From Methanobrevibacter sp. (GTDB lineage: Archaea; Methanobacteriota; Methanobacteria; Methanobacteriales; Methanobacteriaceae): a DNA stretch of 64,000 nucleotides. The DNA is taken from assembly GCA_022775905.1 (NCBI GenBank), contig JALFJX010000021.1, forward strand, positions 1-64,000, given 5' to 3'. Below are positions 1-64,000 of the stretch, piece after piece (positions within the stretch are counted from its first letter, which is position 1; the number at the start of each line of letters is the position of its first letter). The notes under the pieces were generated by a model. The model worked only from the letters and a program-made list of their open reading frames with translations, searched no databases and had not been told where the DNA came from. The translations under genes were made by a program, and so were the position numbers.

Positions 1-239
1 TTGACACACAAACTAGATTGTTTTAGATATTTTTTGTATAATTTAATAGTAACTTGTTTTCTTATTGGAAATTATTCTATTTTATTTTTTAAACGTTTAG
101 TTAAACTATTTTATTTTTATTTAGAAAAACTTATATTGCAATAAGATAATATAACAATTGTTATTACTGTATATTAATGTAATGAAAATCGGGCTAGAAT
201 CATATATTTTAGAAAATACACTAATTGGAAGGTGATTAA

Positions 240-662
240 TTGTCAGATGGAAACAAAGTTTATAATTTGCTTATAACTAAGGGAGAATACGATCCCACTG
301 AACAATATGAGTTTTATAAGGGAAGAATCAATGAGGAAGAAGATTTTTTATATAAAGAATATAATACTTTAGAACATGAATTAACTGATGAATTATTTGA
401 AAAGATTGATGTAATTGTATTATTATTTGGTCTTTATAAATATGATAAAGAGTTATTCGATGAGTTAATGGCTAAATCAAAAGAATTGGATATTCCTTTA
501 CTTTCAATACGTTGTTATGGTATGGAAGCTATCTTAAAAGAATTGGAGGAAAAAGCTGATGCGGTGGTCGGATGGAATCCTCATTGTATCATAAATGCAA
601 TTGAAACTCTTACAGATAGGGAAAACTGGGTAAAACCATGTGATATTGCGGAAGATGAGTAA
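240..662 (+). CDS. TIR-like (MTH538/DUF1863-type) small protein
   Basis: A 140-residue soluble protein. The pattern of a hydrophobic strand (DVIVLLFGLY, about residues 57-66), an acidic/helical segment, a second strand (IPLLSIRCYG) and a closing VVGWNPHCI fits the flavodoxin-like TIR fold of the archaeal MTH538 family; this is a resemblance by eye. A classical TIR NADase glutamate cannot be assigned with confidence. The start is TTG, chosen because GGTGAT lies three bases upstream, the spacing seen before many genes here. It is followed after 15 bases by methanogenesis marker 8, so the two are probably cotranscribed. Function unknown; it could equally be a nucleotide-binding Rossmann-like protein. 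Confidence 0.55.
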   Translation: MSDGNKVYNLLITKGEYDPTEQYEFYKGRINEEEDFLYKEYNTLEHELTDELFEKIDVIVLLFGLYKYDKELFDELMAKSKELDIPLLSIRCYGMEAILKELEEKADAVVGWNPHCIINAIETLTDRENWVKPCDIAEDE

Positions 663-677
663 ATTTTGGTGAGTAGT

Positions 678-1532
678 ATGGTTGAAGACAGACATGTAAT
701 TGAAGCACTTGGAAAAGTTCGTGTAGTAATAGAAAATGGTGAAATAACAGAAGTTGGATCATCTGAAGTTAAATACTGTCCGATGTTTCATGCAATGCAT
801 GGAGTGGAAGAATTAAACGAAGAATTCATACGTAAAAACATTAATTTCAGAATCAAGGACTTTGGAATGTGCACTCCACAAAGAATAATTGAAATGGATG
901 ATGCAATTACTGTGGGTATATCTGAAATTTTAAAATCCAACATGGAACTTGGAAACATTGATTGTGTTGTAGGTGCCTGTGATGGTGCTGGGACTTTGAT
1001 TATGACAAATCCACGTGTCGTACAGGGTGTTGGTGCAAGAGTGTCTGGTCTTGTAAGTACCACTCCGATTCCTGAAGTAATTGAAAAACTTCAACAAAAG
1101 GATAGTGTGATTTTAAACCCCGAAACTGCAGAATTAAATCAATTGGAAGGGTTAAAATTAGCATTGGACAAGGGATATAAGAATATTGCAATAACAATAC
1201 TTCCTTCATATATGGTTGAAGAAATTAGAAATTATCCAATTGATGATGATGTGAATGTCTATATTTTAGTGGCACATACAACAGGAACTGCTCCTGAAGA
1301 TGTTAAAATGATATTTAATAATGCAGATATTGTGACTGCCTGTGCATCAAAACATGTTGCTGAATATACTGATAAATACCAGCCTTATTATTATGGATCA
1401 AAGGTTCCAATATTCTGTGCTAGTGAAGAAGGACATAAATTATTGGACAATAGACTTAAAAAGATAGGTAAACCATTGTCTAATAATAATTATCCAAGAA
1501 ATAAAAGCGATATTCCTCATAAATTAATTTAA
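678..1532 (+). CDS. Methanogenesis marker protein 8 (DUF2099)
   Basis: A conserved methanogen protein of about 284 residues with no established biochemical role. The family features visible are the N-terminal HVIEALGKVRVVIENG strand pair, KYCPMFHAMHG, the FRIKDFGMCTP segment, VVGACDGAGTLI, VSGLVSTTPIPEVI and ADIVTACASK. Several conserved cysteines (in YCPMF, GMCTP, GACDG and TACAS) could bind a metal or cofactor, which is inference. The ATG at 678 is preferred over the in-frame TTG at 666 and GTG at 669, because GGTG just upstream then acts as ribosome-binding site. It lies directly downstream of the TIR-like gene, likely in one operon. Confidence 0.85.
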   Translation: MVEDRHVIEALGKVRVVIENGEITEVGSSEVKYCPMFHAMHGVEELNEEFIRKNINFRIKDFGMCTPQRIIEMDDAITVGISEILKSNMELGNIDCVVGACDGAGTLIMTNPRVVQGVGARVSGLVSTTPIPEVIEKLQQKDSVILNPETAELNQLEGLKLALDKGYKNIAITILPSYMVEEIRNYPIDDDVNVYILVAHTTGTAPEDVKMIFNNADIVTACASKHVAEYTDKYQPYYYGSKVPIFCASEEGHKLLDNRLKKIGKPLSNNNYPRNKSDIPHKLI

Positions 1533-1654
1533 ATGATTATTTATCAATTCAATGTCTAGCAATAGACATTATTCTATTTTAATTCTTTTTTTTCATTAAA
1601 AATATAAATAACCAGTTCATAATGTTAAAATAAGACTGATTGTAGGTGTTAACA

Positions 1655-2686
1655 ATGAAATACACAAAGCTTGGAAATTCAGATTTAAAAGTGAGTAAAG
1701 TTTGTATGGGATTTGGAGATCCGACAAATGGGGTGCATACATGGACTTTGCCTGAAAAAGAATCTCTTGAAGTTATAAAAAACGGTTTGGATAATTGAAT
1801 TAACTTTTATGATACTGCTATCGGTTATCAGAACGGAACTTCAGAGCAGTATGTTGGAAAAGCAGTAAGAGAATATGCTTCAAGAGAAGATGTGGTTGTT
1901 GCAACCAAATTTCTGCCAAGGTCTGAAGAGGACATTAAAAATAATGTGTCAGGTCAACAGCACATTCATAATATGGTTAATAAAAGCCTCACAAACTTAG
2001 GGCTTGATTATATTGATTTATATATTTATCACATGTGGGACTACAATACTCCGTTGTATGATCTTTTGGAAGGCTTGAATGAAGTGATTGAAGAAGGAAA
2101 AGTAAGATACATAGGTATATCAAATTGTTTTGCTTGGCAGCTTGCAAAGGCTAATGCACTGGCTGATGCTGAAGGTTTTTCAAAATTTGTTTCTATTCAA
2201 GGTCATTACAATCTAATTTTCAGAGAAGAGGAGCGTGAAATGATTCCTATGTGTGCTGCAGATAATATTGCAACTACTCCTTACAGTGCTCTTGCATCTG
2301 GTAGATTATCTAGAATGCCTGGTGTTGATTCAAAAAGATTAAATGAAGACTTTTATGCAAAATTAAAGTATGATTCATCATAGAGTAATGATTTGGAAAT
2401 CATAAAAAGGGTTAATGAAATTGCACAAAACTTGGAGGTTTCAATGACTGAAGTGTCTCTTGCATGGCTGGAAACCAAAGTTACATCCCCAATCGTTGGT
2501 CCAACTAAAATGCATCATGTTGAAGGTGCTGTCAACAGTGTTGATCTGTCTCTTTCAAGTGATGATATTGCTTATTTGGAAGAACCGTATGTTGCTCATG
2601 AATTGGTCGGCGTAATGGCTGATAATAAAGTATCCGCTAGTGATAATGAGAAAGTATGGGCAAAAAGTACAAAAAATAAGATTTAA
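1655..2686 (+). pseudogene. Aldo/keto reductase broken by two in-frame stops
   Basis: One continuous frame encodes an NADPH-dependent aldo/keto reductase of about 343 residues, interrupted by TGA at 1796-1798 and TAG at 2381-2383. The catalytic residues are otherwise kept: Asp and Tyr in FYDTAIGY, Lys in VVATKF and His in LYIYHMWD. The TGA sits where the family has Gly (NGLDNGINFYDTA), so it is a single-base change from GGA. The TAG lies in a loop before the last helices. No indel is present and the frame remains open elsewhere, so inactivation looks recent. An ATG with GGTG upstream starts the reading frame. Readthrough as selenocysteine or pyrrolysine is unlikely because neither position is a catalytic residue. 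Confidence 0.85.
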
Positions 2687-2691
2687 AATTA

Positions 2692-4224
2692 TTATTCTTT
2701 TTTGAATAATAATTTATCAATAATGTCCATATCTAGATTTTCCTCAACAATTTCAGCTAATCTGTTTAAGGAATAATCTTTTTGAGTTTCGTAAGGATCT
2801 TCACAATATTTTGCTTCAAGGCCTTTTTTAACTCTAATATAATTTAAAAATTCTCTTCTGAAGTTATAGTTATGGAATATTCCATGGAAATAAGTTGCAA
2901 ACACATTTCCATTGGATGCACCATCAATCATACCATCATCGTTATTTCCCTGTCCTTTTTTAATATTTAATAATGGTTTTGAGTTTATTAGATTAGTGGT
3001 ACCTTCATGAATTTCATAACCTGTAATTATTTCACCAACAATGTTTTTGAATATTTCACCTGCAAGGCCATCAAGATTGTCTGGAATTGTTGCCTCTGAT
3101 TGAGTTACAATCTTTCCAGCCCTTGAAAATTGGGATTCGATGTCCAAAATGCCAAGTCCGTTCATTGTTCCGTGTTTGGATTCACGTTTGTCTTCATCGT
3201 AAATAATGTTTCCGAGAATTTGTAATCCTCCGCAGATTCCAACAATTGGTATTTCTTCTGATTTTTTGATGATTTTATCTGCAAGACCACTTTCACGAAG
3301 AGCAAACATATCTTCAGTTGAATTACGGGTTCCTGGAATTAAAATAGCATCAACATCTCCAATATCATCATTGATACCAATCATTTTAAGTGAAACATCT
3401 TCTTCATATTCGAATGGATCAATGTCTGTAAAGTTAGCTATTTTGGGAAGTCTGATTACTCCAATTGTTATGTCTTTGTCTTCTGCAAAGTTGTGTGTAG
3501 TTAATGATGCAGAATCTTCTTCAGGAAGCTTTAAAGTTGGATCATATGGTAAAACTCCTAAAACAGGTTCACCAGTAATTTCTTCGATTCTATCAAGACC
3601 AGGTTTTAATATATCTAAATTACCTCTGAATTTATTGATTACAGTGGCCTTTAATCTGGATCTGTCATAATCATCAAGTAATACGTAAGTTCCTGCAATT
3701 GCTGCAAAAACACCGCCCATTTCAATATCTGCTATTAATATAACATTTGCATCTGCAAGATGTGCGATTTCCATATTTGCGATATCCTGGTCACGCATAT
3801 TAATTTCTGCAGGAGAACCTGCTCCTTCAATGATAATTACATCATATTCTTCTTTTAAGATATTGAAACTTTTTTTAATAGCTTCTAATGCTGTATCATG
3901 GTATTTATGCTGGTAATCATAAAAGTTCATATCTCCAATTGATTTTCCTTGGATGATTACGTTAGATGTAAAATCTCCTTTTGGTTTGAGCAAAACGGGA
4001 TTCATGTGTATACTTGGTTCAACCATTGATGCTTCGGCCTGTAGCATTTGTGCTATTCCAATTTCCCCATTTTCTTTTGTTGTATATGAGTTTAAAGACA
4101 TGTTTTGGGATTTGAAAGGTGCTACTTTATATCCTCTGTTTTTATATATTCTGCATAAGGCGGCTACGAGCATACTTTTTCCAGCATTTGATGAAGTTCC
4201 TTGAACCATGATACAATTTGTCAT
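2692..4224 (-). CDS. cobQ: Cobyric acid synthase (adenosylcobyrate amidotransferase)
   Basis: Catalyses ATP- and glutamine-dependent amidation of the corrin ring side chains in cobalamin biosynthesis (CobQ/CbiP). The 510-residue length is normal. The N-terminal DTBS-like ATPase domain carries the P-loop VQGTSSNAGKS and the downstream KSQNMSLNS and IIEGAGSPAEIN motifs. The C-terminal class I glutaminase domain has its nucleophile Cys in GICGGLQ and the His in YFHGIFHN. It is convergent with the broken aldo/keto reductase, with about five bases between the genes. It fits with the cbiMNQO cobalt transporter at 40 kb, since methanogens need cobamides for Mtr. Confident assignment. Confidence 0.93.
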   Translation of the reverse strand: MTNCIMVQGTSSNAGKSMLVAALCRIYKNRGYKVAPFKSQNMSLNSYTTKENGEIGIAQMLQAEASMVEPSIHMNPVLLKPKGDFTSNVIIQGKSIGDMNFYDYQHKYHDTALEAIKKSFNILKEEYDVIIIEGAGSPAEINMRDQDIANMEIAHLADANVILIADIEMGGVFAAIAGTYVLLDDYDRSRLKATVINKFRGNLDILKPGLDRIEEITGEPVLGVLPYDPTLKLPEEDSASLTTHNFAEDKDITIGVIRLPKIANFTDIDPFEYEEDVSLKMIGINDDIGDVDAILIPGTRNSTEDMFALRESGLADKIIKKSEEIPIVGICGGLQILGNIIYDEDKRESKHGTMNGLGILDIESQFSRAGKIVTQSEATIPDNLDGLAGEIFKNIVGEIITGYEIHEGTTNLINSKPLLNIKKGQGNNDDGMIDGASNGNVFATYFHGIFHNYNFRREFLNYIRVKKGLEAKYCEDPYETQKDYSLNRLAEIVEENLDMDIIDKLLFKKE

Positions 4225-4592
4225 AGTAGAATATATTTAGTTAATATTATAAATAATTTTAAAATGAGTTAAATTTAATCGTATTTGGGGCATGGATTAA
4301 TATATATCATTTATTTGGGGTTTTCAAACACATGAATATTATTTGAAATAAACTGACTGTGCGATATATAACCATGCCTGCAAATCGATTTACAATATAT
4401 AATTATTGAAAATTAATATTGCATTTAATTATATATCTTTTTTTAATATATATTTTTAACTTTTTTTGATATTTATTTTTATTTTAGTTAATTACTCTTT
4501 AATTAATCGATATTTATATTAAAAAAAGTTTTTTAATTATTTTTTATTTTTCGATATGAAATATATTTATCATTTGGATGTTCTTTTTTTGT
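4225..4592. other. AT-rich gene-free region between cobQ and a pseudogene
   Basis: No open frame worth calling is present on either strand. Reading the minus strand, a TATA-like stretch around 4236-4250 sits about 20-30 bases before the cobQ start and is its likely promoter. The rest is A/T-rich with T-runs; I see no tRNA, repeat array or hairpin of note. Confidence 0.5.
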
Positions 4593-5156
4593 TCATTTTA
4601 ATTCAAGACCATCTCTATATGCATTTCCAACTTTTTTTCCAATGTCCAGATAAATTTTATTCATCCAATCAAAAGCTATTGGGTGGAATTTTTCAAAGGA
4701 TAGTTTTCCATTTTCTTCAAGAATGGATTCATCTAAACTTACATTGACGATTTCACCTATTAATTTCCAATTCTCTGCATCATAACTTTTAACTTTACAT
4801 TCAACAGCAAATGGTAATTCATTTATAATTGGTGCGTCTACAAATTCTGATGGGGGTGGTGTGGAATCCTGTTTTTTCAAATTTATTTTCAACTTTGTTT
4901 CCAGTTGTAATTCCGAGATAATCTCATGCGGTTTCATTTTCTAATCTGCCATACTTACAACAAATGAATTTCTCTCAAGTATGCCTTTCAAAGTGTGTCT
5001 TTGTGATGCAACTGTGATTGAAATTTCTTTTTCATGACTTATTCCTCCTCATACTGCAAGCATTGCACAGGGTTTGTTTTTATCATCGTAGGATGATAAG
5101 ATTAGAACTGGCATGGGCATGATGTAAGGTTTTGCTCCTATGTTTTTCCTTGTCAT
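4593..5156 (-). pseudogene. Decayed flavin reductase (flavoredoxin family)
   Basis: Reading the minus strand from ATG at 5156 (GGAGAA upstream) gives the start of an FMN-binding flavin reductase: MTRKNIGAKPYIMPMPVLIL, then MLAV followed by TGA where the family has Trp (AWGGIS). After MAD a one-base loss shifts frame. The second part (DYLGITTGNKVENKFEKTGF) is readable in another frame and preceded by a second TGA. A further shift in a run of five C restores the last 100 residues (SEFVDAPIINELPFAVECK onward). The total length of 188 codons matches the family, because the two indels cancel. With four lesions the gene is almost certainly dead; only the last 114-codon stretch remains open from its own ATG. 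Confidence 0.85.
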
Positions 5157-5377
5157 AATTAATTCTCCAAAAATTTGGTAATGGTATATTTAATGATTTT
5201 TTGTTAAGTATTTTTGCTATATTGAATTTAAAAAACATATTCTTAAATATTAAAGTAACTTTTGTTTACTAAATTAGAAACCTTTATATAAGATACAGAT
5301 TTAAATAATATTTAAATAGTATATTTAACTTAATTTTTTAATGATGAATTATATTTATTGAAAAGGAGGTTTATTCT

Positions 5378-7357
5378 ATGAAATTTGAAGAACCAGAAAT
5401 AACTGAAGATTCTCCTCAAGAAGTAGTTGCTGAGCCAGTAGTAGAAAAAGAAGAAAAAGGCGAAGAAACTAAACCAATGTTAAATTATGATAATATTAAA
5501 AGTTCACAAGATATTGAAGTACCGCCTTTATTAATTGACCAAGTTATTGGACATGAAGAGTCCATTGAAACAATTAAAAAGGCAGCAAAACAAAGAAGAA
5601 ATGTTTTACTCATTGGAAATCCTGGTGTGGGAAAATCTATGCTTGCTAAAGGAATGGCACAGATTTTGCCTCATGAAACTTTAAAAGATATATTAGTTTA
5701 CCCAAATATGGAAGATAATAACCACCCATTGATAAGGACAGTACCTGCGGGTGAGGGTAAAAAAATTGTAAAAGCAACAAAAGGATCGGCTAAAAGTCAT
5801 GAGGAAAAGAAAACAATCATTACAATGTTTGCAATTGGTGGTGTTTTAGTAATTGGATTTATGTATGGAAGATTACTTGAATCTATTATTGCAGCAGCTT
5901 TAATTTTACTCATTTCAATTCAAATCAAACCAAGAAATAATAATATGTCTCCGAAATTGTTGGTTAATAACCAAGATTCAAGATTTGCACCATTCATGGA
6001 TGCAACCGGTTCTCATGCTGGTGCTCTCTTAGGAGACGTACGTCACGATCCATACCAATCTGGTGGGCTCGGAACTCCTGCACACGAACGTGTAGAAGCA
6101 GGTATGATTCACAAAGCTAACCGTGGAGTTTTATACATTGACGAAATAGGTACAATGTCCATGAAAACCCAACAAGAGTTATTGTCTGCAATGCAGGAAA
6201 AACAATATGCAATCACTGGTCAAAGTGAAAACTCAAGTGGTGCAATGGTAAGGTCCCAAGCAGTACCATGTGACTTTGTGCTTGTAGCATCAGGTAACCT
6301 TCAAGTTTTAGAAGGAATGCATATTGCAATGAGATCCAGAATCAGAGGATATGGTTACGAAGTATTCATGAAAGATTATATGGAAGATACAACTGAAAAC
6401 AGAGAAAAATTAGTTCAGTTCGTAGCTCAAGAAGTCAAAAACGATGGAAGAATTCCTCACTTCTCAACTGATGCATTAGATGAAATCATTATGGAAGCAA
6501 AAAGAAGATCTGGAAAGCAAAATGCTTTAACTTTGAAATTAAGAGACCTTGGTGGACTTGTAAGATCTGCAGGGGATGTAGCTATTGAAAAAGGTGCTGA
6601 CCTTGTAACTGCTGAACATGTATTTGAAGCTAAAAAATATGCAAGAACATTAGAACAGCAAATTGCTGATAGGTCTATCTTACAAAGAAAAGATTACAGT
6701 ATGGTCTCTGCTCAAGGTGGAAGAGTTGGTCTTATTAACGGTCTTGCAGTTATTGGAGATAGAAGTGGAATCGTATCACCAATTGCAGCAGAAGCAGCTC
6801 CAACCCAATCCAAAATGGGTGGTCAAATAATTGCAACAGGTAAATTAGGTGAAATTGCTAGTGAATCAGTTCAAAACGTAAGTGCATTGATTAAGAAATA
6901 CACTAACAAGGACATTTCCAATTATGATATTCACGTTCAGTTCATTCAAACCTATGATGGTGTTGAAGGGGATTCAGCTAGTGTAAGTATTGCAACTGCT
7001 GTTATTTCAGCTATTGAAGAAATTCCTATTGACCAAACTGTTGCATTGACTGGTTCTCTTAATGTTCGTGGTGATGTAATGCCTATTGGTGGAGCAACTG
7101 CTAAAATTGAAGCGGCTGCAGAAGCTGGAATGAAAAAAGTATTAATTCCTAAATCTAACATGAAAGATGTTATGATTGAGAAAAAATATGAAGATATGAT
7201 TGAAATCATTCCAACAGAAACATTAAGTGATGTTTTAGAAAACATTTTAATTAGTGGTTCTGCAAAAGACAACTTAATTGCAAAAATGAGAGATTTAAGT
7301 TCTAGAGTTGCAGATAAAGTTCCACAACCAAGTTTAAATAATCCAACTACTAATTAA
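5378..7357 (+). CDS. lonB: Membrane-anchored archaeal Lon protease (LonB)
   Basis: ATP-dependent, membrane-bound protein quality-control protease of 659 residues. Order of parts: an acidic N-terminus (1-35); an AAA+ domain with Walker A GNPGVGKS (80-87); an inserted hydrophobic segment of two transmembrane helices at about 147-183, the hallmark of archaeal LonB; Walker B VLYIDEIG (251-258); and a C-terminal protease domain. The catalytic dyad is visible as Ser533 in EGDSASVS and Lys576 in GGATAKIEA. It has its own promoter (TTTATATAAG near 5284) and an AAGGAGGTTT ribosome-binding site before the ATG. Monocistronic; convergent with the gene on the minus strand. Confidence 0.95.
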
Positions 7358-7363
7358 GTTGGA

Positions 7364-7846
7364 TTACTCTATTATTTTTTCTTTTACTATTTTTTCTATT
7401 GTTTTATAAAATTCAGATTCTGTTTTTTCAAATTCTTTGAATGATGCATCTACGCTGCAATTGCAAACATCTGTTTTTCCGATAAGATATTCTGTTGAAT
7501 CTTTTTTTATTAAAATTCCAAATAGTTTCTCTTGCTTGTCGGCATAAAGATCAAATTCTTCTTGATTTAGTTGTAAATTGTAGTCATTTGTGGAGAAGAT
7601 ATCACATTCATTTAAAATAGGCATAAATGTCATCATTCCAAATGGTAAGAAAATATTTTCACTTTTGCTGATTTTTACAAGTCTTTGTTCGTAGGTATCC
7701 TCCTCGTTGATGTCATAACCACTGATTTTCAGTATGTTGTTTTCACCCATGTAGTTATTGTCATCAATAATAAATGCAAGCAAATCAGGGTCTATGTAAT
7801 TATTACAGGAAGCCCTAATATTTTTAATAGTTTCATAAATTTTCAT
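7364..7846 (-). CDS. Hypothetical protein downstream of ADP-ribosylglycohydrolase remnant
   Basis: An unrecognised soluble acidic protein of 160 residues with no signal peptide or membrane helix. It contains two adjacent cysteines in VCNCSVD. The ATG at 7846 is preferred over the GTG at 7849 because AGGT lies about eight bases upstream. Its start overlaps the original 3' end of the broken ADP-ribosylglycohydrolase gene by 14 bases, so the two formed a translationally coupled pair. The frame is intact although its partner is damaged. Function unknown. Confidence 0.6.
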   Translation of the reverse strand: MKIYETIKNIRASCNNYIDPDLLAFIIDDNNYMGENNILKISGYDINEEDTYEQRLVKISKSENIFLPFGMMTFMPILNECDIFSTNDYNLQLNQEEFDLYADKQEKLFGILIKKDSTEYLIGKTDVCNCSVDASFKEFEKTESEFYKTIEKIVKEKIIE

Positions 7847-8736
7847 CACATACTACCTCGTATTTTTCACATAATTCAATGATGGTATCAATCTTGCGGA
7901 TTTGATTAATCCAATTATAGGAATGTCTTCAAAACCATAATATATTCCAGCAAGTCCTCCGCAAATAGCTGCTACAGTATCAGTATCTTCACTTAAGTTA
8001 ACTGCTTTTAGAACTGCTTCTTTATAACTATCCGTATTTTCAAGACAGTAGATAACTGCCTCAAATGTAGAAATTACATAGCCTTTGCTTGAAATTCCTT
8101 CTGAATAATCATTATCAAAGATTCTTCTAAAGTGTTTAAGTTCTGCATTGCCTTCATAATACTCCTTAATTTTATCACTTGCATTTTTAACATGTGTTTC
8201 AATGCTAAATCAGGAGTGTTTATCATGGATTTTGCAATTTCAACATAAAGCACACAAGCAATTCTGGATCTTTTATGTCTATGAGTTAATGAGGAAATAT
8301 TTTCAATTGTCTCATAATCAATGTCTTTTATGAATGCTAATGGAAGAATTCTCATTAAAGAACCATTTCCATTGTCTCTTTCACCATCCATTCCACAAAA
8401 TGGGCTTAGGCCAGACACATAACTGTCTAAAGCATTATGTGTTGTAATTCCTATGTCAAATGTTTCTTCTTGTGTGTATTTGTTATTTTTTTGCCATTCG
8501 ATAAATTCTTCGATTATGTCTGAATAATCAATGCATTTTTTATTAATTATACTTCCCATTGTGGCTATTGTCATGGAAGTATCATCAGACCAGGTTCCTG
8601 CGGGTTTGTTATATTCTCCAAAACCCATCATTCCAGTCACTGGATTTTGTTCAAGGTATTTTCTGGATTTAAACTCAACTGGAACTCCCAATGCATCACC
8701 TACGACCAAACCAATAATTCCATCTTTGACTTTCAT
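7833..8736 (-). pseudogene. ADP-ribosylglycohydrolase with two frameshifts
   Basis: The N-terminal two thirds are intact: DGIIGLVVGDALGVPVEF, the metal-binding SDDTSMT motif and NGSLMRI of the DraG/ARH family, which removes ADP-ribose from proteins or other targets. Near 8195-8205 the frame shifts. The continuation (ETHVKNASDKIKEYYEGNAE, then the second metal motif SEDTDTVAAICGGLAG) is in another frame. A second shift near 7905-7925 moves the tail (WINQIRKIDTIIELCEKYEV) to a third frame ending at the TGA at 7833. As written, the product would stop after 220 residues without the second magnesium site and would be inactive. Lesions could be real or sequence errors. Confidence 0.82.
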
Positions 8737-8800
8737 AATTAAGTATTAACTTGTGTTTATATTTAAAAGTTTTATATTGGATTAAATCATAATTTAATTA

Positions 8801-9310
8801 ATGATTTTTAAAACTGAACGTCTTACTTTAAGGCAGTGGAAGGAGGAAGATGCGGAGTGTTTATTTCATTTTGCCCAAAATCCAAAAGTGGGTCCAATAG
8901 CTGGATGGCCGCCACATGAAAGTGTTGAAGAGAGTTTAAATATTATTAAAACAGTTTTTTCAAAAAAAGAAACTTATGCTATTGTTTTAGATGATATTCC
9001 AATTGGCTGTGTTGGATTATTGTTCCATCCTGACTGCAATCATTACTGGGGTGATGACTCTGCAGAACTTGGATATTGGATTGGAGAGGAATATTGGGGA
9101 AATGGGTATGCAGTTGAAGCATCAGAACTATTAGTTAAAAGAGCATTTGATGATTTGGGTGTAAAACAGATTTATGCAACATACAGGTGTGAGAACAATC
9201 AATCATGTAGAGTTCTAGAAAAGTTAGGTTTTAAATATTTCAATGATTTGACAAATGTCAATTATTTGGGTGAAGAATTTAGTGAAATTGCCATGTTGCT
9301 TAAAAAATAA
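8801..9310 (+). CDS. GNAT N-acetyltransferase (RimJ/RimL-like)
   Basis: A 169-residue acetyltransferase of the GNAT fold. It has the N-terminal TERLTLRQWKEEDAE typical of RimJ/RimL-type enzymes, ELGYWIGEEYWGNGYAVEAS as motif A (acetyl-CoA pyrophosphate loop, Gln replaced by Trp-Gly-Asn-Gly) and the NNQSCRVLEKLGFKY motif B. The substrate cannot be told; this group includes ribosomal-protein, antibiotic and small-molecule acetylases. The TATA element (TTTATATTGG near 8757) lies about 40 bases before the ATG and no ribosome-binding site is visible, so translation may be leaderless. Divergent from the ADP-ribosylglycohydrolase remnant. Confidence 0.85.
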   Translation: MIFKTERLTLRQWKEEDAECLFHFAQNPKVGPIAGWPPHESVEESLNIIKTVFSKKETYAIVLDDIPIGCVGLLFHPDCNHYWGDDSAELGYWIGEEYWGNGYAVEASELLVKRAFDDLGVKQIYATYRCENNQSCRVLEKLGFKYFNDLTNVNYLGEEFSEIAMLLKK

Positions 9311-9339
9311 TTTATATAAAGAAATATTAATCTTAATTA

Positions 9340-9708
9340 ATGACTAGATTATGTAAAAATTGCGGATTTGAAAATCAAGATGATTATGATTTTTGTGCCA
9401 AATGTGGTACTCCATTGGTTGAAGGTTTAAAACCTAGGCAATTTAAGGTTTATAGAGCACAAGATCTTCAAGTTAATAAAAAAGCGTTGATTGCAGCTTA
9501 TATTGCTACTATATTTTTATCCTGGAGCGGATTTTTCATTGGTTTAATTTCAAAAAATACTATTTTTGCTACATTCACATTTTTTGGATTTTTCATGCCA
9601 TTTTTCTTAGTGCAATCAAGGCATCCAACTCTTAAAAAGCATGGTTTAATAATGATGGCTATTTCATTTGTGGGAGTAGCACTATCATTTTACGTTATGT
9701 TGTATTAA
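9340..9708 (+). CDS. Zinc-ribbon membrane protein
   Basis: A 122-residue protein. The N-terminus is a four-cysteine zinc ribbon (CKNCGFENQDDYDFCAKCG, residues 5-23), followed by a short linker and about three transmembrane helices (residues 48-67, 70-90, 100-121). This layout is common in archaeal and bacterial small membrane proteins of unknown role. A TATA-like TTTATATAAAG (near 9311) lies about 28 bases before the ATG, which would give a leaderless transcript. Convergent with the gene on the opposite strand. Confidence 0.75.
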   Translation: MTRLCKNCGFENQDDYDFCAKCGTPLVEGLKPRQFKVYRAQDLQVNKKALIAAYIATIFLSWSGFFIGLISKNTIFATFTFFGFFMPFFLVQSRHPTLKKHGLIMMAISFVGVALSFYVMLY

Positions 9709-9725
9709 AAAAGAAAAAATGGAAA

Positions 9726-10238
9726 TTAAGCAAAGTGAATGCCAATATTTCCCATTAAAAATTGTATAGGAATTTCAAAGACATTTATTCCATTTTGAGC
9801 CATTGCAGTACCAACAGCATCGCCTCTATCCATAGTTCCTGAAACTTTATCATTACCTGCATATCCATTATATCCATCATTTGCACGAATATCATCTATA
9901 ATGCTTCCTCCGAAAATGGATGCAGCAGCGTCGTTATTTACACTAATGATAATATGTGGAGTAACATGGTATGTATAACTCATTATGTCACGAGCAGCAC
10001 CATAAGGGTCATCAGGATAGTCTGCATAAACATTATGTAATGTCTGACCTTGAGCATTAACGGAATTTCCAGGATAAATCCATTCGAACCCTGTTAAACT
10101 GAAGGTTGCAGCCATATCAATACCATTGCCTTCAGTTGCGTCTTCAGCAACTACTAGAACTGGGCTTACAATAGTTGATGCCAAAAATACAACAACTATC
10201 AATACCAATGCTATAAGTACGGTATTTATTTTTGCCAT
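9726..10238 (-). CDS. Predicted secreted or anchored protein, unknown function
   Basis: A 170-residue protein with a clear N-terminal hydrophobic segment (residues 6-29, INTVLIALVLIVVVFLAST), which is a signal peptide or signal anchor. The extracellular part is acidic and Gly/Asn/Asp-rich (DATEGNGIDMAATF, YNGYAGNDKVSGTMDRGD). No cysteines, catalytic motif or recognised domain is apparent. ATG with a TATA element upstream on the minus strand. Possibly a cell-surface protein; family not recognised. Confidence 0.65.
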   Translation of the reverse strand: MAKINTVLIALVLIVVVFLASTIVSPVLVVAEDATEGNGIDMAATFSLTGFEWIYPGNSVNAQGQTLHNVYADYPDDPYGAARDIMSYTYHVTPHIIISVNNDAAASIFGGSIIDDIRANDGYNGYAGNDKVSGTMDRGDAVGTAMAQNGINVFEIPIQFLMGNIGIHFA

Positions 10239-10330
10239 GATTAATTTTTATAACACTTTTAAATATTAATACTTAACCTTTTTAATTACAAAAAACAAAT
10301 GTATATTCAGATATTATTTTTGGTGATATT

Positions 10331-11248
10331 ATGATTATAGGTGGTTCATCTTCACAAGATTTAGCTGCTAGTGTAGCACGTGAACTTGGAGAAGAATTAT
10401 GTTATGTAGAAACTAGAAAGTTTCCGGATGGAGAAAGATATTTGAGAATTACTGAAGATGTTGAAGGCAAAGAAGTAACTGTTATTCAATCAACAGGATA
10501 TCCTCAAGATGAAAATTTAATGGAATTGTTATTTATGGTATCTAATCTTAAAGATTTAGGTGCTAAAAAGGTGAAAGTTGTAGTTCCATATATGGGATAT
10601 GCAAGACAAGAAAAACGTTTCAACCCTGGTGAAACAGTTTCTGCTAAAATTGTATGTGATTTAATCCAAACAGCAGGTGCTGACGAATTTATCACATTTA
10701 ATATTCATGAAGTTTGTGTTTTAAAATTCTTTGATATTCCAGCAAGAAACTTGTCTGCAATGCCGGCAATTGCTGAATATTTGGATAAAAAATTCTTCAG
10801 AAAAGAAGATCTCAAACCATTAATTGTTGCTCCTGATAAAGGTGCATACGGATTTGCACAAGAAATCTCAGAAATTATCGGTTGTGACTGTACTTATTTG
10901 ACTAAAGTACGTTTAGGACCAGATAAAGTTGAAACTAAAATCGTAGATGTAAGATGTGACAGTGAAAGTGATAATACTGTTAATATTGATTCCGTAAAAG
11001 GAATGCACGCAATCATTGTAGATGATATTATTGCAACTGGTGGAACTATTGTTAATGCAATCAATATTTTAAAACAATATGGTGCATCTGCTGTTGATGT
11101 ATGCTGTGTTCACCCAATATTAACCAATAATGGTGCGACCAGAATCTATTCTGCTGGTGCGGGTAAAATTATCGGAACTAATACATTATCTTCTGACACT
11201 TCACGTGTATCTGTTGCTAAAAGTATAGCTGATGCATTGAGGGAATAA
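10331..11248 (+). CDS. prs: Ribose-phosphate pyrophosphokinase
   Basis: Makes PRPP from ribose 5-phosphate and ATP for purine, pyrimidine and histidine synthesis. The 305-residue length fits the family. Motifs: FPDGERYLRI, the PYMGYARQEKRFNPGE catalytic loop region, VAPDKGAYGFAQEI and the PRPP-binding loop VDDIIATGGTIVNA. ATG preceded by GGTGAT three bases away. It is followed after one base by a small unknown gene and then uvrB, forming a likely operon. Confidence 0.95.
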   Translation: MIIGGSSSQDLAASVARELGEELCYVETRKFPDGERYLRITEDVEGKEVTVIQSTGYPQDENLMELLFMVSNLKDLGAKKVKVVVPYMGYARQEKRFNPGETVSAKIVCDLIQTAGADEFITFNIHEVCVLKFFDIPARNLSAMPAIAEYLDKKFFRKEDLKPLIVAPDKGAYGFAQEISEIIGCDCTYLTKVRLGPDKVETKIVDVRCDSESDNTVNIDSVKGMHAIIVDDIIATGGTIVNAINILKQYGASAVDVCCVHPILTNNGATRIYSAGAGKIIGTNTLSSDTSRVSVAKSIADALRE

Positions 11249-11249
11249 G

Positions 11250-11540
11250 ATGGATAAAGAAACAATTAAAAAAGAATTAATTGAAATATCAAACAAGGTT
11301 TTAGCTAAATATGATGAACATGTAATGGTTGATACCATCTCTGTTATGAATATGGCTGTTAAAACTACATTTTTAGGCTCTCTTAGAGTTTATAATAAAG
11401 ATAATGTAAGTAAAATCAAAAAGGATTTAGAAAAGGATATTGGAAGTTATGGTGAAGTTGCAATAAGAGATGAAAAAATCACTCCTTGTTGTGCTCCAAG
11501 CTATATGCATGTCAGTTTTACTATTTCCATTAATAAATAG
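11250..11540 (+). CDS. Small hypothetical protein between prs and uvrB
   Basis: A 96-residue protein with alternating helix and strand segments and no membrane helix. Conserved-looking features are a Cys-Cys pair in TPCCAPSY and the strand MHVSFTISI at the end. It sits one base after prs and five bases before uvrB, so it is translated from the same transcript. Not recognised. Confidence 0.65.
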
Positions 11541-11545
11541 ATATT

Positions 11546-13513
11546 ATGAAAGAATTCAAGCTAAACTCACCTTATAAACCATTAGGTGATCAACCAAAAG
11601 CCATTAACTCTTTAGCTGAAGGTATAAAAAATGGAGTAAGAGAACAAACACTTTTGGGTGTTACTGGTTCGGGTAAGACTTTTACAATGGCAAATGTCAT
11701 TGAAAAAGTCCAAAAACCTACTCTTGTTATTTCTCACAACAAAACTTTGGCTGCACAATTATATGAAGAATTTAAAGAATTTTTCCCAGATAATGCAGTT
11801 GAATATTTTGTCAGCTATTATGATTATTATCAGCCTGAAGCTTATGTTCCAAGAACAGACACTTTTATAGACAAAGAAGCTTCAATCAATGATGATATTG
11901 ATATTATGAGGCATTCTGCAACTCAATCATTGTTGTCAAGAGATGATGTAATTGTTGTAAGTAGTGTGAGCTGTATTTATGGTATAGGTTCTCCTGAAGA
12001 TTATGGTGAATTTGCTTTTGGAATTTCTGTCGGCGATATCTACGACAGATCAGAAATTATTGCTCGTTTAGTCTTCATGCAATATGAACGTAATGATATT
12101 GAATTTGCTCGTGGTCAATTTAGAGTCCGTGGGGATGTCATTGAAATTAATCCAGTTCATGGAACTCCACCAATTCGAATTGAACTATTTGGTGATGAAA
12201 TAGATGTCATTAGTTTAATTGATAAAGTAACAGGAAAAAAACAGGAATCACTTAAAAGATACATGATTTTCCCTGCAAAGCACTTTGTTGTTGGCCAAGA
12301 CAAAATGGATGATGCATTAACAAAAATTTCAAATGAGCTTGAAGAAAGACTTTCTGAGTTAAATGCTATGGGCAAGCTATTGGAAGCTCAAAGATTGGAA
12401 CAGAGAACTCGTTTTGATATAGAAATGCTTAAAGAAATGGGATATTGTCCTGGAATTGAAAATTACTCCATGCATTTGTCCGGACGTACTTGGGGAGATA
12501 GACCATATTCTCTTTTACAATATTTCCCAGATGATTTCTTAACAATCATTGATGAATCTCACGTTACTGTACCTCAGATTAGAGGAATGTATAATGGAGA
12601 TAGGGCTCGTAAGCAAACTTTAGTTGATTATGGTTTTAGATTGCCTTCTGCTAAGGAAAATCGTCCTTTGAGATTTGATGAATTTGAATCATCAACTAAT
12701 CAAGTGATTTATGTATCTGCAACACCTGCTGCATATGAACTTGCAAAATCAAGAAATGTGGTTGAGCAGATTATTAGGCCAACCGGACTTGTGGATCCTG
12801 AAGTTGTCATTAGGCCTGTTGAGGGTCAAGTTGAAGATTTGCTTAAAGAAGTTAAAGCAACTGCTGAAAAAGATGAAAGAATATTGGTTACAACATTAAC
12901 TAAAAGAATGGCAGAAGATTTAACTGATTATTATGCACGTATTGGTGTTAAAGTAAGATATATGCATTCTGAGATTGATACTTTAGAAAGGATTGAAATT
13001 GTTGATGATTTGAGACGTGGTAAATTTGATGTATTGGTTGGTGTAAATCTCTTAAGGGAAGGTTTAGATTTGCCTGAAGTATCTCTTGTAGCTATTTTGG
13101 ATGCGGATAAAGAAGGATTTTTAAGAAATGAAACTTCATTGATTCAAACTATTGGACGTGCTGCAAGAAACGTCAATGGTCGTGTAATTATGTATGTTGA
13201 TGATATGACTGATTCTGTTAGAAATGCATATGATACAACAATGAAAAGACGCAAGCTCCAAATGAAATACAATGAGGTTCATGGAATAACTCCTACATCT
13301 ACTCAGAGAACATTAAAAGAAAAATTAGCTGATGAAAATGAAAAGTATAAAGGAGTTAGTGGATCTGATGTTGAAAAAATGCCTAAAGATGAGCTTCGCT
13401 TACTTATTAAAGATATAGAAAAAGATATGAAAGAGGCTGCTTCAAGATTGGACTTTGAAAGGGCAGCTGAATTAAGAAATAAACTTTATGCATTAAAGGG
13501 TATGGATAAATAA
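11546..13513 (+). CDS. uvrB: UvrABC excinuclease subunit B
   Basis: DNA-damage verification helicase of nucleotide excision repair, which is loaded by UvrA and recruits UvrC. 655 residues. Walker A GVTGSGKT (38-45); the beta-hairpin [12 protein letters not shown] (about 92-103) that inserts between DNA strands; DESH motif II (336-339); motif [12 protein letters not shown]; and a C-terminal UVR motif ([20 protein letters not shown]) that binds UvrC. A bacterial-type system in an archaeon, as known for Methanobacteriales. Same operon as prs; uvrA follows after 222 bases with its own promoter. Confidence 0.97.
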
Positions 13514-13735
13514 TTTCCATATCTAAACTATTTTTTCCAATTTTTTGTGTATTTGTGTAGTTCCAAAGTATTTATTATCTAAAAAATACTAATTAGTTTT
13601 TATAATAAAAAAAATTTATATACTCTGAAAACTAAATATTTGTTTTATATAATACGAATGATTATTATTTTTCATTTGCTCTCGCAATGTTTTTTTAAAA
13701 GAGCTATTAAATAAATAATATAAAAGAGGTTTATT

Positions 13736-16624
13736 ATGACTGAAGATTCTAAAAAACAGATTGTCATCAAAGGTGCACGTGAGCATAATTTGCAAGATAT
13801 TGATGTTAGTGTTCCTCGTGATGAATTCATTGTAATTACTGGGCTAAGTGGATCTGGTAAGTCTTCATTAGCATTCGATACAATTTATGCTGAAGGACAG
13901 CGTAGATATGTTGAATCTTTATCTGCTTATGCAAGGCAATTCTTGGGTCAAATGAAAAAGCCTGAAATGGAATCCATCGAAGGATTGTCTCCAGCTATTT
14001 CAATTGACCAAAAGACTACAAGAGAAAATCCAAGGTCTACTGTAGGTACAATTACAGAAATCTATGATTACTTAAGATTATTGTTTGCAAGAGTTGGAAT
14101 TCCTCATTGTCCTAATTGTGGAAAGGAGATATCTCAACAAACACTTGGCCAAATTGGTGATGCAATCATTGAAGAAGGTGAAGGACTTAAAATTCAAATA
14201 TTGGCTCCTATTGTAAGGGATAAAAAAGGTCAACACAAGGATGTTTTTGAAGACTTAAGAAACAAAGGTTTTGTAAGAGTCCGTGTTGATGGTGAAATAA
14301 GGGAATTGGAAGAAGAAATCGACCTTGCAAAAACCTATAGACACAGTATTGATGTTGTGGTTGATAGGCTTAAAACAAGAATGGATGTTGATTTTAAAAG
14401 AAGATTAGTAGATTCTCTTGAAACTGCATCTGAATTCTCTGAAGGGTTAATTACAGTTTTATTCACTGGTGATGATGAGGATTATGAGAAAAAATATTCT
14501 GAGCATTTTGCTTGTGTTGACTGTGGAATAAACTTTGAGGAATTGACTCCAAGGATGTTTTCATTCAATGCACCACAAGGGGCTTGTCCTGAATGTAATG
14601 GTATTGGTTCTAAAATGGAAATTGATCCGGATTTAATTGTTCCCGACAAGACATTAACATTAAATGATGGGGCTATTGCACCTTGGTCAAAATCTTCAAC
14701 AAAAGAAAATTATTATTATCAAATGCTTGAAGCAGTTTCTAATCATTTCCATTTCAGTATGGATGTTCCATTTGAAGATTTGGATAAAGAATATCAAAAT
14801 ACTATTCTTTATGGTTGTGATGATAAGATTCCATTCACTTTTAAAAGAAGAAATAAATCCTACATGGTAAATCGTAAATTTGAAGGAGTTATTCCAAGAA
14901 TGGAACGTTTATATGTTGAAACTAAGTCTAACTATTCAAGAAAATATCTCTCAAAATTCATGTCTGATAGAAAATGTCATGTTTGTGGAGGTAAAAGGCT
15001 CAGACCTGAAGTATTGGCAGTTACTGTGGGTGGAAAATCAATCATTGATGTCTGTGATATGGCAATTAAAGATTCATATCAATTCTTCCAAGATTTGGAA
15101 TTAACTGAAAGGGAAAATTTCATTGCAAAAGAAGTTTTAAAAGAAATTAAAGAACGTTTAAGCTTTTTAGTTGAAGTGGGTCTTGATTACTTGTCCATGT
15201 CTAGATCTTCTGGTACTTTATCCGGTGGTGAAGCTCAAAGGATTAGATTAGCTACTCAAATAGGTTCTGGTCTTGTAGGTGTTTTATACATTTTAGATGA
15301 ACCAAGTATAGGTCTTCATCAAAGAGATAATGTAAAGCTTATTGAAGCACTTAAAAGACTTAAAGATTTGGGAAATACTCTTGTTGTTGTAGAACACGAT
15401 GAAGAAACCATTTTGTCAGCAGATTATGTTGTGGACATTGGTCCGGGAGCTGGTGAACATGGTGGTAAGGTTGTTGCTCAAGGAACTCCATTAGATATTA
15501 TGAACAATCCTGATTCAATTACTGGTCAATATATCTCAAGAGTTAAAAAAATAGATATTCCTAAAGAAAGAAGATCTGGAAATGGTAATTACATAAAAAT
15601 CATTGGTGCTGCTCAGAACAACCTCAAAAATATAGATGTGGATATTCCATTAGGTAAATTTACTTGTGTAACTGGTGTTAGTGGCTCAGGTAAAAGTAGT
15701 TTGATTAATGAAATTCTATACAAAGGAGTCCAAGGAAAATTAGCTAGAAAATTTACTTTTGCAGGTAAATATGATGAAATTGAAGGATTGGAAAACATTG
15801 ACAAGGTTATTGCAATAGACCAAAAACCTATTGGAAGAACTCCTCGTTCTAATCCTGCAACTTATACTGGAGTATTTACTGATATTCGTGATTTATTTGC
15901 TAATACTCCAGAATCTAAAGCAAGAGGTTACAAACCTGGAAGATTCTCATTTAATGTTAAAGGTGGAAGATGTGAAGCATGTTCTGGTGATGGTATTGTT
16001 CAAATTGAAATGCACTTTTTAGCAGACGTATATGTTCCATGTGAAGTATGTGGTGGTAAAAGATACAATGAAGAGACTTTGGATATTAGATACAAAGGTA
16101 AAAATATCTATGAAGTCTTAGAAATGACTGTTGAAGAAGCATTAGAATTCTTTGAAAATATTCCAAAAATCACTAAAAAACTTCAGACTTTATATGATGT
16201 TGGATTAGGTTACATGAAGATTGGTCAACCTGCAACAACATTATCTGGTGGGGAAGCTCAAAGAATCAAATTGGCTAAGGAGTTATCTAGAACTAGTACT
16301 GGTAAAACATTATACATTTTAGATGAACCTACTACTGGTCTTCACTTTGCAGATATTAAAAGATTGCTTGAAGTTTTAGCAAGATTGACTGATGCAGGTA
16401 ATTCAGTTGTTGTTATTGAACACAATTTGGATGTTATTAAAACTGCTGATCATATTATTGATTTAGGTCCTGAAGGTGGTGATGGTGGTGGTCAGGTAAT
16501 TGCTACCGGAACTCCTGAAGAGATAGCTGAAGCTGGAACTTATACAGGTGAGTTTTTAGAAAAAATGCTTAATGAGAATATCACTCCTTATGCAAAAGAA
16601 CTAGTTGAAGATATTGGCAAATAG
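13736..16624 (+). CDS. uvrA: UvrABC excinuclease subunit A
   Basis: Damage-recognition ABC ATPase of nucleotide excision repair, 962 residues with two ABC modules. First Walker [10 protein letters not shown] and second GVSGSGKSS; two signature motifs [10 protein letters not shown] and [10 protein letters not shown]. Zinc modules: CVDCG...CPECNG with CHVCGGKRL in the first half, and CEACSGDG...CEVCGGKRY in the second. A TATA-like TTTATATACTC near 13614 and AGAGG before the ATG suggest an independent promoter. Pairs functionally with uvrB just upstream and with uvrC at 62.9 kb. Confidence 0.97.
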
Positions 16625-16660
16625 TCAATTTCTCTTTTTTTATTTTTTTAGGTTTACCAA

Positions 16661-16711
16661 ACATTTATATAGTATTTTTTACAAAATATTTTTTAATGGA
16701 AGTTATATTCC
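16661..16711 (+). promoter_or_regulatory. amt-glnK promoter with NrpR-type operator
   Basis: A TATA box (TTTATATAG near 16663-16672) is followed at 16698-16711 by GGAA-GTTATA-TTCC, a perfect match to the GGAA-N6-TTCC operator of NrpR, the nitrogen repressor of methanogens. A second, imperfect TTCC half-site follows at 16722-16725. Placement at or just after the expected transcription start fits repression under nitrogen sufficiency. Binding by NrpR here is inferred from the known consensus. Confidence 0.75.
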
Positions 16712-16761
16712 GACAATATATTTCCGTTTAAAATTTTAGTTTAATTTATTTAGTGATTATT

Positions 16762-17970
16762 ATGGTTTTAAGTACAGGAAACACTGCATGGATGCTCATT
16801 GCAACAATTATGGTTTTATTGATGAGTGTTCCAGGTATTGCATTTTTTTATGGTGGTTTATCAAAAAGGAAAAACGTATTGAACTCAATGTTTTTATCTT
16901 TAATTGCATTTGCAGTTGTCAGTATCCTTTGGATTATTTATGGTTATCAATTTGCATTTTCTGATGTGAGTTTTGCCGGTTTGGTTGGAATTCCTAAAAC
17001 ATTAATTATGGAAGGAATTGGTGTTGATTCTTTAACTGGAACAATTCCAACATTTGTTTTTGCTGGATTTCAATTAACTTTTGCAGGATTGACTGCTGCT
17101 GTTGTATCTGGTGCAATTGTTGGAAGAATGAAAACAAAAGCTTGGGTAATATTTATTATTTTATGGGCAACATTGGTTTATGTTCCAATATGTCACTGGA
17201 TTTGGGGTGGCGGATGGTTAATGAACCTTGGAGCTATTGATTTTGCAGGAGGGGTTGCAGTTGAAGTTAACTCTGGTTTTTCAGCTCTTGCTCTTGCTTT
17301 GATACTTGGAAAAAGAAAAGATACTTCCTTGCTTCCTCATAACTTAGGATATTCAATTTTAGGTGCTGGATTCTTATGGTTTGGATGGATGGGATTCAAT
17401 GGAGGATCAGCTCTTGCAGCTAATGGATTAGCAGGTTCTGCAATACTTGTTTCAAATACTGCTGCTGCAGTTGCAATGATTGTTTGGTTGATTTTGGATG
17501 TTTTCAACGATGGAAAACCAACCGTGTTAGGAGCAATCACTGGTGCAGTTGCAGGTCTTGTTGCAATTACTCCTGCAGCAGGTTTTGTTTCACTCTCAGG
17601 TGCTATAATTATTGGTTTAGGTGCATCTTTAATATCTTACTATGCAGTTTATTATATTAAAACCAAATTCGGTTATGATGATGCTTTGGATGTATTTGGT
17701 GTTCACGGACTTTCAGGTGTGTGGGGATTAATTGCTACTGGTTTATTTGCTGCACCTTCAATTAATGGTGTTGCAGGTTTATTTTATGGAAATCCTGGTC
17801 AATTAACAATTCAATTAATTGCAGTTGTTGCAACAATTGTATATTCATTTACAGTAAGTTATATTATAGGAAAAGTATTAGATATTGTAATAGGATTAAG
17901 AGTAGATGACAAAGAAGAAATAAGAGGTCTTGACTCTGCATTACACGAAGAATCAGGATACAGAATTTAA
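16762..17970 (+). CDS. amt: Ammonium transporter
   Basis: Amt/Mep/Rh-family trimeric membrane protein with about 11 helices, for ammonium uptake. The ATG at 16762 is chosen over the upstream GTG at 16753 because AGTGAT then acts as ribosome-binding site. Family landmarks: [14 protein letters not shown], the [10 protein letters not shown] segment, [16 protein letters not shown] and [13 protein letters not shown]. The first histidine of the usual pore twin-His pair is Glu (VAVEVNSG, residue 168), while the second (FGVHG) is kept; the same swap is known from some fungal Mep transporters. Cotranscribed with glnK 15 bases downstream. Confidence 0.95.
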
Positions 17971-17973
17971 TGA

Positions 17974-18324
<351 letters not shown>

Positions 18325-18478
18325 ATAGATTAAAATTGTAATTTATATATTACATTATTCTTTTTTTATTTTATTTGCTTTTTTTTATTAATTTAATCAT
18401 TTAATTTGATTATTCTGTTTTATTTAACTAAATTTATAAATATTTGATAGCCTAATTTATAATCATAGTAATCTAGTT

Positions 18479-18497
18479 AAGTATAGATACTATACTT
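18479..18497 (+). promoter_or_regulatory. Perfect inverted repeat at the promoter of the decayed DUF2193 gene
   Basis: AAGTATAG and CTATACTT form 8-base perfect arms around ATA. A TATA-like AATTTATAATC lies about 25-30 bases upstream (near 18452), so the repeat overlaps the expected transcription start. This is a typical place for an archaeal repressor operator. The downstream gene is damaged, yet this element is still perfect. The regulator is unknown. Confidence 0.5.
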
Positions 18498-18520
18498 TTC
18501 TTGTAAATCTAGGTGATTAT

Positions 18521-20017
18521 ATGAAAGAGTTATATGAAAAAATGATTAACGAGTCAATGGCTGTTCAAAATGCAGACGTTGCAGTTATATCAGAAAATAG
18601 GTATATGACTTTAAGATAGTTGATGCAAAACCATATGTTGATGCTGTTTCAGGTATGAAATCACTTGACAACCAAGCAGAATCTGTAATTAACTTAACAC
18701 AAAGAATCTGTAAAGAACCATTATGAAATTTTGTCTTCCATTACTGATACTTTGCAATGTGAAGATGATCCATTCATATGAACACTTCCAAACTCCACCA
18801 GTTTTAGAAATCTTATGTGAAGAAGATGGTGAGTTTGCAGATAGTGTAGATAAATTTATCCAAGCTATTGCGGATTCAGAAGCATTAATTGCTAAAGAAT
18901 CTATTAGAAGATATGGTGGATTTTATGGTCCTACCTGTGTAGTAGACTTTGCATTAATGCTTGGAAGTACAAGTAATGTTGTAAATCAAATATTGACTAA
19001 AATGGATATTCCTGTTCATCACAAACAAGCAATTTTATCTGCAAAATCTGGGGTATGAACACTTCTTATGGTATTGGAGATGCATTTGCTCATGCTATTG
19101 AAGATGGATTAACTGCTGCTCAAGCAACTGAAAAGGAAATTGAAACCTTACAAATGATTTACAAAACTCCAATTGAAGGACAAGGTAATTTAATGGATGA
19201 TGCAAATCATTCCTTTGATGTAAGGGATTACATGAACAAGTATAAAAAAGCTATGACAAAATCAGTTAAAGCAGCAATGGATGATGGAGTACATTATGGT
19301 AACATTGTAACTGTACTGGCATACTGTGTTGGGGATATTGGACACCACATTGGCCAATCCACATACAATATGTGTAAAGATGATGTATCAATGGATATTA
19401 TCCAAGCTACTGCAGGAGTTATAGAAAATTCATTGAAAAACAATATTGATAAATTTAAAACTCCATTTGATGTATTAAAACTTTCTACTGGTGCATCTGC
19501 ATGTGCAACCGAGTTATTACTTGAACTTGACGGTTTCACTGCTCCAATGATTGTTGACTTGTTGAATAAAAGATTCCACAACTTTGTACAACAATATCCT
19601 ACAAGGGGAGCTGCTGCTGAGTTACACAACTGTGACTTTATGGACATGATTTACAGAGGATTTAATGCAATGAGTAATGCTAGAAAAATGAGATCTTCTG
19701 CTGGATTTGAGATTATTCCTAGAATTAAAGGAATGGAAGTCGATTTCACTTTTATCTTGGAAAACGATGTATTGATGAATCCACAAAGATACACTTACCC
19801 AGCATGTGCTATTTCTGTAAGATTCTCATCACTTATGAGATTGGCAGATTATCCATGTCTTTTAACTTCAGAACCTATTACAGCAACAATGATGACAAAT
19901 ATTATAGCACTTGACAAAGACGTTCCAGGTTCTCCAGTAAGAGGATGTAAACAATGTGCTTCAGCTTGCTTAGCAGATAACAAACACGAATACTGTCAAT
20001 GGAGAGAAGCTGTATAG
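18521..20017 (+). pseudogene. DUF2193-family protein gene broken by several frameshifts
   Basis: Joined frames give a protein of about 499 residues, the expected size for the DUF2193 family of methanogens (function unknown). The pieces are MKELYEKMINESMAVQNADV (stop at 18617), YDFKIVDAKPYVDAVSGMKS, HYEILSSITDTLQCEDDPF, then a 111-residue stretch (18723-19058) and a 320-residue stretch (19055-20017) with Cys-rich end CKQCASACLADNKHEYCQW. Frame changes fall near 18597-18605, 18690-18725, 18775 and 19050; the second spot alone needs a small insertion, deletion and insertion. The start has a perfect GGTGAT-TAT-ATG. It precedes the damaged aquaporin gene, and the two likely formed an operon. Confidence 0.75.
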
Positions 20018-20039
20018 GTAAAAAAAGAGGACTTGTAAC

Positions 20040-20799
20040 ATAAGAAAAAAATTTTTTGCAGAATTACTCGGAACATTCTTCTTAGTATTCATAGGTACTG
20101 GTGCTGCTGTTGTTGCACTTTTAATATTTCAGACTGTTGATCCAAATAATGTCGGAATTGGACTTATTGGTGGATTTGCTGAATGGATTGCTATTGCTTT
20201 AGCATTTGGTCTTACTGTAATGATTGGAATATATGTATTTGGAAAGATATCTGGTGCACATTTCAATCCTGCTGTAACCATTGGATTACTTGTAACTAAA
20301 AACATTTCTTTAGTTGATAGTATTTATTATATTGTTGCACAAGTAATTGGAGCAACTCTTGGAAGCCTTGCATTATTCTTATGCCTTGGTGCTCAAGCAG
20401 TTACTATTGGAGGATTAGGTGCTACTGCTCCAGGACTTGGAGTAAGCTATTTCCAAGTAATGTTTGCTGAGTTTTTAGGAACATTCTTCTTAATGATGGT
20501 TGTAATGGGTGTTGCAGTTGATAAAAAAGCAGAACCTGGTTTTGCTGGGATTTCCATTGGTATGACTGTAGCTGCTGTAATTGTATTCTTAGGTGCATTT
20601 ACTGGTGCTTCAATCAACCCTGCACGTACATTCGGACCATACTTAATGGATATGGTTCTCGGAGGTCAACCTTTGGGCATTCTTCCCAATTTACTTAGTT
20701 GGACCTATTCTTGGTGCAATTTGTGCTGCATTTGCATACGCATACCTTGCAAAAGATAGTGGAGTTTGTGAACTTCCACAACCATTCAATGATGAATAA
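20040..20799 (+). pseudogene. aqpM: Aquaporin AqpM, start codon lost and C-terminus frameshifted
   Basis: Water/glycerol channel of the MIP family with both NPA boxes intact (GAHFNPAVTIG and GASINPARTFGP) and an N-terminus reading RKKFFAELLGTFFLVFIGTG. At the expected start, ten bases after GAGG, the codon is ATA (20040) instead of ATG. No ATG, GTG or TTG occurs in frame until 20220, inside the second helix region. Near 20660-20670 a one-base shift moves the last 45 residues (LWAFFPIYLVGPILGAICAA...) to another frame ending at 20797-20799. Two lesions make a functional channel unlikely. Its upstream neighbour is also broken. Confidence 0.8.
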
Positions 20800-21080
20800 T
20801 TCTTTTTGAATTATTCTATTTTTTCTTTTTTTAAAATTACTTTCACCGATTGATTTATATACTAGTTTTCATATATTACTCATAAGTATTATTGTGCATA
20901 TTCATAATAAATGTTATAAAATTTGACCAAACTAATTATTTTTAACATTATGTTTTGTTAGTTTGTATATAAAAAGTATGTATTTTTTATATTGTATATT
21001 TTATTTCTTATTATAAGCAAATAATATTCAAGATATTTGAAAAAACATGAATTTTCACATATATGTGATGTGGTGATCTT

Positions 21081-21344
21081 ATTAAAAAAGGATACTTTTT
21101 ACTTGGAGTAGTAATGGTTCTTATTGTTGGTGTTGCAACAGTGGCTGCAAGTGAATCTGATGCAGTAGACATTGAAAATGTTGGAAATGGATTCATGAAT
21201 GCTATTTCTGTTGATTCTGCTGATGCTCATGATTCTGATATGGGAAGAGTAGTTTCTGAAGAGAATCATATTGATATGATTTCAGAAGATGCAAATGAAA
21301 ATTTAACCGTTGATGCAATCCACTATGATGATATTGCTCTTTAG
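21081..21344 (+). CDS. Small acidic secreted protein with non-canonical or lost start codon
   Basis: The frame reads KKGYFLLGVVMVLIVGVATV followed by an acidic tail (SESDAVDIENVGNGFMN...), a signal peptide plus a short exported peptide, 87 codons in all. The codon exactly three bases after GGTGAT, where neighbouring genes have ATG, is ATT at 21081. The first standard start is ATG at 21114, which would cut the signal peptide to MVLIVGVATVAAS. Either ATT is used, or the gene has lost its start. Family not recognised; function unknown. Confidence 0.5.
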   Translation: MKKGYFLLGVVMVLIVGVATVAASESDAVDIENVGNGFMNAISVDSADAHDSDMGRVVSEENHIDMISEDANENLTVDAIHYDDIAL

Positions 21345-21503
21345 AATATAAATTAATCTTATACTTATTGCATTCCGATTTGGGGATTATATATTTAATT
21401 AATATTTCAATGATTATTCATTGAGATTTCTTAACTCTTTTTTTCAATAACTTATTTAAATTAACTTAAACAATATTATAGTAATTACTTTTTAGGTGAT
21501 ACT

Positions 21504-22373
21504 TTGAATTTTAATTTAAAAGAAGCATTTTTAATATTTATTCGTGGGGTGTTAATGGGCTCTGCGGATATTGTTCCAGGGGTTTCAGGAGGAACAATTG
21601 CATTAATCACTGGAATTTATGGTCATTTAGTAGAAGCAATCAGTAACATTCGCTTTGGATTTTTAAAACTATTATTTAAAGGTGATATTAATGGTTTTAT
21701 TAATGGTTTATTCGATGAAATTGATTTTAAATTTTTCATTCCATTGATTTTAGGTATTGGTGTGGCATTTTTAACCTTAGCAAAGGTTGTTACATATTGT
21801 ATGGACAATCATACTGCACTCACATATGCATTTTTCTTAGGTTTAATTATTGCTTCTGCAGTAATTTTATTTAAAAAACTCAATCAAATTAACTTAAAAA
21901 ATATTGTATTTGCTTTAATCGGTTGTATCTTAACGTTTATATTTGTAAGTTTAAATCCAATAGCTGCTAATCATTCAATACTTATATTGTTCATTTCCGG
22001 AATGATTGCAATTTGTGCAATGATTTTACCAGGTATTTCAGGATCATTCTTGTTATTACTTCTTGGACAATATAAATACATGTTAAATGCACTTCACAAC
22101 TTCCAAATAGTTGAAATTGTTGTTTTTGTAGTTGGAGCATTAATTGGTATTCTTGGATTTTCTAAAATCTTAAATTTCTTACTTAAAAATCATGAAGAAG
22201 TAACCATGGCATTTCTCATTGGTGTAATGATTGGATCCTTAAGGGTTCCGGGTGTGGAAATTCTAAATTCAGTAGGAATAAACTTCGCAGGATTATTCCC
22301 ATGTTTGATTGTTGCGGTAATTGGTTTTGCAATAATTATTATTTTGGAAACTAGATTTGATTACATCGATTAA
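21504..22373 (+). CDS. DUF368 membrane protein (polyprenyl-phosphate transporter family)
   Basis: A 289-residue integral membrane protein with about 8-9 helices. It carries the two inverted family signatures GSADIVPGVSGGTIALITGIYG (first half) and MILPGISGSFLLLLLGQY (second half). DUF368 members in bacteria (PopT) recycle undecaprenyl phosphate across the membrane. In an archaeon the substrate would be dolichyl or another polyprenyl phosphate, which is inference. Start TTG with GGTGAT three bases upstream. Monocistronic. Confidence 0.85.
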   Translation: MNFNLKEAFLIFIRGVLMGSADIVPGVSGGTIALITGIYGHLVEAISNIRFGFLKLLFKGDINGFINGLFDEIDFKFFIPLILGIGVAFLTLAKVVTYCMDNHTALTYAFFLGLIIASAVILFKKLNQINLKNIVFALIGCILTFIFVSLNPIAANHSILILFISGMIAICAMILPGISGSFLLLLLGQYKYMLNALHNFQIVEIVVFVVGALIGILGFSKILNFLLKNHEEVTMAFLIGVMIGSLRVPGVEILNSVGINFAGLFPCLIVAVIGFAIIIILETRFDYID

Positions 22374-22433
22374 ATCTAATTTCAATCTCTTTTTTTAAAA
22401 CTTATTAACAATTAAAAATATACATTAAAACCA

Positions 22434-25025
22434 ATGCTAGTATTAAAAAAGATTAAAAAACAGTGGAGGTTATATCCGATTGGTTCACCTAAAGGTGCAC
22501 TAAATCGCAAAAGAGAACCTGAATTTGTCGGTAATATTAAGTTTTCCATAAATGGTGATTCATTAGCGATTTCAAGGTTTGTTGCAGATTATAATTTCAA
22601 TGACAACTCCACATTAAATGAAAAATTAATGCCTCCTGGGGAGGTAATCAAGCTTTTACGCTCTCAAGCAGTTTTTATTGCAACTCCTGATGAAGATGTA
22701 GAGAAATTCCTGATGTCTCTCAATATCAAAGTTAGAAAAACTCAAGTTTGTGATTTCTGTGCTTATGAAGGAAATATCACTATTGTCAATTCCTCTTATT
22801 CTTATAAGTATCATAATCAATTAATTTGTAGAAATTGTGCTTTTGACACAATAAAACAGGAACTTAAGCTTCAAGGTTTTGATAAAAAGATTTTTAGAAA
22901 TTTAAAGTCTACTTTGGAAAAGACAGGGAGCTTGGAGAAGACTTTATCTGTTCTTGATCCTCATTTTGATCCTTTAAAGAATACAAAACTTACTTTGTAT
23001 GATAAAACTAAAAAGTCAAAGCACATCATACCTCCAGTTGATATGAAAAGACTCAAAATTCCTAAAAACTTTAAAAAAGTTCTTCTTGACTCTGGAAATA
23101 CTAAATTATTACCCGTTCAATATCTGGCTATTAAAGAGGGTCTTCTTAAAGGTGAAGATTTGCTTGTTGTAAGTGCAACAGGTTCAGGTAAGACTTTAGT
23201 TGGGGAACTTGCAGGTATTACAAAGGCTCTTAAAGGTAAAAAGTTTATTTTCCTTACTCCTTTGGTAGCTCTTGCTAACCAGAAATACAGGGACTTTAAA
23301 AAGAAATACTCAAAATTGGGATTGAAAGTAGCTATTAAAGTTGGGAGAAATAGAGTTAAAGCAAAAGGCGAACTTAAACTTCCTGATTCTGATGTATCCA
23401 ATGCAGATATTGTTGTTGCTACATATGAAGGAATAGATTACTTGCTTAGAATCGGTAATTCACAGGCATTATCCAACTTAGGTGTGGTTTTGATAGATGA
23501 AATTCACATGATTGATGATGAAGATAGAGGAACTCGTTTAAATGGTCTGATTAAACGTTTAAAAAATCTTTATCCTAAAACACAAATCATTGGATTGTCA
23601 GCTACAGTTAAAAATCCTGAATTCTTAGCGTCTGAATTTAATATGAAGTTAGTTCAATACTCACAAAGACCAGTTCCATTGGAAAGACACTTAGTATATA
23701 CAAGAAATGAGTCTCAAAAAAGACATTTGATGAGACAGCTTGTTCAAAAAGAGTATAATACTAAATCTAAGAAAGGGTATAGAGGACAAACTATTATATT
23801 TACAAATTCAAGGCGTAAAACTCATCAAATTGCAAATTATTTAAATAATAAACGTGTCAATGCCCATGCATACCATGCTGGTTTGTCATATTATAAAAAA
23901 GAAAGGATTGAAAAAGACTTTGATAAAGGTAAAATATCTTGCGTAGTGACTACTGCAGCTCTTGCAGCTGGTGTGGACTTCCCTGCTTCACAAGTAATAT
24001 TTGACTCACTTGTAATGGGAAACAAATGGATTAATCCAAATGAATTTTCACAGATGTTGGGTCGTGCAGGAAGACCATCCTACCATGATAGGGGTGTAGT
24101 ATACTTAATACCTGAAGTAGGCAATGACTTTGCAGGAGAATCAGAAGAGGCAAAAGCGTTGGATCTTTTAGAGAGCAACAGTGAAGATGTTTACATTGAA
24201 TATGATGAAGAATCATCCTATGAACAAATTCTCGCAGATATTTCATCTAATTCCATTAAATCTAGAAAAGAATTAAATGAGTTCTATGAAACTATTAATG
24301 TTCCAATTTCACTTAAAACAGCAACTGATGAAATGGAAGATTTAGGATTAATCAGATACACACCAAGCAATAAGATGGAAGTTACTAAGTATGGAAGAGC
24401 AACTTCAGTATCATTCTTGTCAATTGATGAAGCGGAATTCATTAAAAATACGTTAAACGATAGAGAATATCTAAAAAGATATGTTGGGCATTCTCCAATG
24501 TATAAGAAAAAGGACAAGTATGATAAATTGAAAGTGTTGATTTTAGCTATGGCATTGGATTTGGAAATGTTTGAAAATGCATATCTCTCAAGTGTTATTC
24601 ACAATCAGATAGCTAATGCATTAAAAATTAAATTTTCAACAAGATTATTTGCAGAGTCAACTTTGGATATAATATCTAGTGGGGAAGCTATTGAAAAAGT
24701 GGATAAAAAATTCCAAGATGCATTAATAGCTCTTCAGACTGATTTTATGCAATGTAAATGTCAAGATAGACCATTTTGCACATGTATGCAAAGGGGGATT
24801 TCAGAAGTCATTATTCACGAAAGACTTAAAGGAAAAGATCCTCAAGACATTTCAAATAAATTATTTAGAAAGTATCAAATTCAAGTTTATCCTGGAGATA
24901 TTTTCTCATGGTTGGATAATTTTGTCAAAAATTTAGATGCAATTAAAAGAATTGCTAAGTCATTTAATAAGAATAATATTGTTAAAAAAACTAATTACTT
25001 AATTAAGAAAATTGAAAATGGGTGA
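22434..25025 (+). CDS. Ski2-like DEAD/DEAH helicase with zinc finger (DUF5814-type)
   Basis: An 863-residue superfamily 2 helicase. The N-terminal 200 residues hold a CxxC...CxxC zinc site (Cys106, 109, 132, 135) in a domain I associate with archaeal DUF5814 helicases. Core: motif I ATGSGKT (248-254), motif II DEIH (355-358), motif III LSATV, motif V/VI with TTAALAAGVDFP and QMLGRAGRP, which resembles Hel308/Ski2 enzymes. A second Cys cluster (CKCQDRPFCTCM) lies near the end, perhaps another metal site. It is followed after six bases by a HerA-like ATPase, suggesting a joint role in DNA or RNA processing. Confidence 0.88.
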   Translation: MLVLKKIKKQWRLYPIGSPKGALNRKREPEFVGNIKFSINGDSLAISRFVADYNFNDNSTLNEKLMPPGEVIKLLRSQAVFIATPDEDVEKFLMSLNIKVRKTQVCDFCAYEGNITIVNSSYSYKYHNQLICRNCAFDTIKQELKLQGFDKKIFRNLKSTLEKTGSLEKTLSVLDPHFDPLKNTKLTLYDKTKKSKHIIPPVDMKRLKIPKNFKKVLLDSGNTKLLPVQYLAIKEGLLKGEDLLVVSATGSGKTLVGELAGITKALKGKKFIFLTPLVALANQKYRDFKKKYSKLGLKVAIKVGRNRVKAKGELKLPDSDVSNADIVVATYEGIDYLLRIGNSQALSNLGVVLIDEIHMIDDEDRGTRLNGLIKRLKNLYPKTQIIGLSATVKNPEFLASEFNMKLVQYSQRPVPLERHLVYTRNESQKRHLMRQLVQKEYNTKSKKGYRGQTIIFTNSRRKTHQIANYLNNKRVNAHAYHAGLSYYKKERIEKDFDKGKISCVVTTAALAAGVDFPASQVIFDSLVMGNKWINPNEFSQMLGRAGRPSYHDRGVVYLIPEVGNDFAGESEEAKALDLLESNSEDVYIEYDEESSYEQILADISSNSIKSRKELNEFYETINVPISLKTATDEMEDLGLIRYTPSNKMEVTKYGRATSVSFLSIDEAEFIKNTLNDREYLKRYVGHSPMYKKKDKYDKLKVLILAMALDLEMFENAYLSSVIHNQIANALKIKFSTRLFAESTLDIISSGEAIEKVDKKFQDALIALQTDFMQCKCQDRPFCTCMQRGISEVIIHERLKGKDPQDISNKLFRKYQIQVYPGDIFSWLDNFVKNLDAIKRIAKSFNKNNIVKKTNYLIKKIENG

Positions 25026-25031
25026 ATTGCA

Positions 25032-26609
25032 ATGTATGCAGAAGATAAAATATTGATTGGTTGTAATGAAACTGAAAAGGTTTTTTTATTACCTAAACTA
25101 GCTAACAGGCATGGTTTAATAGCTGGAGCAACAGGTACTGGTAAAACTGTTACTTTAAAAGTTTTGGCTGAATCTTTTTCAGATTTGGGAGTTCCAGTCT
25201 TTTTGGCTGATATGAAAGGAGATATTTCAGGACTTGCAAAAATAGGTTCTCCAAACGAAATTATCTCTAAAAATGTGGAAGCATTTTCATTGAATGATAT
25301 GGGATTCAATTTCCATGAGTATCCTGTTGAATTTTGGGATTTATTTGGTGATAAAGGTCTTCCAGTAAGAATAACTTTGTCTGAAATGGGTCCTCAATTA
25401 CTTTCAAAAATTCTAAACTTGTCTGAAGCACAATCTGGTGTGTTAAATATTGTATTTAGGGTTGCTGATGAAGAATCTCTTTTAATTATTGATATTAAGG
25501 ATTTAAAATCAATGATTAATCATGTTGTTGAAAATAAAGATAAATATGAAGGAGAATATGGTGCAATTGCTGTTAAATCAGCCAACACTATCTTAAGAAG
25601 TTTAATTACACTAGAAGATCAAGGTGGAAATGCATTCTTTGGACAACCTGCACTTGAACTCAATGATTTCATACAATTGGATGATAATGGAAAAGGAGTA
25701 ATCAACATATTGGATGCTCAAAAATTATCTTTATCTCCAGAACTATACTCAACATTCTTGCTTTGGATGTTAACTAATTTATATCAAACATTACCTGAAG
25801 TAGGTGACATGGACAAACCAAAATTTGTTTTCTTCTTTGATGAAGCACATTTATTATTTGATGACATGTCTCCTGAATTCGCTAAAAAGATTGAGCAAGT
25901 TGTAAGACTTATCAGATCAAAAGGAGTAGGTTTATACTTTATTTCACAATCTCCTGCAGATATTCCTGATGATATTTTAGCACAGCTTGGAAATCGTGTT
26001 CAACATGCACTTCATGCATACACTCCAAAAGACCAAAAAGCAGTCAAGGTAGCTGCTGAAACGTTCAGACCTAACCCTAATTTCGATACTGCAGAAGTTA
26101 TTTCCAATTTGGGAATTGGTGAAGCATTAGTTTCTGTTCTTGATGAAACTGGTGCACCAAGTGTTGTTGAGAAAGTGAATATTGTACCTCCTCAAAGTTA
26201 TATTGGTGCGATTGATGATAATTTAAGAAGTCAATTAATTGATATTTCAGAGTTTAAATCTAAATATTGGGAAGCTATTGATGGTGAATCTGCTTATGAA
26301 TTATTATTAAACAAAATTGATTCAAATCCTAATGTTGAAAGTGAAGTTCCTCAAGTTGATAAACAAATCATTGAAGAGGTTAAAGTTCAAAATAAGGAAC
26401 AATCTGAAGCACAGAATAATCAACCTGCATTCGGTTTAGGAGATATTTTAGGAACTGTTTTGGGAGGTCAACAACCAGCAAATGGTAAAAAGGCTAAAAA
26501 ATCTCCACAACAAAAAATGGTTGAAAAAGCAGCAACACAAGCAATGAACACTGCTGCTCGTGAAGTTACTAAAGGAATTATGAGGGGAATATTCGGACAA
26601 ATGAAATAG
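25032..26609 (+). CDS. HerA/FtsK-like ATPase (DUF853 family)
   Basis: A 525-residue P-loop ATPase of the HerA-FtsK class. Walker A GATGTGKT (32-39), Walker B FVFFFDEAHLLF with Asp270-Glu271, and the family segments FLADMKGDISGLAK and YFISQSPADIPDDILAQLGNRVQHALHAYTPKDQ. The C-terminal 90 residues are a low-complexity linker and a basic tail (AKKSPQQKMVEKA). HerA relatives are hexameric DNA translocases in end resection or packaging; the role of the DUF853 group is not settled. Encoded between a Ski2-like helicase and a small unknown protein with minimal spacing. Confidence 0.88.
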   Translation: MYAEDKILIGCNETEKVFLLPKLANRHGLIAGATGTGKTVTLKVLAESFSDLGVPVFLADMKGDISGLAKIGSPNEIISKNVEAFSLNDMGFNFHEYPVEFWDLFGDKGLPVRITLSEMGPQLLSKILNLSEAQSGVLNIVFRVADEESLLIIDIKDLKSMINHVVENKDKYEGEYGAIAVKSANTILRSLITLEDQGGNAFFGQPALELNDFIQLDDNGKGVINILDAQKLSLSPELYSTFLLWMLTNLYQTLPEVGDMDKPKFVFFFDEAHLLFDDMSPEFAKKIEQVVRLIRSKGVGLYFISQSPADIPDDILAQLGNRVQHALHAYTPKDQKAVKVAAETFRPNPNFDTAEVISNLGIGEALVSVLDETGAPSVVEKVNIVPPQSYIGAIDDNLRSQLIDISEFKSKYWEAIDGESAYELLLNKIDSNPNVESEVPQVDKQIIEEVKVQNKEQSEAQNNQPAFGLGDILGTVLGGQQPANGKKAKKSPQQKMVEKAATQAMNTAAREVTKGIMRGIFGQMK

Positions 26610-26617
26610 GTGATATC

Positions 26618-27109
26618 ATGGCACATCCTCACAAAGATGTAATTGCTAATATGGATGCTTCTTCATTGGTTTGCATCATTGAAGATTCTAAAAAATCTTA
26701 TGTCCTTGAAAACTTGAGTGTAAATCTGCATGAACGTCAGGTACAACTTTTAAAACAAGTTGAAAAACACGAAAAGCCACATCACAAGAAAATTAGAATT
26801 AAAAAGTTTCAAAATGCAGAAAAAGATGATTTATTTAACATGCATCTTGAATTGTCTTTAAAGAAATACAAAAAACTTGCTAGAAAAGGATTAATTGAAG
26901 TTGATTTAAATCCAAAGAATGGACTTGCTTTTGATTGTTCACTAACTTCTGAAGGTGTTGAAGTTTTAAATGAAATTTCAAGACTTGAAAGTGAATGGGA
27001 AAAAGTTGTTTCTATTAAAGATAGTGATTTGGAAGTTTTAAAAGATATTGCTTTAAATTCTTTTGGAATTTCATATAGATATAAAAAGAAGAAAGGTTTT
27101 ATTTTCTAA
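26618..27109 (+). CDS. Conserved-looking protein with winged-helix character, third gene of the helicase operon
   Basis: A 163-residue basic protein, not recognised. The centre (LSLKKYKKLARKGLIEVDLNPKNGLAFDCSLTSEGVEVL) looks like the recognition helix and wing of a MarR-like winged helix. The ends are charged (HHKKIRIKKF and YRYKKKKGFIF), which would suit nucleic-acid binding. It begins eight bases after the HerA-like ATPase stop with GGTGATATC-ATG and closes the operon. A DNA-binding accessory protein is a guess from context. Confidence 0.65.
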   Translation: MAHPHKDVIANMDASSLVCIIEDSKKSYVLENLSVNLHERQVQLLKQVEKHEKPHHKKIRIKKFQNAEKDDLFNMHLELSLKKYKKLARKGLIEVDLNPKNGLAFDCSLTSEGVEVLNEISRLESEWEKVVSIKDSDLEVLKDIALNSFGISYRYKKKKGFIF

Positions 27110-27193
27110 GAAATTTATAGTGCAGCTATTATGGCTGTATTTTTTTATTTTTACTAATTTTAACGATGCAATACACATTTTGTAAGTGGTAAT

Positions 27194-27808
27194 ATGAGAA
27201 TGCGTACTCCCTCATTTAAAGATGAATCAATTGATAATTGTGATTATTTAATCAATGACAGTATTGATTTTGACAATGATAATAAGATCTGCTTAGAAAT
27301 AGGTATGGGTAAAGGTGATTTTATTATTGGAATGGCTTTAAATAATCCAAATTATAATTATATTGGTATGGAAATGCATTCAAGTGTTTTGAGCATTGCT
27401 ATAAATAAAATAAATGATTATGATTTAAATAATATTCGTATAGTTAGGATGGATGCCAAAGATTCAATTGATTTATTGAAAGATAAGGTTGACACAATTT
27501 ATTTGAATTTTTCTGATCCTTGGCCAAAAAATAAACATGCTAAAAGAAGACTCACTCATGAATTTTATTTAAAAATTTATGATGAACTTTTTAAAGATAA
27601 AAATTGTAAAAAGATTATAATGAAAACAGACAATGATGGTTTGTTTGAATTTTCTTTAAAGAGTTTTAAAGAATATGGATATGAAATAGAAGAAATTAGT
27701 CATGATCTGCATAAAGAAAATAGGTTTAATGTAATGACTGAATATGAAAAAAAGTTTTCAAATAATGGCATAAAAATAAAATATGTAAAAGTAATAAAAA
27801 ATAACTAA
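27194..27808 (+). CDS. trmB: tRNA (guanine-N7-)-methyltransferase
   Basis: SAM-dependent enzyme that makes m7G46 in tRNA. 204 residues. SAM motif I LEIGMGKGDF, motif with GMEMHSSVLS, the diagnostic NFSDPWPKNKHAKRRLTHEFYLK block, KTDNDGLFEFS and the C-terminal TEYEKKF tRNA-binding segment. This is the bacterial/eukaryal TrmB type and is patchy in archaea, so horizontal acquisition is likely. Separate from the helicase operon by 84 bases with its own start region. Confidence 0.92.
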   Translation: MRMRTPSFKDESIDNCDYLINDSIDFDNDNKICLEIGMGKGDFIIGMALNNPNYNYIGMEMHSSVLSIAINKINDYDLNNIRIVRMDAKDSIDLLKDKVDTIYLNFSDPWPKNKHAKRRLTHEFYLKIYDELFKDKNCKKIIMKTDNDGLFEFSLKSFKEYGYEIEEISHDLHKENRFNVMTEYEKKFSNNGIKIKYVKVIKNN

Positions 27809-27830
27809 AATAAAAAAAGAAAAGTAAAAA

Positions 27831-28811
27831 CTATAAGCAGTTTTTACGTTGGTATTCTGCACTTTCAGGGTGTAATAATCCTGGTGCAATATCAAATACA
27901 GTTTTACAACCAAATTCACCTTTTTCAGCTAATCTGTATGCAGCTCTTGCATATGCGATTAAAACGGATGCAGTAAATTGTGGGTTGCTATCTAAAGTTA
28001 ATTTGTATTCAATAATGTGGTTCATTTCGTTGTTTAAACCTGTTGTACCACTTCTAAATACAATACCTCCGTGAGGAATTCCTGCATGGTTTGCATCTAA
28101 TTCTTCTTGGGTAATGAAAGTAACTGTTGTATCGTATTCGTCGAAATAATTAGGCATTGTCACAATGTCTTTTTCTATTTGTTCTTTGTCAGCACCTTCT
28201 TCTGCTACAACGTAACAGTCTCTGGTATGTTTTTGACGAGTTGTTAATTCAGGATTTTCCCCATTTCTAACTGCATTAAGAGCACTATCTACAGGAATTG
28301 TGTATTGGCGCGCATCTTGAACTCCAGGTATGTTTCTGATTGCATCAGAGTGTCCTTGGGATACTCCTTTACCCCAGAAAGTGTAATCGTTTCCGTTTGG
28401 TAAAATTGCTTGTGCATATAATCTGTTTAATGAGAAAAGACCAGGATCCCAACCTACTGAGATGACAGCTACGTTGTCTCCTTCTAATGCAGATTTGTTA
28501 ACATTTTCAAAATGTTCTGGGATTTTTGCATGTGTATCAAAACTATCAATTACATTGAAGTATTTTGCAAATTCAGGGGTTTGTACAGGTAAATCATTTG
28601 CACTTCCACCACATAACATTAATACATCAATTTCATTTTTCATGTTGTATAAATCGTCAATTTTGTATACTTTTACATCAGTTTCAGTTTCAACAGTTTC
28701 AGGGTCACGTCTTGTGAATACTCCTGCAAGTTCCATATCCTTTGCGTTGGTTACAGCAGCTTCGACTCCACGGCCGATATTTCCATAACCTAAAATTCCA
28801 ATTTTAATCAT
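27831..28811 (-). CDS. ddh: meso-Diaminopimelate D-dehydrogenase
   Basis: NADPH-dependent enzyme interconverting meso-DAP and tetrahydrodipicolinate plus ammonia, giving a one-step route to DAP/lysine. About 326 residues. Rossmann motif GILGYGNIGRGVE, then the family-specific segments SVGWDPGLFSLNR, WGKGVSQGHSDAIR, HTRDCYVV and IPHGGIVFRSG. The ATG at 28811 is preferred over the GTG at 28820, because GTGAT then forms the ribosome-binding site. The enzyme is otherwise mainly bacterial; its presence in gut Methanobacteriales points to transfer. Convergent with trmB. Confidence 0.93.
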   Translation of the reverse strand: MIKIGILGYGNIGRGVEAAVTNAKDMELAGVFTRRDPETVETETDVKVYKIDDLYNMKNEIDVLMLCGGSANDLPVQTPEFAKYFNVIDSFDTHAKIPEHFENVNKSALEGDNVAVISVGWDPGLFSLNRLYAQAILPNGNDYTFWGKGVSQGHSDAIRNIPGVQDARQYTIPVDSALNAVRNGENPELTTRQKHTRDCYVVAEEGADKEQIEKDIVTMPNYFDEYDTTVTFITQEELDANHAGIPHGGIVFRSGTTGLNNEMNHIIEYKLTLDSNPQFTASVLIAYARAAYRLAEKGEFGCKTVFDIAPGLLHPESAEYQRKNCL

Positions 28812-28950
28812 AATAATCACTATAAAAATATTGGGATAAATCGTGCGAAGTAAATAATTTTTGACTTCAAAATAAGTTTCCTATTATATGTTATTTATTC
28901 ATGTTAATAATCTTTTTCATAGTATTAAAAAGAGTTAAAAATAAATTAAT

Positions 28951-29391
28951 TTATGAAATATTGTCTGATTGTCTTTTAAAAAATGTACATTCCATGTTTA
29001 TTGAATCATAAGCAGATAAAACACATTCAATAGCTTCATTTCTATTTTTGAAGTAGTATAAATGACTTTTGCAGTCACAGTCTGAACATCCGAAATCTGT
29101 AATTCCGGTGGTATTGTCTGCAATAAATTGTGATAAGTTGCATTCTATTTTTTTAGTTGATTCGTTGTAGATTACATCAGTAATTTCTGTTTGTTTCAAT
29201 AGATAATCTACATGCCAGTGAAGCTTCTTTTCTTCACTTAAGTGTCTTTTTACTCTTGCCATTAATGAATTCATGGCTGATCCAACATATACATAAAAAC
29301 CCTCTTCAAATTGTATTTTTCCTAGTTTTTTACCAATTTGAATTGATTTTTTTGAATCGTTTTTAATTATTAAACAATAACAACCTTTCAT
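28951..29391 (-). CDS. GIY-YIG nuclease-fold protein (DUF123 family)
   Basis: A protein of about 146 residues. The segments KGCYCLIIKN and FYVYVGSAMNSLMARVKRHL match the degenerate GIY-YIG motif of DUF123, and DFGCSDCDCKSHLYYF provides a cysteine cluster that may bind metal. DUF123 members stand alone or are fused to endonuclease III and are thought to act on DNA; no activity is proven. The internal ATG at 29391 is chosen because the family starts at this point; an upstream in-frame ATG at 29436 would add 15 residues of unlikely sequence. Confidence 0.8.
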   Translation of the reverse strand: MKGCYCLIIKNDSKKSIQIGKKLGKIQFEEGFYVYVGSAMNSLMARVKRHLSEEKKLHWHVDYLLKQTEITDVIYNESTKKIECNLSQFIADNTTGITDFGCSDCDCKSHLYYFKNRNEAIECVLSAYDSINMECTFFKRQSDNIS

Positions 29392-29584
29392 AATTATATT
29401 ATAATTTTGGAGTTTTATGTAGATTACTCTATTCATTTTATATATTTTTATTATATTGTTTTGTTTAATTAAAATTACATATTATATTTTTTTATTTTGT
29501 TCTTTGAACTATTGAAAATATCTTTCGTTTTTTGATGTATTTCACACGAAAACTTTTATTAATTTTTAAGTCTAATGATTAATT

Positions 29585-29998
29585 ATGATTTTTAAACTTC
29601 AAACCAAGGGACATAAAAATGTCACTTCACTCCATAAATCTACTTTTGAAATAACTAAGGATGTTGAAATTGGTCTAACTGCAGATTGTATTATTGGAAC
29701 AAGTATGGATAAATCTATGTTTGATTTTCCACAAGAATTTAAAGATAAAATAGCTAATTCCAACACTAAAATAACTGTTATTCTGGATACTGAGAATGGA
29801 CATGATGAGATAGTAGGTTTTGGTCATGAAGATTTAACTTTAACTCATCCAACTGACATTGTTTCAAGAACTAGTGATTATACATGTTCTCGTACTTTGA
29901 TGATTAAGGCGGATAAGGCTGCAAAGGATCTTGATGCGGATTTGATTGAGGATTTAAAAAATGAAAAAGTTATGGATGTCACTATAAAATTAGTCTAA
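29585..29998 (+). CDS. DUF371 family protein
   Basis: A 137-residue archaeal protein. Family features are GHKNVTSLHKSTFEITKD near the start, TADCIIGTSMDKSM and a conserved acidic middle (DTENGHDEIVGFGHEDLTLTHPTD). The function of DUF371 is unknown; the conserved His and Asp residues suggest a possible metal or nucleotide site, which is speculation. The ATG lies close to a TATA-like element, so the transcript may be leaderless. It precedes the tRNA-Leu gene. Confidence 0.82.
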   Translation: MIFKLQTKGHKNVTSLHKSTFEITKDVEIGLTADCIIGTSMDKSMFDFPQEFKDKIANSNTKITVILDTENGHDEIVGFGHEDLTLTHPTDIVSRTSDYTCSRTLMIKADKAAKDLDADLIEDLKNEKVMDVTIKLV

Positions 29999-30056
29999 TA
30001 ATAGTTACATTTATATAGGTTAACAAATATACTTAATAATAACTACTTTTGTGTAT

Positions 30057-30143
<87 letters not shown>

Positions 30144-30261
30144 TTTTATAAACTTATTTTTTTATACTTTATTTTGTGATGTTTTATTGCTATTTTTACT
30201 AATCTATTTATAATAATTAGATTAAAATTATACATAATTAAAGATTATTTGGTGATAAATT

Positions 30262-31113
30262 ATGAAAGCTGTAATTCCTGCAGCAGGTTTTGGAACAAGA
30301 TTTTTACCTGCTACTAAAGCACAACCTAAAGAAATGTTACCTGTTTTTGATAAACCAACTATCCAGTATGTTATTGAAGAAGCAGTTGCATCTGGTATTG
30401 ATGATATTTTAATTGTTACAGGTAGAAATAAAAGGTCTATCGAAGACCATTTTGACAAATCATTTGAACTTGAACAGACTTTACAAAGTGCTGGTAAAGA
30501 TGATCGTTTAAAACAAGTTCGTGCTATCACTGACTTGGCTGATATTTGTTATGTAAGACAAAAAGAGCAAAAAGGTTTAGGTGATGCAATTAAATGTGCT
30601 AAAAAACACGTGGGTGATGAACCATTTGCAGTAATGCTTGGGGATTCAATTACTAAAGGACCAGTTCCATGCACAAAACAATTGATTGATGTTTATGAGA
30701 AGTATGATGCTTCTGCAATATCTCTTGAAGCAGTTCCAAGAGAAAAAGTGGAAAGATATGGTATTATTAAAGGAGATGAAGTTGAAAAAGATATTTACAA
30801 TATCACTAAACTTGTTGAAAAACCATTGGCTCATCAAGCACCATCTAATTTAGCTATTATGGGACGTTATGTATTAACACACGACATCTTTGATAAAATT
30901 GATGAAACAGAACCCGGTGTTGGTGGAGAAATTCAATTAACTGATGCGCTTCAAAAATTGGATTCAATTTATGGTGTTACTTTTGAAGGAAAAACCTATG
31001 ATATTGGTAATCGTTTTGAATGGTTAAAAACTTCAATTGAATTCGCATTAGAAGATCCTGAGTCTAAGGATGACTTAATTGAATATATGAAAGAAATGAT
31101 TAATGGAGTTTAA
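30262..31113 (+). CDS. galU: UTP--glucose-1-phosphate uridylyltransferase
   Basis: Makes UDP-glucose for cell-surface glycans. 283 residues; nucleotidyltransferase motif AAGFGTRFLPATKAQPKEMLP, VEKP in LVEKPLAHQAPSN, and the ELTDAL-like GGEIQLTDALQKL segment. GGTGATAAATT-ATG provides the start. Sits after tRNA-Leu and 31 bases before an aldo/keto reductase, possibly on the same transcript. Confidence 0.95.
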   Translation: MKAVIPAAGFGTRFLPATKAQPKEMLPVFDKPTIQYVIEEAVASGIDDILIVTGRNKRSIEDHFDKSFELEQTLQSAGKDDRLKQVRAITDLADICYVRQKEQKGLGDAIKCAKKHVGDEPFAVMLGDSITKGPVPCTKQLIDVYEKYDASAISLEAVPREKVERYGIIKGDEVEKDIYNITKLVEKPLAHQAPSNLAIMGRYVLTHDIFDKIDETEPGVGGEIQLTDALQKLDSIYGVTFEGKTYDIGNRFEWLKTSIEFALEDPESKDDLIEYMKEMINGV

Positions 31114-31144
31114 TTACTCCAAACTTTATTTTTAAAGATTTTTT

Positions 31145-32365
31145 ATGCAATATAGATTAATTAAAAAAACAGGGGATGAAATTTCACCTCTTGGTTTTGG
31201 TGCTATGCGTTTACCATTAAAAAACGGTAAAATCGATAGAGCTGAAGCCCAAAAACTTATTTTTCATGCAATTGATAATGGAATTAATTTCATTGATACT
31301 GCTTATTTATATGGGGACAGTGAAACTTTTCTCGGTGAAATTTTACCTGACATAAGATCTAATGTTAAAATATGTACTAAATTATCTGCAATTAATGTCA
31401 GAAAGTATGATGATATGGAACCTCTTTTGGATGAACAATTGAGGAGACTTAATATTGATTGTATTGATTATTATTTGATTCATAGTGTTGATTTAAAAAA
31501 TATGAATCGATTATTAAAAAGGGATTTAATCAAATTCATTGAAAAAGCAAAATCTGATGGTAAAATAAAACATATTGGATTTTCATATCATGGACCTAAA
31601 GAGGAATTCCGGGATGTTGTGGATTGCTATGACTGGGAAATTGTAATGGTACAATATAATTATTTTGATGAAAATATTCAAGCCAGTGTTGAAGGAATTG
31701 AATATGCTGCTTCAAAAGGAATGGGTATTCTTGTAATGGAACCTTTAAAAGGAGGAATCCTTGCGGGTAAGATGCCTGAAGAAGTAGAAAAAGTTTTTAG
31801 AAAATCTAATCCAAATAAAAGTAATGCACAGTGGGCATTGGAATGGGTTTTAAATAATCGCAATGTTACTTGTGTTTTATCAGGTATGAATAATTTTGAA
31901 CAATTGAATGAAAATTTGGATGTTGCAAGAAGAACAACACCTATGTCAATGTCTTTTGAAGAATTGGAAACAGTTGAACTTGCTAAAAGAGTAATGAGAA
32001 ATTCATTAAAAATCAATTGTTCTACATGCGGATATTGTATGCCTTGTCCTCAAGGTGTAAACATTCCCGAATGTATGAAAATATATAATGAAAAGTTTTT
32101 ATTTAATCATAAAGGTTTCATAAATCCTTCTCTAATGGACTATTATCAATATGTTTATGGTATAATGGGAAGTAGTGGTAATGCAGGTAAATGTAATGGA
32201 TGCGGTAAGTGTTTAAGAAAATGTCCTCAAAATTTGGATATTATTGCAGAACTTGAAAAAATTAAAAGGGAATTTGAATTTCCTGGTGTCAAATATTTGT
32301 TCTTCTTTGTTAGACACGTTGGTTTTCCTATTTACAAATTTTTTGTTAAATTATTAAATAAATAA
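31145..32365 (+). CDS. Aldo/keto reductase with C-terminal ferredoxin-like domain
   Basis: A 406-residue protein. Residues 1-290 form an AKR barrel with DTAYLYGDSE, KLSA and YLIHSVD supplying the Asp, Tyr, Lys and His sites. The C-terminus carries cysteine motifs CSTCGYCMPCPQGVNIPEC and CNGCGKCLRKCPQNLDI, consistent with one or two 4Fe-4S clusters, so electrons may come from ferredoxin rather than only NADPH. This fused type is common in anaerobes and methanogens; substrate unknown. It is intact, unlike the other reductase at 1.7 kb. Confidence 0.9.
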   Translation: MQYRLIKKTGDEISPLGFGAMRLPLKNGKIDRAEAQKLIFHAIDNGINFIDTAYLYGDSETFLGEILPDIRSNVKICTKLSAINVRKYDDMEPLLDEQLRRLNIDCIDYYLIHSVDLKNMNRLLKRDLIKFIEKAKSDGKIKHIGFSYHGPKEEFRDVVDCYDWEIVMVQYNYFDENIQASVEGIEYAASKGMGILVMEPLKGGILAGKMPEEVEKVFRKSNPNKSNAQWALEWVLNNRNVTCVLSGMNNFEQLNENLDVARRTTPMSMSFEELETVELAKRVMRNSLKINCSTCGYCMPCPQGVNIPECMKIYNEKFLFNHKGFINPSLMDYYQYVYGIMGSSGNAGKCNGCGKCLRKCPQNLDIIAELEKIKREFEFPGVKYLFFFVRHVGFPIYKFFVKLLNK

Positions 32366-32436
32366 TTTAATTTACTATTTTTTTATAAACTATATTATTA
32401 TATATTTTAAAAATAAATTACTATTAAGGTGAAAAA

Positions 32437-32646
32437 ATGAAACTCGAAGAATTATTAGCACCATGTCCAAAATGTGGTTCAAAAGATAAAATAGCTCACA
32501 GAAAAATGTTAGATAATCACAGAGCTCACGCAGAAATGGATACTGTAAAATGTGAAGAATGTGGTTATATTTTCTTCGTAAACGATAAAATGGACGAAGA
32601 TGAGAAAAAACAATTATTAAATGAATTAAACAAAATCTACGGTTAA
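32437..32646 (+). CDS. Cys-rich peptide, likely radical SAM modification target (TIGR04165-like)
   Basis: A 69-residue peptide with four cysteines in two pairs (CPKC at 10-13, CEEC at 39-42), a His/Arg-rich middle (HRKMLDNHRAHAE) and a charged helical end. The size, cysteines and position one base before a SPASM radical SAM gene match what I recall of the TIGR04165 Cys-rich peptides found beside TIGR04083 radical SAM enzymes in methanogens. It could be a ribosomally made, modified peptide or simply a zinc-ribbon partner protein. The start ATG has GGTGAAAA upstream; a TATA element (TATTATATATTTT) lies near 32392. Confidence 0.7.
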   Translation: MKLEELLAPCPKCGSKDKIAHRKMLDNHRAHAEMDTVKCEECGYIFFVNDKMDEDEKKQLLNELNKIYG

Positions 32647-32647
32647 A

Positions 32648-33775
32648 ATGACATTCCATGTAATGATTATTCCTACCCTAAATTGCCCATCAAGATGCAA
32701 ATACTGTTGGGGTTCTGAAAATAAAAAAGAAATGATGGGCCTTGACATTATTGATCATATTATAACTTGGTTAGATGATTTTAGGGATGATAAAGTTCAT
32801 TTCACTTTCCATGGTGGTGAACCACTTCTTGCAGGTTATGATTTTTACAAAATGGCTTTAGAAAAATTGTCTGCATTACCTAATCTCGAAGGATTTTCTC
32901 TTCAAAGTAATATTTGGCTTTTAACTGATGAATTAATTGACTTGTTCGTCAAATACAATGTTGTTGTAAGTACAAGTATTGATGGACCAAAAGAAATCAA
33001 TGATTATCAAAGGGGAGAAGGTTACTTTGACAAAACAATGGCAAGATATGAAGCTGCTAAAAACAAGGGAATGAGAATTAACTTTGTTTTAACTGTAACT
33101 GATTATTCAAAGGATTTTTCAGATGAATTATATGATTTCTTTAAAAATGAAAAAATGAACCTTAAAATTCACGCAGCTTTGCCGTCTTTACGCGGAGACA
33201 ATGCAGATCCATGGGCACTTGAACAGAAAGAACATGGAAAACTCCTAATTGAATGGTTGGATAAATATCTCTATGATTTGGATAAATTTTCCATTATGGA
33301 TTTGGATCATATCTGTAAAAGTTCACTTAGAAGAAGAGGAACATTGTGTACATTTGCAGATTGTATTGGAACTACTCTTGCTGTAGGTTCTGATGGTTCA
33401 ATCTATCCATGCTATAGATTTGTTGGAATGTCTGATTATGTTTTGGGAAATGTCAGTGATAATCCAAGTTTTGATGATTTAAAAGAGTCTGATGCTTGGG
33501 TGAAACTTCAGGAATTTAGAGATTACGTTGATGAAAACTGTAAAAAATGCAAACATGTTAAATATTGTGAAGGAGGATGTCCATACAATGCTATTGTTGC
33601 ATATCAGACACCTAAAGCAGTTGATCCTCAATGTACTGCATATAAAATGATATTTGATGAAGTTTCAAAAAGAATGAACAAGGAATTTGCTCGTTCAGCA
33701 TTTGGTTTGGGTAGTCCAACACCTAGAAAAGAAGGGGATGCTTTTAGCATAATGGATTTGGCTATGAAGCATTAA
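32648..33775 (+). CDS. Radical SAM/SPASM peptide-modifying enzyme (TIGR04083-like)
   Basis: A 375-residue radical SAM enzyme. The cluster motif CPSRCKYCWG (residues 14-23) binds the SAM-reducing 4Fe-4S cluster; FHGGEPLL follows at about 58-65. The C-terminal SPASM region has cysteines in LCTFADC, IYPCYRFVG, CKKCKHVKYCEGGCPYNA and DPQCTAYK for auxiliary clusters. Such enzymes install thioether or other cross-links in peptides. It starts one base after the Cys-rich peptide stop, so the two are translationally coupled, making the peptide the obvious substrate candidate. No transporter or protease gene follows. Confidence 0.85.
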   Translation: MTFHVMIIPTLNCPSRCKYCWGSENKKEMMGLDIIDHIITWLDDFRDDKVHFTFHGGEPLLAGYDFYKMALEKLSALPNLEGFSLQSNIWLLTDELIDLFVKYNVVVSTSIDGPKEINDYQRGEGYFDKTMARYEAAKNKGMRINFVLTVTDYSKDFSDELYDFFKNEKMNLKIHAALPSLRGDNADPWALEQKEHGKLLIEWLDKYLYDLDKFSIMDLDHICKSSLRRRGTLCTFADCIGTTLAVGSDGSIYPCYRFVGMSDYVLGNVSDNPSFDDLKESDAWVKLQEFRDYVDENCKKCKHVKYCEGGCPYNAIVAYQTPKAVDPQCTAYKMIFDEVSKRMNKEFARSAFGLGSPTPRKEGDAFSIMDLAMKH

Positions 33776-33805
33776 ACCTTCAATATTTTTTTTAAAATTC
33801 TTTTA

Positions 33806-34038
33806 AGTAATACTTAGTATATAAATAAATTAAAAAAAAGTAATAATTTTTTTATATGTGTTGGAATAAATTATTAATTGTAATACTTGGTATTTAAATA
33901 AACTCAAAAAAAGTAATACTTTTTTGGTTGTTTGGTATTTACTGGATTGATTTTTTAATAGTTTTAAATTTTGGAATTTCTATTGAAAATTTTTTGAGTA
34001 ATACTGAGTATTTAAATAAATTCAAAAAAAGTAATATT
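33806..34038 (+). promoter_or_regulatory. Three repeated promoter/operator units upstream of metal P-type ATPase
   Basis: Three imperfect copies of a 42-43 base unit lie at 33806-33848, 33880-33922 and 33997-34038. Each has a palindrome (AATAC-TTG-GTATT in copy 2, AATAC-TGA-GTATT in copy 3, nearly so in copy 1). This merges into a TATA box (TATTTAAATAAA), then an A-run, then a second AGTAATA half-site about 20 bases further on, near the expected transcription start. Operator halves flanking the TATA box and start site imply repression that blocks TBP or polymerase. A metal-responsive regulator is inferred from the gene controlled. Confidence 0.75.
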
Positions 34039-34052
34039 TAGAGGTGTTTTGT

Positions 34053-36101
34053 GTGATAGATGAAATAACTGATTTTCTATTTGGATTAAAAATGACCATT
34101 ATCTCTGGTATATTTTTATTGATTGCAGTTATTTTTATGATTTTTGGAGTTAACACTCCAATTTATTTAAACCCTGCATGGGGTACAGTAATAATAAGTG
34201 GTATTCCAATGTTAACATTGGCAATGTCAAGATTAATTCGTGAAAAATGGATCTCATCAGCACTCTTGATTGCAATAGCTATGGTTGCATCACTTTTAAT
34301 CGGAGAGGTATTTGCTGCAGGTGAAGTTGCATGGATTATGGCATTAGGTGCTCTTCTGGAAGATTGGACAGTTGAAAGAGCTAAAAAAGGTTTAAGAAAT
34401 CTTATTAATTTAACTCCACAAACTGGTAGAAAAATCACTAATGGTCATGAAGAAATAATTGCAGTTGGTGAAATTGAAATAGGTGATATCTTAAGAATTC
34501 TTCCAGGTGAAAGTGTACCTGTTGATGGTGAAATTGTGATTGGTACTTCATCACTTGATCAATCAATCATGACTGGTGAGTCATTACCTATTGATAAGGA
34601 AGTTGGAGATGAAGTATTCTGCGGTACTATGAATCTTTATGGTGCTATTGATATTAAAGCAACTAGTTTGGGTAAAAATTCATCACTTCAAAAATTAATT
34701 GATCTAGTAAAATCAGCTGATGAAAAACAAGCTCCAACACAAAGAATTGCTGATAAATGGGCTACAATCCTTGTTCCTGTAGCATTATTAATTGCTATTG
34801 TTGCATGGATTGTTACAAGTAATATTGAAAGGGGAGTAACTGTTTTAATTGTATTCTGTCCATGTGCATTAATACTTGCAACACCAACAGCAATTATGGC
34901 AGCTATTGGTCAAGCAACTAAATATGGTGTGCTTATTAAATCTGGTGAAGCACTAGAAACTCTTGGTGGATTAAATACATTGGTATTTGATAAAACTGGA
35001 ACTTTAACTTATGGTAATTTGGAAGTTTCTGATGTCATATCATTAAGTGACGATTTGACTGATGAAGATTTACTTAAAATAACTGCTTCATGCGAGAAAT
35101 TAAGTGAACATCCCTTGGCTAAAGCTATTGTTAACAATGTAAAAGAATTAAAAATTGATATTGAAGAACCAAATGAATTTAAAATGTATCCTGGTAAAGG
35201 AGTTACATGTATAAATTCTTATGGTAGGGTATATGCAGGAAACTCAAAATTCTTAAGGGAGAATGGTATTAATATAAATGTTGACAATTATTTGGACATA
35301 TTAAAACATGAAGGAAAAGCTTCAATCATTGTCGCATTAAATAATGAAGTCATTGGATTGATTGGTTTATCTGATGTAATTCGTGAAGATTCTAAAAATA
35401 TGATTGATAAATTACATGAGTTAGGTGCTGAAACTATATTACTCACAGGAGATAACACAGAAACTGCTAATTATTTTGCCACAAAAGTTGGAATTGGTAA
35501 AGTTTATGGAAATTTACTTCCTCAAGAAAAACTTGATTGGATTGAAAAACTTAAAAAAGAAGGTAAAAATGTTTGTATGATTGGTGATGGTGTAAATGAC
35601 GCACCTGCTTTAAAAACTGCAGATGTTAGTGTTGCAATGGGTTCAGTTGGAAGTGATGTGGCTATTGAAGCAGCAGATATTGCTCTTTTGGGTGATGATA
35701 TAGGAAAAATTTCATATCTTAAAAAACTATCAAACTCCACATTATTTACAATTAAGGCAAACATTGCAATTTCCATGACAATCAATACTGTTGCAATAAT
35801 TTGTTCTGTATTAGGTTTATTAAATCCAGTTACAGGTGCTATTGTTCATAATGCAGGATCTTGTCTTGTTGTTTTAAATGCTGCATTACTTTATGATAGG
35901 CACTTTGATGATTCAATTAAGAAAATGGATATTGAAAATGTAGAGCACTCTCATTATCATTTCCATAATGATGGGGAACATTCACATTCCCATGAACATG
36001 TTCAGATACTTGATGAAATCAAAACTGATAATGGAATCAAACATATGCATGCTCACAAACATGCATTATCTAGAAGAAGTTGTGAACTTCATCACAAATG
36101 A
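34053..36101 (+). CDS. Heavy-metal P1B-type ATPase with His-rich C-terminal tail
   Basis: Metal-exporting membrane ATPase of about 682 residues. The transmembrane metal motif CPC (269-271, FCPCALILATPTA), phosphorylation site DKTGTLT (Asp313), HP motif SEHPLAKAI and hinge GDGVNDAPAL are all present. There is no N-terminal HMA domain. Instead the last 60 residues are very His-rich (EHSHYHFHNDGEHSHSHEH, HMHAHKH), a probable metal buffer. The last helix reads HNAGSCLVVLNAALL, not the copper-type pattern, so Zn, Cd, Co or another divalent metal is more likely than Cu. GTG at 34053 is preferred with GAGGTG upstream. Controlled by the triple operator upstream. Confidence 0.9.
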   Translation: MIDEITDFLFGLKMTIISGIFLLIAVIFMIFGVNTPIYLNPAWGTVIISGIPMLTLAMSRLIREKWISSALLIAIAMVASLLIGEVFAAGEVAWIMALGALLEDWTVERAKKGLRNLINLTPQTGRKITNGHEEIIAVGEIEIGDILRILPGESVPVDGEIVIGTSSLDQSIMTGESLPIDKEVGDEVFCGTMNLYGAIDIKATSLGKNSSLQKLIDLVKSADEKQAPTQRIADKWATILVPVALLIAIVAWIVTSNIERGVTVLIVFCPCALILATPTAIMAAIGQATKYGVLIKSGEALETLGGLNTLVFDKTGTLTYGNLEVSDVISLSDDLTDEDLLKITASCEKLSEHPLAKAIVNNVKELKIDIEEPNEFKMYPGKGVTCINSYGRVYAGNSKFLRENGININVDNYLDILKHEGKASIIVALNNEVIGLIGLSDVIREDSKNMIDKLHELGAETILLTGDNTETANYFATKVGIGKVYGNLLPQEKLDWIEKLKKEGKNVCMIGDGVNDAPALKTADVSVAMGSVGSDVAIEAADIALLGDDIGKISYLKKLSNSTLFTIKANIAISMTINTVAIICSVLGLLNPVTGAIVHNAGSCLVVLNAALLYDRHFDDSIKKMDIENVEHSHYHFHNDGEHSHSHEHVQILDEIKTDNGIKHMHAHKHALSRRSCELHHK

Positions 36102-36217
36102 TTTTTTCTTTTTTTATTCATAAATTCTATTTAAAACCATCATGATAAATCGTTAACATTTATAAACTATACATGACATAAATTAATAATATTATTAATT
36201 ATTTGAGGGGATTAAAT

Positions 36218-37120
36218 ATGTTAACATCTGTTCAAAAGGAAATTTTACAAACCTTAATTAATTTATACCAATCATCTAATGGTAAATCTATTAAGGGAGA
36301 AGATATTGCTGAGGTTATGGGAAGAAATCCTGGAACAATCCGTAATCAAATGCAATCATTAAGAAGTTTAGGTCTAGTTAAAGGTGTACCTGGTCCTAGA
36401 GGAGGATATAAACCAACTATAGAAGCTTATCATTCTTTAAATATCACAGTTTCAGATCAAGATTCTAAAGTGCCTATATTTAAAAATGGAAAAAGAGTTG
36501 AGGATATTACTGTTGCAAAAATTGAATTTACTAGTGTTCCACAGCCTAGTGAATGTGAAGCTGCAATTAAAGTTTTAGGAAGTATTAAAGATTTGACTTT
36601 AGGGGATACTATTAGTATTGGGCCAACTCCTGTAAACAATTTAGGAATTCTTGGAACAATTGTTGGTCGTGATGATATGAATAATATCCTTTTACTTGAT
36701 ACTAAAACCATTAGAAGTATTCCAAAACAAACTGTTGGTGAAATTGCAAGCCGTGATGTAATCTCTTTTAAAATGAATTGCACAATAAAAGATGCAGCAA
36801 AAAAAATGGTGGAACATGACATTGATGGTGCTCCTGTGATGAAAGATGGAAAAGTAGTTGGAGTATTTACATTATCTGATCTTGTTCGTACAATAGCTGA
36901 GGATAAAGAAGAGTTCACTGTCAGTGAATTAATGTCAACAAGCCTTATAATTGTTAATGAAGATTTAAAAATAGCTAATGCAATTGAAGTAATGCTTAAA
37001 AAGTCAATTTCCCGATTGATTGTTGCGGACAATAATCAAGACTTGCTTGGAATTGTTACAAGAACAGATTTAATAAATATCATTGCTAATTTAGATCAAT
37101 TCCCAATAATTACAAATTAA
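36218..37120 (+). CDS. HTH and CBS-pair transcriptional regulator
   Basis: A protein of about 300 residues. The N-terminal winged helix (QKEILQTLINLYQ, then GEDIAEVMGRNPGTIRNQMQSLRSLGLVKGVPGPRGGY) is followed by a middle domain of about 100 residues and two CBS domains (NCTIKDAAKKMVEHDIDGAPVM and DLKIANAIEVMLKKSISRLIV). CBS pairs bind adenine nucleotides or SAM, so the protein may sense energy or methylation status; this is family knowledge, not visible directly. ATG at 36218 is preferred over the TTG at 36203 because GAGGGGATT is the ribosome-binding site. 17 bases before the deoxyhypusine synthase gene. Confidence 0.85.
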   Translation: MLTSVQKEILQTLINLYQSSNGKSIKGEDIAEVMGRNPGTIRNQMQSLRSLGLVKGVPGPRGGYKPTIEAYHSLNITVSDQDSKVPIFKNGKRVEDITVAKIEFTSVPQPSECEAAIKVLGSIKDLTLGDTISIGPTPVNNLGILGTIVGRDDMNNILLLDTKTIRSIPKQTVGEIASRDVISFKMNCTIKDAAKKMVEHDIDGAPVMKDGKVVGVFTLSDLVRTIAEDKEEFTVSELMSTSLIIVNEDLKIANAIEVMLKKSISRLIVADNNQDLLGIVTRTDLINIIANLDQFPIITN

Positions 37121-37137
37121 TTTTTAAGTGATTTTTA

Positions 37138-38061
37138 ATGAAAGTTAACCAAATTAATGTAGAAAGTAATATGAGTGTATCAGATTTAATTGATAATTTC
37201 GATGCATCAGGTGTTTTAGGTGCAGGTAGAGTCGCTCGTGCACGTAATATTTTAGTTGATATGATACAAGATGATGATATGAATGTTTTCATGAGTCTTG
37301 GAGGTCCTTTAATACCTGGGGGTATGAGGAATGTCGTATCAAAAATGATTAAAGAAGGGCATGTTAATTTAATTGTATCAAGTGGGGCTAATCTAACACA
37401 CGATCTTGTTGAAGCATTTGGTGGTGCTCATTATCGTCATGAAGGAAAAGATGATGAAGAATTAAATGAAGAGGGCATAGGTCGTATTGCTGATATTAAT
37501 GTTGGTTCTGATGATTTTACTATCTTTGAAACTGAAATAACTAAAGTATTTGAGAAAATAGCTGCTAAAAAAAGTGTTATTTCAATTCAAGAATTATTAT
37601 ATGAAATAGGTCTTTTAGTTGAAGATGAAAACTCATTCATCGCAAGTGCTTCAAGAAATAATGTCCCTATTTTTGCTCCAGGAATTATTGATTCAATGAT
37701 TGGGTTACAACTATGGATTTTCTCACAAGACCATGATTTTACAATAAGTGCTGCAGGTGACATGCCATACTTATCAGATATTGTATTCAGTTCACAAAAA
37801 GTTGGTGCAATCCTTTTAGGGGGAGGCCTTACTAAACATTATACATTAGCATCTAATGTAATTACAGGTGGTCTTGACTCCGCTATTCAAATTACAATGG
37901 ATAGGCCTGAAGCAGGTAGTTTAGGTGGTGCACCGCTTGAAGAAGCAAAATCATGGGCTAAAGCTAAATGTGGATCTAATCTTGCAAGTGTTGTTGGAGA
38001 TGTTACAGTTATTTTCCCATTAATCTATGCATCTGCATTAGATAAAATAAACAGTGATTAG
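37138..38061 (+). CDS. dys: Deoxyhypusine synthase
   Basis: Transfers the aminobutyl group of spermidine to a lysine of aIF5A, the first step of hypusine formation. 307 residues. NAD-binding and active-site features: SLGGPLIPGGMRNVV, VSSGANLTHDLVEAFGG, PIFAPGIIDSMIG and the catalytic lysine in GGGLTKHYTLASN (Lys233). A typical archaeal single-copy gene. The next gene starts directly at its stop (TAG-ATG), so they are coupled. Confidence 0.93.
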   Translation: MKVNQINVESNMSVSDLIDNFDASGVLGAGRVARARNILVDMIQDDDMNVFMSLGGPLIPGGMRNVVSKMIKEGHVNLIVSSGANLTHDLVEAFGGAHYRHEGKDDEELNEEGIGRIADINVGSDDFTIFETEITKVFEKIAAKKSVISIQELLYEIGLLVEDENSFIASASRNNVPIFAPGIIDSMIGLQLWIFSQDHDFTISAAGDMPYLSDIVFSSQKVGAILLGGGLTKHYTLASNVITGGLDSAIQITMDRPEAGSLGGAPLEEAKSWAKAKCGSNLASVVGDVTVIFPLIYASALDKINSD

Positions 38062-38589
38062 ATGGATTATATTATTTTAGCAATATTATTTTTATTGTCT
38101 GGATTTTTCATGAAATATTCGGATGATTTGTTTGATGATAATAATGATTTAAAATTTGCTAGTGTTTTTGGTGTTTTATGTGCAATTACATCCGCTTCTG
38201 CTACAATTTATAGTATAGAGGCAGCATATATTTTTATAGCTATTTTAATTGGTAATTTAATAGCTTTTAAAGTGGATGGAATACATCATATTATAACATT
38301 GGCTTTATTTGTTTTGATATGTCTCATATTTGGAATTCCAGAATTGAGTTATGTTGTCCTGTTAATTTGTATATTGGCTGCTCTTGGTGATGAAGTTGGA
38401 CATGAATTAATATCAAAAGTTACAGATAACCAATTCTTAAATCTATTTTTTGAATATAGGTTTGTAATGAAAGTTGTAATTTTACTTTTAGCTATTAGCG
38501 GTGTATTCAGTATTTGGATATTTTTATGCTTCTTATCCTTTGAAATAGCTTATTTAATTGCAGAAATTATTTTTGAAAGATTAAATTAA
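38062..38589 (+). CDS. Polytopic membrane protein, unknown function
   Basis: A 175-residue protein with about six hydrophobic helices. Charged residues lie in or near the membrane: KYSDDLFDD after helix 1, KVDGIHH mid-protein and GDEVGHE before helix 5. Such embedded acids recall prenyltransferase-like or transport proteins, but I do not recognise the family. Its ATG directly follows the deoxyhypusine synthase stop codon. Confidence 0.65.
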   Translation: MDYIILAILFLLSGFFMKYSDDLFDDNNDLKFASVFGVLCAITSASATIYSIEAAYIFIAILIGNLIAFKVDGIHHIITLALFVLICLIFGIPELSYVVLLICILAALGDEVGHELISKVTDNQFLNLFFEYRFVMKVVILLLAISGVFSIWIFLCFLSFEIAYLIAEIIFERLN

Positions 38590-38636
38590 AAAAAGAAGTT
38601 AAAAAAAGAATATTAAAATTCTTTTTATTTTTATTT

Positions 38637-38883
38637 TTATTCGCCGAGTTCTACACCCATTTTAGCTGCCACTCTAGCGATGAGAACGGTTACAATAACA
38701 GCAACGATGGTTACAACGATAGCGTAAATGAATAAACTAGGAAGTGCATCTCCAGTACCGATAACGGATTCAATTAATTTTTGAATTGCATCGTTCCAAG
38801 CTAAAACCTGCTACGAATGCGAATGCAGTAGTGTTTAATCCTAAGATGGTTTCCATGATTAATTTTGTTACTTCGTTAGACAT
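38637..38883 (-). pseudogene. DUF5654-like small membrane protein with one frameshift
   Basis: Reading the minus strand from the ATG at 38883: MSNEVTKLIMETILGLNTTA, then FAFVAGF, after which the frame is lost. The expected continuation (AWNDAIQKLIESVIGTGDAL, then a hydrophobic helix ending in ARVAAKMGVELGE) is readable one base over and ends at the TAA at 38637-38639. The shift lies at the run of four A/T at 38803-38806, which should have three. The rebuilt protein of about 81 residues with two membrane helices fits the DUF5654 family. A single homopolymer change could be a sequencing error. Confidence 0.75.
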
Positions 38884-38966
38884 AAATTTTCACCCCATTT
38901 TAAATTTTTGTTTCATATTATAAAAACAATTTAATTTTCATCTGTTTTACTTAAAATAGTTTAGGT

Positions 38967-39614
38967 CTATTCTAATGATTCAATTAAATTTTTGCATGCA
39001 TCCTTTGGATCTTCTGCTTCATAGATGCTTCTTCCAACAATGATTGCATTTGAGTATTCAAGTGTTTTTTTACCGTCTCCACCTTGTTTTCCGACTCCTG
39101 GGGAAATTATGTATGCATGGTCTCCAACAATGTTTCTTATGTCAGATAATCTATCGAGTCTAGTCGCAGGTGCAACATAGTTTGTAATTCCCATGTCTAC
39201 TCCCATTTGAGCGATTGCATCGGCATTTTTTTGTAAAAACATCTTAGCACCGGGGTGGGACATTTCGGTAAGTAAGAATAATTCTTTTTCATGTTTGTTT
39301 GCCATATCAAGACATGCTTGAACACTGTCTGTACCGACAAAACCATGGCAGATTATTGCATCTGCTCCTGCTTTAAATGTTTCATCACATATTTTGGAGT
39401 TTGTTGCATCGATATCTGCTACTTTAAAATCACAGATTACTTTAAATCCGAATTGATTTTTTAATTTATTTATAATTTCAAGACCTTCGGATAATGCTAA
39501 TGGATAACCGATTTTTATTGTGTCAATATACTCTTTAATTGAATCACAAATTTCAATAGCTTCACTTTCACTCATTACGTCGAGTGCTAAAATTAAGTTG
39601 TTTTTAATATTCAT
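38967..39614 (-). CDS. pyrF: Orotidine 5'-phosphate decarboxylase
   Basis: Final step of UMP synthesis. About 215 residues from the ATG at 39614, which gives the usual archaeal start NIKNNLILALDVMSE; an upstream in-frame ATG at 39662 would add 16 residues unlike the family. Catalytic Asp-Lys-Asp-Asp arrangement in CDFKVADIDATN; phosphate loop PGVGKQGGDGKKT and IIVGRSIY. Divergent from cbiM across a 232-base region holding both promoters. Confidence 0.93.
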   Translation of the reverse strand: MNIKNNLILALDVMSESEAIEICDSIKEYIDTIKIGYPLALSEGLEIINKLKNQFGFKVICDFKVADIDATNSKICDETFKAGADAIICHGFVGTDSVQACLDMANKHEKELFLLTEMSHPGAKMFLQKNADAIAQMGVDMGITNYVAPATRLDRLSDIRNIVGDHAYIISPGVGKQGGDGKKTLEYSNAIIVGRSIYEAEDPKDACKNLIESLE

Positions 39615-39804
39615 GTTATCTACTTTGTTGAATTTTTTATTAAAATTTATATGTTTTTGCACTAATTATTTTGTGAATTTTATTACTTTTATACAAAATC
39701 CTAGTGTAAAGTATTATTAATATTTATATATGATAATGTATATATTATTATTATCAATAAAACTTTATTTTATTTTAATTATAATTAAGTTTTTATTGAG
39801 TAGT

Positions 39805-39824
39805 TTATCAAATTATTTTGATAA
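39805..39824 (+). promoter_or_regulatory. Leader hairpin before cbiM
   Basis: TTATCAAA and TTTGATAA form perfect 8-base arms around TTAT, ending eight bases before the TTGGAGGAAA ribosome-binding site of cbiM. A TATA-like TTTATATATG near 39723 would place the hairpin in a 5' leader of about 95 bases. It may be an operator or an RNA element controlling cobalt uptake. No cobalamin-riboswitch consensus is visible. Confidence 0.4.
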
Positions 39825-39846
39825 TTTTATTTGGAGGAAATTATTT

Positions 39847-40512
39847 ATGCATATTATGGAAGGATATTTACCAGTAGAATGGTGTATAGTATGGTTTATT
39901 ATATCATTCATCATTGTTGCATTTGGTATTTATCAAATCAAAAAAATTGTAGATGAAAATCCTGAATCTAAAGCTTTGCTTGCTGTAAGTGGAGCATTTA
40001 TGTTCATCTTATCGTCTTTGAAATTACCTTCTGTTACTGGAAGTTGTTCTCACCCTTGTGGTAATGGATTAGGTGCAGCATTATTTGGTCCTGCAGTAAC
40101 TGCAGTATTAGCAACTATTGTTCTTTTATTCCAAGCAATTTTACTTGCTCACGGTGGTTTAACCACTTTAGGTGCAAACATATTCTCTATGGGTATCGTT
40201 GGACCATTCATTGCATGGATTGCTTACAAAGGATTAACCAAAGCTAACATTTCTTCTACTATTGCAATTTTCTTTGCAGCATTTTTAGGAGACTTATTAA
40301 CTTATGTAGCTACTTCATTCCAATTATCATTTGCATTCCCTGCTCCTACTTTTGGCGCAGCATTAGGAAAATTCTTAGTTATTTTTGCAGTAACTCAAGT
40401 ACCATTAGCTATTGGTGAAGCTATATTGACTGTAATTATATGGGATAGATTAAAAGCTTACAAACCAAAATTATTAGATAAACTCGGAGCTTTAGCTCCT
40501 AATGAGGCATAA
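39847..40512 (+). CDS. cbiM: Cobalt ECF transporter S component CbiM
   Basis: Substrate-binding membrane subunit of the energy-coupling-factor cobalt importer, about 221 residues. The mature-type N-terminus MHIMEGYLP, whose Met1/His2 and a further His coordinate Co(II) in the family, fixes the start at 39847 with GGAGG upstream. Further features: the [21 protein letters not shown] loop, [21 protein letters not shown] and seven helices. First gene of cbiMNQO, supplying cobalt for cobamide synthesis (CobQ is also in this window). Confidence 0.94.
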
Positions 40513-40521
40513 GGTGGTAAT

Positions 40522-40812
40522 ATGAAAACATCAACATTAATTATTTTAGCAGTTGTTTGCATCGTGTTATTCGTAGCACCATTGGCAATGTATAACGGTC
40601 ACGGTGAAGATGATGGATATTTTGGGGGTGCAGATGACGCTGCAGGTGAAGCTATTGAACAAACTGGTTTCACACCTTGGTTTTCATCCATATGGGAACC
40701 ACCTAGTGGTGAAATAGAAAGTTTATTATTCGCTCTTCAAGCAGCTATCGGTGCAATCATTATTGGTTATGCATTTGGTTACTGGAGAGGACAAAGTAAA
40801 AAAGAAGAATAA
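40522..40812 (+). CDS. cbiN: Cobalt transport accessory protein CbiN
   Basis: A 96-residue protein with an N-terminal helix (TLIILAVVCIVLFVAPLA), an extracellular loop (YFGGADDAAGEAIEQTGFTPWF, WEPPSGEIESLLF) and a C-terminal helix (ALQAAIGAIIIGYAFGYWRG). CbiN helps metal loading of CbiM. GGTGGTAAT-ATG start, nine bases after cbiM. Confidence 0.93.
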   Translation: MKTSTLIILAVVCIVLFVAPLAMYNGHGEDDGYFGGADDAAGEAIEQTGFTPWFSSIWEPPSGEIESLLFALQAAIGAIIIGYAFGYWRGQSKKEE

Positions 40813-40854
40813 TTCTTTTTTTTATTTTTTTTTTAAATATTATTTAGTGATTTT

Positions 40855-41550
40855 ATGAAATTTGACATGGATTATATTGCGCATCATAATGCATTAACAG
40901 AAACAAACCCTTATTTTAAGTTGTTTTTAACAATAGTGCTTTTAATTGTTACATTAGCACTTGATAATTTGTATTTTGATGTTATTGTTTTTGTTGTAAT
41001 GTCCCTTGTCATATTATCTATTGCTAAGATTGACTATAAGTCTTATTTGAAATTCTTATCACTTCCAATGGCTTTTCTTGTTATAACTTGTATTTTTTTA
41101 ATATTCTTCTTTGGAAAAGGAGATGTTATTTATGAAACAGGAATATGGAGTATTGTAGTTACTACAGACTCATGGCATTATGGTGTTTACACATTTATGA
41201 GAGTATTGGGCTGTCTTCCCTGTTTGGGATTTTTAGCTTTAACAACACCAATTGCAAAAATTATTAACTGTTTAAGAAAGATTAAAATTCCTAAGATTTT
41301 AATTGAAATTGCACTTTTGATGTATAATACAATTTTCATATTTTTAAATGAAATTGATACAATGCAAAAGGCACAAGAGTCAAGACTTGGATATCATTCA
41401 TATTGGTCTTCAATTAAGTCTTTAGCAGCTCTTATAAGCATAATCTTTTTAAGATCTCTCGATAAAAGTGAAACCTTGCAATATTCACTGGATTCAAGAG
41501 GATATTCTGGTGAACTTCCAGTTTATGAACCAAGAAAAAGGGATGATTAA
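40855..41550 (+). CDS. cbiQ: Cobalt ECF transporter T component CbiQ
   Basis: A 231-residue transmembrane coupling subunit. The two coupling-helix motifs of T components are visible as an Ala-Arg-Gly-like AQESRLGYHSYW and as SLDSRGYSGELP near the C-terminus. Five hydrophobic helices. It stops immediately before cbiO, so the two are coupled. Confidence 0.92.
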   Translation: MKFDMDYIAHHNALTETNPYFKLFLTIVLLIVTLALDNLYFDVIVFVVMSLVILSIAKIDYKSYLKFLSLPMAFLVITCIFLIFFFGKGDVIYETGIWSIVVTTDSWHYGVYTFMRVLGCLPCLGFLALTTPIAKIINCLRKIKIPKILIEIALLMYNTIFIFLNEIDTMQKAQESRLGYHSYWSSIKSLAALISIIFLRSLDKSETLQYSLDSRGYSGELPVYEPRKRDD

Positions 41551-42384
41551 ATGTTAGAAGTAAAAAATATTAAATATTCTTATGATACAAATTACCAAGC
41601 ACTTAAAGGAGTAAGTTTAAAAGTTGAAAAAGGTGAGATGGTTGCTCTTTTAGGTAAAAACGGTGCTGGTAAATCCACTCTCTTTCTTCACTTGAATGGA
41701 ATTTTCAGACCGGATGAAGGAAAAGTTATCATTGATGGTGAAGAGTTAAAGTATGATAAAAAATCTTTGCTTAAATTCAGACAAAAGGTAGGAATTGTAT
41801 TCCAAAATCCTGATGATCAGATATTTGCACCAACAGTTGAGGAAGATGTTGCGTTTGGTCCTCTTAATTTGGGATTGCCCATGGAAGAAGTTCAAGATAG
41901 GGTTGAACAAGCTTTGGTTCGTGTTGGAATGTCAGGATATGAAAAAACTGCTCCCCATCATTTGAGTGGAGGCCAAAAGAAAAGAGTGGCTATTGCAGGA
42001 ATTCTTGCAATGAGACCTGAAATTATGGTTTTAGATGAACCTACTGCAGGTCTTGACCCTCAAGGTGTAGTTGATTTGTCAATATTGTTAAGGGAACTTA
42101 ATGATGAAGGAATTACAATTATAATTTCTACACATGATGTGGATTTGGTTCCAACATATGCAGAAAAAGTATTTGTTTTAGTTGATGGTTTGTTGATTGC
42201 AGAAGGAACTCCAAAAGAGATTTTCTCAAAACCTGAAATTTTAGAACAAGCAAACTTGAAAGTTCCAATTGTCACTGAATTGTTCCAGAAACTTGAATCT
42301 GATGGAATTGATATGAGTAATGATTATCCATTGACATTGGATGAGGCTAGAAATAAGTTTCTAGAATTATTAAATAAAAATTAA
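41551..42384 (+). CDS. cbiO: Cobalt ECF transporter ATPase CbiO
   Basis: A 277-residue ABC ATPase energising cobalt uptake. Walker A GKNGAGKST (about 36-44), Q-loop VFQNPDDQIF, signature LSGGQKKRVAIAG, Walker B IMVLDEPTAGLDP and switch His in ISTHDVDL. The VFQNPDDQ and APTVEEDVAFGP blocks are typical of CbiO/EcfA. Last gene of the operon. Confidence 0.95.
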   Translation: MLEVKNIKYSYDTNYQALKGVSLKVEKGEMVALLGKNGAGKSTLFLHLNGIFRPDEGKVIIDGEELKYDKKSLLKFRQKVGIVFQNPDDQIFAPTVEEDVAFGPLNLGLPMEEVQDRVEQALVRVGMSGYEKTAPHHLSGGQKKRVAIAGILAMRPEIMVLDEPTAGLDPQGVVDLSILLRELNDEGITIIISTHDVDLVPTYAEKVFVLVDGLLIAEGTPKEIFSKPEILEQANLKVPIVTELFQKLESDGIDMSNDYPLTLDEARNKFLELLNKN

Positions 42385-42462
42385 TTTTTATAATTTTTAT
42401 ACTCTTTTTTTAAAATTACTTAAACATTTATATTAATAAAAACATATCTTTTTTTAAGGTGA

Positions 42463-42927
<465 letters not shown>

Positions 42928-42938
42928 AAAGGTGTAAA

Positions 42939-43643
42939 ATGGGATTTGAAATTACAGAGGAAGATAAAAAATCTACATATGTTATTCTTCCAGCATACAA
43001 TGAAGCTACAAGAATCCAACCTGTGATTGAAGAGATTGCAGAAAAGGGATATAAAATGGTCATTGTTAATGATGGCTCTTCAGATAATACTTTGGAAGTT
43101 GTCAAAGAGTCTCAAAGGAAATATCCTGATAATATTTTCATTTATTCTCATATTATTAATCGTGGTGTGGGAGTGGCCATGCAAACTGGATTTGGTGCTG
43201 TTTTAAGATACAATCCAAAATATATTGTTAATATGGATTCTGATGGTCAACATGATGCCAATGATTTGGAAAATGTGTTGGAACCGTTAGTAACTGGAAG
43301 GGCTCAAGCAGTAATTGGAGTTAGGCCATTAAAAGACATGCCTATAACTAGGAATATTGCTAATGCAATAATGAATATTCTTACCAGAATTTTTTACAAA
43401 GTTGATGTAAGTGATTCTCAGACCGGATTTAGGGCAATAACTATCGATGCTTTGAAAAAAATAAATATTAATGCTAGAGGATATCTTATTTCTTCTGAAT
43501 TTATCCGTGAAGTTAATGATAATAAAATCCCATTTGAGGAAGTTAAAATAAAAACAATTTATACTCCTGAAACTCAAGCTAAAGGAACAAATGTTGTTGT
43601 TGCATTGAAAATATTAATTCAAATGATTAAACATCAATTTTAG
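42939..43643 (+). CDS. Family 2 glycosyltransferase (dolichyl-phosphate sugar synthase-like)
   Basis: A 234-residue GT-A enzyme. Features: VILPAYNEATRIQPVIEE, VNDGSSDNT, the metal site NMDSDGQHDANDL and ADSQTGFRA-like DSQTGFRAI. There is no C-terminal transmembrane segment. Likely transfers a sugar from UDP- or GDP-sugar to a polyprenyl phosphate in surface glycan assembly. Followed after eight bases by DUF2304, a usual partner of such enzymes. Confidence 0.88.
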   Translation: MGFEITEEDKKSTYVILPAYNEATRIQPVIEEIAEKGYKMVIVNDGSSDNTLEVVKESQRKYPDNIFIYSHIINRGVGVAMQTGFGAVLRYNPKYIVNMDSDGQHDANDLENVLEPLVTGRAQAVIGVRPLKDMPITRNIANAIMNILTRIFYKVDVSDSQTGFRAITIDALKKININARGYLISSEFIREVNDNKIPFEEVKIKTIYTPETQAKGTNVVVALKILIQMIKHQF

Positions 43644-43651
43644 GTGATTAT

Positions 43652-43999
43652 ATGTTATTTTATTCAATTTTATTTCCAATAATATCAATACTTGGTATTA
43701 TATTGTTTTTATTAAGGTATCTAAAAGAAAAGGATTCTTTAATTACAGCATTATTATGGGTTGCTTTTTGGGTTTTTGTTAGTGTATTTGCTGTTTTCCC
43801 ACATGCAAGTACTGCATTTGCTAAATTATTCGGTATAACTCGTGGATTGGATTTTATTATAATAATTGTATTTGCTGTTTTGATTTACACAATTTTTAAA
43901 TTGTATTATAAAGTTGATAAACTGGAAGATAATATAAATAAAATAGTCAAAGAAGTAGCTTTAAGCAATGAAATATCCCTTAAAGATAAAGAGGAATAA
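43652..43999 (+). CDS. DUF2304 membrane protein
   Basis: A 115-residue protein with three hydrophobic helices (residues 3-20, 32-50, 68-88) followed by a charged coiled-coil-like tail (YKVDKLEDNINKIVKE). DUF2304 genes are commonly next to polyprenyl-phosphate glycosyltransferases, as here, and the protein may anchor the enzyme or help glycolipid movement. Function unproven. Confidence 0.82.
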   Translation: MLFYSILFPIISILGIILFLLRYLKEKDSLITALLWVAFWVFVSVFAVFPHASTAFAKLFGITRGLDFIIIIVFAVLIYTIFKLYYKVDKLEDNINKIVKEVALSNEISLKDKEE

Positions 44000-44000
44000 T

Positions 44001-44672
44001 ATGTTATATTTTAGAGGATGTACAGCAAGAGAGAAATTGCCAGATATTCAAGATGCAACTGAAAAATTGTTGAAGTTGGCTAATGTTGATTATCATATAT
44101 TGGATGATGAAAAATGCTGTGGATCAGTTTTACTCAGAACAGGTTTTTTAAAAGAAGCTCAAGAACAAATCAAAAAGAATACTGAAATTCTTAAAGGAGA
44201 AACTATCATTACATCTTGTGCAGGATGTTATAAAACATTAACAGAAGATTATGATGGATTAGATGTAATTCACATTTCTCAATTATTAAATCAATTAATC
44301 AAAGAGAATAAAATAAAATTATCTAAAAATGATTTTGATGTTACTTATCATGACTCCTGTCATCTAGGACGTCATTGTGATGTTTTTGATGAACCGAGGG
44401 AAGTAATTGAATCTGTTGCTAATCTTGTTGAAATGAAGAATATTCGTGAAAATAGTTTATGTTGTGGTGCAGGGGGTGGTGTAAAATCAGCTTATCCTGA
44501 AATCGCAGATCAAATGGCAAAATCAAGAATCGCACAGGCAAAAGAAACTGGTTGTGAAACATTAGTCACTCCATGTCCATTCTGTAAACTTAATCTGGAA
44601 AATGATGATTTGGAAGTATTGGATTTAACTGAATTTTTAGTAAAATATGGTGGTATTGATGAAACAGAGTGA
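44001..44672 (+). CDS. CCG-domain iron-sulfur protein (LutA/HdrB-like)
   Basis: A 223-residue protein with two cysteine-rich CCG domains: DDEKCCGSVLLRTG with CAGCYKT, and CHLGRHC with SLCCGAGGG. Such domains bind unusual iron-sulfur clusters in heterodisulfide reductase HdrB and in LutA. ATG at 44001 with GAGGA is the start. It overlaps the next gene by 14 bases, a LUD-domain iron-sulfur protein, so the two are probably one electron-transfer or oxidoreductase complex. Confidence 0.88.
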   Translation: MLYFRGCTAREKLPDIQDATEKLLKLANVDYHILDDEKCCGSVLLRTGFLKEAQEQIKKNTEILKGETIITSCAGCYKTLTEDYDGLDVIHISQLLNQLIKENKIKLSKNDFDVTYHDSCHLGRHCDVFDEPREVIESVANLVEMKNIRENSLCCGAGGGVKSAYPEIADQMAKSRIAQAKETGCETLVTPCPFCKLNLENDDLEVLDLTEFLVKYGGIDETE

Positions 44673-45861
44673 ACTTGAAACAATGAGAAAATCATTTAAT
44701 ACTGTTAAAAACAGATCAAATTCCATTAAGGAATCTGCTGCTACCAAAAGACTAATTTCTAGGGGTCGTGAAATTAAAAAGTACTCCATAGAACATAATG
44801 AGGAATTAATGGCTGAACTTTTAGAATCATTCAAACGCAATGACATTGATTTTAAAATGGCCGAAACTGCAGAAGATGTATTAAAATTTATTGATGATTT
44901 ACTTACTGAATATGATTGCAATACCATTGCAAAAGCTAAATCCAATACATTGGGTGAAATCAATATTAAAAAACATCTTTCGGATAAAGGTATTGATGTT
45001 GTTGAAACTGACCTTGGAGATAGAATTCTACAACTTAAGAAGACAGATAACAAACCTGTTCATCCAACTGGTCCTGCTTCACACTTGAACATATCCAACA
45101 TTACTGAAATTGTAAATGAATCTTTGGATGTTAATGTGGATCCTATTCCAAGAGAAATCATGGAAACAGTAAGGCATGATGTACTAAATAGGTTAGAAAA
45201 TGCAAATGTAGGTATAAGTGGAGCCAATGCAATAGCTTCTGAAGAAGGGTCACTTGTAATGGTGCACAATGAGGGTAATATTTCACTAGTTTCCTTAAAA
45301 GATTTGCATATAATTGTAGCTGGAATTGATAAAATAGTTCCTACTTTGGAGGATGCAATATCCATTGTAAAACTTGAAACAATATTTGCTACTGGAAACT
45401 ATGTTACTTCATATATGAATGTAATTTCAGGTCCATCAAAAACTGCAGACATTGAAAAAAAGCTATTAAAAAATATGTATGGTGCTGAAAGAGTTGTAGT
45501 TATATTATTGGATAATGGAAGAAGCGAAGCTACTCCAGAATGTCTTTATTGTATAGGCTGTGGAAATTGTGTGGTTCACTGCCCGGTATATAATGCGATT
45601 GGAAATGAATTTGGATTTAATAACTATTTGGGTGGTCGTGGAGTTGCAATGTCAAAATTCATTGAAGATGATGAGACATGTTACAATTCAGGATTATACA
45701 TGTGTACTTTATGTGGATTGTGTACATTAAATTGTCCTGTTGAAATTCCAACAAATGAAATTATTGAAAATATGAGAAAATTATCAACTGATGTTGGATT
45801 TTATCCTAAAGCTCATGGTATAATCAAGGATAATGTTTCTAACAAAGATTCACCATATTAA
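44659..45861 (+). CDS. LUD-domain protein with ferredoxin-type clusters (LutB-like)
   Basis: About 400 residues. The first 310 form a LutB/LUD region (AKSNTLGEINIKKHLSDKGI, VGISGANAIASEEGSLVMV, PTLEDAISIV). The C-terminus has two 4Fe-4S motifs: CLYCIGCGNCVVHCPVYNA and CTLCGLCTLNCPVEIPTNE. In bacteria LutABC oxidises lactate; the methanogen substrate is unknown. ATG at 44659 is preferred over the ATG at 44647, because GGTGG lies before it. Translationally coupled to the CCG-domain gene. Confidence 0.88.
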   Translation: MKQSELETMRKSFNTVKNRSNSIKESAATKRLISRGREIKKYSIEHNEELMAELLESFKRNDIDFKMAETAEDVLKFIDDLLTEYDCNTIAKAKSNTLGEINIKKHLSDKGIDVVETDLGDRILQLKKTDNKPVHPTGPASHLNISNITEIVNESLDVNVDPIPREIMETVRHDVLNRLENANVGISGANAIASEEGSLVMVHNEGNISLVSLKDLHIIVAGIDKIVPTLEDAISIVKLETIFATGNYVTSYMNVISGPSKTADIEKKLLKNMYGAERVVVILLDNGRSEATPECLYCIGCGNCVVHCPVYNAIGNEFGFNNYLGGRGVAMSKFIEDDETCYNSGLYMCTLCGLCTLNCPVEIPTNEIIENMRKLSTDVGFYPKAHGIIKDNVSNKDSPY

Positions 45862-45913
45862 TTTTTTCTTATTTTTTTAAATCTCTTTTTTTTAGTAAAT
45901 TTTCCTTAAAAAC

Positions 45914-45948
45914 AATAATATTATATGTAATAAGGTAGTAATATTATT
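45914..45948 (+). promoter_or_regulatory. Inverted repeat upstream of mfnB
   Basis: AATAATATTA (45914-45923) and TAATATTATT (45939-45948) form perfect 10-base arms separated by 15 bases, about 30 bases before the mfnB start. In so AT-rich a region chance is possible, but the arms sit where a promoter operator would. No regulator can be named. Confidence 0.35.
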
Positions 45949-45975
45949 ATAATATATAATATTTGGAGGAAATTT

Positions 45976-46689
45976 ATGCTTCTATTAATAAGTCCTATAA
46001 ATCGTGAAGAAGCTCTTGAATCTATTAAAGGTGGAGCAGATATTGTTGATGTAAAAAATCCTAAAGAAGGTTCTTTAGGTGCTAATTTCCCTTGGGTAAT
46101 TAAGGAAATTAGAGAATTAACTCCTGAAGACAAGCTTGTAAGTGCTACTTTAGGGGATGTACCTTACAAACCAGGTACTGTTTCTCTTGCAGCAATGGGT
46201 GCTCACGTTTCTGGAGCAGATTATATTAAAGTTGGATTATATGGAACAAAAGACCATGATGAAGCTGTTGAAGTCATGGAAGGCGTTGTAAAAACTGTAA
46301 AAGAAATTAGTGAAGAAACTATTATTGTAGCAGCAGGATATGCAGATGCACACCGTGTTGGTGCTGTTGGTCCTATGGAAATTCCAAAAATTGCAAAAGA
46401 TGCTGGATGCGACCTTGCAATGTTAGATACTGCTGTTAAAGACGGTCATACTTTATTTGATTACTTAGATTTAGATCAATTAAAAGAATTTGTTGAAGAA
46501 GCTCATGGATATGGTTTATTAACCGCACTTGCAGGATCTGTTAAAAAAGATCAATTAAAACCATTACATGACATCGGCTGTGATGTTGTGGGTATTAGAG
46601 GAGCTGCATGTGTTGGTGGTGACAGAAATACTGGTAAAATACACCATACTGCAGTAGCTGAACTTAAAGAATTATGTGATTCATTTTAA
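45976..46689 (+). CDS. mfnB: (5-formylfuran-3-yl)methyl phosphate synthase
   Basis: Condenses two glyceraldehyde 3-phosphate molecules to the furan precursor of methanofuran. 237 residues, TIM barrel. The two lysines essential in the Methanocaldococcus enzyme are at the same positions: Lys27 in [16 protein letters not shown] and Lys85 in DYIKVGLYG. Start ATG with GGAGG. Sixteen bases upstream of guaB, so probably cotranscribed. Confidence 0.95.
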
Positions 46690-46705
46690 ATAAGTAGGTG
46701 TTGTT

Positions 46706-48190
46706 ATGTCATTTTCTAAAAAAGTTCAAGAAGCAAGAATGTCTTATACTTTTGATGATTTTCTTTTAACTCCTAATGCAAGTTATGTAGAACCTAAAGA
46801 CATTGATACTAGAATTGAATTAGGAAAAGGAATTAAATTAAACATTCCAGTTTTAAGTGCTGCTATGGATACTGTAACTGAAGCAGATCTTGCAATAGCT
46901 ATAGCACAAGAAGGTGGGGTAGGTGTAATTCACAGAAACATCACATTAGAAAGACAAGTTGAAGAAGTTAAAAAAGTTAAAAATGCTGAAGATTTAACTA
47001 TTCGTGATGTTGTAACTATCACTCCTGATTCTACTATTGCTGATGTGCAAACAAAAATGCAAGATGAATTAATCAGTGGTCTTCCAGTTGTTGATGGTGA
47101 TAAAATTATTGGTATTATCTCTAAAAGAGATATCAGACCAGTTTTAAAATCAGAACCAAATAAAACTGTTAAAGACATCATGACTTCAGATGTTGTAACT
47201 GTTGAAGAAGGAGTTTCAGCTGAAGAAGCATTAAACATTGCTTATGAAAATAAAGTGGAAAGACTTCCTGTTCTTCGTGATGGCAAATTAGTTGGAATCA
47301 TTACTATTAAAGATATTTTAAATCAAGCACAATACCCAAATGCTGCTCGTGATAAAGACGGTAACTATTTAGTTGCAGCAGCATGTGGACCATTTGATTT
47401 AGAAAGAGCAATGGCACTTGATCAAGCTGGTGCAGATATTATTTCCATTGACTGTGCTCATGCTCACAACATGAATGTTGTTAAATATACTCAAACTATT
47501 AAAGATAATATTGATGCTGAATTATGTGTAGGTAATATTGCTACCGCACAAGCTGCAGAAGACTTAATCTCCATGGGTGTAGATGCACTTAAAGTAGGTA
47601 TTGGTCCTGGTTCAATGTGTACTACCCGTATCGTTGCTGGTGTTGGAGTACCACAATTAACTGCACTTGCTGATGTTGCTGATGTTGCTGCAGGTACTGG
47701 TGTTCCAGTTATTGCAGATGGTGGTATAAGATACTCTGGTGATGTTGCTAAAGCTATTGGTGCTGGTGCAGATGCAGTAATGCTCGGTAATTTACTTGCT
47801 GCTTCCCTTGAAGCTCCTGGTGATATTGTTGTTATGAATGGTAAACAATACAAAAAATACCGTGGTATGGGATCTATGGGCGCAATGACCAGTGAATTCG
47901 ATGGTGGAGCAGACAGATACTTCCAAGGTCAAAAAAGTAAAATGAACCACACTAAATACGTTCCTGAAGGAATTGAAGGTGCTGTACCTTACAAAGGAAC
48001 TGTTGCTGAAATTTTATTCCAATTAGTTGGCGGATTAAAATCATCTATGGGATACTGTGGTGCAAAAGATATTGCAGCAATGCAAGAAAAAGCAAACTTT
48101 GTTAGAATTACAAGTAGTGGTATTAAAGAATCCCACCCTCATGATTTGTTAATTACTAATGAAAGTCCTAATTATCCAACTCTCGACTAG
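46706..48190 (+). CDS. guaB: IMP dehydrogenase
   Basis: Converts IMP to XMP in guanine nucleotide synthesis. 494 residues: N-terminal barrel start (YTFDDFLLTPNASYVEP, VLSAAMDTVTE), two CBS domains (about 95-205), the catalytic Cys loop GIGPGSMCTTRIVAGVG, phosphate site VIADGGIRYSGD and the flap with YRGMGSMGAM. GTGTTGTT-ATG start. Confidence 0.97.
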   Translation: MSFSKKVQEARMSYTFDDFLLTPNASYVEPKDIDTRIELGKGIKLNIPVLSAAMDTVTEADLAIAIAQEGGVGVIHRNITLERQVEEVKKVKNAEDLTIRDVVTITPDSTIADVQTKMQDELISGLPVVDGDKIIGIISKRDIRPVLKSEPNKTVKDIMTSDVVTVEEGVSAEEALNIAYENKVERLPVLRDGKLVGIITIKDILNQAQYPNAARDKDGNYLVAAACGPFDLERAMALDQAGADIISIDCAHAHNMNVVKYTQTIKDNIDAELCVGNIATAQAAEDLISMGVDALKVGIGPGSMCTTRIVAGVGVPQLTALADVADVAAGTGVPVIADGGIRYSGDVAKAIGAGADAVMLGNLLAASLEAPGDIVVMNGKQYKKYRGMGSMGAMTSEFDGGADRYFQGQKSKMNHTKYVPEGIEGAVPYKGTVAEILFQLVGGLKSSMGYCGAKDIAAMQEKANFVRITSSGIKESHPHDLLITNESPNYPTLD

Positions 48191-48209
48191 TTGGATATTA
48201 TTTAATATT

Positions 48210-48275
48210 TTTTGATGAGACGAGCATATGACATAAAAGATTTATAGGAAATAGTTTTATCTCATCAAAATTTTT
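48210..48275 (+). terminator. Stem-loop with long loop and T-run after guaB
   Basis: TTTTGATGAGA (48210-48220) and TCTCATCAAAA (48260-48270) are perfect 11-base inverted arms around a 39-base loop, followed by TTTTT. It lies 20 bases after the guaB stop. It could terminate transcription or protect the mRNA end, or be part of a small RNA. The long loop is unusual for a simple terminator. Confidence 0.45.
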
Positions 48276-48393
48276 ATATTTAATAGTGAATGGTTTGTTT
48301 TTTCTTAAAATTACTTATTTTAAGCAAACATTTAAATATTAGATAGTATAATATTATCATATTAGATAATTTTATGTTTATTTGACATAATCA

Positions 48394-48416
48394 ATGTAAA
48401 TTAAATAAATTTACAT
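48394..48416 (+). promoter_or_regulatory. Hairpin in the leader of the L37Ae-rpoP operon
   Basis: ATGTAAATT and AATTTACAT form perfect 9-base arms around AAATA. A TATA-like ATTTAAATATT near 48334 would place transcription start near 48355-48360, so the hairpin lies in a 5' leader of about 95 bases before the L37Ae start. A role in feedback control of a ribosomal protein operon is inference. Confidence 0.4.
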
Positions 48417-48453
48417 ATTTTATTAAATTTTATTATTAACGGAGAGAATATAA

Positions 48454-48723
48454 ATGGCAAGAACTAAAAAAGTTGGTATTACAGGAAGGTTCGGTGCAAG
48501 ATACGGAAGAAAAGCTAAAAGATCTGTAAAGATTATTGAAGAAAACATGAAAAAAAATCATGTATGTCCTAAATGTGCTAGACCTTACGTAAAAAGAGAA
48601 GCTGCTGGAATTTGGAAATGCAGAAAATGTGGTGCAGTATTCACTGGAGGAGCATACATTCCACAAACTCCTATGGCAAAATCTGCAGCACGTAGTATTA
48701 GGGATATTAAAGTGGAGGAATAG
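48454..48723 (+). CDS. rpl37ae: Large subunit ribosomal protein L37Ae (eL43)
   Basis: An 89-residue ribosomal protein. Start [20 protein letters not shown], zinc ribbon [23 protein letters not shown] and the family end [16 protein letters not shown] ribosome-binding site. First gene of a translation/transcription cluster with rpoP, Brix, pcc1 and prefoldin. Confidence 0.97.
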
Positions 48724-48726
48724 GCC

Positions 48727-48858
48727 TTGTATAGGTGTCCGAGCTGTGGAGCAGAAGTAGATCACAAAAGTTACGAAGAAAATAAATGTCCTAAATGCAG
48801 ATATAGGATTTTATTTAAAAATGTACCTGAGACTACTAGAATAATTAAAGCAAGATAA
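48727..48858 (+). CDS. rpoP: DNA-directed RNA polymerase subunit P (Rpo12)
   Basis: A 43-residue zinc-ribbon subunit of archaeal RNA polymerase. From a TTG start four bases after the L37Ae stop it reads YRCPSCGAEVDHKSYEENKC, then PKCRYRILFK and ends TTRIIKAR. Cys pairs CPSC and CPKC bind zinc, and RYRILFK is the polymerase-binding signature. GGAGGAATAGG in the end of L37Ae supplies the ribosome-binding site. The order L37Ae-rpoP is the usual archaeal arrangement. Confidence 0.95.
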   Translation: MYRCPSCGAEVDHKSYEENKCPKCRYRILFKNVPETTRIIKAR

Positions 48859-48900
48859 TTCATCTGCTTTCACTAAATTCTTTTACTATTTTTGATTTAA

Positions 48901-49386
48901 ATGTTAATTTCAACTTCTAGAAAACCTTCTCAAAAAACTAGAAAGTTTTGTAAGAACTTAGCTCATGCTACAGGTTCCACTTCTGTCAACAGAGGTAAAA
49001 TGAATATGCGTGAGTTATTAATAAAAGCATTAGAAGTTGAAGAATATAATTTAGCTGTTGTAAATGAAATTAAAGGAAATCCTAGTAGAATCTCATTTTA
49101 CTCCAATAAAGGCGAATTATTATTAACACTAATTATTGGAGCATCTGAAGAAAAAGAAAAGATGAACATTGCTCCTTCTCAATTAAAAATAGTTTCTGAA
49201 GTAAAAGAACTCAATATTTTAAGTGAAATCTTAGATTTGGAATTAGTGGATAATGCTGATAGCAATTATGTATTAGTATCCAAAAGTGAGGATTCATTAG
49301 CTAATATTACTTTTGTCAATAAATTCGGTGATATGAATAACTTTAAAATTACTGTTAAAAAGATTTTAGAGGTTTCAAATGATTGA
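48901..49386 (+). CDS. Brix-domain ribosome biogenesis protein
   Basis: A 161-residue archaeal Brix protein, related to eukaryotic Imp4/Rpf factors in rRNA processing. Diagnostic start MLISTSRKPSQKTRKFCKNL, then ATGSTSVNRGKMNMRELL. It overlaps pcc1 by eight bases. Position after rpoP and before pcc1 is conserved in methanogens as far as I recall. Confidence 0.9.
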   Translation: MLISTSRKPSQKTRKFCKNLAHATGSTSVNRGKMNMRELLIKALEVEEYNLAVVNEIKGNPSRISFYSNKGELLLTLIIGASEEKEKMNIAPSQLKIVSEVKELNILSEILDLELVDNADSNYVLVSKSEDSLANITFVNKFGDMNNFKITVKKILEVSND

Positions 49387-49645
49387 TGAAAGTCCTCTTG
49401 AGAGGGTTAGAAGTAATATTGTTATTGAACTTGAAGATAATACTCGGGCTAAGATTATTTATGATTCTATTATTTTAGAATTTAGCACAGCTCCTGATTT
49501 TAGATCATCTATGACTATTGATTTAGATGAATCTAATATTATAATCAACATCGATGCAGAAGATTCCACATCATTTAGAGCTTCTGTTAATTCTGCAATT
49601 AAATGGATTAAATTAGCTTTAGAAATAAATAATTTAACAAATTAA
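49379..49645 (+). CDS. pcc1: KEOPS complex subunit Pcc1
   Basis: An 88-residue dimerisation subunit of the KEOPS complex, which makes t6A37 in ANN-decoding tRNAs. Features: strand pair SNIVIELEDNTRAKIIYDSI, then DLDESNIIINIDAEDSTSFRAS and RASVNSAIKWIKLALEI helix. Translationally coupled to the Brix gene. Confidence 0.9.
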   Translation: MIDESPLERVRSNIVIELEDNTRAKIIYDSIILEFSTAPDFRSSMTIDLDESNIIINIDAEDSTSFRASVNSAIKWIKLALEINNLTN

Positions 49646-49675
49646 TTCTTATTTAATAATTATTAAGGTGATAAT

Positions 49676-50023
49676 ATGGAGATTCCTGAAAACATTCAAC
49701 AACAATTAAATCAGTTTCAACAATTACAACAACAAGCTCAAGCTATAAGCATGCAAGTTCAAAATGTTGAAATTCAAATTCAAGAAACTGAAAAAGCTTT
49801 AGAAGAACTTAAAAAAACTGATGAATCAACTGAAGTATTCAAACAAGCTGGTACTTTACTCATTAAAGTTGAATATGCTGATGCATTATCTGACATGGAA
49901 GACAAATTAGAAACTTTAGGTTTAAGAAAACAAACCATGTCCCGTCAAGAAGAAAGAGTTATGAAAAAACTCGAAGAAATGCAAGCATCTATCCAATCAG
50001 TTATGCAAGGTATGGGCCAATAG
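49676..50023 (+). CDS. pfdB: Prefoldin subunit beta
   Basis: A 115-residue coiled-coil chaperone subunit; hexameric prefoldin passes unfolded proteins to the thermosome. Long Gln-rich helix ([20 protein letters not shown]), a central beta hairpin ([18 protein letters not shown]) and a second helix with [31 protein letters not shown] start. Followed by DUF3194. Confidence 0.95.
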
Positions 50024-50059
50024 GCTTAATACTTTATTTTTCTTTTTTTCACGATTTTT

Positions 50060-50344
50060 ATGTCAAAATTAAAAATATTATCACAAGATGATTTATCCAC
50101 TATTTCTGATAAATTTGGGGAAATTCTTGAAAAAGAAGTTTCAAAATCAATTTCTATGAAAGAATTGGAAGATTTAGACTTAGATATTATTCTCAGTTAT
50201 GAAAATGAACAGTTAGATGTTGATGTTGATGTTGGAGTTTTATTTGATGAACTTTCAGAAATTACTCAAGATCAAGTTGTTCAAGCTATCGATGAAGCTT
50301 ATTTGAAGTTCGATTCATATATTGACGATAATTTCAGAGTTTAA
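50060..50344 (+). CDS. DUF3194 protein
   Basis: A 94-residue acidic protein. DUF3194 members follow the prefoldin beta gene in methanogens and have no known function. Visible features: a helical start (LSQDDLSTISDKFGEILEKEV), a strand pair with LDLDIILSYENEQLDVDVDV and a helical end. No catalytic motif. Confidence 0.85.
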   Translation: MSKLKILSQDDLSTISDKFGEILEKEVSKSISMKELEDLDLDIILSYENEQLDVDVDVGVLFDELSEITQDQVVQAIDEAYLKFDSYIDDNFRV

Positions 50345-50401
50345 TTATTTTTTTTTAAATTTTTATGTATTACTTTTATATTATTTTATATTAAAATATG
50401 T

Positions 50402-50425
50402 AATACTTTTTTATAAAAAAGTATT
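50402..50425 (+). promoter_or_regulatory. 24-base perfect palindrome at a candidate RNA promoter
   Basis: The arms AATACTTTTTTA and TAAAAAAGTATT form a perfect 24-base palindrome. Its ends AATAC...GTATT resemble the operator ends upstream of the metal ATPase at 33.8-34.0 kb. TATTTATATG immediately after (50422-50431) can serve as TATA box, with a start near 50450 where a structured RNA candidate begins. It could be an operator, or a terminator for the prefoldin operon; the TATA overlap favours an operator. Confidence 0.5.
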
Positions 50426-50451
50426 TATATGAGTAAAACAAATTATAATTT

Positions 50452-50552
50452 AGAGTTTGAAGTAAAATATACTGTCATATGGTTATTAAGACAAAACATT
50501 ATAGTATTCTATCTTTCAAATTTCCCTCTTTCATACTTCAAACTTCTCCTCT
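50452..50552 (+). ncRNA. Candidate structured small RNA A
   Basis: No coding frame is present. AGAGTTTGAAGTA (50452-50464) pairs with TACTTCAAACTTCT (50534-50547), 13 pairs with one bulged T, closing about 69 bases. Inside, ATACT/AGTAT and GTC/GAC give a possible inner stem. A T-rich tract follows. The 5' arm starts about 25 bases after a TATA element, which matches an archaeal transcript start. Family not recognised; existence needs RNA evidence. Confidence 0.45.
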
Positions 50553-50790
50553 TTTAAATCTGTTTTATTTATCAAGCATATTTTATTAAATTCTAATATT
50601 TTTTGATACCATAAAATAGTGTGTTTTATTATTTTTAAAATTTAGTTATTATTTGTCAAAAATTGATTTAATAATTGATAATTTTGTTTAAATTTTTATA
50701 TTAATATTAAAAATTAATTATTCAAGTATACTTTAATTTTTATAAATTATAATAGTAATATTTAAATACTATGTTAATTAACTTAATTAA

Positions 50791-50876
50791 TAGAGACTCA
50801 TAAATGAGTTTATTTCTCTAAATTGATCATTATTTTTAAGTACTCGGATGAGGCTAAAAAACATTTGCCTCATCCG
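50791..50876 (+). ncRNA. Candidate structured small RNA B, or leader of the HisA/F-like gene
   Basis: A TATA box (ATATTTAAATAC near 50758) predicts a start near 50788. Two inverted repeats follow: ACTCAT-AA-ATGAGT (50796-50809), enclosed by AGAGA/TCTCT, and a GC-rich perfect 10-base hairpin CGGATGAGGC/GCCTCATCCG (50845-50876) with a 12-base loop. Such GC content stands out in this AT-rich gap. It ends about 41 bases before the HisA/F-like start, so it may be an independent RNA or a regulatory 5' leader. Confidence 0.5.
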
Positions 50877-50917
50877 CCTCCTTCATATTTTAATACTTGT
50901 TTTATATAATTATTATT

Positions 50918-51607
50918 ATGATTAAAAAAATTCCAGTTATAGATTTAAAGCAACATCAGGCAGTGAGTGGTAAATCTGGGATGAGGGATACTTATCAGCC
51001 ATTAAGAACAGTTTTTGCCTCATCTTCAAATCCAGTTGAAATTGCACAAGGTTTAAAGTTAAATGGTGCTAGTGAGATGTATATTGCTGATTTGGATTTA
51101 ATAGAATCAGTTGGACACAACATTAACGATATTAAAATGGTTAATACAATATTGCCAGTAATATTTGATGGTGGAGTTAAAAACTGTGAAGGATTTGAAT
51201 TTTTCCTGGATTATGCATATAAAATTATTATTCCAACTGAAACACTTGAAAGCATTGATGAGATGAGAAAAATCTTTGAAAAATATCCTAAGGAAAGGAT
51301 TGTAATTAGTGTTGATGTTAAAAATGATGAATTGCTTGCAAAACATTTAGATTTAAATTTGTCTGAATTTAAGGAGATTTTAAAAGAGCTTGACCCGAAT
51401 GATATTATTCTTTTGGATATATCTGGTGTGGGTACTGAAAAGGGTTATAACAAAAAATTACTTGATGAATTTGAAGACTTGAAAGAAAAATTAATCATTG
51501 CTGGTGGGTTAAATAAAGACTCTTTGGTTGAATTAGAGTCATTAGGTATAAAAAAAGTATTGATAGGAACTAGCCTACATTCAGGTGAAGTTAACCTTCT
51601 AGACTAG
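50918..51607 (+). CDS. HisA/HisF-family TIM-barrel protein (hisAF-related)
   Basis: About 229 residues. Features: PVIDLKQHQAVSGKSG start as in HisA, YIADLDLIES, IFDGGVKNCEG, LLDISGVGTEKG and the phosphate-binding end LIIAGGLNKDSLVELESLGIKKVLIGTSLH. Methanogens carry this HisA/HisF-related paralogue apart from the histidine genes; it may act on a phosphoribosyl-type substrate in a cofactor pathway, but its reaction is not known to me. ATG at 50918, no clear ribosome-binding site. Preceded by the hairpin leader or RNA. Confidence 0.8.
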   Translation: MIKKIPVIDLKQHQAVSGKSGMRDTYQPLRTVFASSSNPVEIAQGLKLNGASEMYIADLDLIESVGHNINDIKMVNTILPVIFDGGVKNCEGFEFFLDYAYKIIIPTETLESIDEMRKIFEKYPKERIVISVDVKNDELLAKHLDLNLSEFKEILKELDPNDIILLDISGVGTEKGYNKKLLDEFEDLKEKLIIAGGLNKDSLVELESLGIKKVLIGTSLHSGEVNLLD

Positions 51608-51778
51608 AACACTTAAAATTAGGTACGGGAATACACAAGCTATAATGAATAATACTACACCTAATCCTAATTTACTTTTGTTGTTTTCTAAGGATCCTGA
51701 AATTATCATTATTATTCCAAAGAATCCACAAATTACTGGAAGGATATGAGAAAATATTGTTGTTCCAACTAATGCCAT
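51599..51778 (-). CDS. Small two-helix membrane protein
   Basis: A 59-residue hydrophobic protein on the minus strand: MALVGTTIFSHILPVICGFF, then a first helix continuing to IIMIISGSL, a short charged loop (ENNKSK) and a second helix (LGLGVVLFIIACVFPYLIL). AGTGATTTA precedes the ATG as ribosome-binding site, and a TATA-like ATTTATATAAT lies upstream on that strand (about 51800-51820). It overlaps the end of the HisA/F-like gene by nine bases. Function unknown. Confidence 0.6.
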   Translation of the reverse strand: MALVGTTIFSHILPVICGFFGIIMIISGSLENNKSKLGLGVVLFIIACVFPYLILSVLV

Positions 51779-51899
51779 TTAAATCACTATTATAATTTTC
51801 ATTTTTTAAATTATATAAATATAACTTAATTATACTTTATTATTTTGTAATCAATGGTTTAATAACTTTTTTATTATTGTAATTTCAAATATTAAAGTT

Positions 51900-52748
51900 A
51901 TGAGAATAGATACACATCATCATCACAAAAAAGCAGGTGAAAACTTAGCATTTGTTTTCTTTATGAATTTGGCATTCAATATAATTGTTATTGCAGGGGG
52001 ACTTGCAACAAATAGTATGGCAATACTTGCAGATTGTATTCATGATATGGCGGACACTATTTCAATTGCGTTTGCATGGTTCTTAGAAAATGTTGCTCAA
52101 AAGGATTCAACTGATAAATATTCCTATGGTTATCAAAGATTTTCTATTCTTGGTGCAGTCATAATTTCTATTTTTGTTATTATAATGGCATTTATAATTT
52201 TATATGAAGCTATTCCTAGATTATTTGCACCAGAAGGTGTTGATGCTGGGGGAATGCTTATAGTAGCGATTGTGGGAATAATGTTTAAATCAATTTCAGT
52301 GTATCGTTTACATGATGGTGAAACATTCAATGAAAAAGCAATTTTATTCCATCAGCTTGGTGATGTATTTGAATGGGTGGCTATTTTATTGTTGAGTTTA
52401 GTGTTGATGTTTTGGGATGGTGCTCCTTCCTTGGATCCATTTATATCAATTGGTATTGCTTTATGGTTGATATTTAATCTTGGAAGGAATTTGTACAAGT
52501 CTTTTGAAGTTTTACTTCAAAAAACTCCTGATCATTTTGATGTTAATAAATTCAAGGAAAGTGTATTGAATATTGATGGTATTGAATCATTTGATGATTT
52601 TCATGTTTGGTCACTTGATGGTATTGATTCTGTTTTAACACTAAAGGTTTCAATTGATGATTGGAATAATCAAGAAAGAATTAAGAATGATATTTATGAT
52701 ATTGCATCTAAGTATCATATTGTAGATATTACTATAGAATTTTATTAA
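51900..52748 (+). CDS. Cation diffusion facilitator (Zn/Co/Cd/Fe efflux)
   Basis: A 282-residue proton-coupled metal exporter. The His-rich start (DTHHHHKKAG) is followed by six helices. The metal-binding sites are NSMAILADCIHDMADTIS (Asp and His-x3-Asp) and LFHQLGDVFEW (His-x3-Asp), and a cytoplasmic ferredoxin-like domain ends the protein (DDFHVWSLDGIDSVLTLKVS). Second metal exporter in the window beside the P-type ATPase. A TATA-rich stretch near 51815-51840 precedes it. Confidence 0.92.
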   Translation: MRIDTHHHHKKAGENLAFVFFMNLAFNIIVIAGGLATNSMAILADCIHDMADTISIAFAWFLENVAQKDSTDKYSYGYQRFSILGAVIISIFVIIMAFIILYEAIPRLFAPEGVDAGGMLIVAIVGIMFKSISVYRLHDGETFNEKAILFHQLGDVFEWVAILLLSLVLMFWDGAPSLDPFISIGIALWLIFNLGRNLYKSFEVLLQKTPDHFDVNKFKESVLNIDGIESFDDFHVWSLDGIDSVLTLKVSIDDWNNQERIKNDIYDIASKYHIVDITIEFY

Positions 52749-53050
52749 AAATATCATATTTTATTCATTTTCATAACTTTTTTTATTTTATTTATTCATT
52801 GTACTTTTTTTATTTCTTTTTATTTTTCTATTTATAATACTTATTCATATTATAGATTTATAGTATATATTTTATACATTTTATTTTGATAATGTATGAA
52901 TATGTGCATTGTATTTGTATATTGTCAAATTTTGTACATTAATAGTTTAATATTGTACATTTATATATTAAGTTTATATATTATAAAGAGTATAATATTG
53001 TTATATTAATTAATAATTGTTATATTGTTGAATTAATGGAGAATAAAAAT
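52749..53050. other. AT-rich promoter region of pdxS
   Basis: Gene-free. The first 110 bases are T-rich, suiting termination of the CDF gene. The second half has several TATA-like stretches (TTTATATATT near 52960, TTTATATATT near 52973) and two TGTACA palindromes listed separately. No open frame or RNA gene is seen. Confidence 0.5.
52933..52959 (+). promoter_or_regulatory. Paired TGTACA palindromes upstream of pdxS
   Basis: TTGTACATT occurs twice (TGTACA at 52933-52938 and 52954-52959). The two copies are 21 bases apart, two DNA turns, directly before a TATA-like TTTATATATT. Dyads on the same DNA face next to a TATA box suggest cooperative binding of a dimeric regulator. The regulator is unknown. 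Confidence 0.45.
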
Positions 53051-53935
53051 ATGGTGGAAAAAGGAACAGACATATTAAAAGAAGGCTTCGCTAAAATGAC
53101 AAAGGGCGGAGTTATCATGGATGTAGTAAATGCAGAACAAGCAGGAATTGCAGAGGATGCAGGTGCAGTTGCTGTAATGGCACTTGAAAAAGTACCTGCT
53201 GATATTCGTGCTGCTGGTGGAGTGGCTAGAATGGCTGATCCGACAATTGTTGAAGAAGTTGTTGATGCAGTATCCATTCCTGTTATGGCAAAAGCAAGAA
53301 TTGGTCATATCGCAGAAGCTCAAATTTTAGAGACTCTTGGTGTAGATATGATTGATGAAAGTGAAGTACTTACTCCTGCTGATGAAGAATATCATCTTAA
53401 CAAAAAAGAATTCACTATTCCATTTGTATGTGGTGCACGTAACTTAGGTGAAGCATTAAGAAGAATTGATGAAGGTGCAGCAATGATTCGTACCAAAGGT
53501 GAACCTGGTACTGGAAATATTGTAGAAGCTGTACGTCACATGAGAATGGTTATGGGTGAAATTAGAACAATCCAAAAATTGGAAGAAGAAGAGCTTTGGA
53601 AATATGCAAGAAGAATTGAAGCTCCAATCGATTTAGTTAAAAAAACAGCAGAGCTTGGAAAATTGCCTGTTGTAAACTTTGCAGCTGGTGGTATTGCAAC
53701 TCCTGCAGATGCATCTTTAATGATGCAATTAGGTTCAGATGGTATATTTGTAGGTTCAGGAATCTTTAAATCAAATAATCCAGAAGCATTTGCTAAAGCT
53801 ATTGTTGAAGCAACTGCAAATTATGACAAACCTGAAGTATTGGCTGAAGTGTCTAAAGGATTAGGTCAGGCTATGAAAGGTATTGAAATGTCAACTTTAA
53901 CTGCAGCTGATAAGATGCAAGATAGGGGAATTTAA
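53051..53935 (+). CDS. pdxS: Pyridoxal 5'-phosphate synthase subunit PdxS
   Basis: Condenses ribose 5-phosphate, glyceraldehyde 3-phosphate and ammonia to PLP; forms a dodecamer that binds PdxT. About 294 residues. Features: [41 protein letters not shown], the catalytic lysine in VMAKARIGH, a second lysine region [10 protein letters not shown] and [22 protein letters not shown] at 53051 with GGAG seven bases upstream is preferred over the ATG at 53036, which lies before that site. Confidence 0.95.
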
Positions 53936-53957
53936 ATTCCTCTAAATGCAATCTATT

Positions 53958-54770
53958 ATGGTGCTCGTTATTATTGGTCCGGTAACACATGATTTGGTTA
54001 TTATTGGTGATGAAGAATCAGAAAAGATAGGTGGGGCTACATATTTCCAATCTTTTGTATTTGAAAAATTTTACAAGGATTATTTGGCTATTGTAAATTG
54101 TTCTGATGTTAATTTAGTAAATGATTTTCCAAGTAAAGATAAAGTAAACGTAATTCTAAAAGAGGATACTCATTTTTTCATAAATTATTATCCTGATAAA
54201 GATGATATGGATTATAGGGAACAGTTAAGTAATTTTGCCAATATCCCAATTTATCCAAATGACTTAAAAGATGTTTTGCCTGATGAAATTGAAGGATTTG
54301 TTTTAAATCCACTTAATAAGTATGATTTTCCAATTGGAACAATTGAATATTTAAAAAGTTTCAATGTACCAATTTTTATTTCAGTTCAGGGATTTTTGAG
54401 AAGCCCTGGCAATGAAGTAAATGATAATTATGAAATAGAATTAGGTAACTTTAATAAGTTAAATAGTATTTTAGAAGGTGTCTCTTCAATATTTTTAGAT
54501 GAACATGAAGCAAACATGATAGGTTTGGACTTTGATGTAGATGAGATGATTATAACTAATGGAAGTCATGGTTCTAGAATAATTACTAATAATGATGAGA
54601 TTAAAATTAATGCCGTTAAATGTAATCATATTGTAGATTCAACAGGTTGTGGGGATACTTATATGGCAGCATATATATCTAAAAGATTGAATAATTATTC
54701 AGATAGGCAATCTGGTGAATTCGCTTCTGAAATTGCAAGTAAAAAATTAACAAAATCTGGACATTATTAA
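53958..54770 (+). CDS. PfkB-family sugar kinase-like protein between pdxS and pdxT
   Basis: About 270 residues of the ribokinase fold. The N-terminal VIIGPVTHDLVIIG and GGATYFQS match the family start. The anion-hole and catalytic base motif is DSTGCGDTYMAAYI near the C-terminus, and IITNGSHGSRI precedes it. Substrate unknown; location between the two PLP synthase genes suggests a vitamin B6-related or pentose substrate, which is inference. The start may be ATG 53946 or 53958; the latter begins at the conserved strand. Confidence 0.82.
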   Translation: MVLVIIGPVTHDLVIIGDEESEKIGGATYFQSFVFEKFYKDYLAIVNCSDVNLVNDFPSKDKVNVILKEDTHFFINYYPDKDDMDYREQLSNFANIPIYPNDLKDVLPDEIEGFVLNPLNKYDFPIGTIEYLKSFNVPIFISVQGFLRSPGNEVNDNYEIELGNFNKLNSILEGVSSIFLDEHEANMIGLDFDVDEMIITNGSHGSRIITNNDEIKINAVKCNHIVDSTGCGDTYMAAYISKRLNNYSDRQSGEFASEIASKKLTKSGHY

Positions 54771-54782
54771 AATATGGGTGTT

Positions 54783-55370
54783 ATGATGGTAAAAATAGGA
54801 ATATTGAATCTGCAAGGAGCCGTTAGTGAACATTATGACATAACACAAAAAGCAGTAAAAAACATGGGAGTTGATGTTGAAGTTGAATCAGTACGCTATG
54901 CTGAAGATGTTGAAACATGTGATGGTTTGATTATATCAGGTGGGGAGAGTACTGTAATTGGTAAATTGATACATCAGAGAGGAATTGACGAAGTTATCAA
55001 GAATAATGATATTGCAGTATTTGGAACTTGTGCAGGTATGGTTTTGCTTGGTAAAAAAACAGACTTTGATCAACCTCTAATTGGTTTAATGGATATTTCT
55101 GTTAAAAGGAATACTTATGGTAGACAAAAAGATTCATTTGAAAGTCCAATAGAAATTTTTGGTAAAGAATATTTGGGTGTATTTATTAGAGCTCCTGCAC
55201 TTGATGATTATGACCACTCAAAAGAGGATATCAAAGTTTTATCTGTTTTAGATGATGAAATTATAGCTATTCAACAAGGACCTCATTTAGCTATTTCATT
55301 CCATCCTGAACTTACTGAGGATACTTTAGTTCATGAGTATTTTATTCGTGGAGTTATAGGCAGAAACTAA
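54783..55370 (+). CDS. pdxT: PLP synthase glutaminase subunit PdxT
   Basis: Glutamine amidotransferase giving ammonia to PdxS. About 195 residues. IGILNLQGAVSEHYD start, SGGEST oxyanion region, nucleophile Cys in GTCAGMVLL, and His-Glu in SFHPELTED complete the triad. Tandem ATGs at 54783 and 54786 follow GGGTG; an earlier in-frame ATG at 54774 overlaps that site. Third gene of the pdx operon. Confidence 0.94.
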   Translation: MMVKIGILNLQGAVSEHYDITQKAVKNMGVDVEVESVRYAEDVETCDGLIISGGESTVIGKLIHQRGIDEVIKNNDIAVFGTCAGMVLLGKKTDFDQPLIGLMDISVKRNTYGRQKDSFESPIEIFGKEYLGVFIRAPALDDYDHSKEDIKVLSVLDDEIIAIQQGPHLAISFHPELTEDTLVHEYFIRGVIGRN

Positions 55371-55633
55371 ATATTTAAAAAATGAGATTTTTTAACATAT
55401 TTTGTTTTTTAAATATTTTTTACAATTCTTTATTTTTGCTGTTTTGTTATTTGAGTTTTGCAGGATGGTTTTAACGTAATTAAAAACTTATTAATTTAAG
55501 TTTATTCGACTTATTTTACCTTATTTTATCTTAAACTAATTTTTTTTAATATCATTTAGAAACTTTTATTAATTAATATTATTATAATTAAATAATGTAT
55601 TTCTTAATTTTTTAAACACTACAAAGGGTCATC

Positions 55634-58600
55634 ATGTTAAACAAATCATCTAATATAATCGAGAAGGAATTCAAAAATTTACGTAAGGAGCTATTGGATT
55701 TAACTTTAAGAAATCAACTTCTTAACTTTAAATCAAGAGCTAAAACCATCACAATAGTAAATCAGACTCCTGTAAATCTTTTTCAGACATTAGTTTTACA
55801 AGATAGTAAAATGTATTTTGTAGCTAATAAGAAAGATAAAAAGGAAGATAAATCCTCCGTATGGGATCATATTCCATTTGATTTTTCAAAGTTTTCAGAA
55901 GGGGATAAGAAATTAGCTACTGATCTGACTCCAAAAGAGCTTCAAAAAAGATTATATTACATCAATAACCAAGCTAAGACAATGCTTCAAGAGCAAGGTT
56001 ATAACATTTTATATTTGGCTATAGGTTTTCTAGAATGGACTGATAAAGCAAAGCCAAAACAAAGAAATAATGCTCCTTTAGTGTTAATTCCGGTTGCAAT
56101 GGAAAGGAAAAAGGTTGGAGAATCATTCAATCTTGAATGGACTGGAGAGGATATTCAAACAAATATTTCACTTAAAGCTAAATTGTTGGAAGCAGGTATT
56201 GAGTTTCCTGATTTTGAATTTAAAAAATATGGTGAAGTAATTGATCATTATATTGCCAGTGTCCGTCGTGCAGTAAGCAGAATGGATGGTTGGAAAGTTA
56301 ATAATAATGTAGCTTTAGGTTTCTTCAGTTTTACAAAATTTGTCATGTACAATGACTTGAATCCAGAAGCTTGGGAAGACAATGTGGATTTGACTAAAAA
56401 TGAATTAATCCAAGCTATTTTTAATCCTGCTAAAAATGACCATGAAGAATTCAGAGAAGAGGATATTGACTCAAGACTTGAATATCAAAATATGTATCAG
56501 GTTTTGGATGCTGATTCATCTCAGATTGCTGCAATTCAGGATGTAAAAGCAGGTCGTAACCTTGTTGTTGAAGGACCTCCTGGAACTGGAAAATCACAGA
56601 CAATCGTGAATTTAATTGCTGAATTGCTTGCAGAAGGTAAGTCAGTTTTATTTGTATCAGAAAAGATGGCGGCTCTTGATGTTGTAAAAGACAGATTAAC
56701 TGCTGTTGGTCTTGGTAAATTTGTTCTAGAATTACATTCTCATAAAACAAGAAGGAAAAAATTCCTTAAGGATTTACAAAAGGCTACAAATGTAAGGTCT
56801 CAGGAACCATTAAACATTGATCAAACAATTCGTAAATTGGAGACATTACGCCGTCAACTTGATGATTATTCACAAATTATTCATAAACCTGTATTTGCTG
56901 TTAATTTATCAGCATTTCAGTTATATGGTATGAAAGAATCTGCTGATGATCATTTTGCATCAAAAAATGTATTGATGCCATTAGTTAGGTTTAACAATCC
57001 TGAATCAGTCACTTTAAAAGATTTGGATGATTTGAAAATATCTTTAGAAAACTTAGCTGAATTATATCAAACAATTTCTAAGGAAAATCCTTGGAGCAAA
57101 TGCTCACCAAAAAGTTTGCTTCCTGCTGACTTAAGGGAAATTGAAATGTTGATTGGGGATTCATTGTATTCTCTTGATAACTTCCTAGTTGAACGTGGAA
57201 GGGTTTATGATATTTATGGAATCAAAAAACCAGATACATTGAATGAATTCCAAAATTCACTTTCAGCTTTTGAACTAATTAAATCTCAGAATGCAGAATT
57301 GATTGATGGAAGTATCTTGAAATCAGGAGCATGGAATAATAACAATGATGATGCATTTAAATTAATACGGGAGCTCCAAAGGTATCAAAATTATGCTGAA
57401 AATTTAAATAAATTTAACCAAAGTATTTTCCAAGTGGATATTGATAGGTTAATCTATGAGTTAAGAAACATTTCAAATAAGAAATTCAGATTCTTCAATA
57501 ATAAACAGCACATTGAACTTGTTGAAAGATATTATTCTGTTCCTGTTTCTGGAAGTGTCGATGATATCATAAGAGATTTGCAAGAAGCAAAATCCATAAT
57601 TAAAATCAGAAAAAACATTGAAGCAAATAATGCATTAGGCCAAAAATACTTTGGAGGATATTGGCATTTGAATGCAAATATTAATGACTTAAAAACTATT
57701 GCAAATTGGATGCATGAATTTACTGCACTTGTACGTGAAGGAACATTCTCTGAAAATACAATAGAATTGATGAGTAAAGATTTATTTGATATTCAACCTG
57801 AAAGAGACCTTGCAGACTATATTGATGCTGGTGAAGAATTTGTCAGAGTATTGTCAAGACTCAAAGACAAATTAAATCCAAGAAGCAAATTAATCTTTAA
57901 AAGAGAAACTGGTGATGTTCCATTTGAAGCATGGAAAGAACAGTTGTATAATTGGAGGGGGCAGTTATCAAGCCTTCACTTATGGTCTCAATATTTAAAT
58001 ACCAAAAATTCTTTAAGGTCATCTGATGCTAAGATGTTTGTGGATTCAATCGAGAAAAGAAACATCAAAAAAGAAGATATTGAAGCATTAGTTGATGGAA
58101 ACTTTGCAGATTCACTATTAAACATATTATTTGTAGAAAATCATGAACTTGCAACATTTGTTGGTGAACTTCATGAAAATAGAATTCGTGAATTCAAAGA
58201 TTTGGATAAACAAATCTTGGTATTGAATCGTAAAAGGATTTATCAAAGATTAAACAGTAATATTCCAAAAATCTTTGGAGGAACTGAAAATCCACAAGCT
58301 AAGATTCTCGCTGGTGAATTCACAAGAAAAAGTGGACATATGCCAGTTAGAAAACTCCTGGAAAAAACTGGTGGGTTGATAAAACAAATTAAACCTTGTT
58401 TTATGATGTCTCCTTTATCTATTGCACAATACTTAGATCCAACAAATGAAGAATTGCAATTTGATGTTGTTATTTTCGATGAAGCAAGTCAAGTAAAACC
58501 TGAAGATGCATTAGGTGCATTTATGAGAGGTAAAACTGCAGTTGTAATGGGAGATACTCAACAATTACCTCCAACTTCTTTCTTTGACCAAATGTCTGAT

Positions 58601-61600
58601 GCAGAAAGTGATGAAGAGGAAGCAACATCATTAGATATGGAAAGTATTTTACACTTATGTAAATTGTCATTCCCTGTTAAAATGCTTAAATGGCACTACC
58701 GTAGTCGCCATGAATCATTAATTACAGTTTCAAATAGGGAATTTTATGATAATGATTTGTTAGTTTATCCTTCACCTTCACATAATGACCCTGAACTTGG
58801 TTTGAAATTCCATTACAATCCAAATACGGCATATCACAGAGGATCATCTTCTGCAAACCCTCTTGAAGCTCAGGATGTTGTAGATGAAATTTTCCATCAC
58901 TTTGAAAAATATGGTGATACAAAAAGTTTAGGTGTTGGAACATTTTCTGTTGCTCAAAAAAATGCAATTTTAGAAGCTTTAGAAGTAAGACGTAAAGAAA
59001 GGCCTGAATTTGAACCATTATTCTCAGACAATAAAGAAGAAAGATTCTTTGTTAAAAACCTCGAAACAATCCAAGGTGATGAAAGAGATGTTATCTTAAT
59101 CAGTGTAGGTTATGGTTATGATCAAGACAGAAAAATGTCCCTCAACTTCGGTCCTTTAAACCAAAATGGTGGTGAAAGAAGGCTTAACGTATTAATTACT
59201 CGTGCAAGAGAAAAATGTGTTGTATTTTCAAACTTCAAAGCTTATGATATGAAGTTAACAGCAAATCCACCATATGGTGTAAAATCATTAAAAGAATTTT
59301 TAGAATATGCTGAAAACTTAACATTGGGAACAGACAATCAGAATGCATATACAAAAGAACCATTTGAAGATGCAATTGCTAGTTTCTTGGAAGAAAATGG
59401 TTATACAGTTGATAGACAAATTGGCTGTGCAGGATTCAGAGTAGACCTTGCAATAGTTGATGATGAAAATCCTGGAAAATATATTTTAGGAATCACAACG
59501 GATGGTAAAATGTATTCCTCAAGTAAAGTAGCTCGTGATAGAGATAGATTACGTGAACAATTATTGAATGGACTTGGTTGGAAGCTTTACCACTTATGGT
59601 CAACTGATTGGTATAGAAATAGGGATTTAGGGCGTAAAAAATTATTGGATTTCGTTCAAAAATCAATTCGTCAATCACGTGAAGAAGAAAAACGTAGATC
59701 TGAAGAGGAGAAAAAATTAGCTGAAAAAAGAAGATTGGAAGCTGAAAAAAAAGCTGAAGAATTGCGTATTGCACGTGAAAAAGAGGAAGCAGAAAGAAAA
59801 GCTCAAGAAGAACAGGAATCTCATGATGAAATCAATATTGAAAGTATAGGGCCTGCAGACTTCGTTGAAGTTGAAAAGGTTGATGATGGTGATTTTGATC
59901 CTAGTGGATTTAATGAAAGTGATAATGTTGATGATGCTGAATTCTTAGAAAAACCAATTGATGTAAGTTCAATTGATCCGGCTGAATTCTTTGAAGATGA
60001 ACCTTCAAAAACTACTATTAATGAAGATAATATTATAAAAAATACTCCTTCTGAGTTTGTTAGTGTTGAGTATTCTGATAGTGATGTTGATTTTGAGGAT
60101 GTTTCTTCTGAGTTTGTTAGTGTTGAGTATTCTGATAGTGATGTTGATTTTGAGGATGTTCCTTCTGAGTTTGTTAATGATGAAATGAGTGAAAACTCTC
60201 AAGATATTAAATCTGAGAATGAAACCCAATCAAAAGATGTTGTTGAAGATGATATCAAATTTGAAGCGCAACATGATTCTGAAGATAACTCTGTTGCATT
60301 TGATGAGGTTAAATCTGAATTCAATGATAATGCTGAATCTGTCAACAATGATATTGGATTTGAGAAGGATACTTCTCAAGATGAGTCTGCTCAAATGTTT
60401 GAAGATGAAGATTATTCTGATGAACCGGAAGGTATTTCTAAAATAATATCTGATAAATTTAAATCATTCTTGAAATCTAATGAAGAAGAAGTAGATGAAA
60501 ATAATCATTCATTTTTCTCATCTCCTAAATTTACAAAGGATTTGAGTAAAAATTCAGATAGTTCCAGTGAAAAACATGATGAAATAAATAATGAATTTGC
60601 ATCAAAAGTTAATGATTATATTGATGATGAAATCATAGAAGATACTCCAATTGATTTAGATTCAGGAGAAGATGCATCTTCAAGTTTCAAAACACCTAAA
60701 TTTAGCAGTAAGGTCGATATTGATTCTGATGATTATATCGTTGTTGATCATAGTAATGATGAAGTTTCTAAATCTACATCTACTAAACATAAAAATGTTA
60801 ATGTAAAATCTGATGATCATAGTACTGTTCAGGATGAAGAAATCATGTCTTCTTATAGTGATGTTGAAGATGATGAGGTTATAATTGTGGATCATAGCAA
60901 TGATGAAACTCCTGAAGAAGACTATTTTAAATATAATTTAGATGAAGAAATTGATAAGGATTATGAAAATAAACATTCTGAGGATAAAAAAACTGAAAAT
61001 ATGTCAAATGAAAATATGGATGATGATAAGGTTGATTTAGGTTCTGATGAGGATTATATCTATGTTGACCACAGTCATGATGATGAACGTGTATTGGATG
61101 AAGATGATGAGGTTAAATTTGATTTCAGGTCAGATGATGTTCAATATGAAACTGAATTTGATGTGAATGAAAAACCTCAAAGTCAAAAACATCATCACAG
61201 AAGAGGAATTAATTTAAGATCACGTATCTCTGATGTTGTCAATGGTGAATCTCATTTTGAACAAGAGGAAGTTGAAACAGTTAGGGGTGAAATAATTGAT
61301 GAGGATGATTATCAATATAAACCAGCTCCAAGTGATGATTCAGTTGTTGAGGCTGAGATTGTTTATGATGATGAAGAATTGAATATATTTAATGATAATT
61401 TATCTAGTGATAATCTTGAAAAACCAACTCCTAAACATGTTTATGATGATGACGAATGGAATATTTTCAATGATGATTTGTCTGATGAAACTCTTGAAAG
61501 GCCAACTCCTAAAGATGATTATGTAGATGAACCGGAAGTAATCCTTGAAAAACCTAATCATAGAATGGATTACACTGAAGGAGAGGAATTGAATATTTTC

Positions 61601-62914
61601 ACTGATGAATTGTCTGATTTGAATAAAGATGAAATTAACAAAAAAGCTACAGATATTGTGGGTAGGGCAATGGAAGAATTCCTTGAAGATGTATTTGATA
61701 ATGATGATGTTGAAAATAATGAAAAAACAGAACCAGAAAATATAATCAAAGAAGAAATCCCTCAAAATGATGAAGTGATTATTGAAGATAAAGAAAGTGA
61801 AGAACCTAATGTGAAAGAGCCTTCCAAAAATATTGGGGATGGTGTTACTTATTACCAAGGGTCAAATGATGTAAAAAGTAAACTTAGAAAAAATAATTTC
61901 TACTATGAAGAGGAAAGGCCAAAATCTGTCAGAGAATCAATTAAAGGAATCAAAAAGGATATTACATATATTAATAAATCTTTAAAAGAAATTGAAAATC
62001 CTACTAAAATTGATTATGTTTCTGTTGTTGATAGGACTGAAGAATATGATCCTATGGATTATTTAAGTAGGCCGAGTGATGATGATTCAGATAAAATCAT
62101 TGAAAAAGAGGAAGAATTAACATTTGCCGAACAAGAAGAGATTAGAATTGAAAAAGAAATGATGATGGATGCTCTTAAAAAAGAGATTTCAGAAGAAAAA
62201 GAAGTCATTGTTCCAGTTCATGAGCAAAAAAGAAGAGAAGATCTTAAAGATCAAGCATTAGAAGATATTATATTGAGTGCTAATGAAGATTATAAAGAAA
62301 TTGAACGTCAAAGACGCAGAAAAGACAATCAATTCAAATCCTTTGATGATAATAGACTTCCAGGTAAAAGAAAAATGGAAGATGAAATTGTTGATTATGT
62401 CCATATTGAAGATATTGGATTGCATTCATCAGATGAATTATACAGACAATCCATAGATAAGGTTGCTAAGTCTATTAATGATATTGTAGATATTGAAGGT
62501 CCAATTCATGTTAAAGAAGTCATTAACATTGTTAGGGATTCATGTAATATTAAAAGAGCAGGAGCTACCTTGAAAAAACGTGTTAATGAAGGAATAAGTG
62601 AAGCTGAAAACTCTGGATATATTATCAGGATTGGGGACTTTTTATATGATGCTTCAAATAATAATATTGTAATTAGAAAAAGGAATAAACCAAATATTGA
62701 TTTGATTTCAGATGAGGAAATTGCTAAAAATATTGAAACCGTATTGCTTCATAAACAGGATGTTACAACAAAACAAGTTGCAAAAGAAACATCACGTAAC
62801 TTTGGTTTTAGATCAACTTCTAAAAAGACTGCAGCAAGAATCAACAGTGTTTTGGATTTAATGATTGCTAATAATAAAGTTAAACTCGATAATGATATTG
62901 TTGAACTTAAATAG
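55634..62914 (+). CDS. Giant DUF4011/DUF3320 superfamily 1 helicase with Vsr-like nuclease domain and acidic repeat insert
   Basis: 2426 residues. Parts in order: DUF4011 (about 8-290, KELLDLTLRNQLLNFKS); superfamily 1 helicase with Walker A GPPGTGKS (314-321), DEAS (949-952), GDTQQLPPTSFF (about 972), WHYRSRHESL (1020) and ITRAREK (about 1190); a Vsr/DUF559-like nuclease domain (about 1243-1330, Glu1245, Asp1271); a charged coiled coil (1350-1394); an acidic repeat-rich insert (about 1395-2060); and C-terminal DUF3320 (about 2272-2426). The usual Glu of the nuclease GIECDG motif is Thr (GITTDG, Thr1288). Related helicase-nucleases occur in phage defence and DNA repair. Directly followed by uvrC. 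Confidence 0.88.
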   Translation: MLNKSSNIIEKEFKNLRKELLDLTLRNQLLNFKSRAKTITIVNQTPVNLFQTLVLQDSKMYFVANKKDKKEDKSSVWDHIPFDFSKFSEGDKKLATDLTPKELQKRLYYINNQAKTMLQEQGYNILYLAIGFLEWTDKAKPKQRNNAPLVLIPVAMERKKVGESFNLEWTGEDIQTNISLKAKLLEAGIEFPDFEFKKYGEVIDHYIASVRRAVSRMDGWKVNNNVALGFFSFTKFVMYNDLNPEAWEDNVDLTKNELIQAIFNPAKNDHEEFREEDIDSRLEYQNMYQVLDADSSQIAAIQDVKAGRNLVVEGPPGTGKSQTIVNLIAELLAEGKSVLFVSEKMAALDVVKDRLTAVGLGKFVLELHSHKTRRKKFLKDLQKATNVRSQEPLNIDQTIRKLETLRRQLDDYSQIIHKPVFAVNLSAFQLYGMKESADDHFASKNVLMPLVRFNNPESVTLKDLDDLKISLENLAELYQTISKENPWSKCSPKSLLPADLREIEMLIGDSLYSLDNFLVERGRVYDIYGIKKPDTLNEFQNSLSAFELIKSQNAELIDGSILKSGAWNNNNDDAFKLIRELQRYQNYAENLNKFNQSIFQVDIDRLIYELRNISNKKFRFFNNKQHIELVERYYSVPVSGSVDDIIRDLQEAKSIIKIRKNIEANNALGQKYFGGYWHLNANINDLKTIANWMHEFTALVREGTFSENTIELMSKDLFDIQPERDLADYIDAGEEFVRVLSRLKDKLNPRSKLIFKRETGDVPFEAWKEQLYNWRGQLSSLHLWSQYLNTKNSLRSSDAKMFVDSIEKRNIKKEDIEALVDGNFADSLLNILFVENHELATFVGELHENRIREFKDLDKQILVLNRKRIYQRLNSNIPKIFGGTENPQAKILAGEFTRKSGHMPVRKLLEKTGGLIKQIKPCFMMSPLSIAQYLDPTNEELQFDVVIFDEASQVKPEDALGAFMRGKTAVVMGDTQQLPPTSFFDQMSDAESDEEEATSLDMESILHLCKLSFPVKMLKWHYRSRHESLITVSNREFYDNDLLVYPSPSHNDPELGLKFHYNPNTAYHRGSSSANPLEAQDVVDEIFHHFEKYGDTKSLGVGTFSVAQKNAILEALEVRRKERPEFEPLFSDNKEERFFVKNLETIQGDERDVILISVGYGYDQDRKMSLNFGPLNQNGGERRLNVLITRAREKCVVFSNFKAYDMKLTANPPYGVKSLKEFLEYAENLTLGTDNQNAYTKEPFEDAIASFLEENGYTVDRQIGCAGFRVDLAIVDDENPGKYILGITTDGKMYSSSKVARDRDRLREQLLNGLGWKLYHLWSTDWYRNRDLGRKKLLDFVQKSIRQSREEEKRRSEEEKKLAEKRRLEAEKKAEELRIAREKEEAERKAQEEQESHDEINIESIGPADFVEVEKVDDGDFDPSGFNESDNVDDAEFLEKPIDVSSIDPAEFFEDEPSKTTINEDNIIKNTPSEFVSVEYSDSDVDFEDVSSEFVSVEYSDSDVDFEDVPSEFVNDEMSENSQDIKSENETQSKDVVEDDIKFEAQHDSEDNSVAFDEVKSEFNDNAESVNNDIGFEKDTSQDESAQMFEDEDYSDEPEGISKIISDKFKSFLKSNEEEVDENNHSFFSSPKFTKDLSKNSDSSSEKHDEINNEFASKVNDYIDDEIIEDTPIDLDSGEDASSSFKTPKFSSKVDIDSDDYIVVDHSNDEVSKSTSTKHKNVNVKSDDHSTVQDEEIMSSYSDVEDDEVIIVDHSNDETPEEDYFKYNLDEEIDKDYENKHSEDKKTENMSNENMDDDKVDLGSDEDYIYVDHSHDDERVLDEDDEVKFDFRSDDVQYETEFDVNEKPQSQKHHHRRGINLRSRISDVVNGESHFEQEEVETVRGEIIDEDDYQYKPAPSDDSVVEAEIVYDDEELNIFNDNLSSDNLEKPTPKHVYDDDEWNIFNDDLSDETLERPTPKDDYVDEPEVILEKPNHRMDYTEGEELNIFTDELSDLNKDEINKKATDIVGRAMEEFLEDVFDNDDVENNEKTEPENIIKEEIPQNDEVIIEDKESEEPNVKEPSKNIGDGVTYYQGSNDVKSKLRKNNFYYEEERPKSVRESIKGIKKDITYINKSLKEIENPTKIDYVSVVDRTEEYDPMDYLSRPSDDDSDKIIEKEEELTFAEQEEIRIEKEMMMDALKKEISEEKEVIVPVHEQKRREDLKDQALEDIILSANEDYKEIERQRRRKDNQFKSFDDNRLPGKRKMEDEIVDYVHIEDIGLHSSDELYRQSIDKVAKSINDIVDIEGPIHVKEVINIVRDSCNIKRAGATLKKRVNEGISEAENSGYIIRIGDFLYDASNNNIVIRKRNKPNIDLISDEEIAKNIETVLLHKQDVTTKQVAKETSRNFGFRSTSKKTAARINSVLDLMIANNKVKLDNDIVELK
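60051..60180 (+). repeat. 57-base tandem repeat inside the giant helicase gene
   Basis: CTGAGTTTGT recurs at 60051, 60108 and 60165, a period of 57 bases. The first two units are near identical and the third partial, so the encoded 19-residue unit SEFVSVEYSDSDVDFEDVS is repeated in frame. The multiple-of-three period keeps the gene open. Recent slippage or unequal exchange is likely, so copy number may vary between strains. Confidence 0.9.
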
Positions 62915-62922
62915 GTTAATTC

Positions 62923-64000
62923 ATGTCAACTAAAGTTAAATCTCCTGACAATTTACCAAATAAGCCTGGTGTCTATATTATGAGAGATAATACTGACACC
63001 ATTATTTATATTGGTAAAGCAAAAAATCTCATAAAAAGGGTAAAATCTTATTTTCGAGAAAAACTTGATAGACCCAAAACTCAAATTTTAATGAGTCATT
63101 TTGATAGTTTAGAGTATATTATAACTAATTCAGAAAAAGAAGCTTTGATATTGGAAGCTACTTTAATTAAAAAGCATCGTCCAAGATATAATATTCAATT
63201 AAAGGATGATAAAAGATATCCTTATGTTAAGATTACTGATGAAGAATTTCCTAGATTAGTTATTACAAGAAATGTAACAAAAAATGGGATTTATTTCGGC
63301 CCATTTACTGATGTGGGTTCAGTCAAACAAACTGTTAAATTTTTAAAATCATTATTTAAAATAAGGACCTGTCGAAATATGAATGGGCCTTGTTTGAACT
63401 CACAAATTGATTTATGTTATGCTCCTTGTGATGGGAGAATTTCCAGAAAGGATTATGCTGAAATCATAAGCAAAATTGATCTGTTTTTCCAAGGAAAATA
63501 TTCAACCATTGTTAAAAACCTTAAAAAAGAGATGATGGAAGCAGCATCCAATGAGGAGTTTGAAAAAGCAGCTATAATAAGGGATCAAATTTCTTCTATT
63601 GAAGAGATAATGGAAAAACAGTTTGTTGATTTGGTTGATGATGATTTGGACCAAGATGTAATAGCCATGGCTCCAAATAAAAATGAGGTTATAGTTATTA
63701 TAATGCCTATTAGGAATGGTAAGATTGTTGGCCGTGATGACTTTTTAATGAGTAGTTCAGAGTATGATTCATCATCTGAAATCATGTTTTCATTTATCCA
63801 GCAGTATTATGGATATAATAGGCACATTCCTAAACAAATTCTTTTGGATGAAGATATTGATGAGAAAAAATTGCTTGAAGATTGGTTAAGTGATTTAAGA
63901 GGAAATAAAGTTAAAATTAAAGTTCCTCAAAAAGGTGTTAAATTAAGGCTTGTTAAAATGGCTAAAAAGAATGCTGAAATTATCAAACATCAAAAGAAGA
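62923..64000 (+). CDS. uvrC: UvrABC excinuclease subunit C (5' part, cut by window end)
   Basis: Dual-incision nuclease of nucleotide excision repair. The visible 359 residues start MSTKVKSPDNLPNKPGVYIM and include the GIY-YIG nuclease domain (GVYIMRD and IIYIGKAKNL), the RPRYNIQLKDDKRYPYVKI block, the Cys-containing segment CLNSQIDLCYAPCDGRIS, and a UVR motif (SNEEFEKAAIIRDQISSIEE) that pairs with UvrB. The RNase H-like 5'-incision domain lies beyond the window. ATG eight bases after the helicase stop, so the two may be cotranscribed. Confidence 0.96.
   Translation, partial: MSTKVKSPDNLPNKPGVYIMRDNTDTIIYIGKAKNLIKRVKSYFREKLDRPKTQILMSHFDSLEYIITNSEKEALILEATLIKKHRPRYNIQLKDDKRYPYVKITDEEFPRLVITRNVTKNGIYFGPFTDVGSVKQTVKFLKSLFKIRTCRNMNGPCLNSQIDLCYAPCDGRISRKDYAEIISKIDLFFQGKYSTIVKNLKKEMMEAASNEEFEKAAIIRDQISSIEEIMEKQFVDLVDDDLDQDVIAMAPNKNEVIVIIMPIRNGKIVGRDDFLMSSSEYDSSSEIMFSFIQQYYGYNRHIPKQILLDEDIDEKKLLEDWLSDLRGNKVKIKVPQKGVKLRLVKMAKKNAEIIKHQKK

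Follow-up and report, generated by a model that had tools for sequence, protein, structure and literature searches.

The window analysed here, a stretch of DNA of 64 kb in length, carries two genes on the forward strand that are set apart by a single base. The first of these (32437–32646, +) encodes a Cys-rich peptide of 69 amino acids and ends with a TAA codon at 32646, the spacer is position 32647, and the second (32648–33775, +) begins with an ATG at 32648 and encodes a radical SAM enzyme of 375 amino acids. In HMM searches, the peptide matched TIGR04165 with 88 bits (cut-off 60, profile positions 1–50 of 50) and the enzyme matched TIGR04083 with 596.6 bits (cut-off 300, profile positions 1–375 of 376). 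The original prediction, made from the DNA alone, had described a CPKC/CEEC peptide one base ahead of a SPASM radical SAM gene and had given these two family names; the coordinates and the cysteines agree with that description, and both families were named correctly, each being matched well over its cut-off. Among named organisms, Methanobrevibacter species have the enzymes most closely related to this one.

The peptide has two Cys knuckles, CPKC (C10 and C13; 32464–32475, +) and CEEC (C39 and C42; 32551–32562, +), and the cysteines of both are invariant in 17 aligned peptides. AlphaFold predicts, with modest confidence (pLDDT 69), a zinc ribbon of three strands followed by a helix at the C-terminus, for which the Foldseek matches were weak, with E-values above 0.3, and were led by TFIIS/RPB9 ribbons. 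The peptide also matched the Pfam family Lar_restr_allev (32.8 bits, gathering score 28.6). The enzyme possesses the Radical_SAM and SPASM domains of Pfam, both over the gathering score. Its CxxxCxxC motif (C13, C17 and C20; 32684–32707, +) is that of a radical SAM [4Fe-4S] cluster, and its SPASM region, assigned to auxiliary clusters, runs from C234 to C329 (33347–33634, +), includes the sequence YPCYRFVG at C255 and could be aligned with anaerobic sulfatase-maturating enzyme (anSME) and CteB. Both sets of cysteines had been noted in the original prediction, and C13, C17, C20, C234, C239, C255, C298, C301, C307, C311 and C329 are invariant in 27 aligned sequences.

Upstream of the pair there is a gene for an aldo-keto reductase that has 4Fe-4S sites, and downstream one for a heavy-metal P-type ATPase. 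HMM annotation of the flanking genes identified no RiPP export or protease gene beside the pair, which supports the earlier expectation of a product that stays in the cell. Directly before the ATPase gene there are three imperfect 64-nt AT-rich direct repeats (33785–34039, core GTAATACTTGGTATTTAAATAAA...AAAAAAAGTAATA), which by their sequence look like repeated operator or promoter sites.

Distribution of the pair in Methanobacteria

Across 152 genomes of the class Methanobacteria, both genes were identified in 134, the enzyme only in one, the peptide only in two and neither in 15, one of which we take to be Methanothermus fervidus. Genomes with at least one of the genes thus number 137, and 134 of these have both. 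In 103 of the 134, peptide and enzyme are on one strand and within 700 bp of one another, and linkage among genomes with both falls to 0/20 in genus g12 and 0/5 in genus g13. In the four single-chromosome genomes with separated genes that were compared, the distance between peptide and enzyme ranged from 0.5 to 1.6 Mb. As the pair has been kept in all 20 genomes of g12 though its members are separated, the association goes beyond position and is functional.

These data bear on several claims of the original prediction. The co-occurrence that it had proposed to check is borne out in this class, where the SPASM enzyme is tied to the peptide. Frequent separation of the two genes had been named as evidence against the RiPP-like system, and they are indeed apart in g12 and g13, but both are kept there. 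An unmodified peptide that simply binds zinc had been named in the same way; on the Pfam match, the AlphaFold model and the weak Foldseek matches, the peptide does look like a zinc ribbon.

A number of further features were found around the pair in this class. The gene hisG is a frequent neighbour, in Methanobacteria only, and was rejected as a partner, this restricted neighbourhood being read as old gene order. In three genera, the peptide and/or the enzyme adjoin genes for a small 2[4Fe-4S] ferredoxin and a geranylgeranyl reductase (L127, 2210–5620; L140, 7950–10990; L130, 7296–8875; also L132, L134 and L136), and in genus g12 the peptide lies upstream of these genes with the enzyme far off. 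Such a neighbourhood may reflect either an old order of genes or a connection through electron transfer; a link with archaeal lipid reduction was rejected, pairs of ferredoxin and geranylgeranyl reductase genes being common without the peptide or the enzyme. There is also a second, longer TIGR04165-like peptide (75–83 amino acids, CPECGSKDK ... CANCGY) in several Methanobacteria (L140, 3025–3252; G144:C1:519871-520050; G142:C8, G139:C2, G006:C132 and G141:C39), whose gene in Methanothermobacter is on the opposite strand, some 5 kb away from the pair.

The enzyme in Halobacteriota and its linkage to mcrA

Among 295 sampled genomes of Halobacteriota, TIGR04083 was found over its cut-off in 89, the matches being full-length and scoring from 618 to 722 bits, above the score of the window enzyme, and TIGR04165 was over its cut-off in none. 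Direct inspection of nine TIGR04083 carriers gave the same result, with no TIGR04165 match over the cut-off. A hidden, divergent peptide in Methanosarcina was considered and rejected, since the best TIGR04165-like matches at the two loci that were read turned out to be zinc ribbons of transcription factor S, and the 30 loci inspected have no recurrent small Cys-rich gene beside the enzyme. In the enzyme tree, Methanobacteria and Halobacteriota fall on opposite sides of one branch (support 100/100), which is the split that an old inherited enzyme family would show.

The Halobacteriota carriers of the enzyme are closely associated with McrA, which is encoded in 87 of the 89 carriers vs 165 of the 295 genomes overall (hypergeometric P about 1e-25, a value that ignores the relatedness of genomes). 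Within a limit of 600 bp, the TIGR04083 gene was found near mcrA in 15 of the 89 carriers, at a distance of 140–486 bp; in all 15 it lies downstream and shares the strand of mcrA. Two further mcrA-adjacent cases were found (G484, 179 bp; G563, 223 bp). At locus L304 the gene order is mcrB-D-C-G-A-rSAM, with mcrB, mcrG, mcrA and the enzyme confirmed by HMMs, and an mcr block with the enzyme, all or most of its genes being called, also occurs in L306, L309, L313 and L314. The mcrA-adjacent enzyme genes are scattered over separate parts of the tree, with at least 4 label changes. A T-rich tract separates mcrA from the enzyme gene in L304, so that a shared transcript is not proven, and in Methanobacteria the TIGR04083 gene was not seen beside mcr. 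The purpose that the original prediction had given to the enzyme, that of modifying the peptide, fits poorly with a family that occurs in this phylum without TIGR04165, tracks McrA and often lies behind mcrA.

Two other arrangements were noted near mcrA. At L309 (G221), the enzyme gene lies between a full mcrA and a partial mcrA copy, the latter being a 121-codon ORF after the TIGR04083 gene (7636–8001) that repeats part of the mcrA 3' end. In ANME-2d, a protein of about 720 amino acids is encoded near mcrA (L308, 5142–7298; L363, 6716–8914), which is possibly a B12-type radical SAM enzyme and is a candidate for another MCR modification.

Gene status and the didehydroaspartate of MCR

Methyl-coenzyme M reductase (MCR) makes nearly all biological methane, and its didehydroaspartate was reported in 2016. 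The makers of its thioglycine, methyl-Arg, methyl-Gln and methyl-Cys are known (PMC7581889, PMC8070964, PMC11796369, PMC7058361), and that of didehydroaspartate has been stated to be unknown (PMC7581889, PMC8070964). The literature searched, which included few subscription papers, names no didehydroaspartate enzyme and mentions neither TIGR04083 nor TIGR04165. Didehydroaspartate is present in Methanothermobacter marburgensis, M. barkeri and M. acetivorans and absent in Methanothermobacter wolfeii, M. kandleri, M. formicicus, M. thermolithotrophicus, M. shengliensis, ANME-1 and Ca. Ethanoperedens (PMC9081873, Table 1), and the MCR of ANME-2c and ANME-2d carries it (PMC12413448).

To compare gene status with this record, genomes were assigned to species by the identity of their McrA to PDB chains. 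The TIGR04083 gene is intact in M. marburgensis (G144), in M. barkeri (G571) and M. acetivorans (G568), whose McrA are 100% identical over the compared stretch to 1e6y and 8gf5, respectively, as well as in a relative of ANME-2c (G477, McrA about 97% to 9qm5). It is absent from M. jannaschii, used as a proxy for Methanococcales, from the ANME-1-like G331/G293 and from G460, a genome with a divergent McrA. Together with M. wolfeii (see below), gene status agrees with the published record in four species identified by McrA and in the ANME-2c, ANME-1-like and Methanocaldococcus proxies, with ANME-2d being mixed; on the negative side, the comparison covers M. wolfeii, the Methanococcales and ANME-1-like proxies and the divergent-McrA genome G460.

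In ANME-2d, the McrA nearest to 9qqt (98.9%) is that of MAG G497, in which no match to TIGR04083 was found, including in the 9.7 kb downstream of mcrA. This MAG is a counter-example, since the MCR of ANME-2d carries didehydroaspartate. The gap may represent incompleteness of the MAG, and most other genomes of the same ANME-2d cluster carry TIGR04083. Several McrA-positive Methanosarcinaceae are also without the gene, with the Asp still conserved. Replacement of Asp450 in genomes without the gene was considered and rejected, as the motif is conserved in nearly all genomes.

M. wolfeii, which is without didehydroaspartate, has a recently broken copy of the gene, with intact copies in close relatives. 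In the genome in question (G151), McrA I and McrA II show 100% identity to the M. wolfeii chains 5a8k and 5a8w, the studied strain being matched to this genome by McrA sequence only. In its TIGR04083 gene, codon 337 is changed from TAC to TAG at a Tyr that is invariant in the family (Tyr332 of the window enzyme, codon 33641–33643, +), with loss of the last 39 residues, among them most of the C-terminal helix (329–351 in the model). Up to codon 336 the enzyme is 85% identical to the M. marburgensis protein, and the frame past the stop is identical to it at 34 of 38 positions. Of the 211 substitutions ahead of the stop, 148 fall at third codon positions, which indicates that the gene was under selection until recently. 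Judging from the sequence, the M. wolfeii enzyme, though short of only its C-terminal 10%, would be inactive.

A further disrupted copy was observed in G149, which we take to be M. thermautotrophicus delta H, where the TIGR04083 gene is short of 1 bp near nt 693 (L262; G149:C1:71400-73300). Either the record has a sequencing error at this point or the loss is real; a real deletion predicts an MCR without didehydroaspartate.

Proposed function and comparison with known systems

We consider it probable that TIGR04083 modifies McrA, most likely making the didehydroaspartate, and that the TIGR04165 peptide most likely has an accessory role in Methanobacteria. The computations show to which families the genes belong, that the enzyme gene is linked to mcrA and co-occurs with McrA, that its status matches the published one and that M. 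wolfeii has a nonsense codon; from this we infer the reaction, the target residue and the role of the peptide as follows. The target would be Asp450 of McrA (M. marburgensis numbering), which lies beside the thioglycine in the motif GYDLQDQCG. The CxxxCxxC cluster would cleave SAM to give a 5'-deoxyadenosyl radical, this radical would abstract a hydrogen from the aspartate side chain, and a one-electron oxidation through an auxiliary cluster would then follow. The net reaction would be a two-electron oxidation of one protein residue. This order of hydrogen abstraction and one-electron oxidation is proposed because the enzyme has an anSME-like fold and anSME carries out a two-electron oxidation of a single residue in a full protein.

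The predicted TIGR04165 zinc ribbon, which occurs only in Methanobacteria, might present McrA, stabilise the enzyme or pass electrons. Given that archaea of a second phylum do without the peptide, an accessory role is likelier than that of main product, and the peptide is possibly also modified as a second substrate. The more specific proposal, that TIGR04083 is the MCR didehydroaspartate synthase and needs a dedicated TIGR04165 partner in Methanobacteria, and that the M. wolfeii phenotype comes down to one nonsense mutation, we hold to be evenly balanced between right and wrong.

An enzyme with two substrates, acting on McrA in Halobacteriota and on both McrA and the peptide in Methanobacteria, with the modified peptide being needed for the reaction or otherwise, seems to us unlikely. 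It would be in keeping with the way in which nearly every carrier in Methanobacteria has both peptide and enzyme, unlinked genes included (20/20 genomes of g12), and with the genomes of M. wolfeii and M. marburgensis, in which McrA status tracks the gene and both of which keep the TIGR04165 peptide; an accessory role, however, explains this co-occurrence equally well, and the sequences gave no sign of peptide modification.

We give slightly less credence to a RiPP-like system, in which the SPASM enzyme would cross-link or oxidise the Cys-rich peptide and the product would act inside the cell. The spacing of one base in the window, the near-constant pairing of the two genes in Methanobacteria, the presence of RiPP maturases among the NCBIfam relatives and a PCxxFVG motif common to CteB all suggest such a system, but an export or protease gene is missing beside the pair, the peptide reads as a folded zinc ribbon in which the cysteines would bind metal, and in the 89 Halobacteriota genomes without TIGR04165 over the cut-off the enzyme goes with mcrA. 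As the sole explanation it was rejected as the main reading, the enzyme being found without the peptide in a second phylum.

It is doubtful to much the same degree that the enzyme acts on MCR to bring about some other change, at another residue or in a maturation step, the match with didehydroaspartate being coincidental: linkage to mcrA by itself names no residue and one ANME-2d MAG conflicts with didehydroaspartate, but this is the only tabulated MCR modification that differs between M. marburgensis and M. wolfeii (PMC9081873), M. barkeri and M. marburgensis, both of which have the TIGR04083 gene, are without 6-hydroxy-Trp, and enzymes for S-methyl-Cys, methyl-Arg, methyl-Gln and thioglycine are already known.

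If formation of the McrA didehydroaspartate by TIGR04083 is correct, a family that NCBI names a peptide-modifying radical SAM enzyme can be renamed for its action on McrA, and the difference between M. marburgensis and M. wolfeii has a one-codon answer. The effect of the modification could then be tested by deletion of one gene in M. acetivorans, one more factor would be needed for the expression of MCR in a foreign host, and dehydrogenation would be suggested as a reaction of SPASM enzymes.

Of the known systems, anSME (TIGR03942; PDB 4k36–4k39) is the best match to the enzyme both in fold and in sequence. The AlphaFold model (mean pLDDT 88) matched it with a TM of 0.79 and an E-value of 8e-23, followed by CteB and ChlB; it is also the best PDB sequence match (1e-24), and a radical SAM domain with a full SPASM domain is found in both. 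The cut-off of TIGR03942 is however not reached (172.7 bits vs 349), and where anSME has its catalytic Asp after the SPASM Cys (YPCDF), the window enzyme has a Tyr (YPCYRF), so that formylglycine formation is not expected. The RiPP maturases CteB/SCIFF and PapB belong to the same superfamily, and CteB also has the IYPCxxFVG motif; the enzyme differs from SPASM maturases of this kind in that its Halobacteriota carriers have no TIGR04165 peptide and in that its proposed substrate is a large metabolic enzyme. The peptide, for its part, resembles the restriction alleviation protein Lar and zinc ribbons of the TFIIS/RPB9 type in its two CxxC knuckles with beta strands, but it misses the NCBIfam cut-off for Lar (26.2 vs 39.6). 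In its proposed role, TIGR04083 would be akin to Mmp10/MamA (methyl-Arg), MgmA (methyl-Gln), McmA (methyl-Cys) and YcaO-TfuA (thioglycine), which modify the active site of McrA in methanogens; it differs from these in being of another family, of the SPASM type, and in its proposed product, which would be a dehydrogenated aspartate with no methyl or thio group.
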